Shown piece after piece: positions 1 to 64,000 of a DNA stretch of 64,000 nt (positions within the stretch are counted from its first letter, which is position 1; every line of letters begins with the position of its first letter). The translations under genes were made by a program, and so were the position numbers. The stretch is from Pirellulales bacterium (lineage in GTDB: Bacteria > Planctomycetota > Planctomycetia > Pirellulales > Thermoguttaceae). The stretch covers positions 1 through 64,000 of the forward strand of contig JAFGDS010000090.1 of assembly GCA_016931995.1 (NCBI GenBank), in the 5' to 3' direction. Under the pieces are notes generated by a model. That model was not told the DNA's origin and ran no database searches. It saw only the letters and a program-made list of their open reading frames with translations.

Positions 1-87
1 ACGCCTTGCACAACCCTTTCAGGGTTGAACGTGGCAACGCACCCCGGCGACCCAGGGTAGCGGCCGCGCCGCAACCCTGGGCTATCT

Positions 88-107
88 TAAAAAAACCCCT
101 TCGGGGT
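88..107 (-). terminator. Intrinsic terminator after the FAD oxidoreductase
   Basis: On the minus strand a short hairpin (ACCCC, loop GAA, GGGGT) runs straight into a stretch of about seven T. It lies about 87 nt past the stop of the FAD oxidoreductase gene. The stem is only 5 bp, so efficiency is uncertain. The surrounding 1-110 region also holds two other small palindromes (CAACCC/GGGTTG at 11-27 and CCCAGGGT/ACCCTGGG at 51-81), so this may be one part of a compound repeat element. Confidence 0.55.
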
Positions 108-193
108 AACGGCTTCCGGAATCCACTTGCACAAAAAACAACCACAACAGACCAAAATAGGGTTAACGGCGTTGTGTGCCACTCAGCCCTCGC

Positions 194-2158
194 TCACGCC
201 TCGTGGATCTCTCCCCGGCGGAAGGCGGCCCAGGCGGTCTCGAACCAGAGATTGCTTTGCGGGATGGGCCGGCGCGGAATCCAGTCGTGCCGGACGTCGC
301 GGGGGCCGTGCAGGCGCGTCTGCTGCACGCACTGGCGGAATGAGGGGTCTTCCGGCGCGATCCGCCACGAATCGTCCAGCGCGGGATGGATCGGCTGCCC
401 GGCCCGATCGAGGACGATGGCCGACCCGCGGCTGCCCACGCCGCTGGCGACCGCGAACCGGACGGCGTCCAAGTACATGGCATGGGCCAGCGCGAGGTCG
501 CGGTTGCGCAGGGCCTCGGCCGCTTCGTCCGGCGTTTGGAAGCGGCAGCCGGTCCGCTCGATCTGGTCGCACTGACGCCAGGCTTCCTCGACGGCGTCGG
601 CCAGCGCGTCGGGCGAGCGGATCGCCGCCGCGGCCCGACTCATCCGGGCCTGCAATTCGTCCCGCGCCGCTTGCCACGCGACGTCGGACCGTTTCGACCG
701 ATCGAGCCACGCGGTGATTTCGTCGATCGCCTCGTCGGCCGCGCGGCGGACGGAGTCCGCGTCGATCGTCCAATCGGCGTACCGCGCGGCGATGAACTCG
801 GCCGCGCGAAAGCCGCCGACCTGGCCCGCGTTCAGGGCCGAGCCGCCCGGCCGGTACACGCCGTGGGAGCCGTTCACCTCGCCAACGGGGAAGAGGTGCT
901 TCACGTTGACCGATTCCCACCAGTGATTGGCCGCCAGTCCGCCGTTGTTGTGCTGGGCGCACAGGGCAATCTCCAGCGGCTCGGCCGCCAGGTCGATGCC
1001 GTGCTCCGCGTAGAGCTCGATCGCCGCCGGATTCATCGCCCGAAGCCGTTCGATCGGCGTGGGCAGCAATGCGCCGGAGTTGGCCAGGTATTGCCGCGCT
1101 TCGTCGCTGAGATTCTCGAAGGCGAAGCCGTCGGGATTTTGCCGGAAGTCGAGGAAGACGCGACGCCCGCCGAGCACCGTCTCGATGTACACCAGCAAGT
1201 CGACGAGCGACGAGCCGCCGGCCGCGCGTCGCGCGTCGAAAGGCCACTGGTAGCCCTTGAGGAAGACGCGCGAGTGCGCGGCGCTGGGCGAATCGAAATA
1301 GCCGCGGAGGAACTCGCGGGGGTCGCTTTGCCCGTCGCTCGCGGTGCTCACCACGCGGGGAACCACCTGCATGTACGTGCCCGACACGTTCCAGCGGAAG
1401 GCGATCGAGGCCAAGCCGAATTGCGACTCGGGCAGGTTCGCCGCGGCGGCGCCGGCCCGGAGGGCTAGCCCGATCCCGCCCGTGTGTCCCTCGGGATACA
1501 CGCTCGCTTGATACAACCCGCCGGGTCCGCCGGTGGCGAAAACGACGTTCTCGGCCCCGATCGCCTCGAGCCGGCCGTCGTGGTCGACGACGATCGCGCC
1601 GACGGCGCGCGTGCCGTTCGCGTCCTCGGCGGTCAGGAGCTTGACGGCCACGCGGCCCTCGCGCACGGGCACGTCAAGCTCCCGCGCGCGGCGGATCAGG
1701 GCCCGGCACATCTCCCGCGAGGTATACGGCCCGATCGACGTGGCGCGTCGCCGCGGATCGTGGTCGGTCTTGTAGCCGATGAACTGCCCGAAGGCGTCGC
1801 GCGGAAACGGCACGCCCAAGCCAACGAGGTGAAGAAACGCTCGAGCCGATAGGCTCGCCTCGACCAGGGCCAGATCGCCGTGCATGGCGCCGCCGTCGAA
1901 ATACGTCTTGGCCAGCAGGGCGGGCGAGTCGGCCTCGTCGCCGCACAGAGAGAGCTTGTAGTAGGTCTGCTTGTCGCTGCCGGTGTTGATCGACGTGCCG
2001 CGTTCGAGCCCCTCGGTCGCGATCCATACGTCGTCCACGCCCGCCGCGCGAAGCTGAACCGCCGCGTTCAGACCCGCGGCCCCGCTGCCGAGAACCAGCG
2101 TGTGGACGAGGGACAACGGCGCGTCGGGCCGCGCTAGGCTTGTCGGGCGTTGCGTCAT
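194..2158 (-). CDS. FAD-dependent oxidoreductase, fumarate reductase/succinate dehydrogenase flavoprotein type
   Basis: The 654-residue product opens with a dinucleotide-binding motif GSGAAG at residues 24-29 and continues with the FAD-binding-2 pattern of the fumarate reductase flavoprotein family. This includes a GGPGGLY segment, a GHTGGIGLALRAGA segment, and a late NGSHGVYRPGGSALNAGQ stretch that closes over the flavin. It probably oxidises or reduces a small organic acid in the cytoplasm or at the inner membrane face, but no SdhB or SdhC partner is nearby, so the substrate is unknown. The reading frame stays open for another 69 codons upstream, but that part is translated from a dispersed repeat. 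The ATG at 2158 directly before the nucleotide-binding fold is the credible start. Confidence 0.85.
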   Translation of the reverse strand: MTQRPTSLARPDAPLSLVHTLVLGSGAAGLNAAVQLRAAGVDDVWIATEGLERGTSINTGSDKQTYYKLSLCGDEADSPALLAKTYFDGGAMHGDLALVEASLSARAFLHLVGLGVPFPRDAFGQFIGYKTDHDPRRRATSIGPYTSREMCRALIRRARELDVPVREGRVAVKLLTAEDANGTRAVGAIVVDHDGRLEAIGAENVVFATGGPGGLYQASVYPEGHTGGIGLALRAGAAAANLPESQFGLASIAFRWNVSGTYMQVVPRVVSTASDGQSDPREFLRGYFDSPSAAHSRVFLKGYQWPFDARRAAGGSSLVDLLVYIETVLGGRRVFLDFRQNPDGFAFENLSDEARQYLANSGALLPTPIERLRAMNPAAIELYAEHGIDLAAEPLEIALCAQHNNGGLAANHWWESVNVKHLFPVGEVNGSHGVYRPGGSALNAGQVGGFRAAEFIAARYADWTIDADSVRRAADEAIDEITAWLDRSKRSDVAWQAARDELQARMSRAAAAIRSPDALADAVEEAWRQCDQIERTGCRFQTPDEAAEALRNRDLALAHAMYLDAVRFAVASGVGSRGSAIVLDRAGQPIHPALDDSWRIAPEDPSFRQCVQQTRLHGPRDVRHDWIPRRPIPQSNLWFETAWAAFRRGEIHEA

Positions 2159-2170
2159 GGGCCTCAATAC

Positions 2171-2263
2171 GTCATCCCGGGCGAAGCGAGTGTCATCCTG
2201 AGCGAAGCGAAGGATCTCGTGGTCACCGAGCAAGTCGAGATGCTTCGCTTCGCTCGGCATGAC
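2171..2263. repeat. Dispersed repeat family B, copy 1
   Basis: A GTCATCCTGAGCGAAGCGAAGG half and an opposed GCTTCGCTTCGCTCGGCATGAC half face each other across about 25 nt, so the unit can fold into an imperfect hairpin. It fills the gap between two minus-strand genes and also supplies the last codons of the glycosyltransferase gene. The same unit recurs seven more times in the window. Confidence 0.85.
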
Positions 2264-3893
2264 GGAAACGCTCCGTCTCCTCCGCGGGAGCGCCGTCGTC
2301 GAGCAAGACCACAAGATCCTGGCACAACGGCGGCAATTGTGCGGGGGGCACGCGCCGGTATCCAATCTCCCGGTGACGTTCGAGAACGGCCCGGCTCAAC
2401 TCCGCCGGCCACGCGCGGTCCGGCTCGCGCCAAAGCACGACCACGTCGGGGCGAATCTCGCCAATCCAGACGAGCGTCGCCGACCCGCTCTGCCGCGCCT
2501 CCGCGTCAATCCGGTGGTCCTGCCCACCCGAGTAGTATAACACAAGGCGGTTGTCCGCGCAATCGGACACGATATCCGCGGGGGATTGGACGTGGTCCGC
2601 GATCCACTGGCCCAGCGCGGCGCGCTTCCCGAAAAACTGCGACATACGGTGCATGGTGGCCCATCCCTCCGCGCCGCCCGCCGCCACCACGGCGACCACC
2701 AACCCAACGGCCGCCGCGCTGGGCAGACGCGCCCGAGCGGGCCACCGCCGGGCCACGCGATAGGCGAGCCATTGCGTCGCCCGGCATAGTCCCACCGCCG
2801 CCAGAGGGATCAAGGCCAACACTCCCGTAAGATAGTAGCGCGGATCGATTCCCGTGACGGTCATGCGAACGGCAATGGCGGAGACCATCGCCGCCGCCAC
2901 CAGCGTCAAAGGCAGCCATGCCTGCCAAAGGCGCCGTCGCAGCGTCCACAACCCCACGACCACCAACGCCGTGTACGGATAAGTGAGAATCTTGACAAAC
3001 CAAACTGGGGCCTTGCGAAATGCCACGGGGGTGGAAAACCGAAGCACGCGGACGCCCGGCGCGGGGGCCGCGCCCGGCGCGCCGCTCGCCACCCGCTCGG
3101 GCGCGACGCCGCGAGACCAATCGCCCATCTCCTTCACGTGCCGCGTGCAACCCAGCTCCCAGTGTGGATACCCCCGCAACAAGGTGACATTCACCAGCAG
3201 GATCGACGCCGGAACCACGGCCGCGCACAGGGCCGTTCCGGCGGCGACCCGCCAGCGGTTCGGCGCATCAACGCGCCATCGCCACGCCGCCCAACCGGCC
3301 AGGGGAATCGCCATCAGCCACGCTTCGCTCCGCGTATGCACGGCCAACGTCAGCGCCGCTCCGGCCGCGACGAACAGCCACGCGCGAACCTCCGCCACGG
3401 CCCGCCAAAACAGATAGAGGAACAAAACGCAGAAAAACCAGCACGTGGGGTCGCGGGTCACGTGAGGGCCGTAGGCGCACAAGCTCGGATGAACGGCGTA
3501 CAGCAGGCACGCCAGCGCGGCCGTCCGTTGGTCGAACATCCGCCGGGTGAGCCCCCACAACGGCAGCACCGTCAACGTGGAGACCATCACGCTCCACCAG
3601 GCCGCCCCGAGCAGCGTATCGAACCCCAGCCGGCGAATCGCCAGGAGAATCACCGGGTAGACGTTCAGACTGAGGTACGCGAACGCCTGTTCCAGATCGC
3701 CTTGCTCGAGCGCGTTGCTCAAACGAAGATACGTGAGGCTGTCGCAGCACAGCACCGGCTCCGGCCAGCAGAGCCACGCCCGCGGCAGAAAGGCCGCCAA
3801 CACCAACGCCGTCAACACCGCCGCGCCAGCCCGCGGCAAGGCCACGGACCGCGACGTGGGCGACAACGTGCCCGAGGGGCTCGACGCGTGCAT
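2223..3893 (-). CDS. Polytopic glycosyltransferase, GT39/ArnT-like
   Basis: The 556-residue product has about ten hydrophobic segments and an early periplasmic loop with CDSLTYLRLSNALEQGD, where the acidic residue sits as in GT39/ArnT-type enzymes that use polyprenyl-phosphate sugars. The likely role is transfer of a sugar from a lipid carrier onto an envelope glycan, lipid or protein at the outer face of the inner membrane. The chosen ATG at 3893 has no good ribosome-binding site; a TTG two codons upstream is the alternative. The last dozen residues (HAERSEASRLAR) are repeat family B read as protein, so the original stop was probably displaced. The acceptor cannot be told. Confidence 0.75.
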   Translation of the reverse strand: MHASSPSGTLSPTSRSVALPRAGAAVLTALVLAAFLPRAWLCWPEPVLCCDSLTYLRLSNALEQGDLEQAFAYLSLNVYPVILLAIRRLGFDTLLGAAWWSVMVSTLTVLPLWGLTRRMFDQRTAALACLLYAVHPSLCAYGPHVTRDPTCWFFCVLFLYLFWRAVAEVRAWLFVAAGAALTLAVHTRSEAWLMAIPLAGWAAWRWRVDAPNRWRVAAGTALCAAVVPASILLVNVTLLRGYPHWELGCTRHVKEMGDWSRGVAPERVASGAPGAAPAPGVRVLRFSTPVAFRKAPVWFVKILTYPYTALVVVGLWTLRRRLWQAWLPLTLVAAAMVSAIAVRMTVTGIDPRYYLTGVLALIPLAAVGLCRATQWLAYRVARRWPARARLPSAAAVGLVVAVVAAGGAEGWATMHRMSQFFGKRAALGQWIADHVQSPADIVSDCADNRLVLYYSGGQDHRIDAEARQSGSATLVWIGEIRPDVVVLWREPDRAWPAELSRAVLERHREIGYRRVPPAQLPPLCQDLVVLLDDGAPAEETERFRHAERSEASRLAR

Positions 3894-4310
3894 CGGCAAA
3901 TTCGTTGTGGATTCCAGGGGTCGGGCGGAAGGGCGCCCCGGCGATCGCGCGTGTCATCCAAGACGTGACTATCCGCTTAGGGGGCTTCGGACTCAAGAGG
4001 AAAAATCGACATCTGGCCCCCAGTTTCCTCAGTCGAAAACGCTTGTCCCATCGCGAGCTATTTTCCATTTTATGGATCCTGCCCAAATACCGCGTGTGGC
4101 ACTGGCTTTGCCGGTGTTGCGTCCTCTGCATTTGCACGGGCGGAGCCCGTGGCACACCATGCCCGTTCAAAAGCCCTCGTCGACGCCTTCTTGACAGCCA
4201 CCACCGGGCGGGCGTAAGCTCATTGTTTTCGGGTGGACGGGTATCCATCTGATGTGGTATAGTGCCACGTCGGTGTCCTGGGCCAACGGTTTCTTTCACG
4301 GGGTGGCTCG
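3894..4310. other. Divergent intergenic region
   Basis: This 417-bp gap between divergent genes holds one copy of the REP palindrome (4096-4116), followed by GCACGGGCGGAGCCCGTGGCAC-like material that is a related palindrome. A TATAGT at 4258-4263 with TGGACG 18 bp upstream (4234-4239) is a possible promoter for the zinc-ribbon gene that starts at 4311. No open frame in the gap looks coding. Confidence 0.4.
4096..4116 (+). repeat. REP palindrome (family A), single copy
   Basis: GTGGCACTGGC then TTTGCCGGTG; arms CACTGGC/GCCGGTG with one mismatch to the window consensus. It lies in the divergent gap between the glycosyltransferase and the zinc-ribbon gene. Confidence 0.8.
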
Positions 4311-5321
4311 ATGACGATCTCGGTCCAGTGTCCCCAGTGTGGTCAAGGTTACCGGCTCCGCGACGAACTGGCCGGCAAGAAGGCGAAGTGCCGGTGCGGG
4401 CAGACGCTGACCATCCCGGAGGCCGAGCCGGCGATCGAGCCACTGGCCACACTTCTGGACGAGGCCGACGTTCTCGCCCCACCGGTGGCCGAACCACTCG
4501 CGCCGCCGGGAGCACACCACCCCCGGCCCAGCGCCGCCTTTGGCGCGGCCTGGAGCAAAAAGGGCGCCCGCCGCAAAGGCAAGAACCCCGCCCTGCTCCT
4601 CGCCCTCGTCGGCGGCGGCGTGGTGGGGCTGCTGCTCGTCGGGCTGGTCATCTACCTTCTGACGAGTTCCGGGCCGACGGGCGCGCCAGCGCGGGCCGCG
4701 ACGGGCTCAGTACCGATGGAGCCCCCGCCCGGCGCGCCGCCCGCGCGTTGGCCGACGCCCGAGGCGGTTTTCAAAACGTATCACGACGCCATCGTTGCGA
4801 AGGACTGGGGCGCGGTGTTTGACTCGTTGACTCCGCGCGCCGGGCGCGAGCTCGTTGGAATGGCGGCTGTAATAAGTACAAACCTCGCGGACGGTCGCCC
4901 TGACATACGGACGCTGCTCGATCAGCACGGTCTCGGCGCCGCGAAATCCACAGCAATGGATCTTATGATGGCAGGCAAGATTGACGAGGCCATGGCCGCC
5001 ATGCGGTCCGAGGGGAATGAAATGGCCGATCGCGTCAACGATCCGAGGCAGTTCTTCATCCAAGCCATGGGCCTATTGGACGCGCCCCCCGTCGCCAACC
5101 AGTCGCCCGTGGCCGCGATGATCGCCCGTCCGTGGGCGGCGATCTGGCAAATGCACGGCTCCGTGGAACTCCAGGGCGTCGTTATGGACGGCGACGAAGC
5201 GACGGGCCGCGCCACCGCCCGAGTCGGCGGAGCGGCCATCCCTTGTACGGCGCGTTTCAAAAGGATCGACGGCGAATGGCGCGTGGACGACGTCGATCTG
5301 CAGAGGTCCAAGAGCGTCTAA
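4311..5321 (+). CDS. Zinc-ribbon, single-pass membrane protein
   Basis: The 336-residue protein starts with a small zinc ribbon (CPQC at residues 7-10, CRC at 27-29). A proline/alanine-rich linker follows, then one transmembrane helix at roughly residues 97-122, and a soluble domain of about 180 residues beginning EAVFKTYHDAIVAKDWGAVFDSL. The last part resembles the NTF2/DUF4878-like fold common after a single helix. The zinc ribbon would be cytoplasmic and the large domain exported. Zinc-ribbon plus TM proteins of unknown function are frequent in planctomycetes. The gene is monocistronic here and the function is unknown. Confidence 0.75.
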   Translation: MTISVQCPQCGQGYRLRDELAGKKAKCRCGQTLTIPEAEPAIEPLATLLDEADVLAPPVAEPLAPPGAHHPRPSAAFGAAWSKKGARRKGKNPALLLALVGGGVVGLLLVGLVIYLLTSSGPTGAPARAATGSVPMEPPPGAPPARWPTPEAVFKTYHDAIVAKDWGAVFDSLTPRAGRELVGMAAVISTNLADGRPDIRTLLDQHGLGAAKSTAMDLMMAGKIDEAMAAMRSEGNEMADRVNDPRQFFIQAMGLLDAPPVANQSPVAAMIARPWAAIWQMHGSVELQGVVMDGDEATGRATARVGGAAIPCTARFKRIDGEWRVDDVDLQRSKSV

Positions 5322-5382
5322 GCGAAGCCGCGTTCCGTGGTGGGCAGTCGATGCGGAACGAAAAGACGTTGGCGAGCGATGG

Positions 5383-5404
5383 CATGTCCACGAAGACGTG
5401 GACA
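5383..5404. repeat. Small palindrome, family D
   Basis: CATGTCCACG, loop AA, GACGTGGACA: one of four palindromes built on CATG(T/C)CCACG found at 5.4, 31.9, 41.3 and 46.2 kb. It lies between the convergent zinc-ribbon and tatA genes. Confidence 0.6.
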
Positions 5405-5422
5405 GGACACCGCCATGAAACC

Positions 5423-5647
5423 TCACTCGGCTTCCTTGCGCCCCGCCGGCTCGGAGGGCTTGTTCACGGCGGTGTCGACGTCGTCCTCGATGCCCTGGAG
5501 GCCCTTCTTGAACTCGACGATCCCGCGGCCCATCGATCGCATGACCGACGGCACGCGGTTGCCAAACAACAAAAGGGCAAGCCCCGCCACGATGAGCAAC
5601 TCGATATGCCCGGGCATGCCGAAAAAAACACCAAAAACGGAGACCAT
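5423..5647 (-). CDS. tatA: Twin-arginine translocase subunit TatA/TatE
   Basis: The 74-residue product has the TatA layout: a short N-terminal transmembrane helix (HIELLIVAGLALLLFG), the hinge FGNRVP, an amphipathic helix (SVMRSMGRGIVEFKKGL) and an acidic tail. The start at 5647 is set by AAGGA eight bases upstream; a second ATG ten codons later (MPGHIELL) is the alternative. TatA oligomers form the pore that moves folded proteins across the inner membrane. No tatC is in the window. A candidate substrate with an RRDFL signal is encoded at 16966-18000. Confidence 0.9.
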   Translation of the reverse strand: MVSVFGVFFGMPGHIELLIVAGLALLLFGNRVPSVMRSMGRGIVEFKKGLQGIEDDVDTAVNKPSEPAGRKEAE

Positions 5648-5842
5648 GACCGGGATCCTTCTCGAATGGGAAACATCGCGCGCCAGACACGGGCCAACGT
5701 CGATCCGCGCGGTTGCCCCGTTGGGTGGGTGGGTACTACAAAAGCGTCCGGGAAATCTCCAGCCGGACCCTGGGCGCTGCCCACCAACTAATTCTACTGG
5801 CACCCCGCGCGATGTCAAACGTCCCGAGCGGGGTTTACCACC

Positions 5843-7942
5843 CTAGCGTACGGTCTGGCCGGTGGCCGCCGTTTCGGCATAGAGCGGCAGGTACCGATAG
5901 TAGACCTCGAGGCAGAGGGTGGCCATGGACGTGCTGTAGATTCGGCCGCCATACCCCCCCCAAACGGTGTTCGGGTCCCAGCTCCCGGCCATTTGGCCCG
6001 ACGAACGCTGGAGCCCGACGAGCGTCGTCCGCATGGCCTCGTTCCACCGCCGCCAGTGCTCGCCCTGGAGTTGGTACATCCCCAACGTGCCGTAATACCA
6101 GTAGTACAGGTTGGCCTGGCTGCCGCCGGGCAGTTCGCCCAATAGAAAGTCGCCCGCTTCCGTGCCGGTGGGGCTGCCGGCGGGCATGCCGAGGAACTGC
6201 CGGCAGACCAGGGCCTCGGCCGTCATCGACCGCGAGGCCTGCTCGCTGGGCCGATACGAGGCCAGACCGCCGTAGTGGCCCGACGAAACGCTTTTCAGAA
6301 AGACGAACATCCTCCGCCAGGTCTCGTCGGACGTGCGGACGCCAGCCAGTTCCGCGCTCTTCAGCGCCATGAGCTGCCAGCCGAACAGGCTGGTATCGCC
6401 GGCGTCGCGGGCGACGTACCGCCAGCCTCCGCCGACTGGGTCCTGCACCGACGCGATGAAATCGACCGCGCGGCGGATCGGCGGTTCCAGACGGCTGTCG
6501 CCGGTCATCGCGAAGGCCTCGCTCATGGCAATCGTGGCCATGGCGTGGCAATACATCGCCGCGAACGCGTCTGCTTCGCCGGTCAGGCTGCCGTCGGGCT
6601 TCTGGACCGAAACGAGGTAGGTCAAGCCGTTGCGCACGGTGGAGGGGTATTCGCCGTATTGATGCGTGTGTCCCGCGGCGAGGAAAGTGAGCAACGCCAG
6701 CCCGGTCATGCCCGTGTCGGCCTGGATGCCCGCTCCCCGGCGGTCGCGCCCGGCGACGCGCTGCTCCTGACCGGCCTCGTGGCGTCGGGGATTCCAGCGG
6801 CCGTCGGGTTCTTGGTTGTCGGCCAGCCACTTCAGGGCCGCGCGGACCGCGGCCTCGCTTTCATCCGTGGCCCCTTGATCGCGGGCGTGGCGGGTGCGGT
6901 CCGAGGAAGTACGAAGCTGATAGACGGGCGGGATCGCGCCCGCCGTGGCTGACGGTCGATGGAGCGAGACCTGGGGGGGGCCCGGATCGGGCAGCGGCGC
7001 CGCGGCAAGGAAGCCCTCGTCGGCCGCGTCGGACGTCTTTCCGGCGATCGGGGCCAATGATGGTTTGTGCGTCCTCGCGGTCGCGTCCGCGACGGCGGCG
7101 GAATCCTCCGCCGCCTCGGCAACCTCCGCCAGATCGGCCGGGTTGCCGTGTGACGTGGGGTTCAACACGTCGGCCAACGCCGCCAGGGCCTCGGCGGAAT
7201 CGGACCGCGGCGCGGCGGCGTCCATCCGCGGCAGCGCCGCCGGCTCGGACAAGAGCGAGGCGGGCACTCCCGCCGCGTAGGGTCGCTCCGGCGACCGCGC
7301 CTCCGCGTCGGCGCGACGCGATGGTTCGGGTAGATCGACCGGGATCCGCGGCGACGGGGTCTCGCGACGCTGGGCCGAGGGCGCCTCGATCGGCTCGGGC
7401 GATTTGTCCGGGCGGGATGGGGCCGCGGGCGCGTCGGCCAAGGGCACGGGCGCGCGGGCCGCCGGCGCCTCGTCGAGCGGCACGCGGCTTAAGTCGACGG
7501 AATGGGGAATCTCCGGGCGCTCCGTCGGCGCCGCGCGATCGGGCGTGGGCAACGGCTCCGACTCGGCGCGAACGGGTTCGACCGGCGTGGGCGGCGCCAC
7601 GGCGTCGTCCAGCGGCGTTTCCCACGGTCGGGTCGCCAAGGGCGGCCGGTTCGGCTCCGGCGATTCCGCCTCGGCGATCAACACGCGCACCGACGGCTCG
7701 CCCGGCGCACTGGGCAGCCGCGCGACGATCCGCACGGTGGTCGCGTAGCCGATGAACAGGGCGTGGGCCAGAAGCGAGAGGATGAGGCACTTGCGCAGCG
7801 GCTGCGACTGCCCCCAACGCGTCCGCATCAGGACCAGAAGCGTCAGGGTGAGCGCGGCCAATCCCGCCCAGAGCACGCCCAAGAGCAGCTCGGCGCTCGC
7901 GAGGAAACGAACGATGCTTTCCAGCAGCGAGGACGCGCCCAT
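5843..7942 (-). CDS. TonB-like two-TM protein with terpene-cyclase-fold domain
   Basis: The 699-residue protein has two N-terminal helices (about residues 14-39 and 52-72) joined by a basic loop, which predicts that everything after helix 2 is periplasmic. Helix 2 carries S56-LLA-H60, the SxxxH spacing of the TonB transmembrane helix. A proline-, glutamate- and alanine-rich linker of about 280 residues follows. From about residue 360 there is an alpha/alpha-barrel domain of the prenyltransferase/squalene-cyclase type with QW-like repeats (NQEPDGRW, VQKPDGSL, VQDPVGGGWRY). No DxDD acid motif of class II cyclases is visible, so a binding or structural role is more likely than cyclisation. It starts three bases after exbD ends. 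Confidence 0.8.
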   Translation of the reverse strand: MGASSLLESIVRFLASAELLLGVLWAGLAALTLTLLVLMRTRWGQSQPLRKCLILSLLAHALFIGYATTVRIVARLPSAPGEPSVRVLIAEAESPEPNRPPLATRPWETPLDDAVAPPTPVEPVRAESEPLPTPDRAAPTERPEIPHSVDLSRVPLDEAPAARAPVPLADAPAAPSRPDKSPEPIEAPSAQRRETPSPRIPVDLPEPSRRADAEARSPERPYAAGVPASLLSEPAALPRMDAAAPRSDSAEALAALADVLNPTSHGNPADLAEVAEAAEDSAAVADATARTHKPSLAPIAGKTSDAADEGFLAAAPLPDPGPPQVSLHRPSATAGAIPPVYQLRTSSDRTRHARDQGATDESEAAVRAALKWLADNQEPDGRWNPRRHEAGQEQRVAGRDRRGAGIQADTGMTGLALLTFLAAGHTHQYGEYPSTVRNGLTYLVSVQKPDGSLTGEADAFAAMYCHAMATIAMSEAFAMTGDSRLEPPIRRAVDFIASVQDPVGGGWRYVARDAGDTSLFGWQLMALKSAELAGVRTSDETWRRMFVFLKSVSSGHYGGLASYRPSEQASRSMTAEALVCRQFLGMPAGSPTGTEAGDFLLGELPGGSQANLYYWYYGTLGMYQLQGEHWRRWNEAMRTTLVGLQRSSGQMAGSWDPNTVWGGYGGRIYSTSMATLCLEVYYRYLPLYAETAATGQTVR

Positions 7943-7945
7943 CGC

Positions 7946-8365
7946 TCACCTTCGGGGTGGAACCAGCCGCACGGAGATACCCAATTCGGAGACGCCCGCC
8001 TGCCGGCAAGCGTTTAGCACTTCGGCGACGCGTTGGAACGTCCCCTGGCCGTCGCCGCGGATGAGCACGCCCAGATCGGCGTACTCGCCGCGCGCCGCGG
8101 CCAGCCGCGCGGTCAGCTCCGGCAGGGTCACCGGCGCGCGATCGAGCGTCACGGCCCCGTCGCGGTAGACGCTCACGACGCGCTTCTCCGGCGCGGGCGT
8201 CAAGGCGCCGCGGTCGGCCACCTCGGGCACCTGCAAGCCGATCTTCCGCTCCAGTTCCGTGAACTTCGTGCCCACCATGAAAAAGATGATCAACAGGAAG
8301 ACGATGTCGATCATCGGGGTCAGGTTCGGCGTGGGCTGTTCGTCGAGATGGGTTTTCAGCGGCAT
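7946..8365 (-). CDS. exbD: ExbD/TolR proton-channel subunit
   Basis: The 139-residue product has a short cytoplasmic tail, one transmembrane helix with the essential aspartate at position 20 (TPMIDIVFLLIIFFM), and a periplasmic domain ending with GVSELGISVRL. The aspartate is the proton-carrying residue in ExbD and TolR. The gene lies 21 bp after exbB and three bases before the TonB-like protein, so the three are almost certainly one operon and one complex in the inner membrane. Confidence 0.92.
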   Translation of the reverse strand: MPLKTHLDEQPTPNLTPMIDIVFLLIIFFMVGTKFTELERKIGLQVPEVADRGALTPAPEKRVVSVYRDGAVTLDRAPVTLPELTARLAAARGEYADLGVLIRGDGQGTFQRVAEVLNACRQAGVSELGISVRLVPPRR

Positions 8366-8386
8366 GGTTGGGGTCCTTCCCGTGCG

Positions 8387-9226
8387 TCACGCGGAACGGC
8401 GGCTCTTGGCGGCGGTGGAGCGTTTGGCTCGATTTTCCATGTCCTCGGCCGAGATCATGGGGACCAGCTCCTGGCTCAAGGCGTCGATGTCGATGATGAG
8501 CCGGTCCACGCGGCTGACAAAAAGCAGGTAGAACGACAGCGCGGGAATGGCCACGCACAGCCCGGCCGCCGTCGTCAACAAGGCCTCGCTGATGCCCGTG
8601 GCCAAAAGCTCGGGCCGGCCCATCGCGCTGGTCGTGGCAATGGCGTTGAACGCCCGGATCATGCCGAACACGGTGCCCAGCAGGCCCAACAGCGGGCTGA
8701 TCGTCGCCACGCCGTTGAGCACGCGCAGGTAGCGGCGCAGGCCGTTGGTCACGCGCTCGCCCGCGTCGATGATTGCCTGTTCGACCTCGACGGCCGGCCG
8801 GCCCCACTTTTGCACCGCCCCGGCGAACACCTGCGACACGGGGCTGCCGCTTTCCTCGCACAGCGCGAGTGCCTGGTCCCGATCCAGCTCGCCGGCGCGC
8901 ATCTGCTCGAGAAAACGCCGGACAAACGGCTTGGGAATGATCCGGCCGTGCCGGAGGCTGATGAACCGCTCGAACACGAACGCCACCAGCAAGAGCGAGC
9001 AAAACGCGATGGGAATCATCAGCACGCCGCCGCTTTCGATGATGTCCCAGAGATTTTGCGTGGGGATCGGCTCGTCCTCGGCCACCGGCGCGGTCGCCGC
9101 GCCGGGCGCGGCGCCGGCGGGATCGCCGAGAGCGCGCGTGGCCAAAATCGCCGCCACCAACGCGACGAGGAATGCCAAAAGGACCAAACGCGCAAGGTTG
9201 CGACGTGCGGGGCTCATTGCGGTCAT
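8387..9226 (-). CDS. exbB: ExbB/TolQ/MotA-family proton channel
   Basis: The 279-residue product has an N-terminal hydrophobic segment, a periplasmic stretch, a helix at GGVLMIPIAFCSLLLVAFVF, and the family core with GVATISPLLGLLGTVFGMIRAF and ALLTTAAGLCVAIPALSFY. The ATG at 9226 is preceded by GGAG nine bases upstream; an ATG three codons later is possible. ExbB pentamers surround an ExbD dimer and convert proton flow into motion of a TonB-like partner. The TPR gene lies about 200 bp upstream on the same strand, so co-transcription with it is possible but not shown. Confidence 0.92.
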   Translation of the reverse strand: MTAMSPARRNLARLVLLAFLVALVAAILATRALGDPAGAAPGAATAPVAEDEPIPTQNLWDIIESGGVLMIPIAFCSLLLVAFVFERFISLRHGRIIPKPFVRRFLEQMRAGELDRDQALALCEESGSPVSQVFAGAVQKWGRPAVEVEQAIIDAGERVTNGLRRYLRVLNGVATISPLLGLLGTVFGMIRAFNAIATTSAMGRPELLATGISEALLTTAAGLCVAIPALSFYLLFVSRVDRLIIDIDALSQELVPMISAEDMENRAKRSTAAKSRRSA

Positions 9227-9312
9227 GCGGGGAGACTCCCTACAAAAGGGTGTATTGATGACGGGCATACTGTCCCTCTCCCGTTTAGGGATCGGGCCGC
9301 GACACATACTTT

Positions 9313-9334
9313 CCCCTCTCCCAAGGGAGAGGGG
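9313..9334. repeat. Perfect hairpin, family C variant
   Basis: CCCCTCTCCC, loop AA, GGGAGAGGGG: a perfect 10-bp stem between the TPR gene and exbB. Longer relatives lie at 14.6, 30.4 and 47.9 kb. It has no T-run on the minus strand, so it is not a classic terminator for the TPR gene, but it could reduce read-through into exbB or protect transcript ends. Confidence 0.7.
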
Positions 9335-9428
9335 AGGATTCCCAAACCTTCTCAAAAATGACCGCAACGGTCCGGCTCGAAAGGACGGCCATCGCGCTAA
9401 ATGCTGTTCTATTCCGCGTTTCCGCGCG

Positions 9429-12400
9429 TCAGCGGACCGTTTGCTGGGTGGACGCCGCCGCGCGGCGCTGGCCGGACGTGGCGGGTCCGCGGAGATCCGC
9501 CAGCCGCTGCCGGGCTTCGTCGACAAACGGCGTCTGGGAATACTCATCGACCACGCGGCCATACAAACCCGCGGCCGCGGCGGGCCGGCCGAGCCGTTCC
9601 TGGCATTTTCCGGCCTGCAAGAGCGCCCCCGCCTGCCAGCGGGGAAACGCGTAGAGGATCTCGACGCGGAGATACTCCCGCAGGGCCGACTCGTAGTCCT
9701 TTTGGTGGAAAAACGTCTCACCGATCATCCATTGGGCCATGGCGGCGGTCTCGGTCTTCTCGCCGGCGGACGACTGGATCACGCGGCGATAGGCCTCGCG
9801 CGCGGCTTCGAACTCGGCCCGCGCGGCCAGGCACCGGCCCAAAAGGTAGTTCACCTCGAACATCTGCTCGAACCCGGGATGCCGCTTGGCGACGTCGGCC
9901 GCGATGTCGTGGGCCTCGGTCCATTTGCCCTGGTGCGCCAGGATCTGGGCCCGGCGCAGCGGCACTATGGCCAGCCACGGGGGTTCTTGCCCTCGGGTCT
10001 TCTTGGCCAGTTCCTCGAACTGGCGGCCGGCCGCGGCGTAGTCGCCCTCGCGATAGGCGCATTCGGCGAGCCAGAACTCGGCCATCGACCGGAGATTGCT
10101 CGCGGGATAATCGGCCAGAAGCTGCTCGGCGGCGTCGCGGACGCGAAGCCAGTCCTGCCGCGCGGCGGCCGTCTGCCATCCCAGACAGAGGGCGTGGGCC
10201 CCGAGGTCCGCCGGCGGCTTGGCGGCCAAGAGCCGCGCGATCCACTGCTCCGTTTCGTCGAATCGTTTGGTCTCGGCCGCCCGTTGGGCCAGCCTGTACA
10301 TGGCGTCGGCCCGGTACTCGCTTTGAGGACACTCCTGGCACAGCCGCCGCAGTATCGCCGACGAGCGCTCCGCGTCGCCCGATTCCAGAAGGCTCCAGCT
10401 CCACTGATACAGCGCCGCGTCGAGTTGCGGGTGATCGGGATAGGCCGCGACGAATTGTTCGAAAAGCCGCACGGCGTCGGCGTCTTGTTCGAGTTGGTCG
10501 CGCAACCGCGCGGCCGCCAGCAACACGTCGGCGTGGACCGACGCCTTGGGATGGTCTTTCAGGATCTGGTCGTATAGGGCCAGCGCGGCGTCGGCTTGGC
10601 CAAGCTGTTGGAGGATCCGTCCGCCGGCCCAGGCCGCCTCGACCGCAAGACGGGGCTCGGGATGGGCCTGCAATACCCTCTGGAACGCGGCGGCCGCCTC
10701 GCCGGGCTCGTTGCGTTTTACGTGGCACCAGGCCAGGCCGGCCAGGGCCCCGGCCGCGCGATCGGGCTCGTTGTTCTGATGGACCAGCCATCCGAACAAC
10801 TCGCTGGCATACACGTAGTCGCCGGCGGCGTACGCGGCCTCGGCCAACTGCTCCACCGCCGGCGCGAAAGCCTCGTCCGTGGCGTGCGACGCCAGCAGCT
10901 CCAGGTGGAGCTTTTTCGCCTCGTCGAGCCGGCCCGCGCGCGCCAAGCACACGGCCAGTTGGGCCTTGGCCTGGACGGTGCGGTTGCCCGCCGCGTCGGC
11001 CGCAAGATACTGCTTGAGCGGTTCGATTGCTTCGTCGCAACGATCCAACCGCACCAGAATCGCCGCACGCATCAGCCGGGCGTCGGTCGATAGAGGTTCC
11101 GTGGCCGACTCCAGCATGGGAGCCAGGCAGGCCAGCGCTTCCTCGTCGCGACGGCATCCGTGGTACGCCGTCGCGAGGAGATAACGGTCCTCGGGCGTCG
11201 CGGCGTCCGGCTGGGTGTCGGCGACCAAAGGTTTCAGCACGTCGAGCGCACGGTCGTATTTCTTCCGCTCCAGCAGCGCGCGGCCGAAAAACCGGCGGAC
11301 CTCGGGCGCCAGATCGCTGTTGGGATATTGTTCGAGGAACGCCGCCGCGTCGCGATCCAGGGCGGCGGAATCGTCGGCGTGGACGGCCAGAAGCACTTTT
11401 GCCCGCAGGGCGTCGTCGCGCCAAGGATCGTCCGGCGGCGCGTCGGCCAGCACGGCGTCGAGCTGGACCCTGGCCTCGTCGGTCCGACCGGCGCGCAAAA
11501 GGGCCTCGCCGGCGTGGACGCGAATCGCGGCGGCCATCTCGTGCCGAGGATGCTCGGCGGCGACGGCCAGGAGCACGTTGGCGGCGGTATCCCACCGCTT
11601 CTGGTCCATCTCGACAAGTCCCAAACCATAACGGGCCTTGGGACCGAGCTCCGGGTCCGTCGTCAAGGATTCCAACAGCGTTCGGGCGTCGTCGAGACAT
11701 CCCAGGCGACGCAGCGCGGATGCCCGCACCAGCGCCGCCCGACCCCGCCAGGGGCTCTCCGTCGGCGCGTCATCGAGCTTTTCGAGTTCGGCCACGGCCT
11801 CGTCGTGCCGCCCGGCGTCGCCCAGGAGCACGCCGAGCCGGAACCGAGCCTCGTCGGCCGCGGGGCTGCCCGGCTTGTCGGCCACGGCGGCCAGGAGGCG
11901 CTGGGCCTCGTCGTTTTTTTCTTGGATCGCCAGCGCCCGGGCGAGCCCCACGCGGCAATCGTCCTGCAGGGGCCCGTCGGGAAACCGCGCGAGGGCGTCG
12001 CGGTAATGCTTCTCGGCCGCGTCGGGCTCGTTTTGCGCTAGCGCAATGTCGCCCAGATAGGGCACGGCGAAGGCGTCGAGCTTGTCGTCGGGATGGACCT
12101 TGCGGAACTCGGCCAGGGCGGTCTTCGCCTCGTCCCATCGGCCGGCGAGATACGCGGCCTCGGCGGCGCGGAACCGGGCGCTTCGGGCGAAGCGGCCCCG
12201 GGGCTGGCGATCGAGATACTCCCGCAGCCGTTTCTCGGCCGCATCGAACTGCCCCAATTGGACGAGCGATTCGCCGAGGAAGAAGACGCTCGGGGCCGCC
12301 TTGTCGTGCTCGGGGAAGTCTTTCAGGAAACGTTCAAACTCCTCGACGGCCAGTGCCCAACGCGCGCGGGCGTAGTGCCCCGCCGCCACGGCGTATTGAT

Positions 12401-12494
12401 CGGCGGCCTCGTCCGCGCGCGCCGACGCCACGATCCCGAGCGCCAGCCCGAGGACCAGCGGCGGAAGTGTTCGCCTCAACCGTGGCGGCGACAT
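9429..12494 (-). CDS. Large secreted tetratricopeptide-repeat protein
   Basis: The 1021-residue product starts with a signal peptide (PPLVLGLALGIVASARA) and then consists almost wholly of TPR-like helical pairs with the W-LG-Y-A-F-A-P pattern, for example HYARARWALAVEEFERFLKDFP and AAFQRVLQAHPEPRLA. It is predicted to be periplasmic or envelope-bound and to act as a scaffold. Similar repeats occur in CpoB/YbgF and BamD, which also work next to TolQ/TolR-type motors. Placement just upstream of exbB-exbD on the same strand supports a shared function. The ATG at 12494 directly before the signal peptide is preferred to two upstream in-frame starts; none has a strong ribosome-binding site. Confidence 0.85.
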   Translation of the reverse strand: MSPPRLRRTLPPLVLGLALGIVASARADEAADQYAVAAGHYARARWALAVEEFERFLKDFPEHDKAAPSVFFLGESLVQLGQFDAAEKRLREYLDRQPRGRFARSARFRAAEAAYLAGRWDEAKTALAEFRKVHPDDKLDAFAVPYLGDIALAQNEPDAAEKHYRDALARFPDGPLQDDCRVGLARALAIQEKNDEAQRLLAAVADKPGSPAADEARFRLGVLLGDAGRHDEAVAELEKLDDAPTESPWRGRAALVRASALRRLGCLDDARTLLESLTTDPELGPKARYGLGLVEMDQKRWDTAANVLLAVAAEHPRHEMAAAIRVHAGEALLRAGRTDEARVQLDAVLADAPPDDPWRDDALRAKVLLAVHADDSAALDRDAAAFLEQYPNSDLAPEVRRFFGRALLERKKYDRALDVLKPLVADTQPDAATPEDRYLLATAYHGCRRDEEALACLAPMLESATEPLSTDARLMRAAILVRLDRCDEAIEPLKQYLAADAAGNRTVQAKAQLAVCLARAGRLDEAKKLHLELLASHATDEAFAPAVEQLAEAAYAAGDYVYASELFGWLVHQNNEPDRAAGALAGLAWCHVKRNEPGEAAAAFQRVLQAHPEPRLAVEAAWAGGRILQQLGQADAALALYDQILKDHPKASVHADVLLAAARLRDQLEQDADAVRLFEQFVAAYPDHPQLDAALYQWSWSLLESGDAERSSAILRRLCQECPQSEYRADAMYRLAQRAAETKRFDETEQWIARLLAAKPPADLGAHALCLGWQTAAARQDWLRVRDAAEQLLADYPASNLRSMAEFWLAECAYREGDYAAAGRQFEELAKKTRGQEPPWLAIVPLRRAQILAHQGKWTEAHDIAADVAKRHPGFEQMFEVNYLLGRCLAARAEFEAAREAYRRVIQSSAGEKTETAAMAQWMIGETFFHQKDYESALREYLRVEILYAFPRWQAGALLQAGKCQERLGRPAAAAGLYGRVVDEYSQTPFVDEARQRLADLRGPATSGQRRAAASTQQTVR

Positions 12495-12582
12495 GGCTTC
12501 ATCCGTCTCGTGAGCGGCCATCGGAGGGCTCGGGTGGCGTGGCGGCGCCGCTACGCCACCCATGCCCCATCTATGCGCGATA

Positions 12583-12620
12583 CCCCAGTGGTTCGGGCAA
12601 ACGTGCCGTCACCACTGGGG
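12583..12620. repeat. Perfect 10-bp inverted repeat followed by a T-rich tract
   Basis: CCCCAGTGGT at 12583-12592 is exactly complementary to ACCACTGGGG at 12611-12620, with a loop that can extend the stem (CGGGCA against TGCCGT). On the plus strand a TTGGTTGTTTTTTA tract follows, as in an intrinsic terminator, but both flanking genes are on the minus strand. It would only stop antisense transcripts entering the lipoprotein gene. Confidence 0.55.
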
Positions 12621-12701
12621 CTTGGTTGTTTTTTATCGGGAAAACGTCGCCGCAATCCGTTCTCCGTCCGCGCGCCACCCGAAAGGAGCGGCGACGCCGG
12701 T

Positions 12702-13277
12702 TCAATACTCCGCTCCGGGACCGGTATCGACGTTGCCCACCACGTGGAAGTGGTTGTGGTCGATGTAGATCACCTCTTGGGCGTCCTCGTCGACGACGGT
12801 GTACGGGATCGGCCAGCCCACGCGGGTGGTGTCGGTGTAATAGATGATGCACTTGTAGTGGGCGTGGTGGAGCTGCGCCGGACCGATCAACGGGTAGACG
12901 CGCGGCGGATCGACGTAGTCGGCGATCGGCTCGACCACGATCCGGACGTTGTCGCGCTGGGCGGTGTGCAGGAAGGGCGTGCCCCCCTGAACCGGGTGCG
13001 CCTTCTCCAACGCCCGCATGATCTCGTCGTCCGACGGCGGATCGAGCGCGACCGGCGGCCCGCCCGAGGTGATCGGCCCGAGGATCGGCACCCGGTCGTA
13101 ACGCTCGTGCTCGTACGCCTTGTCCTCCAGGCATTTCTGGAAGTACGGCGAGACGGGGATAGGCGGCGTGGCAAACAATCCGAGGTGCGGCCCGTACACG
13201 GTCTCGCAGCCGGTCAGCAGGCCCGCAACCGTCACGACCAGGGCGGCCAGGCTCAGGGATAGAACTCTGTGCGACAT
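12702..13277 (-). CDS. Lipoprotein of unknown function
   Basis: The 191-residue product has a lipoprotein signal peptide ending in LLTGC, so Cys24 should be lipidated. The body is rich in proline, tyrosine and histidine and ends with a segment reading VIYIDHNHFHVVGNVDTG. No domain is recognised. AGGAA seven bases before the ATG at 13277 fixes the start. The acylation machinery it would need includes lnt, also in this window. The gene stands alone. Confidence 0.75.
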   Translation of the reverse strand: MSHRVLSLSLAALVVTVAGLLTGCETVYGPHLGLFATPPIPVSPYFQKCLEDKAYEHERYDRVPILGPITSGGPPVALDPPSDDEIMRALEKAHPVQGGTPFLHTAQRDNVRIVVEPIADYVDPPRVYPLIGPAQLHHAHYKCIIYYTDTTRVGWPIPYTVVDEDAQEVIYIDHNHFHVVGNVDTGPGAEY

Positions 13278-13556
13278 GGATAAGTTCCTCGGTAGATCAA
13301 TCCGGGAAACAACCACCTGCGGCACGGGCGGTCGCTTCGGTTTCCGCCTTCCCTATGGGGAGCGGTATCTGGAGCTATTTATCGTGTGAAGCTGTGCCGG
13401 ACTTTCGGATTTTTCCGATCCTGCCAGGTATTCCGGTTCCGCGGGGGGTTCGTTTGGGGGGAATGAAGTTGAATCATATCCCTCTAGAGAATGGGTAAAT
13501 GAAGGATGAGGTCGTCCCGTTCAACGAGATCCTTAACGAACGGTACCGGCAGACAG
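13278..13556. other. Intergenic region before the toxin-antitoxin pair
   Basis: No coding signal is seen. The part nearest the lipoprotein gene is AT-richer than the surroundings and could hold its promoter, but no clear -35/-10 pair was found on the minus strand. Confidence 0.3.
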
Positions 13557-13586
13557 TTGACCGAAGAAGGCACCAAATGGTATACT
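13557..13586 (+). promoter_or_regulatory. Sigma-70-type promoter of the toxin-antitoxin operon
   Basis: TTGACC (13557-13562), an 18-bp spacer and TATACT (13581-13586) make a near-consensus promoter 50 bp before the antitoxin ATG. A second TTGACC begins just past the -10 (about 13592), so the region could also hold an operator; MazE-type antitoxins usually repress their own promoter. Confidence 0.75.
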
Positions 13587-13635
13587 AGATAGTTGACCTG
13601 CGGCGTCACGAAGAGCCAACAGTAAGGAAGACCCC

Positions 13636-13884
13636 ATGCCCAGCCCCACGGTGAAAGTCAACGCGGAGACGTACGCCAAGCTCAAGGAAGCCGTCGCCGA
13701 GACCGGCGAGCCGATGATCGTGGTGTTGGCGAAGGCGGTCGAGGCCTATCGGCGTCGGGCGTTCCTCGATGGCGTTAATGCCGATTTCACCGCCTTGCGA
13801 AACGATCGTCGCGCGTGGACCGAGGAGCAGTCCGAACGCGCCGCATGGGATGCCACCCTGGCCGACGACGTTCAAGGAGACTGA
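13636..13884 (+). CDS. MazE-like antitoxin
   Basis: The 82-residue acidic protein starts PSPTVKVNAETYAKLKEAV, a short strand followed by a helix as in ribbon-helix-helix type antitoxins, and ends in a flexible acidic tail suited to wrapping around a toxin. AAGGA seven bases before the ATG fixes the start. It is directly followed by a MazF/PemK-type toxin in the same reading frame, separated by its own stop codon. It should neutralise the toxin and autorepress the operon. The assignment rests more on the partner than on its own sequence. Confidence 0.75.
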   Translation: MPSPTVKVNAETYAKLKEAVAETGEPMIVVLAKAVEAYRRRAFLDGVNADFTALRNDRRAWTEEQSERAAWDATLADDVQGD

Positions 13885-13887
13885 TCA

Positions 13888-14229
13888 ATCGCATCTCCTC
13901 TTCGCGGCGAAATCTGGATGATCGACCTCGATCCAGCCCGCGGACACGAACAGGCCGGCCATCGTCCGGCGCTGGTCGTCTCCGACGACGTGTTCAATTC
14001 CGGCCCCGCGGGCCTGGTGATTGTGCTGCCGGTGACCTCGAAGCCGAAGGGCGTGCGGACCCACGTTGCCGTGCAGCCGCCGGAAGGCGGCCTCCGCAAG
14101 CCGAGCTTCATTAAGTGCGAGGACGTTCGTTCCGTCGCCGTCGAGCGATTGGGAAAGCGATTGGGCGTCGCGTCGCTCGCCACGATGGAGGCCGTCGCGA
14201 TGCGCCTGCGGATTCTCATGGACCTGTGA
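13888..14229 (+). CDS. mazF: MazF/PemK-family endoribonuclease toxin with no canonical start for its first strand
   Basis: The frame encodes the MazF core: RGEIW, then DLDPARGHEQAGHRPALVVSDD (the GHRP arginine is catalytic in the family), PVTSKPKG, and a C-terminal helix. Such toxins cut mRNA at short motifs. The only ATG (13918) lies after RGEIW, which normally forms the first beta strand. No ATG, GTG, TTG or CTG lies between that motif and the antitoxin stop at 13882-13884. AAGGAG at 13874-13879 sits eight bases before an in-frame ATC (13888), so a rare ATC start is proposed here, giving about 113 residues. Otherwise the toxin starts at 13918 (103 residues) and may be crippled. Confidence 0.7.
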   Translation: MASPLRGEIWMIDLDPARGHEQAGHRPALVVSDDVFNSGPAGLVIVLPVTSKPKGVRTHVAVQPPEGGLRKPSFIKCEDVRSVAVERLGKRLGVASLATMEAVAMRLRILMDL

Positions 14230-14268
14230 ATAGAAGGAACATGCCAGTTCATTAGTCGCCGGGCAGGG

Positions 14269-14293
14269 GATCCTTCGCTGCGCTCAGGATGAC
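14269..14293. repeat. Dispersed repeat family B, half copy
   Basis: GATCCTTCGCTGCGCTCAGG plus ATGAC: only the right-hand half of the element, downstream of the toxin gene. Confidence 0.75.
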
Positions 14294-14365
14294 GCATTCG
14301 CTCCGACCGTGATGACGCGTCAAAACCGCGGCGTCCGGCAATCGAAGCGTTTCACCTGAAACGTC

Positions 14366-14491
14366 TTTCGTGTTTTCGTCTTTTCGTGCTTTCATGATCC
14401 CGTCGGCATCAACCGCTGCCAAGCACTTCCGGCCAGCAGCGGAGTGGTTTCGTCGTTCAAAGAGAATCACGAAAACACGAAAGGACGAAAC
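14366..14491. repeat. Inverted repeat of TTTCGTGTTTTCGT type
   Basis: TTTCGTGTTTTCGTCTTTTC near 14366 and its approximate reverse complement CACGAAAACACGAAAGGACG near 14468 enclose about 80 nt. The arms are AT-rich against a GC-rich background and could form a large stem-loop between the convergent toxin and helicase genes. Confidence 0.55.
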
Positions 14492-14555
14492 GACGCGCGG
14501 ACGGACAACCGCGACAGGAGGGCCCGCGTTGGGAGAAGACGGGAGCCAGCGGCGT

Positions 14556-14597
14556 CCCCTCACCCCCGGCCCCTCTCCCGCAAGCGGGAGAGGGGAG
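14556..14597. repeat. Dispersed repeat family C
   Basis: CCCCTCACCCCCGG followed by CCCTCTCCCGCAAGCGGGAG and AGGGGA: an 8-10 bp stem with loop CA plus a C-rich lead. It ends almost at the stop codon of the helicase gene. Confidence 0.75.
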
Positions 14598-14599
14598 GA

Positions 14600-16957
14600 T
14601 TACGCGTCGCCTTCGGCCTGCTCGGCGTCGACTTGGGCGAGGGTCTTTTCGGTGCTGGTGGGGTCCACGGCGCGGCAGGTCTCGGCGAGGCGGGTGGTCA
14701 GGTCGTCGAGTTCGGCCGTCCAATCCTCGGGCGTCGTCTCGGGTGGGGAGAGCTGTTTGAATTCGGCCACAAGCAGGATCATCCGCAGGAGATGCCGGAA
14801 GATCATGCCCTCCTGCTTTTGTAGACGTTTGCTGGTGACGTACTTGTTGAAGTCGCCACCGAACTCAATGACCTCGCCGGCCGCCCAGACCGGGGTGGTC
14901 CGCAGGTCGTGTACGCCGGCGTACTCGTAGTCGAACAACAGCCGCAGCTTCTGCGCGAGCGCGAGCACCCATTTGGGTTCCTCGTCGAACGTGCGGCGGT
15001 GGCGATCGGCCGACTCGTCGCGCGGCTGCTCGACCAATTCCTCGGGCGTGGCCAGGCCCAGGTGCAGCAACTGCTCGTCCAACCGCAGTTGCGCGAGCGG
15101 ACCCGGCGGAAGCTCGTCTTGCCGCGGCACGCGGACGAAATGGGCCACCGAGCCGGGCAGCTCCAGCACGCTTTCAATCGCCTGGATCCGCTCCGTGCGA
15201 TCGGCGATGCCCAACTGGTTGACGAGGAAGATCGCGTAGAGCGGATGGATGCCGCGGAACAAGAGCAGCTTGGGTAGCTCCGCCGTGGGCGCGGCCAGCA
15301 CGGGGCGATAGGGCGGCGGGCCGGCGGGCTCCTCGCGCTTGGGAGCAACACCGAGCGGCGTCGCCCCGAACAAACCCACAGGTTTGGCGGGCTTCGGTTC
15401 CGGCGGCGGCTCGGCCGGCGGTTCGCCCTCCTTGGGCGGCTCGGGATCGAGCGTGACATATCCCGCGCGCCAGAGCACCAGGAGCATCTTGTCCAGTGCC
15501 CGCTGACCGGCTTCAAGCTGTTTGGGATCCATGAGCCGCCGGCCCACCAGATCGCGAATCCGCTCCACCTCGGGCGAGGCCGCGAGCATGTAGGCAAGCA
15601 GCCGCCAGGGCAGCGGACCCCGGCTGGCCAGCCGCGCCGGCGGGGCCACCTTCAGCTTGTCGAACTGCGCCTCCTCCCAATACTGCTCCGTCGTGCGGCG
15701 CTTCGGCGCTTTCTTCTGAAGACGTTTTTTTGCCTTGATGAGATTCGGATCCTTCGTGTCCTCGGGGATCCGGTCGTATTGTTCCTTCCACCGGGCAATC
15801 TTCACGTCGTCCTCGTGGGCCAGAACGAAGACGTAGCCTCGCGTGTCGAACTGCGGCCGGCCGGCGCGGCCGAAGATCTGATGGGCCGTGCTCGGGTCGA
15901 GGATCTTCTGCTTGCCCGGCGGACCCTTCAGAAGCCGCGGCACGACGACCGAGCGGGCCGGCAGGTTGATGCCCGCCGAAAGCGTTTCGGTACACGTGGC
16001 GATCGAGAGGAGTTTCTGCTGAAAAAGCTCTTCGACGATGCGGCGGTACTTGGGCAACACGCCGGCGTGGTGCACGCCCACGCCGCGCAGAAGAAGCGGC
16101 TTGAGCTTCGGCCCGGCGCCCTGCGACCAGTCGTATTGGGCGAGAATCTCGGCAAGCCGGGCCTGCTGATTGCCGCTAAGGACTTTCTTTCCCTTGACCT
16201 GCTCGGCCACGGTCCAGCACTCCTCGCGATTGAAGCAAAAGACCAAGGCCGGCGTGGTTCGGGCTTCCTCGTCGCCGGCGGCCATTGCCTCGAGCTGCTC
16301 GGTCAAGAGCCGGTCGCCCACCCATTGAAACGTCAGCGGCACGCGGCGCTCGTCACCCTGGACCAACTCGACGTCGCGCTTGTGCGCCCGGCGGAGCCAT
16401 TGGGTAAACTCGAAGGCGTTGCCCACCGTGGCCGACAGGAGCAGCGTCCGCACGTGCTCGGGCAGCAAGCCCAGCGACAGCTCCCAGACGACGCCCCGCT
16501 CGTAGTCGTTGAAGCTGTGGAACTCGTCCATCACGACGGCCCACACGTCGTCGAACGCGAATTCCTCGCGGTGCAAGAGCCGGTTGAAGAGGATTTCGGC
16601 CACCACCACGAGCACGCGGGCGTCGGGGTTTTCGCGGCGGTTGCCGGTGACCAGGCCGACGTCGTCGGGCATGAACCCCCAGCGGACGGCCAGGGATTGC
16701 ATCTCGCGGAACTTCTGCTCGGTCAGGGCGATCAGCGGCGTGGTGTAGTAGGCCCGCTTGCCCAGGTGCAGCGCCTCGAACAGGGCCGCCTCGGCGATGA
16801 GCGTCTTGCCCGTGCCCGTGGGGGCGCAGACGAGCAGCCCTTGTTTGGCCGAGAACCACGCCAGCAGAGCCTCTTCCTGGAGCGGATACGGTTCGAAGGG
16901 CAACTGGTCGAGGTAGCGTTCGACCAGGTCGTCGCGGGTCGGCGTCGTTCCGCTCAT
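14600..16957 (-). CDS. Ski2/Mtr4-like DExH-box helicase
   Basis: The 785-residue product has superfamily 2 helicase motifs in order: Walker A APTGTGKT at residues 45-52, DEFH at 144-147, LLLSATVGN near 172, and the arginine-finger motif [12 protein letters not shown] near 390. The signature and the presence of extra C-terminal domains match Ski2-like helicases, which unwind RNA or structured nucleic acid with ATP. A proline-rich insertion is present around residues 510-560. It lies alone between repeats and a phosphoesterase gene eight bases away on the same strand, so the two may share a transcript. Its partners in bacteria are poorly known. Confidence 0.85.
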
Positions 16958-16965
16958 GCGGCGCG

Positions 16966-18000
16966 TTAGTCGATGGTGAACGTGAACTGGTTATCGGGGC
17001 TCGTTTCGTACTCTTCGTACAAGGGACTATAGGTCTTCGCCTGAACGGTCTTTCCGTCGGGCAAGAACTCCAGCAGGCGAAGCCAGCCGCCGCCCCCGAT
17101 TTCTTTCATCTGGTAGTTGCACAGCATCTCGTTGACCGTGTTGCCGGCGTCGCCCTTGCTCACCTGGAAGCCCAGGCCGTCGCCCAACACGTGGCCGTTA
17201 TTGACCAGGCAGACGTTGGCGTGCTTGCGGAGCGCCTTTTGCCAGAGTTCCTCGCCGTCGTTCACGCCGCCGGCCGTCTTGTAGGCGTGCGGGTTCCACG
17301 GCTGCGCATCGCCCTTGGCGGCCCAGTCGTATCGGGTGGAATCATTGTACAGGTAGGCGTGGGTGAAGACGATAGCCTTGCGCTCGGGATACTTGGCGAG
17401 AATGGCGTCGGTCCATTGCACGGCCTCGTCGCGAGGGCCCCACTCCAGCCCGATGACGAGCCACTGGCGCCCGCCCGCCTCGAACAGATGGTAGTTGTTC
17501 TCGATGTGGCCGGGCTCCATGGCGCCGCCGAAGGTGGGCCATTGAGCGAAACGACTGGTTGGGAAGCACTTGTTAACGCCGGTCGAGCGATCCTTGGCCG
17601 TGCCGCCGGCGCTGTAGTCGTGGTTGCCGGGCACGATCGCGTAAGGTACCACGCCGTCGAGGATGCGAAACGCGCGGTCCACGCGTTTCCATTCCATCGA
17701 GCTGTTGCGGTTCGTGAGGTCGCCGTTTTGCAGGACGTAGGCGATGCGGCGTTTGTCCTTGTTGTCCACGATCCACTGCATTTGCAGGCGGAGCACGCCG
17801 GGATAATAGGTCGAGTAGTTCTGGGTGTCCGGCAGAATCACCAGCGTCCAGGAGCCCGGCACGAAGGGCGCGGGCGGGGCCTTGGGGTTTGCCTTCTCGA
17901 CCGGTTGCTCTTTCTTGGGCGCGTCGGCCCGGGCGCCTTGACCGAGTCCCAGCAACGTTAACGAGGCGCCCGTTACCAACAGGAAATCGCGTCGGTCCAT
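16966..18000 (-). CDS. Tat-exported metallophosphoesterase
   Basis: The 344-residue protein begins with a twin-arginine signal (RRDFL at residues 3-7, then a hydrophobic stretch ending ARADA). The calcineurin-like fold follows with its metal ligands in order: D58 in [15 protein letters not shown] with GD at 93-94, GNHD at 125-128, a THAYLY histidine and a late NNGH. It should hydrolyse a phosphoester outside the cytoplasm. AGGA eight bases before the ATG sets the start; the open frame upstream of it is repeat-derived. It is a natural candidate client for the Tat machinery represented here by tatA. Substrate unknown. Confidence 0.88.
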
Positions 18001-18135
18001 GGAGATGTTCCTTTCGGGTGGAGTTCTTCTCGTCGAGTGTTGAGAAAGGCATCGCTCCTCTTTCAGCGGGAGCGATAGCCCAAGAAATCCTACTCGGGTG
18101 GGCAAGACCTGCCCAGGGAGCGAACCGCCAAACTG

Positions 18136-18210
18136 GGGTGGCACGCCCTGAGGCACGAAGGGCGTGCCGGTCAAACCACGCCCTTCGTGCTGCCTCAGGG
18201 CGTGCCACCC
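18136..18210. repeat. Long near-perfect hairpin
   Basis: Two arms of about 31 and 34 nt, beginning GGGTGGCACGCCCTGAGGC and ending CCTCAGGGCGTGCCACCC, pair except for a 3-nt bulge, with a 10-nt loop. It sits between the hydrolase and phosphoesterase genes, both on the minus strand. There is no T-run, so it is more likely a mobile palindrome or an mRNA-stabilising structure than an intrinsic terminator. Confidence 0.75.
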
Positions 18211-18235
18211 AATGGAGCCCACTGCAATCGTCATT

Positions 18236-20296
18236 TCACGGCAGCGGCTTACAATCGCTTTCCAACGCGCGGTACAGATCGGCCAGCGGGGCCAGGTCTT
18301 TCTTCGCCCGGTCCGAAGCTGCCGAGAACACGACGGGTCGCGGGGCCACCAGCGCGGCGATCTGGGGGACGTCGAAGGATTCGAGCAGGCCGAAGCAGAA
18401 TAGCTCGGGCATGTCGCCGGTCGTGGCGTTGCGGTCGAGCACTTCCTTGAGCGACCCAAAGGCGTCGTGCAGTTCGACCTGGGCAATCGCGTCGGGCGCA
18501 AGCGCGGCCGCCACGAGGGCCGACGTGCTCGTCCGCGGTCCCACGGCCACGAGGTTCACGGGGGCGTTGTCCGTCCGCTCGCGGAGCCAGGCCGCGGTGG
18601 CGGCAAGCTGCTCGGCCTGGAAGCCCAGCGACCGGCCGCCGGTGCTGGCCACGTGCAGGGCGAACCGATAAAAGAGGAAGCCGTCCTCGGGCCGCGCTTC
18701 GCCGATCATCAGCGGGTCGATCGCCACGACGCGGTAACCCTCTTTCAACAGGCGCGCGGCCTGGTCGGCGGCCTTCGCCCGGCCCGCGTCGGCCACCACG
18801 ATGGCCGTCTTCTCGGGCTCCCCGGCGACCAGTTCCACGGCGGGCACGGTCCAATGGCCGACCTTGATTTTCCAATACGTGACCGCCGGGCCAACCTTCT
18901 GGGCATCGCCGTTGGCCGCGACTTTTTGCGCCTTGCCAACCATTTCCGCTTCGGCCACGGCATCGGTCGCGCGGACGATCTTCCGCAGGGCCTCGCGCCG
19001 CGGCGCCTGCCATGCGGCCAAGTCGTCCGCCCCAGCCGGCAGGGACTTGTCCCGCGGCAGGTCCTTGGCCAGGTCCACCGCCAGCGAGTGGAAGCTCGCG
19101 TTGTCGGCCGGCAGCTCGACGGCGAGTTGCTCGGGCGTCTTGATCTCGTTGTCCGCGGCGTCCTCGACGACGGAGAACTTGGAATCCGGGCCAAGGAAGA
19201 AATCCCGCAGCATCCGGTACAGGGCCTTGCGGTTGTCGCGTTCGTAATTGTGCGTGCCGGGAACGTCGTTCACGTGCCACCGGATGGCGTGGCTCCGGTT
19301 CATCACGCGGTAGGCCGGCAGCCCCGCGTCCAACAAGAGCGGCAGCGCGTAGCCCGACTGGAAGCAGCAATTGTCGATCGAGTTGTACACCAACAAGAGC
19401 GGCCGCGGGGCGACCATGGCCGTCATCGTGGCGTAGTCGCAGATCGACGCCAGATCGTTGGGCGCCTGCTCCGAGTCGCCCAGGTCGCGGTCGTGCCACG
19501 CCCGGGTGTGAAAGCTGCTGTATCCGGCCACGGGCACGCTGAGCTTCACCCGGGTGTCCAGCGAGCTGAGAATAATGGTCTGCCACGCGCCGCCGGACAG
19601 GCCGGTCATGGCGACGCGTTCGGGGTCGGTGTTTTCGAGCGACAGGAGCACGTCGATCGCGCGGCTCATGTTCAGGTAAAAGACGGCCAGGCCGCTCGTG
19701 CCGCACAGGTCGATCTGGGGCATCCGCTCGTGGTCGAAGTCGCGCGTATGGAGCTGGCCCATGCCGACCCATTCGAGATTGAGGGCCAACATGCCATTTC
19801 GGGCCATGTGAACGCAGCGGACCTGCTTGGGATTGTAGGCCTTGCCCTCGGGGGCGTGGCCGTTGACGTTGAGCACGGCGGGCACCTTGCCCGACAGATG
19901 CTCGGGCTCGTAGAGCAAGGCCGGGATCCACAGCCCCGGCAGGGCCTCGAACCGGAGCCGCTTGATGCGGTAGCCCGGTCCGCAGGGAATCTCGCCGAGC
20001 CACTCGATCTTGGGCGTGCCCTCGCGCCACTTGGCCGCCTCGCCGCGGAAGACGACCTCGTCGAGCACCTTGTCGCGAAGCCGCTGGGCCTCGGCCCGCC
20101 ACTGTTCGGCCGACTCGAACGCCGGCACCGGCGCGACGCCCTGGTCGCAGTACGTGCGGAGCTGGAGGATGGCCGCGGCCTGGTCCAGAACCGGGTGGGC
20201 CAGAAGCGACTGCATGTCGCCCGGTTCATCCGCGCGAGCGTTGGCGAACAGAACGACCAGAAGCCCCAACGACGCAAGCAGGGGGGAGCGTGGCAT
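18236..20296 (-). CDS. Secreted double alpha/beta-hydrolase (acetyl-xylan-esterase-like)
   Basis: The 686-residue product has a signal peptide (LLASLGLLVVLFANARA). The first alpha/beta-hydrolase domain has the nucleophile motif GLSGG (Ser near 234) and a downstream GTHNY histidine. From about residue 430 a second region repeats the same fold (ELVAGEPEKTAIVVADAG, then VNLVAVGPRTS) but has lost the GxSxG serine. The first half resembles acetyl xylan esterases and other carbohydrate esterases common in polysaccharide-degrading planctomycetes. GGAGG five bases before the ATG at 20296 fixes the start. Probable role: removal of acyl groups from an extracellular glycan. Confidence 0.82.
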   Translation of the reverse strand: MPRSPLLASLGLLVVLFANARADEPGDMQSLLAHPVLDQAAAILQLRTYCDQGVAPVPAFESAEQWRAEAQRLRDKVLDEVVFRGEAAKWREGTPKIEWLGEIPCGPGYRIKRLRFEALPGLWIPALLYEPEHLSGKVPAVLNVNGHAPEGKAYNPKQVRCVHMARNGMLALNLEWVGMGQLHTRDFDHERMPQIDLCGTSGLAVFYLNMSRAIDVLLSLENTDPERVAMTGLSGGAWQTIILSSLDTRVKLSVPVAGYSSFHTRAWHDRDLGDSEQAPNDLASICDYATMTAMVAPRPLLLVYNSIDNCCFQSGYALPLLLDAGLPAYRVMNRSHAIRWHVNDVPGTHNYERDNRKALYRMLRDFFLGPDSKFSVVEDAADNEIKTPEQLAVELPADNASFHSLAVDLAKDLPRDKSLPAGADDLAAWQAPRREALRKIVRATDAVAEAEMVGKAQKVAANGDAQKVGPAVTYWKIKVGHWTVPAVELVAGEPEKTAIVVADAGRAKAADQAARLLKEGYRVVAIDPLMIGEARPEDGFLFYRFALHVASTGGRSLGFQAEQLAATAAWLRERTDNAPVNLVAVGPRTSTSALVAAALAPDAIAQVELHDAFGSLKEVLDRNATTGDMPELFCFGLLESFDVPQIAALVAPRPVVFSAASDRAKKDLAPLADLYRALESDCKPLP

Positions 20297-20388
20297 GACA
20301 ACCTCCAGAGGTTTCGGGGGCCATTTTTGAAGGAACATCATCGCCTCGACAGGTCATCCTGAAGGACAACGTCATTCGGACGGACAAT

Positions 20389-20460
20389 GTCATCCTGAGC
20401 GAAGCGAAGGATCTCGTCAGCACTGGGGCAACGGAGATGCTTCGCTTCGCTCAGCATGAC
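20389..20460. repeat. Dispersed repeat family B
   Basis: Complete copy: GTCATCCTGAGCGAAGCGAA at the left and the opposed GCTTCGCTTCGCTCAGCATG plus AC at the right, separated by about 30 nt. A degenerate head (GTCATCCTGAAGGAC) lies just before it. Confidence 0.85.
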
Positions 20461-20814
20461 GACCTTGGCCGGGTTCTGGCGTGGGGTGAGTGGGAAGCGG
20501 GCGTGTGCCAAACGGTCCGTCGGGCGGGGCCTTGCCCGCCGCTACTCGGGCCGCTGGCCGGGTTGGTCCTCATCCAGCCGCAACCACATCGGCCGGGGTG
20601 GGAAGGGATGCGCCGCGTCGTGGCGGCGCACCGGGACCGCCGACGTTTGGGGCGTTCGCGACTCGGGCCGTTTGGGACTCTCGGGCTCCACGGGCGGCAG
20701 CCTCCAGGCATTCAGTGGAAAGCAACCCTCAGTATACCACCCGGCCGGCGGTACGGGCAAGCAGGGGCCCTCTTGCCCGTGGGGGATCCCGAGTGCCACG
20801 GATCTGCCGCCCGA

Positions 20815-20927
20815 GTGCCACTGGCTTTGCCAGTGTGGATGCCTCTTGCCTCCCGAGTCTGAGTGCCACTGGCTTTGCCAGTGTCCTATCCCCGGGGAAC
20901 TCGAAGCACTGGCAGAGCCAGTGGCAC
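20815..20927. repeat. Three REP palindromes (family A)
   Basis: Copies at 20815-20835 and 20863-20883 are in the GTGCCAC... orientation; the one at 20907-20927 is reversed. A decayed copy (GTGCCACGGATCTGCC) precedes them. The group lies 120 bp upstream of the cysteine-cluster gene. Confidence 0.88.
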
Positions 20928-21048
20928 CCCGCGCCCCTTCGGGGTGTAAAGTGACATCCATCCGACTCGGTCCCCCGGGTGGTCATTTTCCATTGGGTCT
21001 GTTACGTTAACGGTTTACGCGGTGTCTACCCCCAACGTGGAGTTGTTC

Positions 21049-21498
21049 ATGGCCACGACGGCCCGACGCTGCCGCCCCCCGCGGACCAAACCCCGACGCA
21101 AGGACTTGAAGCCGGGCGAAGTGCTTTGCATGCACTGCCCGGCGAAGTGCTGCCGGTATTTTGCCCTGCCGATCGACACGCCGGAGACGTGGGAGGACTA
21201 CGAGTTCATCCGCTGGTATCTGCTGCACGACCGGGCGGCCGTGTTCGTGGAGGAGGACTCTTGGTATCTGCTGGTGCACAATCGCTGCAAGGTGCTCGGC
21301 GACGACAACCTGTGCCAGAAGTACGAAACGCGCCCGCAGATTTGCCGCGACTACACCACCGACAAGTGCGAATACGAGGACGACTGGGTCTACGACCAGT
21401 ACTTCGAGGCCCCCGACCAGGTGCTCGAATACGCCGAAGCCGTCCTCGGCCCGCAAGACAAACGATCGGGCCACCGCGGCCCAAGACCGGGTGGATGA
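21049..21498 (+). CDS. YkgJ-family cysteine-cluster protein
   Basis: The 149-residue protein has a basic N-terminus, then the cluster C27-x2-C30-x3-C34-C35, and a second set (RC, LC, ICRDYTTDKC). This is the CxxCxxxCC arrangement of the YkgJ/UPF0153 family, thought to bind zinc or an iron-sulfur cluster. GGAG six bases before the ATG at 21049 is better than the in-frame GTG at 21022. Function in this family is not established. The RAYT gene starts 55 bp after its stop, with one REP in between. Confidence 0.85.
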   Translation: MATTARRCRPPRTKPRRKDLKPGEVLCMHCPAKCCRYFALPIDTPETWEDYEFIRWYLLHDRAAVFVEEDSWYLLVHNRCKVLGDDNLCQKYETRPQICRDYTTDKCEYEDDWVYDQYFEAPDQVLEYAEAVLGPQDKRSGHRGPRPGG

Positions 21499-21513
21499 GG
21501 ACCGTGCCCGTGA

Positions 21514-21534
21514 GTGCCACTGGCTCCGCCAGTG
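21514..21534 (+). repeat. REP palindrome directly upstream of the RAYT gene
   Basis: Arms CACTGGC/GCCAGTG with loop TCC. It ends 19 bp before the RAYT ATG, next to the GAGGAGG ribosome-binding site. As RNA it could fold and alter access to that site. Confidence 0.9.
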
Positions 21535-21553
21535 CCTTGAGGAGGTGGTTGCC

Positions 21554-22129
21554 ATGCAGCGGCGAAAGATCGTCCGCCACTTCCACGAGGTTGGCCATCT
21601 GCACGAGTTGACGTTCTCATGCTTTCGACGGATGCCACTGCTGACCAATGACGTTTGGCGAGAGCGGTTGGCCAGGTGCATCAGCGCGGCTGGCGACGAG
21701 GAGGCCATGGAATTGGTCGGCTTCGTGTTCATGCCCGAGCACGTCCATTTGCTCGTGCATCCCACGTCGCCGACGCCGGCAATCGGCCGGTACCCGGCGC
21801 GGATCAAGCAACCGTTTTCGAGGCAGATCAGGGGGCTTTTGGAGGAGTCGGGTTCTCCGCTGTTGTCGGAGTTGACCGTGTTGGAACGACCCGGGAAGAC
21901 GTGCTTTCGTTTTTGGCTGGAGGGGCCGGGCTTCGATCGGAACGTGTTTTCGGCGGAGGCGGTCGCCGCATCCCTGGAGTACATTCACGACAATCCCGTC
22001 AAACGCGGTCTCTGCCGGCAGGCCTCGGACTGGAAATGGTCGTCGGCCCGGTATTACCTTGAGGCGCCGAGACGACAGCATCCGGGATTGCCGGTGATTC
22101 ACGATTTGCCCGAAGGAGCCCTTACGTAA
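21554..22129 (+). CDS. REP-associated tyrosine transposase (RAYT, Y1 family)
   Basis: The 191-residue protein shows the IS200/RAYT signature: HEVGHLHELTFSCFRR at the start, the metal-binding PEHVHLLVHP (H63 and H65), and the catalytic tyrosine in LEYIHDNPVKRGL (Tyr143). RAYTs nick single-stranded DNA at REP hairpins and are thought to spread or process them, but unlike insertion sequences they are usually single-copy host genes. GAGGAGG before the ATG sets the start. One REP lies just upstream and two reversed REPs just downstream (22146-22196). The open frame extends much further upstream, but that part overlaps the cysteine-cluster gene. Confidence 0.92.
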   Translation: MQRRKIVRHFHEVGHLHELTFSCFRRMPLLTNDVWRERLARCISAAGDEEAMELVGFVFMPEHVHLLVHPTSPTPAIGRYPARIKQPFSRQIRGLLEESGSPLLSELTVLERPGKTCFRFWLEGPGFDRNVFSAEAVAASLEYIHDNPVKRGLCRQASDWKWSSARYYLEAPRRQHPGLPVIHDLPEGALT

Positions 22130-22145
22130 CGAGGCCCAGGGAAGG

Positions 22146-22196
22146 CACTGGCAAAGCCAGTGGCACTCAATAAAGCACTGGCGGAGCCAGTGGCAC
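22146..22196 (-). repeat. Two REP palindromes downstream of the RAYT gene
   Basis: Copies at 22146-22166 (loop AAA) and 22176-22196 (loop GGA), both opposite in orientation to the copy upstream of the RAYT gene. Together they bracket the transposase, and they end about 44 bp before the hisS start. Confidence 0.9.
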
Positions 22197-22239
22197 TCAG
22201 AAATCCCAGCTTCCACAAATTGAATCATCGAAACCGACC

Positions 22240-23592
22240 GTGACCACCGAACGCATCACACCGCGAACGCTCAAGGGTTTCCGCGACTATCTGCCGGAGG
22301 CGATGATTCCGCGCGAGCGGCTCATCGAGACGGCGCGGCGGGTGTATCGCGGCTACGGGTTCAGCCCGATCGACACGCCGGCGCTGGAATACCTGGAAGT
22401 TCTCTCCGGCAAAGGGGGCGAGGAGAGCGACAAGCAGCTTTACCAGTTCCAGGATCACGGCGGCCGTTGGGTCGGCATGCGGTTCGACCTGACCGTGCCG
22501 TTTGCCCGGTTCGCCGCCGCGCACATCGCCGAGCTGGGCACGCCCTTTAAGCGATACCACATCGCCGCCGTCTGGCGCGGCGAAAACACCCAGCGCGGCC
22601 GCTACCGCGAGTTCATGCAGTGCGACTTCGACACGATCGGCACCCGCGCGATCGCGGCCGACGTCGAGACCGCCCTGGTCATCCACGACCTCTTTCGCGC
22701 GATCGGGCTGGGACCGTTCACGATCCGCGTGAACAACCGCATGGTGCTCACCGGTTTGCTGGAGCGGCTGGACCTGGCCGATCGGGCCGCGGCGGTGCTG
22801 CGGGCGCTGGACAAGCTGCCCAAAATCGGACCCGCCCGGGTGCTCGATGAGATGATGTCCGCCGCGGGGGCCACCAACGAGCAGGCCGACGAGGTGCTCC
22901 GGCTGGCGGCCCTGGAGGGCACGAACGACGAATTGCTCCGGCGGATCGAGCCGCTCGTGGCCGGCAATACCACAGGCCAGGAGGGCGCCGGCCGGCTGGC
23001 CGAGTTGCTCGCGGCCGTCCGCGCCGCCGGCGTCGCGCCCGAGCGGATCCAGCTTGACGTGGCGATCGCTCGCGGGCTGGACTATTACACGGGCACCGTC
23101 TTCGAGACCTTCCTCGACGCCCTGCCGGGCATCGGCAGCGTGTGCTCCGGCGGACGCTACGACAATCTGGCCGGCCTGTTCACCAGCCAGGAGCTGCCCG
23201 GCGTCGGGGCATCGCTCGGATTGGATCGACTCCTGGCCGCCATGGAGGAACTCGGCGCGATCGAGCGCGTGGCCACGACCGCGCCGGTGTTCATCCCGTT
23301 CTTCGACAAGGACCGGCTGCACGACTACCTGCGTCTGGCCGCCGACCTGCGGGCCGGCGGCGTGGGCGTCGAGCTGTACCCCGAACCGAAAAAGCTTGGC
23401 CAACAACTCAAGTACGCCGACCGGCGCGGGTTCCGCTTTGCATTGATCGCCGGGCAAAGCGAGTTCGACGCCGGCGTGGTGCAGCTTAAGGACCTTGCCC
23501 ACGGCACGCAGGATAGCGTCCCGCTCGATCCCGGCGCGGCGGTGCTCCTGGCCACGCTCGGCCAGCGTCTGGCGGCGCGGAGGGAACGCTAG
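22240..23592 (+). CDS. hisS: Histidine--tRNA ligase
   Basis: The 450-residue class II synthetase shows motif 1 near EYLEVLSGKGGEESDKQLYQF, motif 2 FKRYHIAAVWRGENTQRGRYR, the histidine-specific LDYYTGTVFE and motif 3 PGVGASLGLDRLL, followed by the anticodon-binding domain. It charges tRNA-His with histidine. Translation starts at a GTG, since no ATG lies near the N-terminal TPRTLKGFRDYLP box. It sits just after the RAYT gene and its REPs. Nothing suggests an operon with either neighbour. Confidence 0.95.
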   Translation: MTTERITPRTLKGFRDYLPEAMIPRERLIETARRVYRGYGFSPIDTPALEYLEVLSGKGGEESDKQLYQFQDHGGRWVGMRFDLTVPFARFAAAHIAELGTPFKRYHIAAVWRGENTQRGRYREFMQCDFDTIGTRAIAADVETALVIHDLFRAIGLGPFTIRVNNRMVLTGLLERLDLADRAAAVLRALDKLPKIGPARVLDEMMSAAGATNEQADEVLRLAALEGTNDELLRRIEPLVAGNTTGQEGAGRLAELLAAVRAAGVAPERIQLDVAIARGLDYYTGTVFETFLDALPGIGSVCSGGRYDNLAGLFTSQELPGVGASLGLDRLLAAMEELGAIERVATTAPVFIPFFDKDRLHDYLRLAADLRAGGVGVELYPEPKKLGQQLKYADRRGFRFALIAGQSEFDAGVVQLKDLAHGTQDSVPLDPGAAVLLATLGQRLAARRER

Positions 23593-23714
23593 AAGGTTTG
23601 GCGGCGGGTTCGTGACTGCCTGGACGCGCATTGGCGGCAAACGCGCGGCACGTCCACGACGGACAAGCGTGGACACGGCATCCTGACCTCAAGACGCGCG
23701 CTCCGCCCCTCGCC

Positions 23715-24953
23715 TCACCGGGGCGGCGCAACCTCCGCCAGCGGACCGATGGTCACGGTGGCGCTCGCGTCGAGGGGATAGTGGGCCAGGACGGCGTGGA
23801 TCTCGTCCGGGGTAACCTGGGCAACCGCCGCAAGGTCGTCGGCCACGCTGCAATAGGCGCGGCGATACGTCCAATCGCTGCCGACCACGAACAGCCGCCC
23901 TCGCGGCCGCTCGCTGGAGAGCACGATCCGCGAGCGGACCTTGTTTTTGGCCTGCTCGATCTCGTCCGGCGCGACTCCCTCCGCCCTGACCCGTCGGTAG
24001 ACGTCGCGGATCCGCTGGAGATTCTCGACGGCGTCGTCGGGCTCGCAGCAGAGATAGGTCATCATCGCGCCGGCGTCCTCGAATTCGCAGTGCGTCAGGC
24101 TGGCGTTTTCGGCCAAGCCCGGCTCGACCAGCTCCCAGTAGAGCCGGCTGCCGGTGTCGTCGCCCAGCACGGTGGCCAAGAGCTTCGCGGCATAGCGGTC
24201 GTCGAGCTTCGCGCCGGGCCCCGGGGCCAACTCGACGGCGTATTGCTGCGTCGCGCCGGGTTTGCGCAGGACCTCGAACCGCCGGCAGGGGACCGCGTCG
24301 GCTCGGGCGCGCCGGGACGCGCGGGGCTCCCAATGGCCGCAGACCCGCCGGGCGGCGCGGACCAAGGCGTCGAAATCGACCCGGCCCGTGCTTACCAGGG
24401 TCACGTTGCCGGGCGTGTACCGGCTCGCGTGATACGCCCGCATCGCTTCGGCCGTGAGATGGGTGATGCTTTCGATCGTGCCCAGCACGCTGCGGCCCAG
24501 CGGATGGGCCCCGAAATACGCCGCGCGGCATTTGTCGTCGGCCCCGAAGGGCGGCAGGTCCTCGTACATCCGGATCTCTTCGAGGATGACCTGCTTCTCC
24601 GTGTCGAAATCCTCCGTCCGCAGCGACGGGCGGAGGATGTCGCCCAACAACTCGACGGCCGCGTCCTGATACTCCGGCAGAACCGCCGCGTAGAAGATGG
24701 TGCTTTCCTCGGACGTGCAGGCGTTGTAGTGGGCGCCGATCTCGTCGAAGCGGCGATTCACGTCGTCGGCCGTGCGGCGGGGCGTGCCCTTGAAGGCCAT
24801 GTGCTCCAGAAAATGACTCACGCCGGCCACCGCGTCGGCTTCGTCGCGCGAGCCGGCCTGGACGAAGAAGCCCACGGCGGTCGAGTATGCCGCCGGGTTG
24901 CACTCGGCCACGATCTCCAGGCCGTTGTCGAGGGTCTCGCGGATGAACTTCAC
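23715..24953 (-). CDS. M16-family zinc peptidase, active subunit
   Basis: The 412-residue product has the inverted zinc motif HFLEH (H47, E50, H51) and the downstream EKQVILEEIRMYED helix that supplies the third ligand, as in pitrilysin/processing-peptidase family M16. It begins with a GTG (24953) that overlaps the TGA of the upstream gene by four bases, so translation is coupled. Members of this family with about 410-450 residues work as pairs in which one partner keeps the zinc site. The likely role is degradation of short peptides; no signal peptide is seen. Confidence 0.92.
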   Translation of the reverse strand: MKFIRETLDNGLEIVAECNPAAYSTAVGFFVQAGSRDEADAVAGVSHFLEHMAFKGTPRRTADDVNRRFDEIGAHYNACTSEESTIFYAAVLPEYQDAAVELLGDILRPSLRTEDFDTEKQVILEEIRMYEDLPPFGADDKCRAAYFGAHPLGRSVLGTIESITHLTAEAMRAYHASRYTPGNVTLVSTGRVDFDALVRAARRVCGHWEPRASRRARADAVPCRRFEVLRKPGATQQYAVELAPGPGAKLDDRYAAKLLATVLGDDTGSRLYWELVEPGLAENASLTHCEFEDAGAMMTYLCCEPDDAVENLQRIRDVYRRVRAEGVAPDEIEQAKNKVRSRIVLSSERPRGRLFVVGSDWTYRRAYCSVADDLAAVAQVTPDEIHAVLAHYPLDASATVTIGPLAEVAPPR

Positions 24954-26215
24954 TGCGGGACCTCCAACGGCCGCGGGCCGAGCGTGACCACGGTGAAATC
25001 GCCCGGTGGATTGGCCGCCAGATAGCCGTTGATGCTCTGGCAGCTCAGGGCGTCGATCCGCCGGCTCACCTCGTCGAGCGAGCGGGCGCGGCCCAGGTGG
25101 TGCCAATCGCGGGCGATGTTCGTGCCGCGGGCGGAACTGGATTCTTGTTGCATGATCAGCGCGCTTTTGATCCGCGCTTTGAGCCGGTCCAGTTCGCTGG
25201 GCTCGACGCCCCGGGCCAATCGGGTTAACTCGCCGAGTGTCACGTCGAGCGTCTCCTGGGCCCGCTCGGCGCTCGTGCCCGCGTAGCAAAACACGCCGCC
25301 GACGTGCCGCAGCGAATGGCACACCGCGTAGATGCTGTAGCACAGGCCGCGGCGCTCGCGGACCTCGGTAAACAGCCGCGCGCTCATCCCGCCGCTCAGG
25401 ACGCCGACCGCGCCCCAGGCCTCGAAGTAGCGATCGTCGCGATACGGCACGCTCGGGTAGGCGATGCCGATTTGGGTCTGCTGGGAGTCATAATCAAGAT
25501 GGTCCCGGGCGATCCGACACGGGGCATGATCGGCCAGGCCGTTCGCGCCAGCGGGCCAGTCGCCGAAGAGCTCGCCGACCGTATCGACCAGATCGTTCCA
25601 CTCGAACCGGCCGGCCACGCCCAGGATCGTTCCACCCGCGTGGTAGTTCCGCTTGTAGAAACTCTTGATGTCGTCCAGCGACGTGGCATGGATGGCCGCG
25701 AGATCGCCTTGGCAGGGTCGGCCCCAGGGATTGGGGTAGAAGCGGCGGCGCAGCTCGATCATCACCTTCTGCGCCGGTTCGTCCTCGACGGCCTGATACT
25801 CCTGCACCATGACGTGGCGGACGGCTTCGAGATGTTCGGCGGGCAGGTGGGGCCGGCGGAGCACGTCGGCGTAGATGGCCAGTGCGTCGGCCAGGTGCTC
25901 GGCCAGCATGACCCCGCCGAAGCCGGTGTGGGCGTCGTGGATCGACTCGCTCCGCTCGACGCCCAGCCGATCCAGGTCGAGCACGAGCTGGCGGCTGTCG
26001 CGCGGGCCCGCCCCGCGGAGGACCAGTTCGCAGGCGAACCCGCTCAGGCCCCCGCGGTCGGTCGGATCGTAGGCGCAGCCGGCCGGGACGAGGAACGTGA
26101 ACGCGGCGGATTGCAGGGCCGGCATCGGCTCGGCCACCAGGACTAGCCCGTTGGGAAAGATGTGGGAATGGATGGTTTCGTTCACGGGCGTCTCGCGGGC
26201 GTGGCAGAGAGGCAT
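24950..26215 (-). CDS. M16-family peptidase, inactive partner subunit
   Basis: This 421-residue protein has the same fold as its neighbour (HIFPNGLVLVAEP start; TEVRERRGLCYSIYA in the C-terminal half, which holds the substrate-binding R/Y pair of the family) but GLSGFACEL stands where HxxEH should be, so it cannot bind the zinc. It should form a heterodimer with the 23715-24953 product, as in mitochondrial processing peptidase and bacterial Sph2681/Sph2682-type pairs. The ATG at 26215 is taken; a GTG at 26185 directly before NETIHSH is an alternative. Neither has a ribosome-binding site. Confidence 0.88.
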   Translation of the reverse strand: MPLCHARETPVNETIHSHIFPNGLVLVAEPMPALQSAAFTFLVPAGCAYDPTDRGGLSGFACELVLRGAGPRDSRQLVLDLDRLGVERSESIHDAHTGFGGVMLAEHLADALAIYADVLRRPHLPAEHLEAVRHVMVQEYQAVEDEPAQKVMIELRRRFYPNPWGRPCQGDLAAIHATSLDDIKSFYKRNYHAGGTILGVAGRFEWNDLVDTVGELFGDWPAGANGLADHAPCRIARDHLDYDSQQTQIGIAYPSVPYRDDRYFEAWGAVGVLSGGMSARLFTEVRERRGLCYSIYAVCHSLRHVGGVFCYAGTSAERAQETLDVTLGELTRLARGVEPSELDRLKARIKSALIMQQESSSARGTNIARDWHHLGRARSLDEVSRRIDALSCQSINGYLAANPPGDFTVVTLGPRPLEVPQ

Positions 26216-26336
26216 TCTAGTAGGGATCGGGGGGCTGGGCAAGGGGCTTGGGGGCGCGGAGCCTATCCAATGTACCTTCGTCATTCCGACCACTCATCCT
26301 GATCGCCCTGGCAAGTCATCTGGAGCGTCCTCGCCC

Positions 26337-26408
26337 GTCATCCTGAGCGTAGCGAAGGATCTCGTTGGCATTGCCCGAGTTGAGATGCTTCGCTTCGCTG
26401 GGCATGAC
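26337..26408. repeat. Dispersed repeat family B
   Basis: Complete copy with one substitution in each arm (GAGCGTAGCGAAGG at the left, CGCTTCGCTGGGCATGAC at the right). It lies in the 341-bp gap between the peptidase pair and tRNA-Phe, which otherwise holds only the tRNA promoter. Confidence 0.82.
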
Positions 26409-26476
26409 GGTCGGGGCCGGGTTTGGGGATGAGTTCCCGGGGTGCGGCGGGCGGTACGAGTTGTGGCGAGCCCCGC

Positions 26477-26505
26477 TTGGCAGGCGACGGGGGGGATGCT
26501 AGATT
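26477..26505 (+). promoter_or_regulatory. Promoter of tRNA-Phe
   Basis: TTGGCA (26477-26482), 17-bp spacer, TAGATT (26500-26505). Transcription should start near 26512, about 45 bp before the tRNA. The spacer contains a run of seven G. Confidence 0.6.
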
Positions 26506-26523
26506 AAATGGTTTGAGGCCCTG

Positions 26524-26547
26524 GGCCCACCCGAGCCTGGGTGGGCC
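26524..26547 (+). promoter_or_regulatory. Hairpin in the tRNA-Phe leader
   Basis: GGCCCACCC, loop GAGCCT, GGGTGGGCC: a perfect 9-bp stem lying between the predicted start of transcription and the mature tRNA end at 26557. It may affect 5' processing or simply be another palindromic repeat. Confidence 0.5.
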
Positions 26548-26556
26548 GCGCCTGGC

Positions 26557-26629
26557 GGACAGGTAGCTCAGTTGGTAGAGCACGGGACTGAAAATCCCGG
26601 TGTCGCCGGTTCGATCCCGGCCCTGTCCA
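26557..26629 (+). tRNA. tRNA-Phe (anticodon GAA)
   Basis: The 73-nt sequence folds as a cloverleaf: acceptor stem GGACAGG/CCTGTCC with discriminator A, D-arm GCTC/GAGC, anticodon stem CGGGA/TCCCG with loop CTGAAAA, variable loop GTGTC, and T-stem GCCGG/CCGGC with TTCGATC. The anticodon GAA reads UUC and UUU. The 3' CCA is not encoded. Confidence 0.97.
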
Positions 26630-26664
26630 CTTCGTCTTTGAGGAGCCTTTTTCCCGCTCGCCGC

Positions 26665-27717
26665 TCAATGCACGTCCTCGTCGCTCGACGCGACGGCGGG
26701 ACGCCAGCGGTCGAGGTGTTCGAGGCAGACGAGGGCGCCTTGGACGACGGTTGTCTGGGGCGATTGGGCCACGCGGACCGGCAGGCCGGTCTGTTCGGCC
26801 AGGTAGCGATCGAGCCCGGGGAGCAAGGCCACGCCGCCGCAGAGGACGATGCCCTGATCGACCAGATCGGCGGCCAGCTCCGGCCCGCAACCGTCGAGCG
26901 TGGATTTCACGGCGTCGAGAATCGCTTCGAGCGGCTCGGCCAGGGCTTGGCGGACTTCTTCGCTGGTGATGGTTGCCCGACGGGGTAGCCCGCCGACGCG
27001 ATCGATGCCGCGGATCTCGTGGGCACGCTCTTGCGGCAAGGGATGCGCGCTACCCAGATCGATCCGCAGGGCTTCGGCCGCGGCGAGGCCGATCCGCAGG
27101 CTGTAGTGCCGCAGCAGGTAGTCCACGACGGCCTGGTCCATGGCGTCGCCGCCGGCGCGGACGGATCGGGCGGCCACGGCGTCGCCCATGCTGAAGACGG
27201 CCACCTCGGTCGTCCCGCCGCCTACGTCGCAGACCATGCTGGCGACCGGCTCGGCGACCGGCAAGCCCGCCCCAATAGCCGCGGCCAGCGCCTGGTCGAT
27301 CGCCAGGACCGCGCCCGCGCCAGCACGATGCGTGCTGTTGAACACCGCCCGCTTTTCGACGGGCGTGGCGCGGCCGGGCACGGTCACCAGCACGCGCGGC
27401 CGGGGAGCCAGGACTCGCCGCCGGGCCTTGCGGAGGAAGTACCGCAGCATGGCCTCGCATTGGCGGTAATCCGTGACGACGCCTTCGGCCAACGGGCGGA
27501 CCACGTCGATCGACTCGGGCGCGCGGCCCATCATCTGCCGGGCCAAGTGGCCCACGGCGCAACCGCCGGAGAGAATCCGGCCGCTGGCGCGATCGATCGC
27601 CACCACCGAGGGCTCGTCGAGCACAATGCCCTCGCCCACCACGCCGATGAGCGTGTTGGCCGTGCCTAGATCGACGGCCACGTCACAGCCGAAATAGCCG
27701 AACAGTCGAGAAAGCAT
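26665..27717 (-). CDS. mreB: Rod-shape protein MreB/Mbl (actin-like ATPase)
   Basis: The 350-residue product shows the actin-fold sites: phosphate 1 DLGTANTLI, a PSVVAID segment, phosphate 2 DVGGGTTEVAVFS, AGGDAMDQAVVDYLL, and the adenosine motif, here CGGVALLPGLDRYL instead of the usual GGGALL. MreB filaments guide side-wall peptidoglycan synthesis. The usual mreC, mreD, pbp2 and rodA are not adjacent. Instead two small-to-medium membrane proteins precede it on the same strand, the larger of which has an MreC-like topology. AGAGG lies upstream of the ATG. Confidence 0.9.
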   Translation of the reverse strand: MLSRLFGYFGCDVAVDLGTANTLIGVVGEGIVLDEPSVVAIDRASGRILSGGCAVGHLARQMMGRAPESIDVVRPLAEGVVTDYRQCEAMLRYFLRKARRRVLAPRPRVLVTVPGRATPVEKRAVFNSTHRAGAGAVLAIDQALAAAIGAGLPVAEPVASMVCDVGGGTTEVAVFSMGDAVAARSVRAGGDAMDQAVVDYLLRHYSLRIGLAAAEALRIDLGSAHPLPQERAHEIRGIDRVGGLPRRATITSEEVRQALAEPLEAILDAVKSTLDGCGPELAADLVDQGIVLCGGVALLPGLDRYLAEQTGLPVRVAQSPQTTVVQGALVCLEHLDRWRPAVASSDEDVH

Positions 27718-27756
27718 CCATGCCTCTGGCCGGACAAGACGGGAGAACGCGATTGA

Positions 27757-28005
27757 TTAGCTAAACCCGTCGCAAGCGGCGCGGCCCCCGTCCGTTGGCC
27801 GGGCCGCCAAGGCGAAATCCACGGGGGGCAAACCGCCGGGCGGAACGTCCCGCCACGCCACCACCGACGGCGCGCCGGTGGTCTTGTTCGGGTAGTCCTT
27901 CGTCTCAAGGTACAGAAACACCATCGCCACCAGCACGGCGAACAAGGCAATCGCCAGAAATACGGTGTAGACGTCCGCCTGCGGCTTGCGATGAGGTCCA
28001 ACCAT
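27757..28005 (-). CDS. Small single-pass membrane protein
   Basis: The 82-residue protein has a basic N-terminus, one transmembrane helix (VFLAIALFAVLVAMVFLYL) and a short exported tail with APSVVAWRDVPPGGLPP. It lies 39 bp upstream of mreB and 56 bp downstream of the coiled-coil protein, so all three are likely co-transcribed. No family is recognised. Confidence 0.7.
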   Translation of the reverse strand: MVGPHRKPQADVYTVFLAIALFAVLVAMVFLYLETKDYPNKTTGAPSVVAWRDVPPGGLPPVDFALAARPTDGGRAACDGFS

Positions 28006-28061
28006 GGTGGCTCGTCGTGTGTCGGTAGGTTTGCAGGAAAACCGGGTGGCTTGCCGGTGGA

Positions 28062-28934
28062 TCAGTTCAACCGGGACGCGATGCTGTCGCCTTCGTGGAT
28101 CTCGCCCTTGCGATACTCGGGAAGGATCTTGCAGACGGCGCGGTCGGGGGCAGTCTGGACCACCTCGATCCGGCCGAGATAACTGCTCTTGCCGGCGGCG
28201 TTGCGGAAGACCTCGAGCCGGTGCCGGGCCTTCAGCCCGTCGTCCGCGCCAATCGACACTTCGACCAGCCCCCCGCCCACAACCGCCAGGACGCGGCCGT
28301 CCACGTCGGGCAAGACGCTGGCCGGATCGGCGTCCGGGTTGATCTGGTTGAGACGCAGCAGATCGCGGTAACGCGTGGCGTCGACGGTCAGTTCGGTCAG
28401 TCGCGTCTCAAGTCGCCTTTGTTCCGTCTCGGCCTGGTGGAGCAGGTCCGCCGCCGCGACGGAGTCCTTGAACGCGGCGTCGCGGGCCTTTTGCGTGTCC
28501 TCGACCAGTTTGACCAACCGCAGACGCTCTTCGTCCAGATTGCTCAGGTTCTTCTGCTCGACCTCCAACGTGGCCAGCGCCTCGTTGAGCCGTTTGCTGA
28601 AGTCTTGAATGTCCTTCTCGCGCTGGTCGCGCTCCTGCTGCAGTTGCCCAACGGTGCTCTCCAGTTGGGCGACCTGCGTGTCGCGGGCCTGGCGCTCCTC
28701 AACGAGCTGCTTCTCGAGCCGCGCCAGCTCGAGCTCCAGATGCTTGCGTCGGTCCGTCTCTTGCTGCAACTGGAATTTCAAGCCCGGCTTCTGCCCCGGG
28801 GGGGTCTTCTCCGGCGTTCGCGTGACCACGTCGTACCAATTGCGATGCGTCGCATACACCATCACCGCCATCGAGGCGAAGACGATGCTCATGACGAAAA
28901 TCAAAACCGTCAGGATCTTGCCGACGAGGTTCAT
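28062..28934 (-). CDS. Membrane-anchored coiled-coil protein with C-terminal beta domain (MreC-like layout)
   Basis: The 290-residue protein has one N-terminal transmembrane helix (residues 5-27), a long coiled coil (about 55-195, rich in Q, E, L and R), and a C-terminal domain reading GRVLAVVGGGLVEVSIGADDGL and ending GEIHEGDSIASRLN that looks all-beta. This order matches MreC, though sequence similarity to MreC is not evident. It is the first gene of the cluster that ends in mreB. GGAGAGG lies upstream of the ATG, and a strong promoter is at 29055-29084. A role in coupling MreB to the envelope is inferred from topology and position only. Confidence 0.75.
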   Translation of the reverse strand: MNLVGKILTVLIFVMSIVFASMAVMVYATHRNWYDVVTRTPEKTPPGQKPGLKFQLQQETDRRKHLELELARLEKQLVEERQARDTQVAQLESTVGQLQQERDQREKDIQDFSKRLNEALATLEVEQKNLSNLDEERLRLVKLVEDTQKARDAAFKDSVAAADLLHQAETEQRRLETRLTELTVDATRYRDLLRLNQINPDADPASVLPDVDGRVLAVVGGGLVEVSIGADDGLKARHRLEVFRNAAGKSSYLGRIEVVQTAPDRAVCKILPEYRKGEIHEGDSIASRLN

Positions 28935-29292
28935 GGGGTGCCTCTCCTAGGACCGCGCCACCGGCTAGACCGGACCAGCAATGCGTCGTGGTGGGCGGGT
29001 GCTGCCGAAAGTGAATTCCAATACCGACTTACAGACGGAAAGATCTGTCCCCTCAGTATAACTTCGCCGATTTTCGCATGTCAATCAGAATACCAGAAGC
29101 TAGAGGGGTAGGGCAATCCTGGCAAAATCCCCTCCCCTACAACCCGCATTCGCCGAATATACCTCCGAAGAGGGATCGTGAGGGTCAGGCTGCGCCCCCT
29201 CTCTGCGCCTTGGCGTCTCTGCGCGAGAATCGTCCAACGCATTTCATCTTCACGCGGAGACGCGGAGGCGCGGAGATGATGGCTTATGACCG
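28935..29292. other. Intergenic region with promoter and two repeat motifs
   Basis: Besides the promoter at 29055-29084, the gap holds CTCTGCGCCTTGGCGTCTCT (from about 29201) and CACGCGGAGACGCGGAGGCG (from about 29252), a facing pair of a repeat type seen in many genomes. No gene is seen. Confidence 0.55.
29055..29084 (-). promoter_or_regulatory. Strong sigma-70-type promoter of the mreB cluster
   Basis: On the minus strand TTGACA, an 18-bp spacer and TATACT. Transcription would start near 29047 and give a leader of about 110 nt before the coiled-coil gene. Confidence 0.8.
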
Positions 29293-31005
29293 TTACCGCG
29301 GCCGCCTCCACCAGCCCCACACGCCCACCAATCCGAGCAGCACGCTTGCGACGAGGCACGTGCCGGAAAACCAGTCGCCGTGACGCAGGTACCCGCTCGC
29401 GCGCGGGTCGCGGGCGACGGTGGCCAGGAGCACGTCGGGCTCGCGGCGGGGTCCCCGGGCGAGGATCCGGCCGTCGCCGTCGATCCAGGCGGAGAAGCCC
29501 GTGTTGGCCGCAATGAGCATCGGCTTGCGGCATTCCACCGCCCGAAACACGCCGCAGACCAGGTGCATGTCCAATTCACTGGAGCCGTAAAACCAGCCGT
29601 CGTTGGTCAGGTTCACCAGCACGTCCGGCTCGCGGCCCTCGGCCACGAGGGTGGCCACCTGCCGGCGGATGACGTGCGGCAAGACGTTTTCAAAGCAAAT
29701 GTTTGGCGCGATCCGCAGCCGGCCCGATTCCAGGAGCACGGGCCGCGTGCCCGCCGTGAGGCCAAACTTCAGCGGCGTGAACCGCGCGAGCCACGGCCAC
29801 CGGTCGGCGAACGGGACGTATTCGCCGAAAAGCACGCGGTGCATCTTGTCGTAGCGGTCGCTCACGCGGCCGTCCGGCGTGACGATCACGGCCGAGTTAA
29901 ACCTACGCACGCCGGCGGCGGAGTAGTGGAGCGTTTCCACGCCCAATAGCGCCGGCGCGCCGAGCGAGCGGGCCAGGTCGATCATCGGCTCGCGGCTTTC
30001 CTCGATGACGCGGGCGAGATGGGCCTTGAAGGCGGCGGGCGCGTCGTTCCAGTCGGGCGGGGGCGGAGCTTCGAGGTCGGCGCTGGCCAGCGGCGCGCGG
30101 AACATCGTCTCCGGCCACACGACGAGGTCCAAGCCCGGCCATCGGCGACACGCCTCTTCGGACAGCCGTTCGTAATGCGAATGGATGAAGTCGATCTTCT
30201 TTTCGTCCATCTTAAGCTGGACGTCGATGGAGCCCTGGATCAGCCCCACCCGGCCCAACGTCTCGCCCAGCTCGACGGCCATGCGAAAATGCCCATATGC
30301 CAGCACCCCGCCCAACATTGCCCCCGCGACAACCGCCGGCCAGAAAGCCAATACTCCCCTCTCCCACAAGCGGGAGAGGGGCCGGGGGCGAGGGGACTTC
30401 CTCTCGTCCGCCTGCCGTGGTTTTTCATCGATTTCCCTCGCCGCCTCGTCGCCGGCGCCAACCGGCAGCATCCTTGCCAGGCACGCGGCCACGAACACGA
30501 TGACGAAATCCACGGCATAGGCCCCGCCCAAATCGCTCACCTGGATCAGCCCGATCCAACGGTATTGCGTGTGGCCCAGTGCCCCCAATGTGATGCCGGT
30601 TAGAAGATGGGCCCGGGCTAACTCGAGTCCCGTCCAAACGACCGGCGCGACGAGGATCACCGGCAACCGCAGGCAGTGAACACCAATACGGGAGAGCCCG
30701 ACGAACACCGGCGGATAACAGCCCAGGTACGCGGCCAGCGCGGTCCATCCAAGGTAGTTGGCCGGGTGCGGCAGCCGAATGAACTGATACGCGGCGAGCC
30801 AAAAGAGGAAGCCGGCCAGCCACAACGCCCGGTAGGGCCGCCGCCCGGCGAGCGTATCGCGCCGCGCCAGCGCGATCCACGGCACGGGCGCGAGCCAGGC
30901 CAACGGCCAGGCGTCCAACGGCGGCAGGGCGGCCCAATAGAGCGCCGCCCCGGCCAAGGCCGGACCGAATGTCGAACGAGCCCATGCGTCGAGTCGAGGC
31001 GTCAT
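29293..31005 (-). CDS. lnt: Apolipoprotein N-acyltransferase with a repeat-derived internal insertion
   Basis: The 570-residue product has the Lnt layout: about six transmembrane helices, then a nitrilase-fold periplasmic domain with the catalytic Glu in VVWPETMF, Lys in YDKMHRVLFGEYVPF and Cys in APNICFENVLP, and a last helix. It adds the third acyl chain to lipoproteins. Between two helices the protein carries KSPRPRPLSRLWERGVL, which is repeat family C (30356-30395) translated in frame. The ATG at 31005 is chosen because the open frame upstream is translated REP. A lipoprotein and a TolC-type lipoprotein in this window would be substrates. Confidence 0.93.
   Translation of the reverse strand: MTPRLDAWARSTFGPALAGAALYWAALPPLDAWPLAWLAPVPWIALARRDTLAGRRPYRALWLAGFLFWLAAYQFIRLPHPANYLGWTALAAYLGCYPPVFVGLSRIGVHCLRLPVILVAPVVWTGLELARAHLLTGITLGALGHTQYRWIGLIQVSDLGGAYAVDFVIVFVAACLARMLPVGAGDEAAREIDEKPRQADERKSPRPRPLSRLWERGVLAFWPAVVAGAMLGGVLAYGHFRMAVELGETLGRVGLIQGSIDVQLKMDEKKIDFIHSHYERLSEEACRRWPGLDLVVWPETMFRAPLASADLEAPPPPDWNDAPAAFKAHLARVIEESREPMIDLARSLGAPALLGVETLHYSAAGVRRFNSAVIVTPDGRVSDRYDKMHRVLFGEYVPFADRWPWLARFTPLKFGLTAGTRPVLLESGRLRIAPNICFENVLPHVIRRQVATLVAEGREPDVLVNLTNDGWFYGSSELDMHLVCGVFRAVECRKPMLIAANTGFSAWIDGDGRILARGPRREPDVLLATVARDPRASGYLRHGDWFSGTCLVASVLLGLVGVWGWWRRPR
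30356..30395. repeat. Dispersed repeat family C inside lnt
   Basis: CCCCTCTCCCACAAGCGGGA followed by GAGGGGCCGGGGGCGAGGGG. It lies fully inside the lnt reading frame, in a loop between transmembrane segments, and keeps the frame. Confidence 0.85.
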
Positions 31006-31054
31006 GGGCCCCAGCCTACGCCAGATCGCCAGGGAGGAAAAGGGGAATTCGCGA

Positions 31055-31121
31055 GTGCCACTGGCTTTGCCAGTGCTGTCGTTGGACACCAAGGATCGGG
31101 CACTGGCAAAGCCAGTGGCAC
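31055..31121. repeat. Opposed REP pair upstream of lnt
   Basis: Copies at 31055-31075 (forward) and 31101-31121 (reverse), 25 bp apart, forming a larger inverted repeat between the amidotransferase and lnt genes. Confidence 0.88.
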
Positions 31122-31155
31122 TCGCTGGGTTCCGCACGGCCAAGGGCGGCTCGCG

Positions 31156-31746
31156 CTACTCTGCTCGAACGGCCAGGAAGCGGCGAAGGATGTCCGCGCC
31201 GCAGGCGGTAAGGAAGCTCTCGGGATGGAACTGGAGCCCGAACACGGGCCAACGCCGGTGGCGGATGCCCATGATCTCGCGCGTGCCGTCGGGCGCGTCG
31301 CACCAGGCGGTCATGAGGAAATCGTCCGGAAGCGTGTCGGGGCGGATGATGAGGCTATGGTAGCGGGTGGCCTCGAAGGGGTTGTCCAGCCCTTGGAACA
31401 GGGCCGCTCCATCGTGGTGGATCCAATCCGTCTTGCCGTGCATGAGCCGTCCGGCGCGTTCGATCGTGGCCCCGAACGCCTGGCCGATCGCCTGGTGGCC
31501 CAGACACACGCCCAGAAGAGGAATTTTGCCCGAGAGCCGCTTGGCCGCCTCGAGCGAGATGCCGGCCTCGTTGGGCGTGCAAGGACCGGGCGAGATGATG
31601 ACGTGGCTCGGCCCGCGCCGCTCGATGTCGTCCACCGAGATTTTGTCGTTGCGGTGGACCTCGAGCGCGAGCGCGGGGTCGATCTCGCCCAGCCGCTGCA
31701 CGAGGTTGTACGTGAACGAGTCGTAGTTGTCGATCAGGAGAATCAT
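31156..31746 (-). CDS. pabA/trpG: Anthranilate/aminodeoxychorismate synthase, glutamine amidotransferase subunit
   Basis: The 196-residue product is a class I glutamine amidotransferase: it opens MILLIDNYDSFTYNLVQ, has ISPGPCTPNEAG, the nucleophile Cys81 in GVCLGHQ, and the His-Glu pair in LQFHPES. It releases ammonia from glutamine for anthranilate (tryptophan) or aminodeoxychorismate (folate) synthesis; in many bacteria one subunit serves both. No TrpE or PabB gene is nearby. The start is at the ATG before ILLIDNYD; the 60 extra codons upstream are translated REP DNA. Confidence 0.92.
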   Translation of the reverse strand: MILLIDNYDSFTYNLVQRLGEIDPALALEVHRNDKISVDDIERRGPSHVIISPGPCTPNEAGISLEAAKRLSGKIPLLGVCLGHQAIGQAFGATIERAGRLMHGKTDWIHHDGAALFQGLDNPFEATRYHSLIIRPDTLPDDFLMTAWCDAPDGTREIMGIRHRRWPVFGLQFHPESFLTACGADILRRFLAVRAE

Positions 31747-31789
31747 GCCGCGGTCATCGTGGATACACGAAAAACACTGGCCCTCGCGT

Positions 31790-31874
31790 GTGCCACTGGC
31801 TTTGCCAGTGCGTGCGTCGCAGCGTCCTGGGTACAGTGAGCAACGACATAAGGCACTGGCGGAGCCAGTGGCAC
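31790..31874. repeat. Opposed REP pair
   Basis: Copies at 31790-31810 (forward, loop TTT) and 31854-31874 (reverse, loop GGA), upstream of the amidotransferase gene. Confidence 0.88.
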
Positions 31875-31886
31875 TCAGCCGATGTG

Positions 31887-31910
31887 CATGTCCACGCAAA
31901 CGTGGACATG
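31887..31910. repeat. Perfect palindrome, family D
   Basis: CATGTCCACG, loop CAAA, CGTGGACATG: a perfect 10-bp stem adjoining the REP pair. Confidence 0.75.
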
Positions 31911-31969
31911 GCACCCACGGTATCACCTACACCTTAGCCTACCCCAAACCGGCCCGGATTTCCACCGGG

Positions 31970-33031
31970 TCACGCCGCGGAGGCGGGGCGGTATTCCTGG
32001 GCCATGACCACGGTGGGACCCGAGCCGACGTCGGACGCTTGGTCGGCCTCGTGGAGAACCTCGGCCAGCTCGCGCCGGGCGGCGAAGTAGTAGCCCGCCC
32101 CAATCATCGCGATCAGCACGTTGATGATCCGGTAGGCCAGCGCCACGACCAGGCCCTGCCCCTTCGGAATCGCCGCGCCGGCCAGCGGAATGTAGGCATA
32201 AAGCGAGTCCAGCACGTACTCGAACGGGCCCAAGGGCAGGGGGATCACGCCCGTGGCCGAGGCCAGCGGCGTGACCACGAAATGGGCGCCTAGCGAGTGG
32301 ACGTTGCCGGGCAGGCCGCAAGCGATCAGAAACACGCCCAGGGCGAACAGGCTGTGCACGCCCACGCTCAACAGGGCGGCCACGGCGAGCACGCCCGGGC
32401 TGCGGCCGTAGATCCGCACCGATTCGATCAGACTGCGGGCCAACCTGCCAACCCGCGGCAAATCCGAGAGCCACTGGGCAAGTCTGCCCTCGGTCACCGC
32501 GGGGATCATCATGATGCCCAGACCGACCGCCCCGACGGCAGTGATCGCGAAGGTCACGTAGCAGACCTGGCGGACGGCCGGGACGGGCAATTGCCAAAGT
32601 TGGCTCATCAGGATGGCCACGGTGGCCACGACGAACAGCATGTACAGGCCAATCACCCGGTCGATCACCACGGAGGCGGCGCATTTGGCCCGGCTGCCCG
32701 GGTGGTTCCGCCCGAGCATCACGGCCTTCAGCAGGTCGCCGCCGACGATGCCCATCGGCGACAGATTGACGAAGAACCCGAGAAACCCGATCCGCAACGA
32801 GTTGCGCAGCGTGCTGGGCACGGCCACGGCCCGGATGAGCAGGTGCCACCGGATGAGCGTGAGCAACACCGCCCCGGCGCAGGCGAGCCACGCGGCGGCC
32901 AGGAGCCACCACTGCTTCGGCTGACTACACAGGTTGGAGAACGCTTGGTTTTGTTGGGCGTCACGGACCAGGTAGGCGATGATGCCGGCGGACAGCCCGA
33001 TTTTGATCGCCGCGATAACGAATCTCTTCAT
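31970..33031 (-). CDS. Membrane protein of the LPG-synthase-TM (UPF0104) family
   Basis: The 353-residue product has about eight transmembrane helices and the family pattern FFVNLSPMGIVGGDLLKAVML and GVIPLPLGPFEYVL. This is the flippase-like membrane half of lysylphosphatidylglycerol synthetases, but the catalytic transferase half is absent. Stand-alone members probably move or help make an envelope lipid. The start at 33031 precedes the first helix; the longer open frame has no support. It lies about 90 bp from the nitroreductase remnant. Confidence 0.82.
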   Translation of the reverse strand: MKRFVIAAIKIGLSAGIIAYLVRDAQQNQAFSNLCSQPKQWWLLAAAWLACAGAVLLTLIRWHLLIRAVAVPSTLRNSLRIGFLGFFVNLSPMGIVGGDLLKAVMLGRNHPGSRAKCAASVVIDRVIGLYMLFVVATVAILMSQLWQLPVPAVRQVCYVTFAITAVGAVGLGIMMIPAVTEGRLAQWLSDLPRVGRLARSLIESVRIYGRSPGVLAVAALLSVGVHSLFALGVFLIACGLPGNVHSLGAHFVVTPLASATGVIPLPLGPFEYVLDSLYAYIPLAGAAIPKGQGLVVALAYRIINVLIAMIGAGYYFAARRELAEVLHEADQASDVGSGPTVVMAQEYRPASAA

Positions 33032-33120
33032 GGCCGCTCTACCGAGGGGGTCGCGAGGGTGACCACAAGGCAGTAGGTTAGCCGGGCGAGGGGATAGGGT
33101 CAACGCCAATCGAACCCGGC

Positions 33121-33297
33121 CTATCCCCCGTGGCGGTTGAACCAGGCGCGCTCGTGGAAGGGCCGGCGGGGGCGCTGGATGCCGGGCTGGGCGGCCTTGC
33201 CCAGCGGGAGAAGGACCCGCACGGTGTGGCCGGCGGGTACGCCCAAGAACTCGCCGCGATAGCTATACCGCCGGGCAATCGCGTCGAACAGTTCCAC
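33121..33297 (-). pseudogene. Nitroreductase remnant with internal deletion
   Basis: Only 58 codons remain. The first part, ELFDAIARRYSYRGEFL, is the N-terminus of a nitroreductase-family flavoprotein (the RRSxR FMN-phosphate site). It is joined directly to LGVPAGHTVRVLLPLGKAAQ and RRPFHERAWFNRHGG, which is the family C-terminus. About 110-130 central residues, including the rest of the FMN pocket, are missing, yet the frame is intact. GGAG eight bases before the GTG start survives. The product cannot be a working flavoenzyme. Confidence 0.8.
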
Positions 33298-33349
33298 GCC
33301 AGAGGCTCCTCCGTGGCAGGAATTCACGTCATTGGGGACACGTATTCAC

Positions 33350-33419
33350 GTCATCCCGAGCGGAGCGAAGGATCTCGGAATTGGCCATGACTGAGATCCT
33401 TCGCTCCGCTCGGGATGAC
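33350..33419. repeat. Dispersed repeat family B, most symmetric copy
   Basis: GTCATCCCGAGCGGAGCGAA followed by GGATCTC at the left, and its near-exact reverse complement at the right, with about 16 nt between. It lies between the nitroreductase remnant and the 140-residue protein. Confidence 0.85.
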
Positions 33420-33449
33420 AACGCGGATGTGGCAGGCGACAGGTTGACG

Positions 33450-33872
33450 CTACTCGATGGTCTGAAACTGCCTTCGGACGTACATCGCGCCCGTGCGCAA
33501 CGAGTTGACGGCGGCGATCAGTTCGGGGGGCGTAATGCCGTCGAGCGATTTCCACGTGATCGAGACGGAGACCGATTGGATGACGCCCTTGGGCGGGGCG
33601 TGCGCGATCTCGAACGCGCGATCCGCGTACGGCAACTTCGGATCGAGCGACTCGTACCATTTGCGGAGTTTCGCCTCGGACGTCTTCTTCAAACGCGTGG
33701 GGATGGGAATCCGGCTGGCCAACTGCCACGCGCCGCCAGCGATTTCCGCAAGCGTGAGGTCGTCGCCGGCCATCCGCAGGAGCATGCCCCCCTCGCCCTG
33801 TTCGAAGGTCAACGAGGAGAACTGCTTTTGGGTCTTCTTGAGAAGGTTCTTCGCCGTGTCGATGGCGGCCAT
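33450..33872 (-). CDS. Conserved protein of unknown function
   Basis: The 140-residue soluble protein starts AAIDTAKNLLKKTQKQFSSL and ends SLRTGAMYVRRQFQTIE. No domain is recognised and there is no signal peptide or membrane helix. GGAGGA six bases before the ATG at 33872 gives a clear start. It follows the SNF2 helicase gene by 53 bp on the same strand, so the two are probably co-transcribed. Confidence 0.65.
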   Translation of the reverse strand: MAAIDTAKNLLKKTQKQFSSLTFEQGEGGMLLRMAGDDLTLAEIAGGAWQLASRIPIPTRLKKTSEAKLRKWYESLDPKLPYADRAFEIAHAPPKGVIQSVSVSITWKSLDGITPPELIAAVNSLRTGAMYVRRQFQTIE

Positions 33873-33925
33873 AGGGGGTCCTCCAGAACCAATCGCGGGA
33901 AAGAGACTCGACAACGGGCTTGCGT

Positions 33926-36370
33926 TCAGTGTTCGCGGCGCACCAGGGCGCCGAGCAGATCTACTATTTTCTGGATCGTTTCCGGCTGGGGCAACGGAAG
34001 GCGGAGATACGGCTGGCCCGTCGCGTCGTCGCGGGCCACGAGCGCGGCCAAGCTGGGCGGCGGCGCTCCTCCCGCAAACGGCGAGGAACCGGCCGACGCA
34101 ACCTTGGCCAGCGATTCCAACAGTCCCAAACCCGCCGCGGCCACGTCGTTCCACGCCCCGTCCACCACCTGGGGCAGCGCCGCGGCTGCCGCGCGTTCGG
34201 CCGGGGAAGCGGCGGGCTCGCCAGACTCTTCCGGCACGGCCTCGGGGATCGAGCCGGTGGCCTTTTCGACCGACTCGATGAACCTCTTCAGCCGGGTCCC
34301 ACCGAGGAACACTTCGTCCTGCCCCTCGTCCAAAACGCCGCGGAACACCGACTGCTTGAATTCCAAGAGCGAGAGCATCCCCTCCTCGATCGTGCCCTGG
34401 GCGATGAAATGCGCCACGCGCACGGGCCGGTGCTGGCCAAGCCGGTGGACGCGACCGATCCGCTGCTCGAGCACCGCCGGATTCCAGGGCTGGTCCAGGA
34501 TCACCACGGACGAGGCGTTCTGCAGATTCAACCCCACCCCGCCCGCGTCCGTCGACAAAAACAACCGGCAGCGCGGGTCTTCCCGAAACTGTTTGATGAG
34601 GTCCTTGCGCCGCGGGCCCGGCACGCCGCCGTGGAAGAAGACGTGTTCCCAACGTTGCTGCGCCAGCCGCCGGACCACGAGTTCGTGCATCCGGACCCAC
34701 TGGCTGAAAACCACGACTTTCGCGTCCTTGTTTTCGAGCGTTTCCGAGAGCAACTCGATCAGCTCGGCGGTCTTGTTGCCGTGATCGGTGTTCGGATCGA
34801 GCAGATACGTGCTATTGCAGGCCATCCGCATGTTCTGCAAAGCAATCCGCATCCGCCGCTGGTCCGATTCGCGTAAGAACCCGTAACGGCGCCATTTCCG
34901 AACGATCCGCGCGACGATCTCGCGGTTTTCCTCGTGGTGGTCCATTTGCTGCGGGGTCATGGGCACGAAGAACCGCTTCTCCATCCGTTCGGGAAGCTCC
35001 TTGAGCACCTTATCCTTGGTGCGGCGGAGGAGGATGGGCTCCAGGGTTCGCGAGATATTGGAGAGCCCCCGGTAGCCGACCACCCGGCCCGTTTCGTCCA
35101 CGTGCTGGTGTTCGGCCAGAAACCGGAACATGGGTCCCAGGCGGAACCGGTCGACGAACTCGACGATGGAATGCAGTTCTTCCAGGCGGTTTTCCAGCGG
35201 CGTGCCCGTCAGGACGAAGGCGAATTCGGACTCCAGTCGCTTGACGGTCTGGGCCGCGCGGGTCTTCCAGTTCTTGATTCGTTGGGCCTCGTCGAGAACG
35301 ATGAGCTCGGGCTGCCACCGGCGGATCAGGTCGAGATCGCGATGGACCACGTCGTAGTTGACGATCTTGAAGTGGAAATCGGCCGCGTAGAGTTCGGCCC
35401 GGCGGGGCTGAAGACCCTCGACCACGGCGACCGTGCGGTCGGTGAACCGCTCGATTTCGTTGCGCCACTGGTGTTTGAGCGACGTGGGCGCGACGATCAG
35501 CACGCGTTCGATGCCGGCCGTGCGGGCGAGGATCTCGGCGGCGGCCAGCGCCTGGATTGTTTTGCCCAGGCCCATGTCGTCGGCGATGAGGCACCGGCCC
35601 GCCTTCGACGCGAACAGGGCCCCGGCCCGCTGATACGGATAAAGATCCGTCTTGAGAAGCTTCTTGAACGCGGCGCTTCGCGGCCCCCGCGGGAACAAAT
35701 CGTTGATCGACTGGGCCAAACGCGCGCGATCGCGGCATTGCGCGATGAAGGCCAAGGCGTCGTCGTAGCAGCGGACCTCGTGCGAGCCGGCCTTCGCTCT
35801 GGCCAAAAAGGCGTCAAAGCCCGCCACGGCCGCCAGCTTCAGCCGCCCGTGGTCGTCGAAAAACCTCCGGGCGTACGCCGCCAGGCCCTTGGGACAGGCC
35901 GTGCCGGGGCGAATAACCACTTCGCGCTGCGCGCCGTATTGCAAATAGACCTGGGAGTAGTCCGGATGGAACCCCAGGGCCAACGCGGCCTTCGCCCCGC
36001 GGCGGCGGCCCAGCCACGCCAGCGCGAACTCGACGTGCTTGCACGTGCCCAACGTATTCACGGCGAAATCCGGGCAGGAGCAGTAGTTCTCGCCGAGCCC
36101 CTGGCCGCGGATGGCCACGCGATACGTTCGGCCCGAGGCGGGATTGGTCACCTCGAAGTCGGAGAAGATCGGCTCTCCGCCGAGGTTCTTGATCTGGAAA
36201 TCCTGCTGGCCCCCGTACTCCCGGCGCAAGGCAATTTGCCACGCCTCGAGCGACATATCAGCGGGTTTGCGGAGGCGGGAGAACTTGGGCGCGGCCGGTT
36301 TGGCCGGGCGGGCTTTTAACCGCCGGGCACTGCCCCCAGGGCGCGCGACAGACACCTTACGGAGCGACAT
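33926..36370 (-). CDS. SWIM zinc-finger SNF2-family helicase
   Basis: The 814-residue protein has an N-terminal SWIM finger (CSCPDFAVNTLGTCKH) and then a complete Snf2/Rad54-type ATPase: motif I DDMGLGKT, motif II DEAQ, motif III LTGTPLENR, LRRTKDKV, STDAGGVGLNLQNA and the arginine motif QRIGRVHRLGQ. Bacterial members resemble RapA/HepA and may remodel RNA polymerase or other DNA-bound complexes. GGAGG seven bases before the ATG at 36370 fixes the start. It ends in an alanine/proline-rich tail. Its target is not known. Confidence 0.9.
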   Translation of the reverse strand: MSLRKVSVARPGGSARRLKARPAKPAAPKFSRLRKPADMSLEAWQIALRREYGGQQDFQIKNLGGEPIFSDFEVTNPASGRTYRVAIRGQGLGENYCSCPDFAVNTLGTCKHVEFALAWLGRRRGAKAALALGFHPDYSQVYLQYGAQREVVIRPGTACPKGLAAYARRFFDDHGRLKLAAVAGFDAFLARAKAGSHEVRCYDDALAFIAQCRDRARLAQSINDLFPRGPRSAAFKKLLKTDLYPYQRAGALFASKAGRCLIADDMGLGKTIQALAAAEILARTAGIERVLIVAPTSLKHQWRNEIERFTDRTVAVVEGLQPRRAELYAADFHFKIVNYDVVHRDLDLIRRWQPELIVLDEAQRIKNWKTRAAQTVKRLESEFAFVLTGTPLENRLEELHSIVEFVDRFRLGPMFRFLAEHQHVDETGRVVGYRGLSNISRTLEPILLRRTKDKVLKELPERMEKRFFVPMTPQQMDHHEENREIVARIVRKWRRYGFLRESDQRRMRIALQNMRMACNSTYLLDPNTDHGNKTAELIELLSETLENKDAKVVVFSQWVRMHELVVRRLAQQRWEHVFFHGGVPGPRRKDLIKQFREDPRCRLFLSTDAGGVGLNLQNASSVVILDQPWNPAVLEQRIGRVHRLGQHRPVRVAHFIAQGTIEEGMLSLLEFKQSVFRGVLDEGQDEVFLGGTRLKRFIESVEKATGSIPEAVPEESGEPAASPAERAAAAALPQVVDGAWNDVAAAGLGLLESLAKVASAGSSPFAGGAPPPSLAALVARDDATGQPYLRLPLPQPETIQKIVDLLGALVRREH

Positions 36371-36833
36371 CCGATGTCCTCCCTCTTCGTGATGGAACGG
36401 GGGCTGGCCCCGGATTCGGGGTTGTGTTGGCCCCAGCTTAACCGCGCCACGGTCGCTCGCCAAGCCGGGCGCGGTTTTGTGGGAGGTGACTCCCCGTCGC
36501 CGAAAACCTTGCGTCGGCGACGGGAGCCGCCTCATACAGTTCTCGGGCCACTAGATGAGAATATGGATAACGTGGATAGTTGACGTGATTTGTGTTCGGC
36601 TGACAATCTGCGCCACGCCTTCCGGTTAAGAAGATTCGCCAAAGTCTGACGGTTGCGGTGCCGATATCGAGTCTGCCGATTGTTCGGTCGCGATGTCCGC
36701 ACGCGCTGCGCGGTCTCGCGGCCGTTCCGCCGGACGGGGGGGTATTCCAGACGAGTTCCGATTTGGCGACGCCGCGCTGGCCTCTTGGATGGGGTCGGGG
36801 GGCGGCCGCCCGTCGCGACAGGGATATGAACCC
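36371..36833. other. Divergent intergenic region
   Basis: 463 bp between divergent genes. TTGACG (36580-36585) with GACAAT 16 bp downstream (36602-36607) is a weak promoter candidate for the TolC-family gene. No repeat element of the main families is present and no coding frame is convincing. Confidence 0.35.
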
Positions 36834-39215
36834 ATGAGTCGGCCTACTCCCACGTTTCGGACCGCCGTGTGTCTCTTCTTGGTGTTGGCCACGGGCTGTG
36901 CGCCGCAGCAGCCGTTCTACCTCTTCGAGGACGGCGATCTGTCTCATTACAAGGGAATCGCCACCGACATCGAAGTGCCGGACGTGGACTACAAGTCGCT
37001 CGACGAAGTCGAAGGCGCGCGGGCGCCTTGGTCGCTTACCAACAACACGCCGAAGCAGGTGTGGGAGCTTTCGCTGGAAGAGGCCGTGCGGATCGCGCTG
37101 CGCAACAGCAAGGTCTTGCGGTCGCTCGGGGCGTCGCTGGCCGCGCCGGATTCGCTGACGCGGGCGCCGGCCATGACGCCGACGATTTACGATCCCGCCC
37201 GCACGGAGTCGAATCCCCGCTTTGGCACCGAGGCGGCCCTCTCGGCGTTCGACGCGCAATTCGCCACGAGCGTTTTCTGGGAGAAGGTGGATCGGCCGAT
37301 GAACGTCAACGCCGTGGGTTCGCTTTTCAACTCGCGCGTGAGCAGGCAGGACCTAGGCACGTTCCAGGCGAAGCTGTCGAAGTTCGACGCCGGGGGCGGC
37401 CAGGCGTCGATTTCGCACAACGTGGCCTATGAGTTCAGCAATAGCCCCACCCGGGCGATTCGCAGCGACTGGAACGTCGACGTGACGGCCGAGTTCCGCC
37501 AGCCGTTGTTCCAGGGCGCCGGCGTGCAGTTCAACCGGATCGCGGGGCCGGGGGCCATTCCCGGCTACAACAACGGCGTGGTCATCGCCCGGCTCAAGGT
37601 GGACATCGCCTTGACCGACTTCGAGGCCAGCGTGTTCACCCTGGCCAGCGACGTGGAGCGGGCCTACTGGGATCTGTACCTGGCCTACCGCGAGCTGGAC
37701 TCGGTCAGGGCCGGGTACGCCAGCTCCCTGGAGACGTGGCGGAAGGTCAAGGCCCTGTACGACCAAGGGGCGCGGGGCGGCGAGCTCGACCAGGTCGCCC
37801 AGGCGAAGGCGCAGTTGTACGCCTTCAAAAGCCAGGTCGAACAACGGCTGAGCAACCTCTACGCGGCCGAGACGCAGTTGCGGTACATGATGGGCTTGGC
37901 GGCGACCGACGGGCGGCTGATCCGGCCGTCCGACGAGCCGACCTCGGCCAAGCTGAGTTTCGAGTGGGTGGACGCCCAATACGAGGCCCTCGCCCGAAAC
38001 GTCGATCTGCGGCGCCAGCGGTGGACCGTCAAGCAGGCCGAACTCGAGCTGATCTCCGCGAAGAACTACCTCTTGCCCCGGCTCGACGCGGTGGGGCGAT
38101 ATCAATGGCTCGGGCTGGGCGACGATCTGTGGGACACGAAGCGTCAGGGCGTCTTTCCCAGCGCGGCCAGCGTATCCAATAGCGCGATGGAGTCGCTCAC
38201 CGGCGGCGATTTCCAACAGTGGCAATACGGGCTGGAGTTCAGCATGCCGCTGGGCTTCCGCAAGGAAATGGCCGGCGTCCGCCACGCCCAGTTGAACCTG
38301 GTCCGCGAGAAGACGTTGCTCAAGGAGCAAGAACTCGAGGTGTCGCACCAGTTGACCTCGGCCATCCGCGACCTCCAGAAGGGGATCGTCCAGATGCAGA
38401 CGAACTACAACCGCTGCATCGCCGCCAAGACCGAGGTCCAGGCCGTCCAGACGTCGTGGGAAACCGGCGCCATCACGCTCAACGTCCTCTTGGACGCCCA
38501 ACGCCGGTTGGCCGAGGCGGAAATCGAGTACTTCCGTTCCGTGATCCAGTACAACCTGGCAATCGTCGACATCCACTACCGCAAGGGCTCTCTCCTGGAG
38601 TATAATGGAATCTACTTGGCCGAGGGTCCGTGGCCGGGCAAGGCGTACTTCGACGCGCGCCGCCGCGCCCGGGCGCGGGACGCCGCCATGTTCCTCGACT
38701 ACGGCTTCACCCAGCCGAAGGTCCTCAGCCGCGGCGCCTACCAGCAGCACGCCGGCCGGGCCGACGGCGCGATCGCGCCGGACATGCCGCCGATCGAGGA
38801 GGAATCGTCGCCCGAGTTAATCCCGACGCCCGCTCCGGAGAGGCCCAAGGCGACCAAGGATGAAGACGTCTCCTCGGGGCAAGGATCGCGGCCGGGGGCG
38901 CACGTGGTCGGTCGGCCGCGCGGCAAGGTCGCCGCGACGACCCCGGCAGCCGGCACGGCCGCCGGACGACTGGCCGCGCGATTGACGCAGTCGAAACGGC
39001 AGCCGGACGAGACAACCTGGAACCGCGGGACCGGACGGGGCGGCGCGGCGTCGGGCGTTCGCGCGGCCAGCTTCGAGGAGGTCGGCCAGCCGACCCCGGC
39101 CGCGCGATCCCGCCCGAGCGACCACACGGCGGACACGCCCGATGAACCTGACCCGACTCCAACGCCTGCTCAAGCTGCTCGGCCTGCTTCAGGGTGGAAG
39201 AGCGTACAACGCTGA
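36834..39215 (+). CDS. TolC-family outer-membrane lipoprotein
   Basis: The 793-residue product has a lipoprotein signal (VLATGC). Two copies of the TolC/outer membrane efflux helical repeat follow (for example LSLEEAVRIALRNSKVLRS and QWQYGLEFSMPLGFRKEMAGVRHAQLNL). After about residue 640 comes a long low-complexity tail rich in A, R, P and T with PEERPKATKDED-like stretches. TolC-like proteins form an outer-membrane duct for efflux or type I export; no membrane-fusion or inner-membrane pump gene is adjacent. The start at 36834 follows AGGGA. The last 74 bp overlap the WYL gene, which is unusually long. Confidence 0.85.
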   Translation: MSRPTPTFRTAVCLFLVLATGCAPQQPFYLFEDGDLSHYKGIATDIEVPDVDYKSLDEVEGARAPWSLTNNTPKQVWELSLEEAVRIALRNSKVLRSLGASLAAPDSLTRAPAMTPTIYDPARTESNPRFGTEAALSAFDAQFATSVFWEKVDRPMNVNAVGSLFNSRVSRQDLGTFQAKLSKFDAGGGQASISHNVAYEFSNSPTRAIRSDWNVDVTAEFRQPLFQGAGVQFNRIAGPGAIPGYNNGVVIARLKVDIALTDFEASVFTLASDVERAYWDLYLAYRELDSVRAGYASSLETWRKVKALYDQGARGGELDQVAQAKAQLYAFKSQVEQRLSNLYAAETQLRYMMGLAATDGRLIRPSDEPTSAKLSFEWVDAQYEALARNVDLRRQRWTVKQAELELISAKNYLLPRLDAVGRYQWLGLGDDLWDTKRQGVFPSAASVSNSAMESLTGGDFQQWQYGLEFSMPLGFRKEMAGVRHAQLNLVREKTLLKEQELEVSHQLTSAIRDLQKGIVQMQTNYNRCIAAKTEVQAVQTSWETGAITLNVLLDAQRRLAEAEIEYFRSVIQYNLAIVDIHYRKGSLLEYNGIYLAEGPWPGKAYFDARRRARARDAAMFLDYGFTQPKVLSRGAYQQHAGRADGAIAPDMPPIEEESSPELIPTPAPERPKATKDEDVSSGQGSRPGAHVVGRPRGKVAATTPAAGTAAGRLAARLTQSKRQPDETTWNRGTGRGGAASGVRAASFEEVGQPTPAARSRPSDHTADTPDEPDPTPTPAQAARPASGWKSVQR

Positions 39216-40140
39216 GGCCCTGGCCGAGGCGTGCGGGGTCAGCCGGCGGACGGTCTTTCGCGATCTCGAGGCCCTGCGGGCGGCGGATCTGCTCCTGTTG
39301 TACGACGAGGACCAGCGGCGTTATTGTCTGCCGGGGGCGCACTTCCTTCCACCCACCAATTTCACGCCCGAGGAAGCCCTGGCCCTGATCGTCCTGTGCC
39401 ACGAGATGGGCCGGGGGGAGATGCCGTTTTTGGCCCCGGCCCGCTCGGCGGCGCTCAAGTTGGAAGGCGCCCTGCCGGCGCGGCTGCGCGAGCAGCTCCA
39501 CGCCACGATCGACGCCGTGCGGATCTCGCTGCCGCCGGCCAATCCGCTGCGGGGGCAGCAGCCCGTGTTCGACCAACTGGTCGAGGCGGCCGGACGGCGC
39601 CGCTGCGTGAGGATCCGCTACGTCGCCCCACTCGACGACGGCGAGATCTCCACCCGGCTGAGCCCCTACCGCGTCTTCTTCAGCCGGCGAAGCTGGTACG
39701 TGATCGGCCGTTCGTCGCTGCACCGCGGCACGAGGACGTTCAACGTGGGCCGCATCCTGTCGCTCGTGCCGCTGGAGGATACGTACGCGATTCCCCGCGG
39801 CTTCTCCGTCGAGCGGCATCTCCGCAACGCCTGGCACCTCATCCCCGAGCCCGGACCGGACCAGGATGTCGTGATCCGCTTCCAAAAGAAGGTGGCGCGG
39901 AACGTGGCCGAGGTGCAGTGGCACAAGACCCAGCGCGTCGAGTTCAACACCGACGGCACGCTCGATTTTCGCGTCACGGTGTCGGGCGTGCACGAGATTT
40001 CGTGGTGGGTGCTCGGCTACGGCGACCAGGCCGAGGTGCTCCACCCGCCCGAGCTGCGCCGCATCGTTGCCGCGCACGCCGCCCGCATGACCCGCCTCTA
40101 CCGCGGCGGAAACCCCGCTGGCCCCGTGCGGGACGATTGA
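39142..40140 (+). CDS. HTH-WYL transcriptional regulator
   Basis: The 332-residue protein has an N-terminal helix-turn-helix (LAEACGVSRRTVFRDLEALRAA, DeoR/HTH-11 type), a middle region, and a WYL domain (CVRIRYVAPLDDGE to SWYVIGRSSLHRGTRTF) followed by the WCX extension ending VLGYGDQAEVLHPPELRRIV. WYL proteins bind a ligand or nucleic acid and control promoters, often of DNA-damage or defence genes. The frame overlaps the end of the TolC-like gene by 74 bp. Its targets cannot be read from the sequence. Confidence 0.9.
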   Translation: MNLTRLQRLLKLLGLLQGGRAYNAEALAEACGVSRRTVFRDLEALRAADLLLLYDEDQRRYCLPGAHFLPPTNFTPEEALALIVLCHEMGRGEMPFLAPARSAALKLEGALPARLREQLHATIDAVRISLPPANPLRGQQPVFDQLVEAAGRRRCVRIRYVAPLDDGEISTRLSPYRVFFSRRSWYVIGRSSLHRGTRTFNVGRILSLVPLEDTYAIPRGFSVERHLRNAWHLIPEPGPDQDVVIRFQKKVARNVAEVQWHKTQRVEFNTDGTLDFRVTVSGVHEISWWVLGYGDQAEVLHPPELRRIVAAHAARMTRLYRGGNPAGPVRDD

Positions 40141-40370
40141 CTTCAAACCGTTCGGCCTTGTCTCCTCCACACGTCCATCGCCGCGGCCGTTGCGGCGGCG
40201 GCGACAATTCGCCCCGGGCCGTTGCCCAGGGCAATGCAATCGCGATGAAGCAGAGAGCCAACGCGGCAAAAAGGCATCGATACGTCTTCATGGTCGAGCC
40301 AACCGACCTCAGGCGACGACGAGAGCCAATGGCCGGCCAGTGCCGCCGCGTCCGGCGGCGCGCCCACCCG
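40141..40370 (-). pseudogene. Fused remnant of the two choice-of-anchor M surface-protein genes
   Basis: On the minus strand the fragment DAAALAGHWLSSSPEVGWL matches the dockerin segment of the 44363-45370 protein (DAGALAAHWLSSSPEIGWL). It then runs straight into the start of a second gene, MKTYRCLFAALALCFIAIAL..., which matches the signal peptide of the 43407-44276 protein (MKTYRCFVVALALSFVAIAL...). After GELSPPP the similarity stops. The DNA match extends to silent positions. This is a truncated copy of the gene junction found 4 kb away, with the end of the dockerin gene deleted. Confidence 0.8.
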
Positions 40371-40480
40371 GTAGTCCCGGCCGCCGGTCTCTGGTAGAAT
40401 CAGTCGTTGTTCGGGCTTCGCCGGCGTCGGAGGAAACGGCGTCGGCCAGCCCTTCCGTTGCCATCGCGAGAGGGGGAGTT

Positions 40481-40786
40481 ATGACGCCGGATGAAGAACT
40501 GGAACAACTCGATGCCCAACTCGAGCAGTTGCAGCGCGACCACCCAAACGTGCCCGGGGTTCTCCAACTGACGGACACCTGCTTGCGAGGATGCACGAAG
40601 TGGAAGTGGGAGCAGCACGGGTGGACCCCCGGTGACGGGGAAGCGTGTGGAATCATGAATGGAGACGACAAAGCGCGGCGGAAGGCGCTCCTGTCGGTCC
40701 TGAAAGCGCACATGATTCACAAGGTTGAGTTTGTTCCCGATTTGGACGTGCTGAAGGTCGTGCCGGATCCATCCGCGTCAGAATGA
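40481..40786 (+). CDS. Hypothetical protein
   Basis: The 101-residue protein starts MTPDEELEQLDAQLEQLQRD and contains three cysteines (TCLRGCTKW and GEACG). No family is recognised. A GAGAGGGGG tract lies upstream of the ATG. Its stop overlaps the ATG of the next gene (ATGA), so it is translationally coupled to the isoprenylcysteine-methyltransferase-like protein. Confidence 0.6.
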   Translation: MTPDEELEQLDAQLEQLQRDHPNVPGVLQLTDTCLRGCTKWKWEQHGWTPGDGEACGIMNGDDKARRKALLSVLKAHMIHKVEFVPDLDVLKVVPDPSASE

Positions 40787-41259
40787 ACGCCCTCCTCCGC
40801 ATCTTCGGCGCCGGTCCGCTCGGCGTCGTGCTGAGCATTGCGTCGCTGGGGCTGGCGATTCTCGTTCGAGACCGCTACCCCACGGGCGCGCTCGGACTGC
40901 CCGCGACGCTGCGGTATGGCGTGCTTGTCTGCGCAGAGCTCGGGGCAATCACCGCCGCCGTGTGGTCGTTCCGGTCGCTTCCGGTGGCGAAGCGGGGTCG
41001 CGGGCTGTGTACGGAGGGCGCGTACCGCTGGGTCCGCCATCCGCTTTACGCGTCATTCATCACGATCGGCGCCCCGGGCCTGGCCGTCTTCCTCGACCAT
41101 TGGGCCTTCCTCGTCTGGGTCGTCGTCCTTCACGCCCTGTGGCACGCGGTCATCCCGCTGGAAGAGCGCCTCATGCTGGCCCAATTCGGCGACGAATACC
41201 GCGCCTACGCCCGGCACACGGGCCGGTTCGTCCCGCGTTTAAGCGGCCGGCGAGGCTAG
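40783..41259 (+). CDS. Isoprenylcysteine carboxyl methyltransferase-like membrane protein
   Basis: The 158-residue protein has about four transmembrane segments and the ICMT/PEMT signature: LCTEGAYRWVRHPLYASF followed by IPLEERLMLAQFGDEYRAYARHTGRFVP. Eukaryotic relatives methylate prenylated cysteines with S-adenosylmethionine; bacterial members are of uncertain substrate and may methylate small lipids. It starts inside the stop codon of the upstream hypothetical gene. Confidence 0.88.
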   Translation: MNALLRIFGAGPLGVVLSIASLGLAILVRDRYPTGALGLPATLRYGVLVCAELGAITAAVWSFRSLPVAKRGRGLCTEGAYRWVRHPLYASFITIGAPGLAVFLDHWAFLVWVVVLHALWHAVIPLEERLMLAQFGDEYRAYARHTGRFVPRLSGRRG

Positions 41260-41289
41260 GGCGCGTCTTCGCGAAATCGTGGTGGGCAC

Positions 41290-41359
41290 CATGCCCACGC
41301 TTGCGTGGCCATGCAGGGCATTTGTCGGGAAAAACATGCCCACGGCGAGCGTGGGCATG
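41290..41359. repeat. Two palindromes, family D
   Basis: CATGCCCACG/GCGTGGCCATG at the left and the perfect CATGCCCACG/CGTGGGCATG at 41335-41359. They occupy the convergent gap between the methyltransferase-like and amidotransferase genes, where they could act as a two-way transcription barrier. Confidence 0.75.
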
Positions 41360-41393
41360 GCACCCAAGAAGCTACGCCTATCCGCGATATGCT

Positions 41394-42095
41394 CTAGTGG
41401 CTCGTCGCTTCCACAAGGCGATCCAACACATCCATTAACCCCGCGCGGGTTCGCGCAAGGTAGTCCTCGCGACCGACCATCTCCCGCGGACTCTGGATGA
41501 AGGGGCCAGGAACGAATTCCTCCGCGCCGTTGCCGACCATCGCGGCGATGCTCGCTTCCGAATACTCCAGATGGAACTGTATCGCCAGGACGCGGTCGCC
41601 GTATAAGAACGCCTGATTCGCGCAGGCCTGGCTTCCGGCCAGCCGCGCCGCCCCGGCGGGCAGGTCGAACGTGTCGCCGTGCCAGTGAAACGCGACGAAT
41701 TCGTCCGGCAGACTAGCGAAAACTCGCGATGCGCGGCCCGCCGGCGTAAGCGCGACGGGAAACCAGCCGATCTCCTTGAAGGGATTCGCCCTGATCTCCG
41801 CGCCGAGCGCCCGGGCGACCAGTTGCGCCCCCAGGCAGATGCCCAGCACGACCTTCCCCCGCTCGATCGCCTGGGCGATGAACCGCTTCTCCTCGACCAG
41901 CCAAGGGTGCTCGTCGTGCTGGTCCACGTTCATGGGTCCGCCCAGCACGACCAGCACGTCCAGCGCGTCCACCGCCGGCGGCGCCTCGCCGTCGAACAGC
42001 CGCGTGCCGGCAATCGCGTGCCCCCGCCCGCCGGCCCACACGGCGACATTGGCCAGGTCCTCGAAGGGGACGTGTTGAAAAAAATGGAGGTGCAT
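41394..42095 (-). CDS. Class I glutamine amidotransferase-like protein
   Basis: The 233-residue product resembles GMP-synthase-type amidotransferases: VLVVLGGPMNVDQHDEHPWL, the nucleophile elbow GICLGAQLVARALGA, HWHGDTFDLPAGA and a C-terminal AIQFHLEY with the catalytic His-Glu. Stand-alone members act on amino acids, gamma-glutamyl compounds or unknown substrates. There is no synthase partner next to it. Confidence 0.85.
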   Translation of the reverse strand: MHLHFFQHVPFEDLANVAVWAGGRGHAIAGTRLFDGEAPPAVDALDVLVVLGGPMNVDQHDEHPWLVEEKRFIAQAIERGKVVLGICLGAQLVARALGAEIRANPFKEIGWFPVALTPAGRASRVFASLPDEFVAFHWHGDTFDLPAGAARLAGSQACANQAFLYGDRVLAIQFHLEYSEASIAAMVGNGAEEFVPGPFIQSPREMVGREDYLARTRAGLMDVLDRLVEATSH

Positions 42096-42192
42096 GGCGC
42101 GACAGGGGACAACAATTCACTTGGGGTCAGCTTTGGCACGTGCGCCGCCAAAAGGCGTGATGTCGGTGCGGCTTTGCCGCAAGATTTTCTAA

Positions 42193-42315
42193 GGCATGGC
42201 TCCGGTGTCCAATGGGCACGGACACGCGCCGAGCCAGTCTCCGTCCCTTTGCACACTCCATGATATGAGCGATCGCTGTCCCGTCACAAGCACCATTGGA
42301 CACCGGAGTCATGCC
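42193..42315. repeat. 23-bp inverted repeat
   Basis: GGCATGGCTCCGGTGTCCAA plus TGG at 42193-42215 pairs with 42293-42315 with a single mismatch, around 77 nt that include ATGATATGAGCGATCGC. It lies in the gap between the amidotransferase and DUF6159-type genes. The enclosed segment has no coding potential. Confidence 0.7.
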
Positions 42316-42380
42316 TCCCAAAATCCCGGGGGCCAGGGGGCAGAGCCCCCCGCGCATTCTTGAATCGGATGAGCCAGATC

Positions 42381-43247
42381 TCACTTCTTCGCCACGAACG
42401 CCTCGGCGAACATCGTCGTATCCACGTCGGCGGGCACGGTCCGCCCGGTGGCGAAGCTGAACAGAAGCGCGGTGAACACGGTGCCGGCTGCGCTGCTTAC
42501 CGCCGAGGCCAGCACGAACACGATCGCGGCGAAGCCAAACGCGACGGCGGCCGCCACGGGCGAGCCGGACATCATGCCGAGCACGGCCAGGCCGACCGCC
42601 ACGAGGTACAGCGGCAGGAGGACCACCAGGCCGACCAGTCCCAGGGAAAAATTGCCCACCAGGGCGGTGCCCCACGTGGATTTCAGCGTGCCCAGCGAGC
42701 GGCGTACGGCCTCGACCGGCCCGACGCCCTCCAGCACGATGGCCGGGATGACGAAGAAGGTCATCGCGGTCCAGGCGGTGCCCAACAGTCCGGCGATCAG
42801 CTCGCCCGCCCGCTTGTTGCTGTTCTCGATTGCCCTGAGCGCCACGCCCACCAGCGCGGAGACCAACGCCCAGCCGGTGATCTGCGGAAGCCGCCGCGCG
42901 GCCACGGCCAACCCCGATTGAATCGTGGGCTGCTCGCCGTTAAGGACCTGCATGACGCAGGCGATCAGGGCGGAGTTGAAGAACACGATGACGAAGTAGT
43001 TGCAGAAGTAGAAGCAGAACAGGGTAATGTACATGCCGACGTCCGCCGGCGCTCCGCCCTGTTGTTGGGCGTTGTCGAGCCACTGGCCCAGCTCGCCGGT
43101 TGCCCAAAGCGGCACGAGGAAGCTGGCCACAACCACGGCGGCCGCCGCCGTCGACAAGAGCGGAAAGACGATCAGTTGCTTGTTGTTCCAAAGGACCTTG
43201 TAGCTGGTGGTGGCGAATTGCCAACTGCGGCCGAAGCTCTCGAACAT
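42381..43247 (-). CDS. Polytopic membrane protein, DUF6159 type
   Basis: The 288-residue product starts MFESFGRSWQFATTSYKVLWNNKQLIVFPLLS and has six or so transmembrane helices with GPVEAVRRSLGTLKSTWG in a loop, the pattern of the DUF6159 membrane family. Function unknown. GGAGG seven bases before the ATG at 43247 fixes the start. The gene is transcribed toward the amidotransferase and away from the surface-protein cluster end. Confidence 0.8.
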   Translation of the reverse strand: MFESFGRSWQFATTSYKVLWNNKQLIVFPLLSTAAAAVVVASFLVPLWATGELGQWLDNAQQQGGAPADVGMYITLFCFYFCNYFVIVFFNSALIACVMQVLNGEQPTIQSGLAVAARRLPQITGWALVSALVGVALRAIENSNKRAGELIAGLLGTAWTAMTFFVIPAIVLEGVGPVEAVRRSLGTLKSTWGTALVGNFSLGLVGLVVLLPLYLVAVGLAVLGMMSGSPVAAAVAFGFAAIVFVLASAVSSAAGTVFTALLFSFATGRTVPADVDTTMFAEAFVAKK

Positions 43248-43406
43248 CGTCGTGCCTCCGAATGGGAAGGAAGCGGGCCGGGAATCTCCGCACGCGGGCC
43301 GAAATCGAGCCGGGGGATGACCCCCCACCCTAACACGTCCTGCCGTGTGCGTCAAGCTGGGAGACTCCCGACCCCCTCCAACGCCATCCGTCGAGCGCCT
43401 TGGACT

Positions 43407-44276
43407 TCAGCACGGTCGGCTCCGTCTCTTCACTGCGCCGATGGCAGCGGCCGCCGCGGCGCCGATCGCGACCAGCGCAAGCGCCGACGGCTCGGGCACG
43501 GCGAGCACGCCGAAATGGAACGTCGTCGCCGGGCTCGTGACGGGCACGTCCGGCGCGGCGGCAAGATAGGTCGTCGCCTGGAACGTCAGCTCGTACACGC
43601 CGGGCGCCGTGAAGCCCCAGTTCACGTGCGAGTGGCCGTGGGCGACGTCCAGAAAGAAGCGATTGCCCTCGGCGGGCGGCTCGGCCGTGGACATCCAAAC
43701 CGTGAGCCCTGCGTCCTCGTCAAACGTCCAAAGCGAGAACGCCCCCGGCGCCGCGCCGCCGAGACCGGCGACGGACACGAGGTCGATCTCGATCCATGCC
43801 TCGGGCTCCTCGCCCCCCTCGCCGCCGGATTCATCGTGATGGTGCAGCGCCTCCAGACGGGAGTCGGCCGGCGTCCACGGGGCCAGGGCCTCCTTGTCCC
43901 CGTCGGTCATGCCGCGCAGGTTGAACCCGAAGAAGGGCGTGGCCGGCTTGAGCGTCTGCGGCACGACGTAAACCGTCTGTCCGGACGACGTCCCCAACCA
44001 GGCGTGGAACTCCGGCGCAAAGGCATCGGCCGCCGTGGCCGTGTTCTCGTTCAGGTAGAACAACGCCTCGTGCGCCGGCACGTCCACCGGCGGCTCCGTC
44101 TGCCCATCCACGGCCTTGAGGTCCCACTGACCATTGACATAGGGAACCCCTACGCCGCCGTGGTCGGTGATGAGGTGCGGCGGCATCGACAACTCGCCGC
44201 AGGCGGACGCCCAAGGCAGTGCGATCGCGACAAACGAAAGAGCCAACGCGACAACAAAGCACCGATACGTCTTCAT
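43407..44276 (-). CDS. Choice-of-anchor M surface protein with PEP-CTERM tail
   Basis: The 289-residue product has a signal peptide (YRCFVVALALSFVAIALPWASA), a beta-rich domain ending HGHSHVNWGFTAPGVYELTF, which is the hallmark of the choice-of-anchor M/TIGR03769 domain, and a C-terminal VPEPSALALVAIGAAAAAA helix with a basic end, a PEP-CTERM sorting tail. A HHHDESGGEGGEE stretch in the middle looks suited to metal binding. It should be exported and anchored at the surface. It lies 86 bp after its paralogue and is probably co-transcribed. Related domains in actinobacteria accompany metal-type ABC transporters. Confidence 0.82.
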   Translation of the reverse strand: MKTYRCFVVALALSFVAIALPWASACGELSMPPHLITDHGGVGVPYVNGQWDLKAVDGQTEPPVDVPAHEALFYLNENTATAADAFAPEFHAWLGTSSGQTVYVVPQTLKPATPFFGFNLRGMTDGDKEALAPWTPADSRLEALHHHDESGGEGGEEPEAWIEIDLVSVAGLGGAAPGAFSLWTFDEDAGLTVWMSTAEPPAEGNRFFLDVAHGHSHVNWGFTAPGVYELTFQATTYLAAAPDVPVTSPATTFHFGVLAVPEPSALALVAIGAAAAAAIGAVKRRSRPC

Positions 44277-44362
44277 GGTTGAAATCCCCGTGTTGATGTG
44301 TGTTTGATGTGGCTTGTCAAAAAAAACGGAAATAAGAAACACGTGCTCGCGCGGACGGGCGT

Positions 44363-45370
44363 TCATCGTCTCGCGCCGTTGCGGTGCGCACGCCGTCGCG
44401 CGCAGAGGAACGATACAACCAACGCGCCGGCGGTTGCGAAGGCGCCGATCCCTGGCTCGGGCACGCTGGACGTTGGACCCTCGCCGAGGGACCAGTGGGC
44501 GGCCAGTACGGCCAGGTCCAGGTCGTCCACCGTCCGGTCGTTGTTGAAGTCGCCCTCGAGCCAACCGATCTCGGGCGACGACGAGAGCCAGTGCGCCGCA
44601 AGCGCCCCCGCGTCCGAGGGACCGACCTCGTCGTCCAGATTCGCGTCTCCCGGAAAGGGCCGCTCGACGCCAAAGACGAACGTGACCACGTCGCTGCCGA
44701 TCGGGTTGGTCATGCCCGCGCCCAGATACGCCCTGGCCTCGAGATCGACCTCATAGAGTCCCGGGGCCGTGAAGCCCCAGGACAGATGGGCGTGGCCGCC
44801 GGGGATCATGTAGTAGAAGTTCCCGTCGGGCAGTGCGGCGGCCGTCGACATCCAGGCCGTTTTCGCGCCGGACCCGCTGGTTTCCCAAAGGGCGAAGTCG
44901 CCCGGCGCCGCCGGGTTGTTCGCCGGATCGGCATCGCCGTCGTACCCGCGAACGGCCACGAGGGCCACCTGAATGTAGGCAAACGGAATCGTGATCCGTG
45001 CGTCATTGGGTAGCCAACTAGCCAAACTGTCGCACCCACGCGCGGCCAGACCCAGATAAAGCTCGCCCGGCCGGCTGTTTTGCTCGGCGATCCAGATCGT
45101 CTGGCCCGGCGCGGCGCCGATCCAGGGCTCGTAGGCGTCGCGGACCGTCCGCGTCCGTTCGTTGAGATGAAGAATGGCCTGGTTGGCCTCCATCGGGCCG
45201 TCGTCCGCGGCGTTGACGTGCAGGTTCCACGCGCCGCCGGAGTAGGGCACCTCGAGGTCGACGTGCTGATCGTCGACGACGACCAGCGGCGAGTCGAGCG
45301 TTACCGCCAGCGCGGGCGGCCGCAACGCGGCCACAAAGCAGGCGAGCGTCATGGTAAGAAGAACACGCAT
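44363..45370 (-). CDS. Choice-of-anchor M surface protein with dockerin repeat and PEP-CTERM tail
   Basis: The 335-residue product is paralogous to the next gene: signal peptide, a beta-rich domain with GGHAHLSWGFTAPGLYEVDL, then a type I dockerin-like pair of calcium loops (GDANLDDEVGPSDAGALAAHW and GDFNNDRTVDDLDLAVLAAHW), and a VPEPGIGAFATAGALVVSF tail with a basic end. The dockerin repeat could bind a partner or act as a calcium-stabilised spacer. AAGGAA seven bases before the ATG sets the start. It follows the DUF1559 gene by 62 bp. Confidence 0.83.
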   Translation of the reverse strand: MRVLLTMTLACFVAALRPPALAVTLDSPLVVVDDQHVDLEVPYSGGAWNLHVNAADDGPMEANQAILHLNERTRTVRDAYEPWIGAAPGQTIWIAEQNSRPGELYLGLAARGCDSLASWLPNDARITIPFAYIQVALVAVRGYDGDADPANNPAAPGDFALWETSGSGAKTAWMSTAAALPDGNFYYMIPGGHAHLSWGFTAPGLYEVDLEARAYLGAGMTNPIGSDVVTFVFGVERPFPGDANLDDEVGPSDAGALAAHWLSSSPEIGWLEGDFNNDRTVDDLDLAVLAAHWSLGEGPTSSVPEPGIGAFATAGALVVSFLCARRRAHRNGARR

Positions 45371-45432
45371 AGCAGGATTCCTTGTTTGGACAGAGTTTTT
45401 AAGAAATGGCGACCGCCGCCCGTGGTTGCGGT

Positions 45433-46122
45433 TTAGGGTACCGGGGGTGGCGGGGGCGGGTTGGGCAGGGCGAAGTTGTAGCCCCCCGCGGTCCAACGCC
45501 CCAACTCCTCGGCCGAGATCGTCTCCACGTGGCCGTCCACGTACAGGAAGTTGGCGGTGCCGGCGTGGCGATCCGGGCAGATGTCCTGTTGGACCCGCTC
45601 CCACTCCTTGCCCGGCTTGGCGAACCAGAGCCGGGAGTGCGTGTGATCGCCCTGCAGCGACGTGCCCATCTCGTCGGCGCTCTCGAACATCAGGATCGTC
45701 TTCGACGTCGCCTGGCACGCGTCCAACGTGAGGCACTCGTCGTCGCCCTCGACGCAGAGGTACTCGTTGAGGACGTAGCTCGTGCCGAAGTCGGCAAGCC
45801 GTTTTTCGCCCTGCGGGTCGTCCGGACAGATGCGGATCTCGTCGACGTTCTCCAGATAGGGCGCCAGGGTGAACACCCAGGCGCGTCGCATCTCGGCGAT
45901 GCCCAAGCTGTGGGTGGACTCGGGGAAGCGGTTTCCGTGGAGGTCCGCCCAACGGAGCACGCCGACGCCAAGCTGGCGCATGTTGTTCTTGCACTGGGCA
46001 GACCGGGCCGCCTCCCGCGCCGCCTGCACGGCCGGCAACAACAGCGCCAGGAGCACCCCGATAATGGCAATCACAACCAGCAGTTCCACGAGCGTGAAGC
46101 CCTCGCCGCGTCGTGCGTTCAT
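45433..46122 (-). CDS. DUF1559 pseudopilin-like protein
   Basis: The 229-residue protein has a type IV prepilin leader ([20 protein letters not shown]), the [18 protein letters not shown] helix, and the DUF1559 end with [18 protein letters not shown]. These are greatly expanded in planctomycetes, where they are thought to be exported through a type II secretion or pilus-like system. GAGGA nine bases before the ATG supports the start. It heads the pair of choice-of-anchor M genes. Confidence 0.92.
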
Positions 46123-46209
46123 GGTTTGCCGTCCTCACTGAAAGGGAACCGGGCCCAACGAGCCACGGTCACACAACCTCAATCGCACCATCGGCCGGGT
46201 GCCGGGCGC

Positions 46210-46234
46210 CATGCCCACGCTTGCCGTGGGCATG
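46210..46234. repeat. Perfect palindrome, family D
   Basis: CATGCCCACG, loop CTTGC, CGTGGGCATG, followed at about 46257-46279 by a related CACTGCTGGC/GCCCAGCGGTG palindrome. Both lie in the 226-bp gap between the Cys/His-rich and DUF1559 genes and could partly uncouple them. Confidence 0.7.
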
Positions 46235-46348
46235 TCGGCACGACGCGCGCGGGCGCCACTGCTGGCTTGCCCAGCGGTGTTCATCCAGCGCGCCCAGCGC
46301 AACGCGCGCACGCCGACCGCCGGAGAGCGTCAACGATGCCGAACGATC

Positions 46349-46807
46349 CTAGGAAACGATCGTCTGTGGCGCGGGAGGCGCCCGCGGCTGAAACGAGGCC
46401 GCGTCGGCGGCGAGATGGAGATCCCGCTCGAAGACGGCGCAGGGCGCGCACAAGAGAGACTCGGCGACGTCGAACGCGAAAACGTCGCTGGTGTACTTTT
46501 GGCTTTGGAACCGCACGAAGGGGCACGCGTCGGTCGCGTGGCCCATCGCGTCCGCGGCGAGGAAGCGCGGGCCGTCCGGCACGCTGCCCGACTCGTGTTG
46601 GGAAGGATCGGCCCCGCAATGCCCCGGGCAGGAACACCGCGAATGCGGCCCGAAATGGCCCTCGGGCGCGTCGCAGGGGCACCGCGCGAGGTCGTGCAGC
46701 CAGGGTCCGCACGGCGTGACGGCCACGTAGGCGACCAGCAGCGCGCCGGCCACCGCCCGCTGCGTCCGCGACAATGCCGCCCGTCTGATGAACCCACGAT
46801 TGGCCAT
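46349..46807 (-). CDS. Cys/His-rich exported or membrane protein
   Basis: The 152-residue protein has an N-terminal hydrophobic segment (AVAGALLVAYVAVT) followed by a dense set of potential metal ligands: CGPWLHDLARCPCDAPEGHF then HSRCSCPGHCGAD. Further histidines and two cysteines lie near the end. No family is recognised; the composition suggests binding of zinc, copper or another soft metal outside the cytoplasm. It is the first gene downstream of a strong promoter and is followed on the same strand by the DUF1559 and surface-protein genes. Confidence 0.65.
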   Translation of the reverse strand: MANRGFIRRAALSRTQRAVAGALLVAYVAVTPCGPWLHDLARCPCDAPEGHFGPHSRCSCPGHCGADPSQHESGSVPDGPRFLAADAMGHATDACPFVRFQSQKYTSDVFAFDVAESLLCAPCAVFERDLHLAADAASFQPRAPPAPQTIVS

Positions 46808-46886
46808 GGTGACCCGATCCGCTGACACACGAACACCGCCTCGGAAGGGGGCTGTCCGCGCGTACCCCGAGCAAGAAACACGGCTG

Positions 46887-46915
46887 ATTATACCCATTAT
46901 GCGGGCGGGGGTCAA
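46887..46915 (-). promoter_or_regulatory. Near-perfect sigma-70-type promoter of the Cys/His-rich gene
   Basis: On the minus strand TTGACC, a 17-bp spacer and TATAAT. The spacer ends CATAATGGG, so ATAATGGGTATAAT forms a short direct repeat across the -10, a possible regulator site. Transcription would begin near 46880, about 73 nt before the ATG. Confidence 0.8.
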
Positions 46916-46919
46916 GCAA

Positions 46920-47213
46920 TCAGGCCCGATTCACCGCCGCGTAGCGAAGGCCGCACAGGACGCAGAGTTCCAGGCAGACGACGCCCGACCAGCCGATCGC
47001 CTCCCCGAGGATTCCTGGGCCGATCAGTACGTGCACCAGAGCAGCGATCAGAAAGAGTGCCGCGGCCGCCAGAATAAGCGCAAGGGCCGCCCTCGCGTAT
47101 CGTCGGGCCGTGGGATTGACCGGCGGCGCGCCGAACGCCTCCGCCGCGTCCAGCCGCCGCTCCGTCATGCCGGTGAAGAGATCGGCGAGCATGGTCAGGA
47201 GGAAGTGGGGCAT
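46920..47213 (-). CDS. Small membrane protein of unknown function
   Basis: The 97-residue protein has two hydrophobic stretches (ALALILAAAALFLIAALVHVLIG and SGVVCLELCVLCGLRYA). The ATG at 47213 is chosen; the frame is open back to a GTG at 47294 that overlaps the upstream gene's end by seven bases. No ribosome-binding site distinguishes the two. Function unknown. Confidence 0.5.
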   Translation of the reverse strand: MPHFLLTMLADLFTGMTERRLDAAEAFGAPPVNPTARRYARAALALILAAAALFLIAALVHVLIGPGILGEAIGWSGVVCLELCVLCGLRYAAVNRA

Positions 47214-47287
47214 GGGGAAATCCGCCGCCAATGATACAACGAGTGCCAGCCCATTCGCAGTTTCGCAAACATTGTCGAGCGCAGACG

Positions 47288-47653
47288 CTACCACTGCCAG
47301 AACTTGCTATCTGACGTTGCCCTCACGACCTGGGCGACCACGATCATCCACGCGAGAAACGTTGACGGGACGGCGACTATTCGAAGCCAGAGCGATTCGA
47401 TTCGAAGCGGCAGATAGACGGCCACGGCCGTCACTGCGTAGGGTATCAGGACGGACGGCTGGCCGATCCATACGATGGGCAGCCATGCCATCGCCCGAAA
47501 GGTCTTCTCGAAGCCCACGAACTCCCCGTGGCCAATCCAATACCCGCAGCAGAACCCCAGAAGCATCGCCGAAAGGATGATGAGGAACCAGGCCACAACC
47601 GACTGGAGGGCACCCGCAAACATGTCAAATGGATAGGAATCGTTCCGCCCCAT
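47288..47653 (-). CDS. Membrane protein of unknown function
   Basis: The 121-residue protein has four hydrophobic segments (SVVAWFLIILSAMLLGFCCG, MAWLPIVWIG, VLIPYAVTAVAVYLPL and FLAWMIVVAQVV). No family is recognised. It lies directly upstream of another small membrane protein on the same strand, so they are probably expressed together. Confidence 0.55.
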   Translation of the reverse strand: MGRNDSYPFDMFAGALQSVVAWFLIILSAMLLGFCCGYWIGHGEFVGFEKTFRAMAWLPIVWIGQPSVLIPYAVTAVAVYLPLRIESLWLRIVAVPSTFLAWMIVVAQVVRATSDSKFWQW

Positions 47654-47849
47654 GGCGAGTTCGCCCACGTGGATCGTGTGACCGCAGCGTTATCGGTCCG
47701 ACAGATATCCCAACGCTCAAGTACTGCGTACCATCACCCGCATTCTCGCTGCGAGGCTCCGTGTTGTCAACGTTGATGCGTCGCGAGGACGGCTGCGAGC
47801 GAGTCGTACGTGTCTCCCGAAAGGCCACGGGCGTTGCCGCAATCCAAAA

Positions 47850-47892
47850 CCCCTCACCCCCGGCCCCTCTCCCGCTCGCAGGAGAGGGGAGG
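47850..47892. repeat. Dispersed repeat family C
   Basis: ACCCCTCACCCCCGGCCCCT then CTCCCGCTCGCAGGAGAGGG: same lead and stem as the copies at 14.6 and 30.4 kb, with one extra mismatch in the loop. Confidence 0.75.
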
Positions 47893-47930
47893 TTTTGCAC
47901 GTCCACGGCAAAGTCGGACGGGATGCCCGG

Positions 47931-47981
47931 CGCTGGCAGAGCCAGTGGCACTCAGAACGGCACTGGCAAAGCCAGTGGCAC
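47931..47981 (-). repeat. Two REP palindromes, same orientation
   Basis: Copies at 47931-47951 (one mismatch in the left arm, CGCTGGC) and 47961-47981, both reverse, 9 bp apart, about 90 bp before the helicase gene. Confidence 0.85.
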
Positions 47982-48067
47982 TCGGCGACAGCCTCATCCT
48001 TGACCCCCAGGGACATCCGGGACAAAATTGGGGCGTTATTTTTGTCCAGCCGGAAGGCCAGAGCCCC

Positions 48068-50122
48068 ATGAACGACACGGAAGCGATCGACGCCTTGCTC
48101 GAGGGGCTCAATCCGCGGCAGCGCGAGGCGGTTACGCATGGGCGGGGGCCGCTGCTGGTCGTGGCGGGGGCGGGCACGGGCAAAACGGCCACGCTCGTGC
48201 ACCGCGTCGCCTGGCTCATCGCCCAGGGCGTCGATCCGGCGCGGATCCTCCTCCTCACGTTCACCCGACGCGCCGCCGCCGAGATGCTCCGCCGCGTGGA
48301 CGGGGTCCTCCGCCGGGCCGAGCGGCTCGGCGGAGCGCCCAAGACGTCGCGCGTCTGGGGCGGCACGTTCCACGCCGTGGCCACGCGCCTCCTGCGCCGA
48401 TTCGGCAAGTCCCTTGGCCTGCCCGAAGGATTCTCGATCCACGACCGCACCGACTCGGAGGACCTGCTGCACGTGGTCCGTTCCTCTCTGGGATTCGACA
48501 AGCTGGATCGGCGTTTTCCCAAGAAGGGAACCTGCATGGCCCTCTACAGCCGGTGCGTCAACAGCCAGGCGAAGCTCGCCGACGTGCTCGCGCGGCATTT
48601 CCCCTGGTGCCGCGAGTGGGACGCCCAGCTCAAGCAACTCTTCGACGCCTACGTCGATCGCAAGGAGTCGCTCGGCGTATTGGACTACGACGATCTTCTG
48701 CTCTTCTGGCACGCCCTGGTGTCCGACGAGGCGGCCGGCCGGACCGTCCGCGGGCTGTTCGACTGCGTGCTGGTCGACGAGTATCAGGATACGAACCGGT
48801 TGCAGGCGGAAATCCTCCATCGGCTCGTGCCCGACGGGAAGGGGCTCACCGTGGTGGGCGACGACGCGCAGTCGATCTATTCGTTTCGCGCGGCCACCGT
48901 GCGCAACATCCTCGATCTGCCGAAGCAATACCCAGACCTCGCGGTGCTCACGCTCGAGCAGAACTACCGCGGCACGGAGCCGATCCTCGCGGCGACCAAC
49001 GGCGTGATCGGCCTGGCGTCGGAGCGCTACGCCAAGAACCTGTGGTCCACCCGCGGCCAGGGCGAGCGCCCCGCCCTGGTCACCTGCGAGGACGAGGACG
49101 ATCAGACGCGGTACGCCATCGAGCGGATTCTCGAGCACCGCGAGGCGGGCATCGACCTGCGGCGCCAGGCGGTGTTGTTCCGCGCGTCGCATCACAGCAT
49201 GACGCTTGAAGCCGAACTCGCCCGGCGGAACATCCCGTTCCACAAATACGGCGGGCTGAAATTCGTCGAGACCGCGCACGTGAAGGACCTTTTGGCATTC
49301 CTTCGATTGGCCGAGAACCCGCGGGACATCGTGGCCGGCATGAGAATCCTGCCCTTGCTGCCGGGCATCGGGCCGGGCCGCGCCCGGACGCTGGTCGAGA
49401 TGGTGGCCGCCGCGGGCGGACGGTTCGACCCCTGGCGCGCGTGGTGCCCGCCCGAGGCATGCCGGGGCGCGTGGCCGGCGCTGATGTCGCTGTTGGAGGG
49501 TCTGTTCGCGGCCAAGGAGAGCTTGCCGGCCCAGGTCCACCGGGTCCGCGAATTCTACGCGCCGATCCTGGCCGAGCGTTACGACAACGCCGCCGCGCGG
49601 GGGCGCGATTTGGAGCAGCTCGAGCAGATCGCCGCGCGCTACCGCGACCGCCAGACGATGCTCACCGAGCTGGCGCTCGATCCGCCCTCGTCCACCCAGG
49701 ATCTCGCCGGGCCACCTGAGTTGGATGACGACTATCTCGTCCTGAGCACGATCCATTCGGCCAAGGGGCTGGAGTGGGACGCCGTCTACGTGCTGCACGC
49801 CGCCGACGGGAACATCCCCTCGGACCTGGCCACCGGCTCGCCCGAGGAGATTGAAGAGGAGCGACGGCTCTTTTACGTGGCCCTCACTCGGGCGAAGTCG
49901 TGGCTGTACGTGTTGTGCCCTTTGCGCTACTACCACTTCTCCGGCGGCCGCGGCGACAGGCACGGCTACGCGCAGCGAACGCGGTTTTTACCCGAGAGCG
50001 TCGTGCCGCTGTTTCGCCAGGTGGTTCCCACGCGCGAGGCCGCCGGCGCGGACGACCCATCGGCGCTCCGCACGCCTCTGACCAGCCGCGCCGTCCGCCG
50101 CCAGACGAAAGACCTCTGGTAG
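48068..50122 (+). CDS. UvrD/Rep-family ATP-dependent DNA helicase
   Basis: The 684-residue protein has superfamily 1A motifs: Q motif LNPRQREAV, motif I VAGAGTGKT, Ia LLTFTRRAAAEM, motif II VLVDEYQDTN, motif III VVGDDAQSIYSFR, motif IV LEQNYRGTEPIL, motif V LSTIHSAKGLEW and motif VI RRLFYVALTRAK. These 3'-5' helicases act in repair and replication restart. It is shorter at the C-terminus than typical UvrD and lacks a recognisable Tudor-like end. The ATG at 48068 starts just before the Q motif; upstream in-frame codons come from REP DNA. Confidence 0.93.
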   Translation: MNDTEAIDALLEGLNPRQREAVTHGRGPLLVVAGAGTGKTATLVHRVAWLIAQGVDPARILLLTFTRRAAAEMLRRVDGVLRRAERLGGAPKTSRVWGGTFHAVATRLLRRFGKSLGLPEGFSIHDRTDSEDLLHVVRSSLGFDKLDRRFPKKGTCMALYSRCVNSQAKLADVLARHFPWCREWDAQLKQLFDAYVDRKESLGVLDYDDLLLFWHALVSDEAAGRTVRGLFDCVLVDEYQDTNRLQAEILHRLVPDGKGLTVVGDDAQSIYSFRAATVRNILDLPKQYPDLAVLTLEQNYRGTEPILAATNGVIGLASERYAKNLWSTRGQGERPALVTCEDEDDQTRYAIERILEHREAGIDLRRQAVLFRASHHSMTLEAELARRNIPFHKYGGLKFVETAHVKDLLAFLRLAENPRDIVAGMRILPLLPGIGPGRARTLVEMVAAAGGRFDPWRAWCPPEACRGAWPALMSLLEGLFAAKESLPAQVHRVREFYAPILAERYDNAAARGRDLEQLEQIAARYRDRQTMLTELALDPPSSTQDLAGPPELDDDYLVLSTIHSAKGLEWDAVYVLHAADGNIPSDLATGSPEEIEEERRLFYVALTRAKSWLYVLCPLRYYHFSGGRGDRHGYAQRTRFLPESVVPLFRQVVPTREAAGADDPSALRTPLTSRAVRRQTKDLW

Positions 50123-50570
50123 GCGCTATGGAGTGCGGCGACTCGTCGCCACCTTCTCTCCGTTGCCGCGTCGTGTGTCACTGGCTCCGCCAGTGCGTGT
50201 AGGTCAGGCTGTGCCTGACAACGCCGCGTGTCGTGTGCCACTGGCTCCGCCAGTGCGCGGCCACGTGGATTCGTCGGGATCGGTGATCCGCCGCATCGAC
50301 GGGCTTCTGAAACGGGGCACTGGCGGAGCCAGTGGCACACGAGCGCGCTACCTCGCACTGGCGGAGCCAGTGGCACGCGAGCGCCTGAAATGGGCACTGG
50401 CGGAGCCAGTGGCACGCGAGCGCTACCCGACTTTCGGGCCCCTGCTCCGGAGTGCGTCCGGTATGACTGACAAGGGTGCGTCGGGCATCGACCGCCGACG
50501 TAGAATTCATGTAGGAGAGAAATCTGGAGGAGAAGACAAGCCAACTGCTCATACACGAAGGAGGCGGATC
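50123..50570. other. Intergenic region dominated by a REP array
   Basis: Five REP palindromes fill 50175-50415. The last 150 bp before the small membrane-protein gene carry no repeat; no convincing promoter pair was found there. Confidence 0.5.
50175..50415. repeat. REP array, five copies (BIME-like)
   Basis: Copies at 50175-50195 and 50235-50255 are forward; those at 50318-50338, 50356-50376 and 50395-50415 are reversed. The loop is CCG/CGG-type throughout. Spacers are 39, 62, 17 and 18 bp. The last two spacers share GCGAGCGC/ACGAGCGC sequence, which suggests local duplication. Confidence 0.9.
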
Positions 50571-50807
50571 ATGTCCACCATGCTCAAAACGCCCAAGGAG
50601 TCGATGACGCCCCAGCGGGAGAACGAATCCTTTGACCCCGAGTTCAACGAATCCAACAGCGCTCCGTCGAGCCCGGACCGGCTTCGCGCGGACCGGATGA
50701 TCGTCACGTGGACGATGGTCGGGCTGGTAGCGGTGATCGCCCTGCTGATTTGGCTGGCCGCGATCTCGCCGCCCCCGGCGAACGCGCCGTACCTGATCAT
50801 GCCGTAG
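50571..50807 (+). CDS. Small single-pass membrane protein
   Basis: The 78-residue protein has a polar N-terminal half (TPQRENESFDPEFNESNSAP) and one transmembrane helix (TWTMVGLVAVIALLIWLAAI) near the end, so it is probably tail-anchored. AAGGAGG six bases before the ATG is one of the strongest ribosome-binding sites in the window. No family is recognised. It is flanked by REP groups on both sides. Confidence 0.65.
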   Translation: MSTMLKTPKESMTPQRENESFDPEFNESNSAPSSPDRLRADRMIVTWTMVGLVAVIALLIWLAAISPPPANAPYLIMP

Positions 50808-50903
50808 CGCGCCCGCGTGGAGCGCGGCGACCCGTCGCCGCTTTTTTGGCGGGACGTGCGGGTCGGGCCATGCCTGGCCACGCCGCACATCGCTCGCGCC
50901 GGT

Positions 50904-51006
50904 GTGCCACTGGCTCCGCCAGTGTTGAACGTGGGGGAACGTAAACGCCGGGAGGCGTTCACCATGGAGAACTGCCGCCACCGCGCACTGGCAAAGCCAG
51001 TGGCAC
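50904..51006. repeat. Opposed REP pair
   Basis: Forward copy 50904-50924 and reverse copy 50986-51006, 61 bp apart, in the convergent gap before the ROK kinase stop codon. Confidence 0.85.
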
Positions 51007-51020
51007 GCGGCGGGGCGCCG

Positions 51021-52052
51021 TTACCTGTCGCCGGCCAGACGCGCCGCCAGCAATAGCGCGCCGTGGACGACCACGGCCTCGCCCAACGCGGCCGGCACGA
51101 TCTCGAACGTGTCGGAGTAGGCGGGAAAGACGTAGCGGTTGACGTACTTGCGGACCGGCCCGAGGAACACGTCCTCGCCAGCCAGCGACACGCCGCCGCC
51201 GAGCACCACCACGTTCGGCGCGGCGATCGTGATCACCTGGGCCACCGCCCAACCGAACACCCGGGCGGCGCGGTCGAAGACCTCGCGGGCCAGGCCGTTG
51301 CCGTGCCGGGCCGCCTCGGCCAGCATCCGGGTGTCGAGCCGATCGGGGTCGCCCTCGCAACGCGTCAGCAGGTCCGCCGCGTCGCGCTCCTCGGCATCCT
51401 CCCGCTCGATCAGACGCTGGCGAACCGCCTCGGGATCGCGGGTGGTAATGCCGTCGATCGAGAAATGGGAGTCCGGGTCGGCAAGCCGGGCCTGCACGGC
51501 GGCGGTGATGGCCCAGCCGCTGGCCAACGACTCGACGGTCTGATCGGGCCGATCCGCCTGCAAGCCCGGCCGGAGGTGGCCCGGCTCCACGGCCATGCCT
51601 ATCCCGCCGCGATACAACTCGCCGTCGATCACCAACGACCCGCCGATGCCGCTGCCGACGTTGGTGTAGAAGACGACTCGTTTGCCGAAGCCGGCGCCCA
51701 GCAGGGCCTCGGCCAGGCCGGCGGCGTCCGAGTCGTTGGAGAGGACAACCGGCAGGCCAAACGTCTCGCGGCACCAGCCGGCCAGATCAAAGTCGGTCCA
51801 GCCGTCCACCTGATGGCTGGTCACCACGCGTCCGGCGGTCGCGTCCACCGGTCCTCCGAATCCCACGCCCACCGCGCGGACCGCGTGGCGCGCCAACAGG
51901 GCCCGGCCCGCCTCGGCAAGCTGGTCGCGGATTGGCCCCGCGCCCCTCTCGGGCGCGACGTCCAGGCGAATCAGTTCCGCCAAGTGCCGATCCCGCGCCG
52001 AACCGACGCCCAGTTGCAGCTTCGTGCCGCCGATCTCGATGCCGAGGAACAT
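51021..52052 (-). CDS. ROK-family sugar kinase lacking the usual zinc motif
   Basis: The 343-residue product starts FLGIEIGGTKLQLGV (phosphate loop), has VGVGFGGPVD, SNDSDAAGLAEAL with the catalytic Asp in NDSDA, NVGSGIGGSLVIDG and EPGH. The CxCGxxGCxE zinc-binding segment that normally follows EPGH is replaced by LRPGLQADRPDQTVE, with no cysteines. ROK kinases phosphorylate glucose, N-acetylglucosamine or similar sugars; without the zinc site the sugar specificity is uncertain. No DNA-binding domain is present, so it is not a ROK repressor. GGAG eight bases before the ATG sets the start. Confidence 0.88.
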   Translation of the reverse strand: MFLGIEIGGTKLQLGVGSARDRHLAELIRLDVAPERGAGPIRDQLAEAGRALLARHAVRAVGVGFGGPVDATAGRVVTSHQVDGWTDFDLAGWCRETFGLPVVLSNDSDAAGLAEALLGAGFGKRVVFYTNVGSGIGGSLVIDGELYRGGIGMAVEPGHLRPGLQADRPDQTVESLASGWAITAAVQARLADPDSHFSIDGITTRDPEAVRQRLIEREDAEERDAADLLTRCEGDPDRLDTRMLAEAARHGNGLAREVFDRAARVFGWAVAQVITIAAPNVVVLGGGVSLAGEDVFLGPVRKYVNRYVFPAYSDTFEIVPAALGEAVVVHGALLLAARLAGDR

Positions 52053-52089
52053 GCAGGCGTCTCCGTCGCAATCAGCACGTGGGACTCAT

Positions 52090-52157
52090 CATCCCGTCGA
52101 ATTCATCATCCCATCGAATTCGTCATCCCGTCGAATTCGTCATCCCGTCGAATTCGT
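52090..52157. repeat. 17-bp tandem repeat, four units
   Basis: Four consecutive copies of CATCCCGTCGAATTCGT (small changes in the first two) run directly into the CATCCTGAGCG head of a family B element. The unit begins with the same CATCC, so the array probably grew by slippage from that end. Confidence 0.85.
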
Positions 52158-52281
52158 CATCCTGAGCGAAGCGAAGGATCTCGTTTGCCCCGAGGCAGGC
52201 CAGATCCTTCGCTTCGCTCAGGCTGACGGCTTTTGACCACGTAGATGGAGTCGCGAGATCCTTCGCTTCGCTCAGGATGAC
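52156..52281. repeat. Dispersed repeat family B, full copy plus extra half
   Basis: Full copy at 52156-52227 (GTCATCCTGAGCGAAGCGAA ... GCTTCGCTCAGGCTGAC) followed by a second right half at 52257-52281, just past the stop of the ADP-ribosylglycohydrolase gene. Confidence 0.85.
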
Positions 52282-52288
52282 GACCGTC

Positions 52289-53563
52289 TTATTGTTTCGC
52301 ATCCGGGGTGGCGGTGATTTGCTCGCGCTCGGCGTCGGTGAAGCGGGACTCGGCGGCCGGGCCGGGGGCCCAGCAGTTCTCCAGCTTGCTGGGGCGGGGC
52401 GCTTCGACGGGGATCAGCAGGATCTCGCGGCCGTCCGCGTCGCGCTCGATCCGCCCGCCCGCCCGCTCGACCGCCTGCCGGGCGAGCTTCTGGCAGACCT
52501 CGACCAGGGCGGGAAACGAGTAGGCCGTGTGGCTGAAGACGCCCTTCGTGTCGAGCGCCTCGGTGAATTTCGACGGCAGGCCCCCGCGCCCGAGCACGGT
52601 GCCCAGCACGCCGCCAGCATTGGACGGATTGCAGTCCGAGTCCTGTCCGCATCGGGTCGAGATGATGATCGTCCGATCCATGTCGCCTTGACCGTAGAGC
52701 AGACCCATCACGATGTACGCGCCGTTGATCTTCGCGTCGATATTGAAATCGCTCGCCGGACCGGAGCAGGAGAACCGGCGGTAGTCCGGATTGCGATGGT
52801 ACTTCTCGTCGATCTTCTTCCAGGCGGCCTGCCAGTCGTCGGGATACTCGGCGTGCCAGGCGATCACGTCGCGGACCATGCCGGCGTACTGGCTTTCCGC
52901 GGGAATGCAGGCCAATCCGGCCTCGACGATCTTGGCGGGGTCCTTTTCAAAGAACGCCGCGGCGTACATGCCGCCGACGAATTGTCCGGCGTACAGGCCG
53001 TCGCCGTAGTTCATCAAACGGCCAAATGTTTCGCCCAGCGCGATGGCCACGTTGGGCATGCCCGGGGCAATCAGGCCGGAGAAATCGGCCTCGATTTGGT
53101 AGTCGATGTCGTCGGCGTGTTTGTTGAATTTCGGATGTCCCGAGTCGGGCGGGGCAATGCCCGCGCGGAGGTTCGCGCGGCCCGCGTCGTTGGCGTGCCA
53201 GAGCGGATAGCCGCTATTGGCGAAGTCGATTCCGGCCTGCCGGATGGAAACGTCCAACCCGTGCTGCTCCATCGAACGGAGAAACGTCATCTCGACGTAG
53301 ATGTCGTCCTGGTGGAACTGATTGATCATCTCGGGTTTCCACTCGGGCATACGGTCCTCGGGGATGATCTTGCCGACGAATTGGAACTCGGTTGGCCCGC
53401 CCCAGCCGACGCCGGCCATCTGGCCGAGCCAGCCGCCGGCCATCTTGTCGACGTAGTCGTCCATGGCCAGCCGGCGCATCTCGGCGGCGCCCGCGGCGGC
53501 GATGGCGACGTTCACGACACATGCGCACGCGAGGACGTGGAACAGCGTCTGTCTGGATTGCAT
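52289..53563 (-). CDS. Secreted ADP-ribosylglycohydrolase-fold protein
   Basis: The 424-residue protein has a signal peptide (FHVLACACVVNVAIAAAGA) and the DraG/ADP-ribosyl-GH fold: QDDIYVEMTFL near the first metal aspartates, a long helical core, and CGQDSDCNPSNAGGVLG in place of the usual GGDTDTNAAIAGALLG. The Asp pairs that bind two magnesium ions are kept in altered context. Cytoplasmic members remove ADP-ribose from proteins; an exported one must have another target, perhaps an extracellular sugar or nucleoside. AGGAG seven bases before the ATG sets the start. Confidence 0.85.
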   Translation of the reverse strand: MQSRQTLFHVLACACVVNVAIAAAGAAEMRRLAMDDYVDKMAGGWLGQMAGVGWGGPTEFQFVGKIIPEDRMPEWKPEMINQFHQDDIYVEMTFLRSMEQHGLDVSIRQAGIDFANSGYPLWHANDAGRANLRAGIAPPDSGHPKFNKHADDIDYQIEADFSGLIAPGMPNVAIALGETFGRLMNYGDGLYAGQFVGGMYAAAFFEKDPAKIVEAGLACIPAESQYAGMVRDVIAWHAEYPDDWQAAWKKIDEKYHRNPDYRRFSCSGPASDFNIDAKINGAYIVMGLLYGQGDMDRTIIISTRCGQDSDCNPSNAGGVLGTVLGRGGLPSKFTEALDTKGVFSHTAYSFPALVEVCQKLARQAVERAGGRIERDADGREILLIPVEAPRPSKLENCWAPGPAAESRFTDAEREQITATPDAKQ

Positions 53564-53712
53564 GGTGGGGCTCCTGGTGAGCAGAGGGTGGAAAGCAACA
53601 ATGACGAAGAACCGGTCGGCTCCTCCTCGGAGAGGGGGCGCCTCCGACAGCCCCCCATTCTACCGCATCCGGACGGGCCTGATCCAGCGGCCCTCGGCGA
53701 TGGCACGCGCGT

Positions 53713-53775
53713 GTGCCACTGGCTTTGCCAGTGCCGCAAAGATGGGGGCTTCCGTGCTGGCCGAGCCAGTGGGCA
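53713..53775. repeat. REP pair, one copy degenerate
   Basis: Forward copy 53713-53733; a decayed reverse copy (GCTGGCCGAGCCAGTGGGCAC-like) at about 53755-53775. Located between the glycohydrolase and zinc-ribbon genes. Confidence 0.75.
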
Positions 53776-53831
53776 CTCGGATCCAAGGGGTTGCGCGAGC
53801 ATGGACGCGCCGTCCGTTGTTACCCTGCCCG

Positions 53832-54566
53832 CTACCGCTGCCTCCAATCCTCCGGCACGTAGAGCATCCGGCCGCAGGAGCGGCAAACCAGAGGCTTGGG
53901 CACGGTCAGGAGCAGGGCGGCGATGGCGTTCAGAGGCACCTTCTGATTGCAGCCGCCGCAGTATTCGCCGACCACGGGGGCCAGCGCCTCCTGGCCAAAC
54001 GCCTGGACCGCCCGGTTGTACAAAGGCCGGAAATCGTCGGGCAGCGCCGATTCGGCCTCCTTGAGATTGCCCTGGGCCACGGCCAGATCATCGCGGATCG
54101 ACGGCGCCTCGGCCTCGACCTGGCGGGCGACCTTCTCGCGCTCGGCCTGGGCCTTGGCCAGCGTTTGTTTCGCCTCGTCGATCTGCGCGGCGAAGCCGTC
54201 GAGCCGCTCGAGCCCCTCGAGAATCTCATCGGATAGCACGCTGTTGGCCATCTCCGCCGCGGCGATCTGGTCCTTCAGGGCTTGATACTCGCGGTTGCTG
54301 CTGGCCGTGTTGAGCTGCACCCGCAGCTTGGCGACCTTCTCCTCGCCGCCCTTGAGCTGCGACTGTTTGGCGTCGGAGGCCATCCGGGCTTTTTTGGCCT
54401 CTTCCTGCAGTCGGGCGAGGTTCGCCTCGCACCGGGCCACGTTGGCCTCGTGGGCGCGGACCACCTGCGGACCGCGCCGAAGCCGGCCCTCCAAATCGGT
54501 CACCTGGCCGTGCACGCGATGCAAGGCCCTGAGCGTTTCCGTAACGGCGTTCGTTTGCGACGACAT
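53832..54566 (-). CDS. Coiled-coil protein with C4 zinc ribbon (DUF164/CdsZ-like)
   Basis: The 244-residue protein is a long helical hairpin (residues 5-180, rich in Q, A, E, K and L) ending in a four-cysteine zinc ribbon (CGGCNQKVP and CRSCGRMLY). This matches the zf-RING_7/DUF164 family, whose members in other bacteria act as chaperones or adaptors; the function in planctomycetes is unknown. GGAAG lies just before the ATG. It is downstream of rpoD on the same strand but separated from it by a terminator. Confidence 0.85.
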   Translation of the reverse strand: MSSQTNAVTETLRALHRVHGQVTDLEGRLRRGPQVVRAHEANVARCEANLARLQEEAKKARMASDAKQSQLKGGEEKVAKLRVQLNTASSNREYQALKDQIAAAEMANSVLSDEILEGLERLDGFAAQIDEAKQTLAKAQAEREKVARQVEAEAPSIRDDLAVAQGNLKEAESALPDDFRPLYNRAVQAFGQEALAPVVGEYCGGCNQKVPLNAIAALLLTVPKPLVCRSCGRMLYVPEDWRQR

Positions 54567-54640
54567 GTTTCTTCCAAGGGTGTCAAACGTAAAGGGGTGT
54601 GATCCAAATCCTATCCCGGCGCGCGGCAGGTACTCCCACA

Positions 54641-54711
54641 GTCATCCTGAGCGCAGCGAAGGATCTCGTTGGCCAGGAGGCACAGAGATGCTTCGCTTCG
54701 CTCAGCATGAC
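54641..54711. repeat. Dispersed repeat family B
   Basis: Complete copy between rpoD and the zinc-ribbon gene, next to the rpoD terminator. One change in the left half (GAGCGCAGCGAAGG). Confidence 0.83.
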
Positions 54712-54744
54712 GAGTGTGTTGGGCGCGGGCGCCAACCGCGCATG

Positions 54745-54776
54745 AAAAAGGCCGCCGACCCGGGGGATCAGCGGCC
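54745..54776 (-). terminator. Intrinsic terminator of rpoD
   Basis: On the minus strand GGCCGCTGA, loop TCCCCCGGG, TCGGCGGCC, then TTTTT. The 9-bp stem has a single G-T pair. It ends the dnaG-rpoD transcript 12 bp past the rpoD stop codon. Confidence 0.88.
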
Positions 54777-54788
54777 TGACGGTTCGCG

Positions 54789-56462
54789 TCAGCCGGCCAC
54801 GCGCTCCGGCTCCCAAAAGCTTTCGAGCTGTTTGCTCCGCACGGGATGCTGGAGTTTGTGCACGGCCTTGGATTCGATCTGCCGCACCCGCTCGCGCGTG
54901 ACCTTGAAGATCCGGCCGACCTCCTCCAGGGTGTACGTGTACCCGTCGCCCAGACCGTATCGCAAGCGGATAATCTCCCGCTCGCGATAGGTGAGCGTTT
55001 TGAGCAGACCATCGATTCGGGCACGCAGCAGGGCATTGTCGGCCGCGCGTTGGGGGCGCGGAATCCCGTTGTCCTCAATGAACTCCCCGAAGCAGCTATC
55101 CTCACTCTCCCCAACAGGGCGGTCCAGGCTCACCGGCTGTTTGCCGATGTTGAGCACCCGGCGGGTTTCCTCGAGGCTCAGGCAGGCCGCTTCGGCCGTC
55201 TCTTCTGTTGTCGGTTCTCGCCCGAGTTCTTGCAAGAGCTTCTTGGACGTGTTTTTTAATTTGCCCAGAATGTCGATCATGTGGACGGGAATCCGAATGG
55301 TTCGGGCCTGGTCGGCAATGGCCCGGGTGATCGCCTGGCGGATCCACCACGTGGCGTACGTCGAGAATTTATACCCCCGGCGATACTCATATTTGTCCAC
55401 CGCCCGCATCAGGCCCGTATTCCCCTCCTGGATCAGATCCAGGAAGCTCAACCCCCGATTGCGGTATTTCTTGGCGATCGACACCACCAGGCGGAGATTC
55501 CCACCGGAGAGTTGCCGCTTCACCACCTCGTAGTCGCGGTACTCGGTTTTCATCCGCTCGCACCGCCGCCGGAGGCTCCTGGGGCTCTCCTGGGCGAGGA
55601 TCATCAATTCGCGAAGCTCCCGGCGGAGGCTCCTTCGCCGCGCCCCGGCGTCGGGTCCGTCCTCCAACGTCCGCAATTGACGCCGGATCTCTTCCATGCG
55701 GTCGGCCGTCTCTTCAATCTGGCGCATCATGGCCTGGACCCGCCGGGTTCGCAGGCTGAGTTCCTCGGCGAGCACGAGCGTCTTACGGCGGCGGCGGATG
55801 AACCGTTTGCGGAGTCGCGCGCGATCCTCGGCCGACGTGCGGAGGGCCACCAACCGAAGAAAATCGCGGTGGCTTTGGTCGATCAGGTGCTCGAGCGTCT
55901 TCAAATTCACCGGCATACGGCGCTGGATCTGCTCCTTGGTAAGCCGCTCGGTGAGCGAAACCTTGATCGTCCGGTCGAAGGGCATGGCGCCGTGGTGCAC
56001 CTTGTGCAGCGTGCTGACCGTGGCCCTTAGCGCCATCTGGCATCCCAGCACGGTGCGGCGGAACCGCTTTCGCGTGACCTCGATCTTTTTGGCCAGCGAG
56101 ATCTCTTCCTCCCGCGCGAGCAACGGGATCTCGGCCATCTGCGTCAGATAGAGCCGGATCGGGTCGTTGCTCCACTTGGTCAGGTCGTCCGGATCGCGAA
56201 GCCGGATTTCCGGGCCCTCGGGCAACTGCGCGGCGGCGCGTTCGCCGTCCAGGGCGGCTTGCGGGTCGTCGAAGAACTCCGGCTCCGGCGGCTCGGACAA
56301 CAGCGGGATGTTCCGCTCATCCAGCGCGATGAGGAGGCTGTCGAGCTTGTCCGGGTCCACGGCCTCGTCGGGCAAAAAATGGGTAACGTCGTCGTAGGTG
56401 AGATAACCTTGCGCCTTGCCCTTGGCGATCAGATCGTGCAGGTCCTTGTCGAAATGGTCCAC
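54789..56462 (-). CDS. rpoD: Primary sigma factor RpoD
   Basis: The 557-residue protein has region 1.1 ([22 protein letters not shown]), region 1.2 ([16 protein letters not shown]), a long non-conserved insert, region 2 with [19 protein letters not shown] and [13 protein letters not shown] (-10 recognition), region 3 and region 4 ([14 protein letters not shown] and [12 protein letters not shown], -35 recognition). The start is a GTG at 56462 with GGAG seven bases upstream; an ATG 30 codons earlier has no support. It is 102 bp downstream of dnaG, the classical macromolecular-synthesis order without rpsU. Confidence 0.96.
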
Positions 56463-56564
56463 CTTTTCGCTCCTTTCGCGCCCTCCTGGCGCGTCTGGGT
56501 GGAGAGGAAGGATCGGCGGGCCGCGCAAACGGCGGGAACGGCCGCGATCCACCCGCGCATGGTC

Positions 56565-58487
56565 CTACCCGTCCGTGGGTTCGGAAATGCCATGCCGGGC
56601 ACGCAACTGCGCCATCATCTTCTCGATCAGGTCGGTTTTCTGGCTCTCGTCCAAGCCCTGGGCTTTAAGCGCTGCGAGTTGAGCGGGCAGTTGCCGGTCG
56701 GTCTGTCTCCGGCGGTGTCGTGCGATGAGTTCCTCCAATAGGGCCTCGGGATGGGTCAATTCGTTCACGCGGCTTGATTCGCTCATCGAGACCAGCAGGC
56801 TTTTCATGGCCGGCTCGTCATATTCCAACAGAAGCCGATCCAGGCCGGGTTCGTCGCCTTCGTCGGCCAACCGGCAACACGCTTCGTAGATCCGCCGGCA
56901 CGGGGCCAGCGCGAAATCCTCCAAGGAAAACGCCTCTCGCGCCGCCGGCAGGAGCGCCGGATGCGCCAGCACGAGTTCCACCACGTGGCATTCCCACGGC
57001 GACGCCGCGGCGAGCGCCTCCAGGCGAATGGGCGTCTCCTCCTCGGCCGCCGCGGGCTCGGCCGGGCCGCGATAGACCGGCGCCGAGCGCCGGCGCAACT
57101 GCCCCAGCCGTCGGCGGACGTCCGCCTCGGGCACGCCGAAGTCGCGCGCGAGCCGGGCGAGGACCTTCGCCTCGCGAAACTTCGTTTCGCCCTCGCCGGC
57201 CGGGGCCTTCGCCACAATCGACAGGATTTTTTCCAATGCCTGGCTCGCGCCGTGTACGTCGCCCGCAAGATCCACGCCCCGCGTGGCCGAGCGAATTGCG
57301 TGCTCCAGCGCGTCCACCGACTCGTTTTCCACCAGCGCGCGGAAGGCGTCGGCGCCGTGCTCGCGCAGGTAATCGCAGGGGTCCGCGCCCGAGGGCAGCG
57401 TAAGAATCCGCAGATCGACCTGTTGGGCGATGAACAGCTCGAGCACCTCGTTCGCGCGGCGCTGTCCGGCTTCGTCGCCGTCGAGCACCAGCACGACACG
57501 ATCGGCATACCGGCGGAGGATCCGCACGTGCGCGGGTCCCAGCGCCGTGCCCAGCACCGCCACGGCGTCCTCGAATCCGTGCTGATGCGCCATGATGCAG
57601 TCGGTGTAGCCTTCCATCACCAGCGCCGTGCGGCCGCGGCGGATGGCGTCCTTGGCCAGGTCCAGGCCGTAAAGAAGATGGCTCTTGGCGAACAGCGGCG
57701 TCTCGGGCGAGTTGACGTATTTGGCGGGGCTGGTCGTGCCCAGCTCCGGCAGCACGCGCCCGCCCAGCCCCACGGGCCGGCCCTGGGCGTCATGGATCGA
57801 AAAGAGCACCCGGCCGCGGAACCGGTCGTAGCGCGTGCCGTCGTCGCGGACGGCGAGGATGCCGATGGCCTCGAGCACCTTCGCCCGGGCCGCGCTGCCC
57901 TCGGCTTGCTCAAGGATCCAGTTCGCCCTATCTGGCGCGAACCCGAGGCGGAATTTCGCGATGCTCTCGTCGGTGATGCCCCGCTCGCTCAGGTATCGCC
58001 GGGCGGGCTCGGCCTCGGGAGCGTCCAGCAGGCAGCGGTGATATTGCGCTTCGGCCCAGGCCATGGCGCGCAGCAGCGTAGGCTTGTCCAGCGGCTCGGG
58101 CTGGCCCGGCTGGGCCGCGGCGCCGTCGCCCGTGGGCGCGGCCGTCCGGCGGCGGGGGGCCAGCTCGATGCCCGCCCGCTCGGCGAGCATTTCCAGCGCC
58201 TCGCGGAACTCGACGCCTTCGATCTTCATGACGAAGCTGAAGACGTCGCCGCCGACGTCGCAGACCCAGCACTTCCACGACTGGCGCTCGGGATTGATCT
58301 GAAGGCTAGGGCGGGTGTCGTCGTGCCAGGGGCAAAGCGCGACGTAGCCGCGGCCCTTGCGCTGGATCTGGAGATAGTGCCCAACCAGGTCGACGATGTC
58401 GGTCGCCTGGCGAATCTGTTCCTTCGCCTCTAGCGACAGATGTCCCGACACCGCCCGCTCCTGCGTGGCCGGATGAGTGACTTCCAT
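56565..58487 (-). CDS. dnaG: DNA primase
   Basis: The 640-residue protein has the CHC2 zinc finger (CPWHDDTRPSLQI then WKCWVC), the primase core, and the TOPRIM site with MEGYTDCIMAHQHG and LVLDGDEAGQ, followed by a C-terminal helicase-binding domain. It makes RNA primers for replication. The initiating ATG at 58487 has only a weak ribosome-binding site. It is probably co-transcribed with rpoD. Confidence 0.96.
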   Translation of the reverse strand: MEVTHPATQERAVSGHLSLEAKEQIRQATDIVDLVGHYLQIQRKGRGYVALCPWHDDTRPSLQINPERQSWKCWVCDVGGDVFSFVMKIEGVEFREALEMLAERAGIELAPRRRTAAPTGDGAAAQPGQPEPLDKPTLLRAMAWAEAQYHRCLLDAPEAEPARRYLSERGITDESIAKFRLGFAPDRANWILEQAEGSAARAKVLEAIGILAVRDDGTRYDRFRGRVLFSIHDAQGRPVGLGGRVLPELGTTSPAKYVNSPETPLFAKSHLLYGLDLAKDAIRRGRTALVMEGYTDCIMAHQHGFEDAVAVLGTALGPAHVRILRRYADRVVLVLDGDEAGQRRANEVLELFIAQQVDLRILTLPSGADPCDYLREHGADAFRALVENESVDALEHAIRSATRGVDLAGDVHGASQALEKILSIVAKAPAGEGETKFREAKVLARLARDFGVPEADVRRRLGQLRRRSAPVYRGPAEPAAAEEETPIRLEALAAASPWECHVVELVLAHPALLPAAREAFSLEDFALAPCRRIYEACCRLADEGDEPGLDRLLLEYDEPAMKSLLVSMSESSRVNELTHPEALLEELIARHRRRQTDRQLPAQLAALKAQGLDESQKTDLIEKMMAQLRARHGISEPTDG

Positions 58488-58634
58488 ATCACAATCCGAG
58501 AGGAATCGGCAATTCCCTTTGCCGCACGGCCCGTGGCCAGCCTCGCTGGGCCAGCAAGCCGATGATTATATGCCTAGCGGGCAAGGGGGTCAACTCCGCG
58601 AGAATGCCGCCAATGGGGTATCTACTCCGCACGC

Positions 58635-59960
58635 CTACGCCACGTCCTCGACCGCCTCGTCGGGGGGGGATCCGGTGGCGGCGTGGGGGCGGACGATGAT
58701 GCCGTCTTCGTGCAATTGGCCAAGATGGCGGTGGGCGATACGGCAGTGGACGGTCACGCGGGAGTCGTCGTATTGCTTCGAGAAGACTTCGCCGTGGGCG
58801 GCCAGAAACGCCATGAGCCGGCCGTTCTCGACGCCCATTTCGACGTCCACCTCGGCGAACCCCCGGCTGAGCGCCTCGCTCACGGCCACGGCCAGCGCCG
58901 CCATGCCCCGGCCCGAGCGAGCACTAATAGACACGGCGTTGGGATAGCGACCCGCCAGAACGTCGAGCCGGGTGCGGTCGGGCAGGGCGTCCACCTTGTT
59001 GAGCACCAACAGCGTGTCCTTCTTCTGGATGCCAATCTCCTCGATCACCCGATAGGCCGCGCTGATCTGTTCGAACGCGGCCGGATTGCTCGCGTCGGCC
59101 ACGTGCAGGAGCAAGTCCGCTTGCCGGGCTTCCTCCAGCGTGGCCTTGAAACTCTCAATCAAGTGGTGCGGCAGATCGCGGATGAAACCCACGGTATCGC
59201 TAAGCAGCACCGGCCCCCAGCCGGGAAGCTGCCACCGTCGCGTGCGGGTGTCCAGCGTGGCAAAAAGCGCGTCCTCGACGAACACGTCCGCGTCGGTAAG
59301 CGCGTTCATTAGCGTGCTCTTGCCGGCGTTCGTGTAGCCCACCAGCGAGACGGTCATCCGCTCGCGCCGCGCGGCCACCTCGCGTTGCTTGCGGCGTTCG
59401 ATGACCGCCAGCTCGCGGCGGAGGTCGCGGATTCGCCGCGCGGCCAGGCGGCGGTCCACCTCCAACTGCTGCTCGCCGGGACCGCGCAAGCCGACGCCGC
59501 CCTGTTGTTGACGCGACAGGTGTGTCCACATCCGCTTCAGCCGGGGCAGGGCATATTCGAGCTGCGCCAGTTCCACGGCCAGCCGCGCCTGGTGCGTTTG
59601 CGCGCGGCTGGCGAAGATGTCGAGAATCAACTCCGTCCGGTCGAGCACCTTCACCTCGAGGGCCTTTTCAAGGTTGCGCGTTTGGGCGGGCGAGAGATCG
59701 TTATCGAAGATGACGAGGTTCGCGCCGGAGAACTCGACCAGCCGGCGCAACTCGTCGATCTTGCCGTGGCCCAGGTACGTGCCGGCCACGGGCTGCGCGC
59801 GGCGCTGGGTCAGTTGCCCCACCACTTCGACGCCCGCCGCCTCGGCCAGCCCGGCCAACTCCTCCAGCGGCCGCTCGCGCGGGGGGCCATCCGGGGCCAC
59901 CATGGCCACGAGCACGGCCGATTCGGCCTGGTCGTCCTCGTCGCGATACATATGGCTCAC
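58635..59960 (-). CDS. hflX: GTPase HflX
   Basis: The protein (441 residues from the chosen start) has the HflX N-terminal domain (GTYLGHGKIDEL, FDNDLSPAQTRNLEKAL), the glycine-rich linker GGVGLRGPGEQQLEVDRR, and the G domain with GYTNAGKST, DTVGFIRDLPHHLI and NKVD. HflX rescues stalled or heat-damaged ribosomes. The start is unclear: GGAGGA lies ten bases before a GTG at 59960, which is chosen; a TTG at 59969 and an ATG at 59951 are the alternatives. Confidence 0.94.
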   Translation of the reverse strand: MSHMYRDEDDQAESAVLVAMVAPDGPPRERPLEELAGLAEAAGVEVVGQLTQRRAQPVAGTYLGHGKIDELRRLVEFSGANLVIFDNDLSPAQTRNLEKALEVKVLDRTELILDIFASRAQTHQARLAVELAQLEYALPRLKRMWTHLSRQQQGGVGLRGPGEQQLEVDRRLAARRIRDLRRELAVIERRKQREVAARRERMTVSLVGYTNAGKSTLMNALTDADVFVEDALFATLDTRTRRWQLPGWGPVLLSDTVGFIRDLPHHLIESFKATLEEARQADLLLHVADASNPAAFEQISAAYRVIEEIGIQKKDTLLVLNKVDALPDRTRLDVLAGRYPNAVSISARSGRGMAALAVAVSEALSRGFAEVDVEMGVENGRLMAFLAAHGEVFSKQYDDSRVTVHCRIAHRHLGQLHEDGIIVRPHAATGSPPDEAVEDVA

Positions 59961-60037
59961 GTCAAACAAATCCTCCCGGGGGTGTGGCGGATTCGGTCTC
60001 TATAGCAATTCTACGTGATATGGGGGACAGGGGGCGA

Positions 60038-60065
60038 GGGGCTCGGGGCTCGGGGCTCGGGGTTC
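60038..60065. repeat. Heptamer tandem repeat
   Basis: Four units of GGGGCTC (the last GGGGTTC) in the gap between hflX and a small membrane protein, followed by a CCCGCTTGCGGCTTCGCAAG hairpin region. Confidence 0.7.
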
Positions 60066-60188
60066 GGGGATTTGAAATCTTGGATTTGAGATGTGGAGCC
60101 CGCTTGCGGCTTCGCAAGCCTGCGCTCATCCAAAGACCTGCTCTGACGCATTCTGGTTCGCTCATCTCTTCCCAACGGCCGGATATCC

Positions 60189-60590
60189 TTAAAACGGCGT
60201 ATACGATACGACGAAGGCGGTCAACAGCATGGCCAGGAGCGTGCCGAAGCCGAACAGGAGCCACGTCACGACCGGCGAGCGGAGGCCGAACCAGCTCAGG
60301 TAGCCGTCGATGACGTGGCCTGCGCAGTACCACAGATTTGCCATGATTGCGCCCATCACCAACGTGCCGAGCCGAGGCCGCTGGCCCCACTTGGCCCACG
60401 CCAGCCCGCCCGCCAGCGCGACAACCACGGCCAGAATCGCGTTGTACAGAATGCGGAGCTTCTCCCACGCGACCATGACGCGTCCCACCCGGGCGTAGCG
60501 GGCCTCGGCCGGATCGGACGGCTCGATCTCGCCCGCCGCGCCCAGTGGCGGCTGGTACGGATTGGCCGAACTGACCTCGGTGAGATTCAT
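60189..60590 (-). CDS. Three-helix membrane protein of unknown function
   Basis: The 133-residue protein has a polar N-terminus starting NLTEVSSANPYQPPLG and three transmembrane segments (about 47-66, 74-93 and 108-130). The NPYQPP start is a frequent opening of small planctomycete membrane proteins. No ribosome-binding site is evident. It lies between rsgA and hflX on the same strand. Confidence 0.65.
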   Translation of the reverse strand: MNLTEVSSANPYQPPLGAAGEIEPSDPAEARYARVGRVMVAWEKLRILYNAILAVVVALAGGLAWAKWGQRPRLGTLVMGAIMANLWYCAGHVIDGYLSWFGLRSPVVTWLLFGFGTLLAMLLTAFVVSYTPF

Positions 60591-60724
60591 GGTATCGCAC
60601 CCGGAGGCTGTGTCTCACGCGACGGGGAGTCGATTCGACAAATGCCACTCGCCGGAAGTCCGAACGCGCCGTTGCGAAGCCGCAAGCGGCCGCCAATCGC
60701 AAATCTCAAATCCCAAGTCCCGCT

Positions 60725-61882
60725 TCACGCCTCGTCTCCCGCCCAAAGGTGACAGTAGCTCTCGTATCGCCGTTCGTCGAGCCGGCCGTCGGCCACGGCG
60801 TCCTTCACGGCGCAGTGCGATTCGTGGGTGTGGGTGCAGTCGGGGAATCGGCAGTGGTTCACGTAGGGGCGCAGATCGCGGAAGAAGCCGGCGACCTCCT
60901 CGGGGATCACGTCCCAAAGCTGGAATTGCCGGATGCCCGGTGTATCGACGACGTAGCCCCCGCCGGCCAAGGGCAGAAGTCTGGCGGTCGTCGTCGTATG
61001 GCGTCCCTTTTCGGTTTCGGCGCTCACGGCGGACACGCGAAGCTGGAGTGTCGGATCGACGCGGTTGAGGAGCGACGACTTGCCCACGCCGCTTTGTCCG
61101 GCAACGACGCTGGCCCGGCCGCGCAGGAGCCGCGCGAACCGCTCCATGCCAAAGCCCGTCTCGGCGCTGACCAGGAGCACCTGGTAGCCCATCTGGCTGT
61201 ACGTGCCCACCAGCGGCGCGAGGCCGGCCGGCTCGACCAGATCGATCTTGTTGATGCAGACGACGGGGCGAATCCGGGCCTTCTCGGCCGTGATGAGCAG
61301 GCGGTCGATCAAATTGGGTTTCAGCCGCGGCTCGGCGGCGCTGGCGACGATGAGCACCTGATCGACGTTGGTGACGATCACCTGTTGCCGCCCGCGGCTC
61401 GTGCGGCAGATGCTCCCGCGGCGCGGCTCCACCCGCTCGATGAGGCCCTCTCGCGTGGCGTCATCGGCGCTCGTGACGGGCCGGAAGAAAACGCGGTCGC
61501 CGACGGTGACGACGTGGCGCTGCTCGGTGCTGAGGGTCTTGAGAAGCCGGCGGGTGGCGCACTGGTAGATCTCGCCGCCTTCGGTCTCGACGTGGCTCAG
61601 AAGGCCGTGTACGGCGAGGACTCGCCCGGGCCGGCAGGCCGCCTCGTCCACGTCCAGTTGCACGCCCAGGCCCGGCTCGTCGCCCTCGTCGGACAGGGTG
61701 CCCCGCACGGTAAGCTGCCGGGTGAGGTCGCCCTTGCCGCTGATCCGCTCGGCCTGGGGCGACTCGTCCACGTCACCCGCGGCCTTGGGGTCGAACTGCC
61801 CGGTCCAGTCGGTCTTGCGGGTTCGCGGCGTCCGGTTCTTGCGGAATCGGGCGCGAAGCTGCTGGCGTTTCTTCTTCCCCAT
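60725..61882 (-). CDS. rsgA: Ribosome small-subunit biogenesis GTPase RsgA
   Basis: The 385-residue protein has a basic N-terminal extension (GKKKRQQLRARFRKNR), an OB domain, a circularly permuted G domain (NKIDLVEP before VAGQSGVGKSSLLNR, then DTPGIRQFQLW), and the zinc-binding end NHCRFPDCTHTHESHC. RsgA helps mature the 30S subunit. The circular permutation and the Cys-His tail leave little doubt. Confidence 0.95.
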   Translation of the reverse strand: MGKKKRQQLRARFRKNRTPRTRKTDWTGQFDPKAAGDVDESPQAERISGKGDLTRQLTVRGTLSDEGDEPGLGVQLDVDEAACRPGRVLAVHGLLSHVETEGGEIYQCATRRLLKTLSTEQRHVVTVGDRVFFRPVTSADDATREGLIERVEPRRGSICRTSRGRQQVIVTNVDQVLIVASAAEPRLKPNLIDRLLITAEKARIRPVVCINKIDLVEPAGLAPLVGTYSQMGYQVLLVSAETGFGMERFARLLRGRASVVAGQSGVGKSSLLNRVDPTLQLRVSAVSAETEKGRHTTTTARLLPLAGGGYVVDTPGIRQFQLWDVIPEEVAGFFRDLRPYVNHCRFPDCTHTHESHCAVKDAVADGRLDERRYESYCHLWAGDEA

Positions 61883-61926
61883 TTAGGAAACCGCTCGGGT
61901 GAAAATCACCCATCGAGGCAAAAGCA

Positions 61927-62036
61927 CCAATGACCAAGTGCCAACGACCAAGGAATGACGAAAGTGCGAATGACCAAGCACCCATGACCAATGCTCGGCG
62001 CACTGCTGGTCATTGGTACTTGGTCATTGGTCATTC
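61927..62036. repeat. TGACCAA-type inverted repeat
   Basis: CCAATGACCAAGTGCC and several ATGACCAA units at the left face GGTCATTGGTACTTGGTCAT at the right. It fills the gap between the FHA gene and rsgA and is lower in GC than its surroundings. Confidence 0.7.
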
Positions 62037-62042
62037 ATTTGC

Positions 62043-62534
62043 TCACAGCGCCTGATTGCGTTTGCGCAACTGATCGGGCTCGTCGTTGGTGATGTCGTAG
62101 CGGATGCCGCCCTCGTGCAGGGGCTTGGGCTGATTCGTCTTGGCCGCGCGGGGTTCCTTGGTCAATCCCGCCCGCTCCAGAAGCGACTGCTTGAAAATCT
62201 CCACGTTCGCCTGCGAAGGCGGCGGAGGCCCCACCGCGCCGAGCTCGACCGGCGAATAGCGGACTTCGTACTTGTGCTTTGCGACGGAGAGGATGTCGCC
62301 CGGGTCGAGACGCTGGTCCGTCACCCGGACGCCGTTCACCTTCACGCCGTTGCGGCTGTTCTTGTCGCGGACGTACCAGTAGCCGCCGTTGACGGTCAAC
62401 TGGCAATGGTGCGCCGAGACATTCGAAAACCGCAGAACAATGTCGCAGCTCTCGCGTCGCCCCACCAGGAGATCGGTTTTCAACAGGGGGATCGGGTCAC
62501 CTCCGCCCTGGGGGATCAGCTCGCCGTAGGTCAT
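62043..62534 (-). CDS. FHA-domain protein
   Basis: The 163-residue protein has an FHA domain over roughly residues 15-95: LLVGRRESCDIVL, NVSAHHCQL and DKNSRNGVKVNG are the conserved strands that bind phosphothreonine. A short tail of about 60 polar residues follows. It would recognise a phosphorylated partner of a Ser/Thr kinase, which planctomycetes have in large numbers; none is in this window. The gene is divergent from the radical SAM gene. Confidence 0.9.
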   Translation of the reverse strand: MTYGELIPQGGGDPIPLLKTDLLVGRRESCDIVLRFSNVSAHHCQLTVNGGYWYVRDKNSRNGVKVNGVRVTDQRLDPGDILSVAKHKYEVRYSPVELGAVGPPPPSQANVEIFKQSLLERAGLTKEPRAAKTNQPKPLHEGGIRYDITNDEPDQLRKRNQAL

Positions 62535-62647
62535 GGTCGTGTGTTGAGGCGGATTCCGAGGAACCCTATCATCTGGAGGTGACTTGCCCTATTCGCGCTC
62601 GGTCCGCTGGGGACCACTGACACGGTTCATTTTAGAAGGGGCCCCCA

Positions 62648-63631
62648 TTGGCGTCAACGCCCTCGCACCCCCCTGAGGCTGGACCAGCCTGGCGAATCGC
62701 CGGGTTCCGCTACTACCCGTTGCGTTTTTATTATAACCGGCACTTCGGCCGGCCTGTATGGAAAGTCAGCATCGACGCCAGTTTCGGATGTCCCAACCGC
62801 GACGGCACGCTGGGTACATTGGGGTGCGTGTTCTGCGACCCGGCCGCCTTCAGCCCGAGCCGCCGCTTCGCCGCCGAGCCCCTCGCCCGGCAGATCGACC
62901 GCGGCCTGGAACGGATTCGCCGCCGCCGGCCCGATATTAACCGGGCGATCGCGTACTTCCAGCCCGGCACGAACACCTACGCCCCGGTGGCGCGCCTTCG
63001 GGCGGTGTACGAGGAAGCGTTGGCCCATCCGGCCGTCGTGGGTCTGGCCGTGGGCACGCGGCCCGACTGTTTGGGCGACGACGTGCTCGATCTCCTGGCC
63101 GACGTCTCACGGCGAACCTGGCTCGGCGTCGAGATCGGCCTGCAGTCCATCCATGACCGGTCGCTGGCGTGGATGCGTCGCGGACACGGGTACAACGCGT
63201 TCGTCGACGCCGTGCGGCGGGGCCACGCCCGAGGGCTGCGTCTGGGGGCGCACGTCATCCTGGGCCTTCCCGGCGAAACCCGCGACGACATGCTCGCCAC
63301 GGCCGATGCGTTGGTGGAATTGGGTATCGCCTCGGTCAAGCTCCATCAGCTTTACGCCGTCCGCGATACGCCGCTTGCCCAGGCGGTGGCCGCCGGCGAG
63401 GTCCGCCTCTTGGACCTCGACGAATTCGTCGCGTGCGCGGTCGAGTTCCTCGAACACCTTGGGCCCGACTGCGTCATCGACCGGCTCCTGGGCGACGCGC
63501 CGGCGGAGTACCTGATCGGTCCCGACTGGTGCCGCGACAAGCCCCGGGCCCTGGCGGCCATCGAGAACGAATTGGCCCGCCGCGACACCTGGCAAGGCCG
63601 CTCGCGTGCCACTGGCTCCGCCGGTGCTTGA
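62648..63631 (+). CDS. Radical SAM protein, TIGR01212/YhcC type
   Basis: The 327-residue protein has the unusual cluster motif of this family (CPNRDGTLGTLGCVFCD), YFQPGTNTYAPV, GTRPDCLGDDVLDLL and LGVEIGLQSIHD. Family members bind a 4Fe-4S cluster and S-adenosylmethionine; their substrate is not settled. The start is a TTG with AAGGGG upstream, as no ATG precedes the core. The last residues, SRATGSAGA, are a REP palindrome (63606-63626) read as protein. Confidence 0.9.
   Translation: MASTPSHPPEAGPAWRIAGFRYYPLRFYYNRHFGRPVWKVSIDASFGCPNRDGTLGTLGCVFCDPAAFSPSRRFAAEPLARQIDRGLERIRRRRPDINRAIAYFQPGTNTYAPVARLRAVYEEALAHPAVVGLAVGTRPDCLGDDVLDLLADVSRRTWLGVEIGLQSIHDRSLAWMRRGHGYNAFVDAVRRGHARGLRLGAHVILGLPGETRDDMLATADALVELGIASVKLHQLYAVRDTPLAQAVAAGEVRLLDLDEFVACAVEFLEHLGPDCVIDRLLGDAPAEYLIGPDWCRDKPRALAAIENELARRDTWQGRSRATGSAGA
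63606..63626 (+). repeat. REP palindrome at the end of a CDS
   Basis: GTGCCACTGGCTCCGCCGGT plus G; one mismatch in the right arm. It lies within the last codons of the radical SAM gene. Confidence 0.82.
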
Positions 63632-63660
63632 ACCGCCGAGAAACCTCGACCCCCGTCCAC

Positions 63661-63687
63661 GAGATCCTTCGCTCCGCTCAGGATGAC
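63661..63687. repeat. Dispersed repeat family B, half copy
   Basis: GAGATCCTTCGCTCCGCTCA followed by GGATGAC: right half only, downstream of the radical SAM gene, followed by a CTCCGTGTCTCCGTGG stretch. Confidence 0.78.
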
Positions 63688-63726
63688 TCCGTGTTCTCCG
63701 TGTCTCCGTGGTGAATTCCTTCCCAT

Positions 63727-64000
63727 CTATGCCAACTCGATCGGACGGCCGACAACGTGGAAGGCGGCCTCGGGGGCGCGGGCTTCGGGGGCGAGGCGCC
63801 GGCCCTGCCACCACCAGGCGCCGATCTGCAGCGAGCCGATCTTGCCCAACCCGGTCTTCACGCCGCGAAGCTCGACGTCGTTGGTCCGGCACAGCGCGAC
63901 GCGCCGGTTGTCCGTCGCGCAGAAGAAGTAGTCGCGGCGCATCGGGCTCTGGTCGCCCATCGAGGCGTCGACCGGCAGCCACGGACCATTGGGCCGCATG
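63727..64000 (-). CDS. C-terminal part of a hypothetical protein (runs off the window)
   Basis: The visible 90 or so codons read MRRDYFFCATDNRRVALCRTNDVEL and end FHVVGRPIELA. No family is recognised. An ATG exists at 63999, but the gene probably continues beyond the window edge. Confidence 0.5.
   Translation of the reverse strand, partial: MRPNGPWLPVDASMGDQSPMRRDYFFCATDNRRVALCRTNDVELRGVKTGLGKIGSLQIGAWWWQGRRLAPEARAPEAAFHVVGRPIELA

Follow-up and report, generated by a model that had tools for sequence, protein, structure and literature searches.

A planctomycete RAYT transposase with its own GTGC-footed REPs, and evidence that whole units move and shrink

REPtrons, REPINs, and the co-evolution of RAYTs with REPs are established in proteobacteria (PMC2817692, PMC3116915, PMC6006769, PMC8266576). 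Specifically, the REPtrons of E. coli, Stenotrophomonas, and Pseudomonas (PMC2817692, PMC6006769, PMC8266576) comprise a Y1/HUH protein of the 4er8 fold bracketed by inverted REPs, with a REP stem proper to each lineage, a GT[AG]G foot, and hundreds of REPs per genome, and REPINs are non-autonomous pairs of inverted REPs that are separated by a short spacer and tied to one RAYT (Bertels and Rainey 2011, PMC3116915). That source regards RAYTs as apparently unable to mobilise themselves and mentions, as a possible origin, REPs on either side of an IS200-like ancestor. Movement of TnpAREP-like genes has a precedent, because subclass 2.3 of these genes shows recent active spread in Chromatiales and Alteromonadales, where it occurs without REPs (PMC6006769). 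Among planctomycetes, REP families and numerous tyrosine transposase genes flanked by repeats were described in 2013 for Rhodopirellula baltica (PMC3733652). In a literature search by title and abstract start, neither GTGC-footed REPs nor self-mobile RAYTs were the subject of any paper; such a search leaves aside the majority of subscription papers and the supplements, and absence from print is not claimed. In the IS200/IS605 family, the left and right hairpins of an element differ, guide tetranucleotides are employed, and the targets are TTAC-like.

The locus described here lies in the genome of a Pirellulales bacterium (5.43 Mb, 153 contigs, 99% complete), within a stretch of 64,000 nucleotides that was analysed as a whole (the window), and consists of a RAYT gene with one forward REP upstream and two reversed REPs downstream (Table 1), as the earlier note had described. 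The RAYT and its own REPs are real, and what is unusual is the GTGC foot together with the evidence of whole units moving and shrinking. As in the proteobacterial REPtrons, a protein of the 4er8 fold is bracketed by inverted REPs, the stem belongs to the lineage, and the REPs number in the hundreds per genome; moreover, the perfect stem with a short loop recalls their group 3, whereas the GT[AG]G foot is replaced by GTGC, preceded by a conserved G at -2, and the planctomycete unit differs in looking movable. The short REP pairs of this genome correspond to REPINs in their two inverted REPs and short spacer, in being non-autonomous, and in their tie to one RAYT, whereas units of intermediate size with RAYT remnants inside the REPs are seen here as well. 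As in IS608 and ISDra2 of the IS200/IS605 family, a single-tyrosine HUH transposase lies within hairpins that carry a foot tetranucleotide on their 5' side, whereas the unit here ends in inverted copies of one REP. The earlier note presented the locus as the gammaproteobacterial REPtron layout in a planctomycete; the layout is confirmed, but it is not new as stated, since REPtrons from outside the gammaproteobacteria, including those of R. baltica, are in PMC3733652. In that source, the planctomycete REPs are filed under GTAG repeats, as opposed to the GTGC foot found here (a comparison of families by description only), and no word beginning GTGC occurs in its main text.

With a probability of about 0.78, the locus as a whole is best explained as an IS200/IS605-like unit in which the RAYT gene lies inside REPs with outward GTGC feet and the RAYT acts on these REPs. 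The protein would bind the foot and stem of the REP hairpin in single-stranded DNA, cut next to the hairpin with Tyr143, and move or copy whatever lies between outward REPs. With the whole unit as its substrate, it would move the RAYT gene; with internally deleted units, on which it would act in trans, it would spread short REP pairs (REPINs, mostly of about 64 bp), the decay of which would leave single REPs. Binding, cleavage, the strand used, and catalysis of the movement by the RAYT of the window rather than by recombination are inferred; the geometry, the abundance, the cognate specificity, the co-diversification, the adjoining of the flanking genes without a RAYT in relatives, and the end of homology at REP feet were computed directly.

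Table 1. Position of the RAYT unit, its neighbours, and the REPs in the 64,000-nucleotide window
Feature	Position	Strand	Remarks
REP pair	4096..4155		feet outward, 2 mismatches each
Three REPs	20815..20927		order + + -
CxxCxxCC protein (PF03692)	21022..21498	+	left neighbour of the RAYT unit
Upstream REP	21512..21534	+	GA + GTGC foot + CACTGGC hairpin (21514-21534 without GA); foot outward; proposed left end of the unit
RAYT (Y1/HUH tyrosine transposase)	21554..22129	+	191 aa, HVH + YIHDNP, PF01797
Inner downstream REP	22146..22168	-	core 22146-22166; foot outward
Outer downstream REP	22176..22198	-	core 22176-22196; foot outward; proposed right end of the unit
hisS, histidine--tRNA ligase	22240..23592	+	right neighbour of the RAYT unit; TIGR00442 418 bits, cut-off 287
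REP pair	31055..31121		outward, REPIN-like
REP pair	31790..31874		outward
Two REPs	47931..47981	-	common orientation
Five REPs	50175..50415		order + + - - -
REP pair	50904..51006		outward
REP	53713..53733	+	weaker palindrome after it at 53755
REP	63606..63626	+	1 mismatch

The identification of the gene as a Y1 transposase with HVH and YIHDNP motifs, proposed from the open reading frame, is borne out. The product matches PF01797 with 28.9 bits against a cut-off of 23, the HVH motif corresponds to residues 63-65, the YIHDNP motif includes Y143, and H63, H65, Y143, N147, and P148 are invariant across the 31 aligned rows; the Y1_Tnp domain, the HUH motif, and the single catalytic Tyr followed by NP that characterise RAYT/TnpAREP proteins are thus all present. 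The best NCBIfam match is REP_Tyr_transpos (NF047646; 70.4 bits, E 1.5e-19, below the curated cut-off of 80), and the IS200 model scores 24.1 bits against a cut-off of 55. The predicted structure (pLDDT 93.1) is closest to 4er8, a complex of the E. coli TnpAREP with a REP hairpin (Foldseek E 1.2e-8; Z 16.2, rmsd 2.8, 146 aligned), which is also its sole solved relative in a sequence profile search at E<=0.001; the next entry in the structural alignment is IS608 (Z 12.1). Accordingly, compared with the IS200/IS605 transposases, the fold is nearer 4er8 than IS608, and the tyrosine motif ends in NP as in class 2. Thg1 rows (Z 6.6-8.7) and viral Rep rows (Z 6-7) also aligned with the model and are read as reflecting a common arrangement. 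The motif set EHVH, WL, YIHDNP fits no subclass row of Table 1 of PMC6006769 when compared by motifs rather than by the published HMMs, and the combination of EHVH with YIHxNP is likewise absent from the accessible version of that table. The WL of this set distinguishes the window RAYT from nearly all relatives, which have Gln instead of Leu after the conserved Trp. The change might matter for foot contact, because W94 and Q95 are named in PMC6006769 within the foot-contacting region of the E. coli protein (their correspondence to this position is our own reading of the alignment), and the replacement of a near-invariant residue makes the activity of the window RAYT itself uncertain. In eight close RAYT pairs, several with dS above 1, dN/dS of 0.07-0.22 indicates purifying selection. 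The transposase had also been called single-copy, which holds for this RAYT but not for its domain, since the genome has seven Y1_Tnp matches, the window RAYT included. As for individual relatives, the frame at positions 1501-2004 of locus L128 (Blastopirellula marina DSM 3645) contains a stop codon. Further relatives are present in metagenome-assembled genomes of other phyla, titled Desulfomonile tiedjei (L163) and Armatimonadetes (L183, L184); the first of these has a CTGCTGG REP with a GGGTGC foot, and for such loci transfer and binning error are both possible.

REPs are abundant both in the window and in the genome. The earlier estimate of about 23 copies is exact: allowing up to 3 mismatches to GTGCCACTGGCNNNGCCAGTG, the window has 23 separate REPs, 18 of them perfect, which include every place that had been listed, antisense readings of one palindrome being taken once, and the 17-base palindrome has 30 matches with up to 3 mismatches against 5.2 expected and a maximum of 12 in 100 shuffles. 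The genome-wide count that had been suggested as a check gives 617 exact copies of GTGCCACTGGCNNNGCCAGTG (305 + 312) and none of the same pattern read backwards, in agreement with a short extragenic palindrome in high copy, whereas the GTGC foot departs from the canonical GT[AG]G. In a 740-kb sample of the 5.43 Mb that takes in the window, 135 REPs, allowing up to 2 mismatches, align in the block Y-G-H-GTGC-CACTGGC-TYY-GCCAGTG-C. The G at -2 is conserved in 98% of them, a trait that the earlier note had not recorded, each base of the foot in 96-98%, and the first loop base is T in 97%; position +21 is C in 80% and T in 16%. Conservation ends at about -4 and, on the 3' side of solo REPs, after +21, bar weak scattered positions, so the REP is a polar element: its foot lies at the 5' end, and its loop is conserved too. 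REP centres fall inside called genes in 31 of the 135 cases against 111 expected, as judged by a crude gene caller of our own that missed the RAYT itself. As to a possible preference for convergent genes, these border 15 of the 49 intergenic REP clusters, compared with 64 of 326 gaps.

Neighbouring REPs within 200 bp are predominantly in the +- order (45, against 13 ++, 8 --, and 1 -+), with a modal spacing of 43 bp that corresponds to 64-bp units with a 22-bp spacer. Among 29 such REPIN-like units, nine spacer pairs have at least 14 identities, compared with a shuffled mean of 0.35; the order, the modal spacing, and the spacer likeness together indicate that two inverted REPs are duplicated as a unit, as in REPINs. 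The closest spacer pair, on contigs C7 and C5, has common flanks too, is a segment duplication, and was accordingly rejected as evidence of transposition; a third unit, on C15, has 18 of 22 spacer bases in common with the C7 unit and unlike flanks. Separately, four REPs stand head to tail with a 34-bp step at positions 250-372 of locus L034 (contig C13 of this genome), an order unlike the usual outward pairs, and at positions 1259-1279 of this locus a REP lies in frame at the 3' end of another Y1 transposase (YVELNP motif), where it reads ECHWLRQC. The earlier note further proposed that the upstream REP, which does end 19 nt before the ATG, may control translation of the RAYT. This proposal is rejected as unsupported, because the distance varies (at RAYT loci, the median start of the nearest upstream hairpin is -76, and the values are widely scattered) and, in a single-sequence RNA fold, the Shine-Dalgarno-like stretch has the coding sequence rather than the upstream REP as its pairing partner.

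Several lines of evidence suggest that RAYT and REPs form a discrete movable unit. The CxxCxxCC gene is found in 14 of 20 family members and, within the fetched stretch, is followed by hisS in 13 of these 14; the alignment gap between the two genes is 50-204 bp in 12 of the 13 relatives and 502 bp in the remaining one, and none of the 13 has a RAYT match, whereas the gap here is 741 bp, 687 bp of which are the REP-to-REP unit (21512-22198; its right end might instead be 22168, if the inner downstream REP is the end). In addition, neither neighbour gene occurs in the fetched flanks of other RAYT loci, each matching only the locus of the window among the 150 searched. When 15 related pairs of RAYT loci were compared (at most 97% identical, 250 bp of flank, REPs on both sides of the first locus), both homology edges fell within 5 bp of a REP edge in four pairs and the right edge within 3 bp in ten. 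In a pair from two genera (L051/L056), the match spans REP foot to REP foot. Genome G089 has an internally deleted copy (L255) that aligns with the full unit at 87-90%; the alignment starts exactly at the initial base of GTGTGCC and stops at the final base of GGCACAC, and the sequences beyond it differ. A further copy in the same genome (L256) has one internal deletion and flanks in common with the full unit, and was rejected as a clean transposed deletion because homology extends past both REPs. Out of 15 RAYT fragment loci, six are enclosed by outward REPs (L255, L256, L283, L286, L288, and L289; spans of 392-551 bp), three have REPs on one side, and six have none. The units between outward REPs thus form a shortened series of about 690, 550, 500, 490, and 390 bp across several genomes, and two or more close RAYT copies, whole or broken, occur at different places in G099, G192, G021, G024, and G089.

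The most serious alternative is that the RAYT is a domesticated host gene that stays in place, so that only REPINs move in trans and the adjoining REPs are ordinary REPIN insertions or old IS remnants. It agrees with the single copy in the genome of the window, with the purifying selection on close RAYT pairs, and with PMC8049555, PMC3116915, and PMC3733652, which call RAYTs single-copy, vertically inherited, or unable to self-propagate. It also agrees with one congeneric pair (L069/L071) in which homology runs 634 bp on into a common upstream flank, so that vertical inheritance also occurs. This pair is, however, the exception: a gene held at a fixed locus is at odds with the 13 relatives in which the flanking genes adjoin without a RAYT, with the absence of both neighbour genes from the fetched flanks of other RAYT loci, and with the genomes that harbour close copies at different places. 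Domestication is therefore considered unlikely, though it keeps a substantial minority share, self-mobility of the RAYT and REP unit is somewhat favoured, and the planctomycete units, judged by their sequences, appear to depart from the RAYTs of the three sources above.

The second issue is whether the RAYT is the partner of the REPs or merely inserted among palindromes with a regulatory or structural role for the host, such as terminators or gyrase or nucleoid sites. The mostly extragenic position of the REPs and the 20 REP-rich genomes discussed below speak for such a role. Conversely, REPs are enriched right at RAYT genes. In a set of 112 full-length homologues out of 118 distinct loci, with REP-like hairpins defined by a GTG[CG]CA foot, their density is 2.82/kb within 300 bp of the gene and 0.34/kb at 700-1300 bp, and no hairpin arises in one mononucleotide shuffle of each flank. 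A REP lies within 300 bp on both sides at 62 of the 112 loci, on one side at 21, and on neither at 29, and the nearest REPs of the two-sided loci are in the order +- 48 times, -- 10 times, ++ three times, and -+ once; the gene is thus flanked by REPs that are dispersed in its own genome, as in described RAYT/TnpAREP systems. The foot is nearly constant across these loci (at 84 typed loci, the commonest is GTGC in 72 and GTGG in 12), and the stem varies by lineage, including CACTGGC, CACTGGC[AG], CACTGCTGG, CACTGGCGG, CACTGGTGG, CACTG[CT][CT]G, CATG[GC]CCACG, and a few others. On the tree of the 112 RAYTs, 83 of which have a stem label, the stem type changes 17 times against a shuffled mean of 53.3, and none of 200 shuffles is as low.

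REP number also tracks RAYT presence in related genomes, a relation that the earlier note had suggested checking. At least 10 generic REPs are present in 46 of the 66 RAYT-bearing genomes, compared with 20 of the other 230 (296 genomes of the order; Fisher p 1.4e-22), and within the family in 8 of 10 and 5 of 57, respectively (p 7.6e-6). The generic pattern is GTGCCACTGN{7,13}CAGTG, a RAYT is scored as present when matched at E<=1e-19, only totals of at least 3 were entered with the remainder set to 0, and the reversed control pattern never exceeds 7 per genome. Fewer than 10 generic REPs occur in 20 of the 66 RAYT-bearing genomes, which is partly due to CATG stems escaping the pattern (G061 has none by the generic pattern and 121 of the CATG type). 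Moreover, the commonest REP type of a genome is the one that flanks its RAYT in 23 of 31 genomes (shuffled mean 8.6, maximum 20 in 20,000) and, when the commonest type has at least 10 copies, in 16 of 20 (shuffled mean 5.9, maximum 14). The types scored are A (CACTGGC), B (CACTGCTGG), C (CACTGGCR), and CATG, for which alone genomes with multiple RAYTs were entered; the first matrix comprised the 30 of 57 searched genomes with such flanks and gave 23 of 30, and G022, left out at first, was then added as a misfit, as its RAYT has type A stems on a GTGG foot. Another of the eight misfits, G089, is likely explained by its truncated RAYT of the B type (91% to L051 over 58 aa), which is followed at about 18 bp by a B-type REP, and the CATG-type RAYT relative found in G182 does not explain the type A excess of that genome. 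All these association tests still include the common ancestry of the genomes. Taken together, abundance, fit of stem to tree, and type match argue that RAYT and REPs are very probably cognate, which upholds the view of the REPs as RAYT substrates, their cleavage being a prediction, and makes host palindromes that a transposase happened to enter improbable.

The earlier note held that relatives lacking the RAYT and equally rich in REPs would count against the pairing. Such genomes exist in part, since 20 of the 296 have 10-101 generic REPs and no RAYT match at E<=1e-19, but a profile search of these twenty and of the window's genome detects distant, fragmentary, or stop-containing RAYT relatives in 18 of the 20 and none in G052 or G070. 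A few of the 29 such loci that were read have foot-like palindromes near the match, and most have none. One relative (L303, contig C410 of G130) lies within an outward pair with the stem CACCGGCG, at 1430 and 1963, and another (L297, contig C686 of G026) between GTGGCACGGTC palindromes at 1374 and 2070 (CACGGTC), from which the family may hold further RAYT-REP pairs. The palindromes of both loci have GTGG feet and other stems. A RAYT fragment adjoins a type A REP in L318 (G178), and a REP is at or near the short RAYT match in L305 and L309. Incomplete assemblies can explain some of these genomes, but hardly G150, a single contig, 96% complete, in which the generic pattern finds 101 REPs and the type C pattern 98, many of these in pairs exactly 51 bp apart, and in which the only RAYT relative is distant and has no REPs; its REPINs seem to have outlived their transposase or to do without it. 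In the genome of the window itself, 60 REPs of the CTGCTGG type (B-type) and 72 of the CATG type (CATGSCCACG) share the GTGCC foot of the CACTGGC REPs, and no matching RAYT was found in it, the other profile matches being weak (E 1.8e-6 or worse). These appear to be orphan REP families, with position 439 of locus L034 as one place of occurrence, so REPs can outlive or lack a partner, and the simplest reading of the RAYT-poor genomes is that REP populations outlive their RAYT.

The possibility that another Y1 transposase of the same genome mobilises the REPs, such as the IS200-like gene L032 on contig C34, which has REPs roughly 150-200 bp away on its two sides, is less probable still and was rejected, as the REP nearest upstream of L032 points inward and belongs to a pair that is complete in itself (order + - gene -), stem types track the RAYT tree, and no REP is close to the transposase at the 30 fetched loci (of 46 matches listed) of other Y1 transposases in ten REP-rich genomes without a close RAYT, where only L212 has a foot-like palindrome, at the far edge of the locus and readable both ways, a result that also weighs against host palindromes.

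Returning to the IS200/IS605-like unit, the foot offers a prediction on cleavage. In Marinomonas, the dinucleotide to be cleaved is chosen through its complementarity to bases 3-4, or 2 and 4, of the foot; comparable experiments on the E. coli and Stenotrophomonas systems were unsuccessful (PMC8266576). Applied by analogy to GTGC, this guide rule would tentatively predict cleavage at G|C or G|A. The 3' side of the REPs in the window's genome fits the rule, being G-C (C at +21) in 107 of 134 and G-T in 22 of 134. The -2 G, retained with the GTGG foot in 35 of 35 and with the GTGC foot in 143 of 148, the -1 position, mostly G in relatives (104 of 148), and the end of unit homology 5' of the -2 G do not fit it simply; as an explanation of the conserved flanks the rule was therefore not adopted, and it is left as a prediction. 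The chances are even for the fuller proposal, namely that a planctomycete RAYT with two outward REPs would be a self-mobile IS in the state postulated as the ancestor of domesticated RAYTs, that its shortened series would end in the REPINs of about 64 bp, and that the GTGC foot would be a guide predicting G|C or G|A instead of C|T.

REPINs have been proposed to descend from an autonomous RAYT element (PMC3116915), of which the RAYTs in that source give no living example, because they appear there as immobile single copies. Whole units, shortened units, REPINs, and about ten stem types that track the RAYT tree within one phylum would let both this origin and the recognition code be tested, and a foot unlike GT[AG]G would provide a sharp test of the guide-sequence cleavage model.
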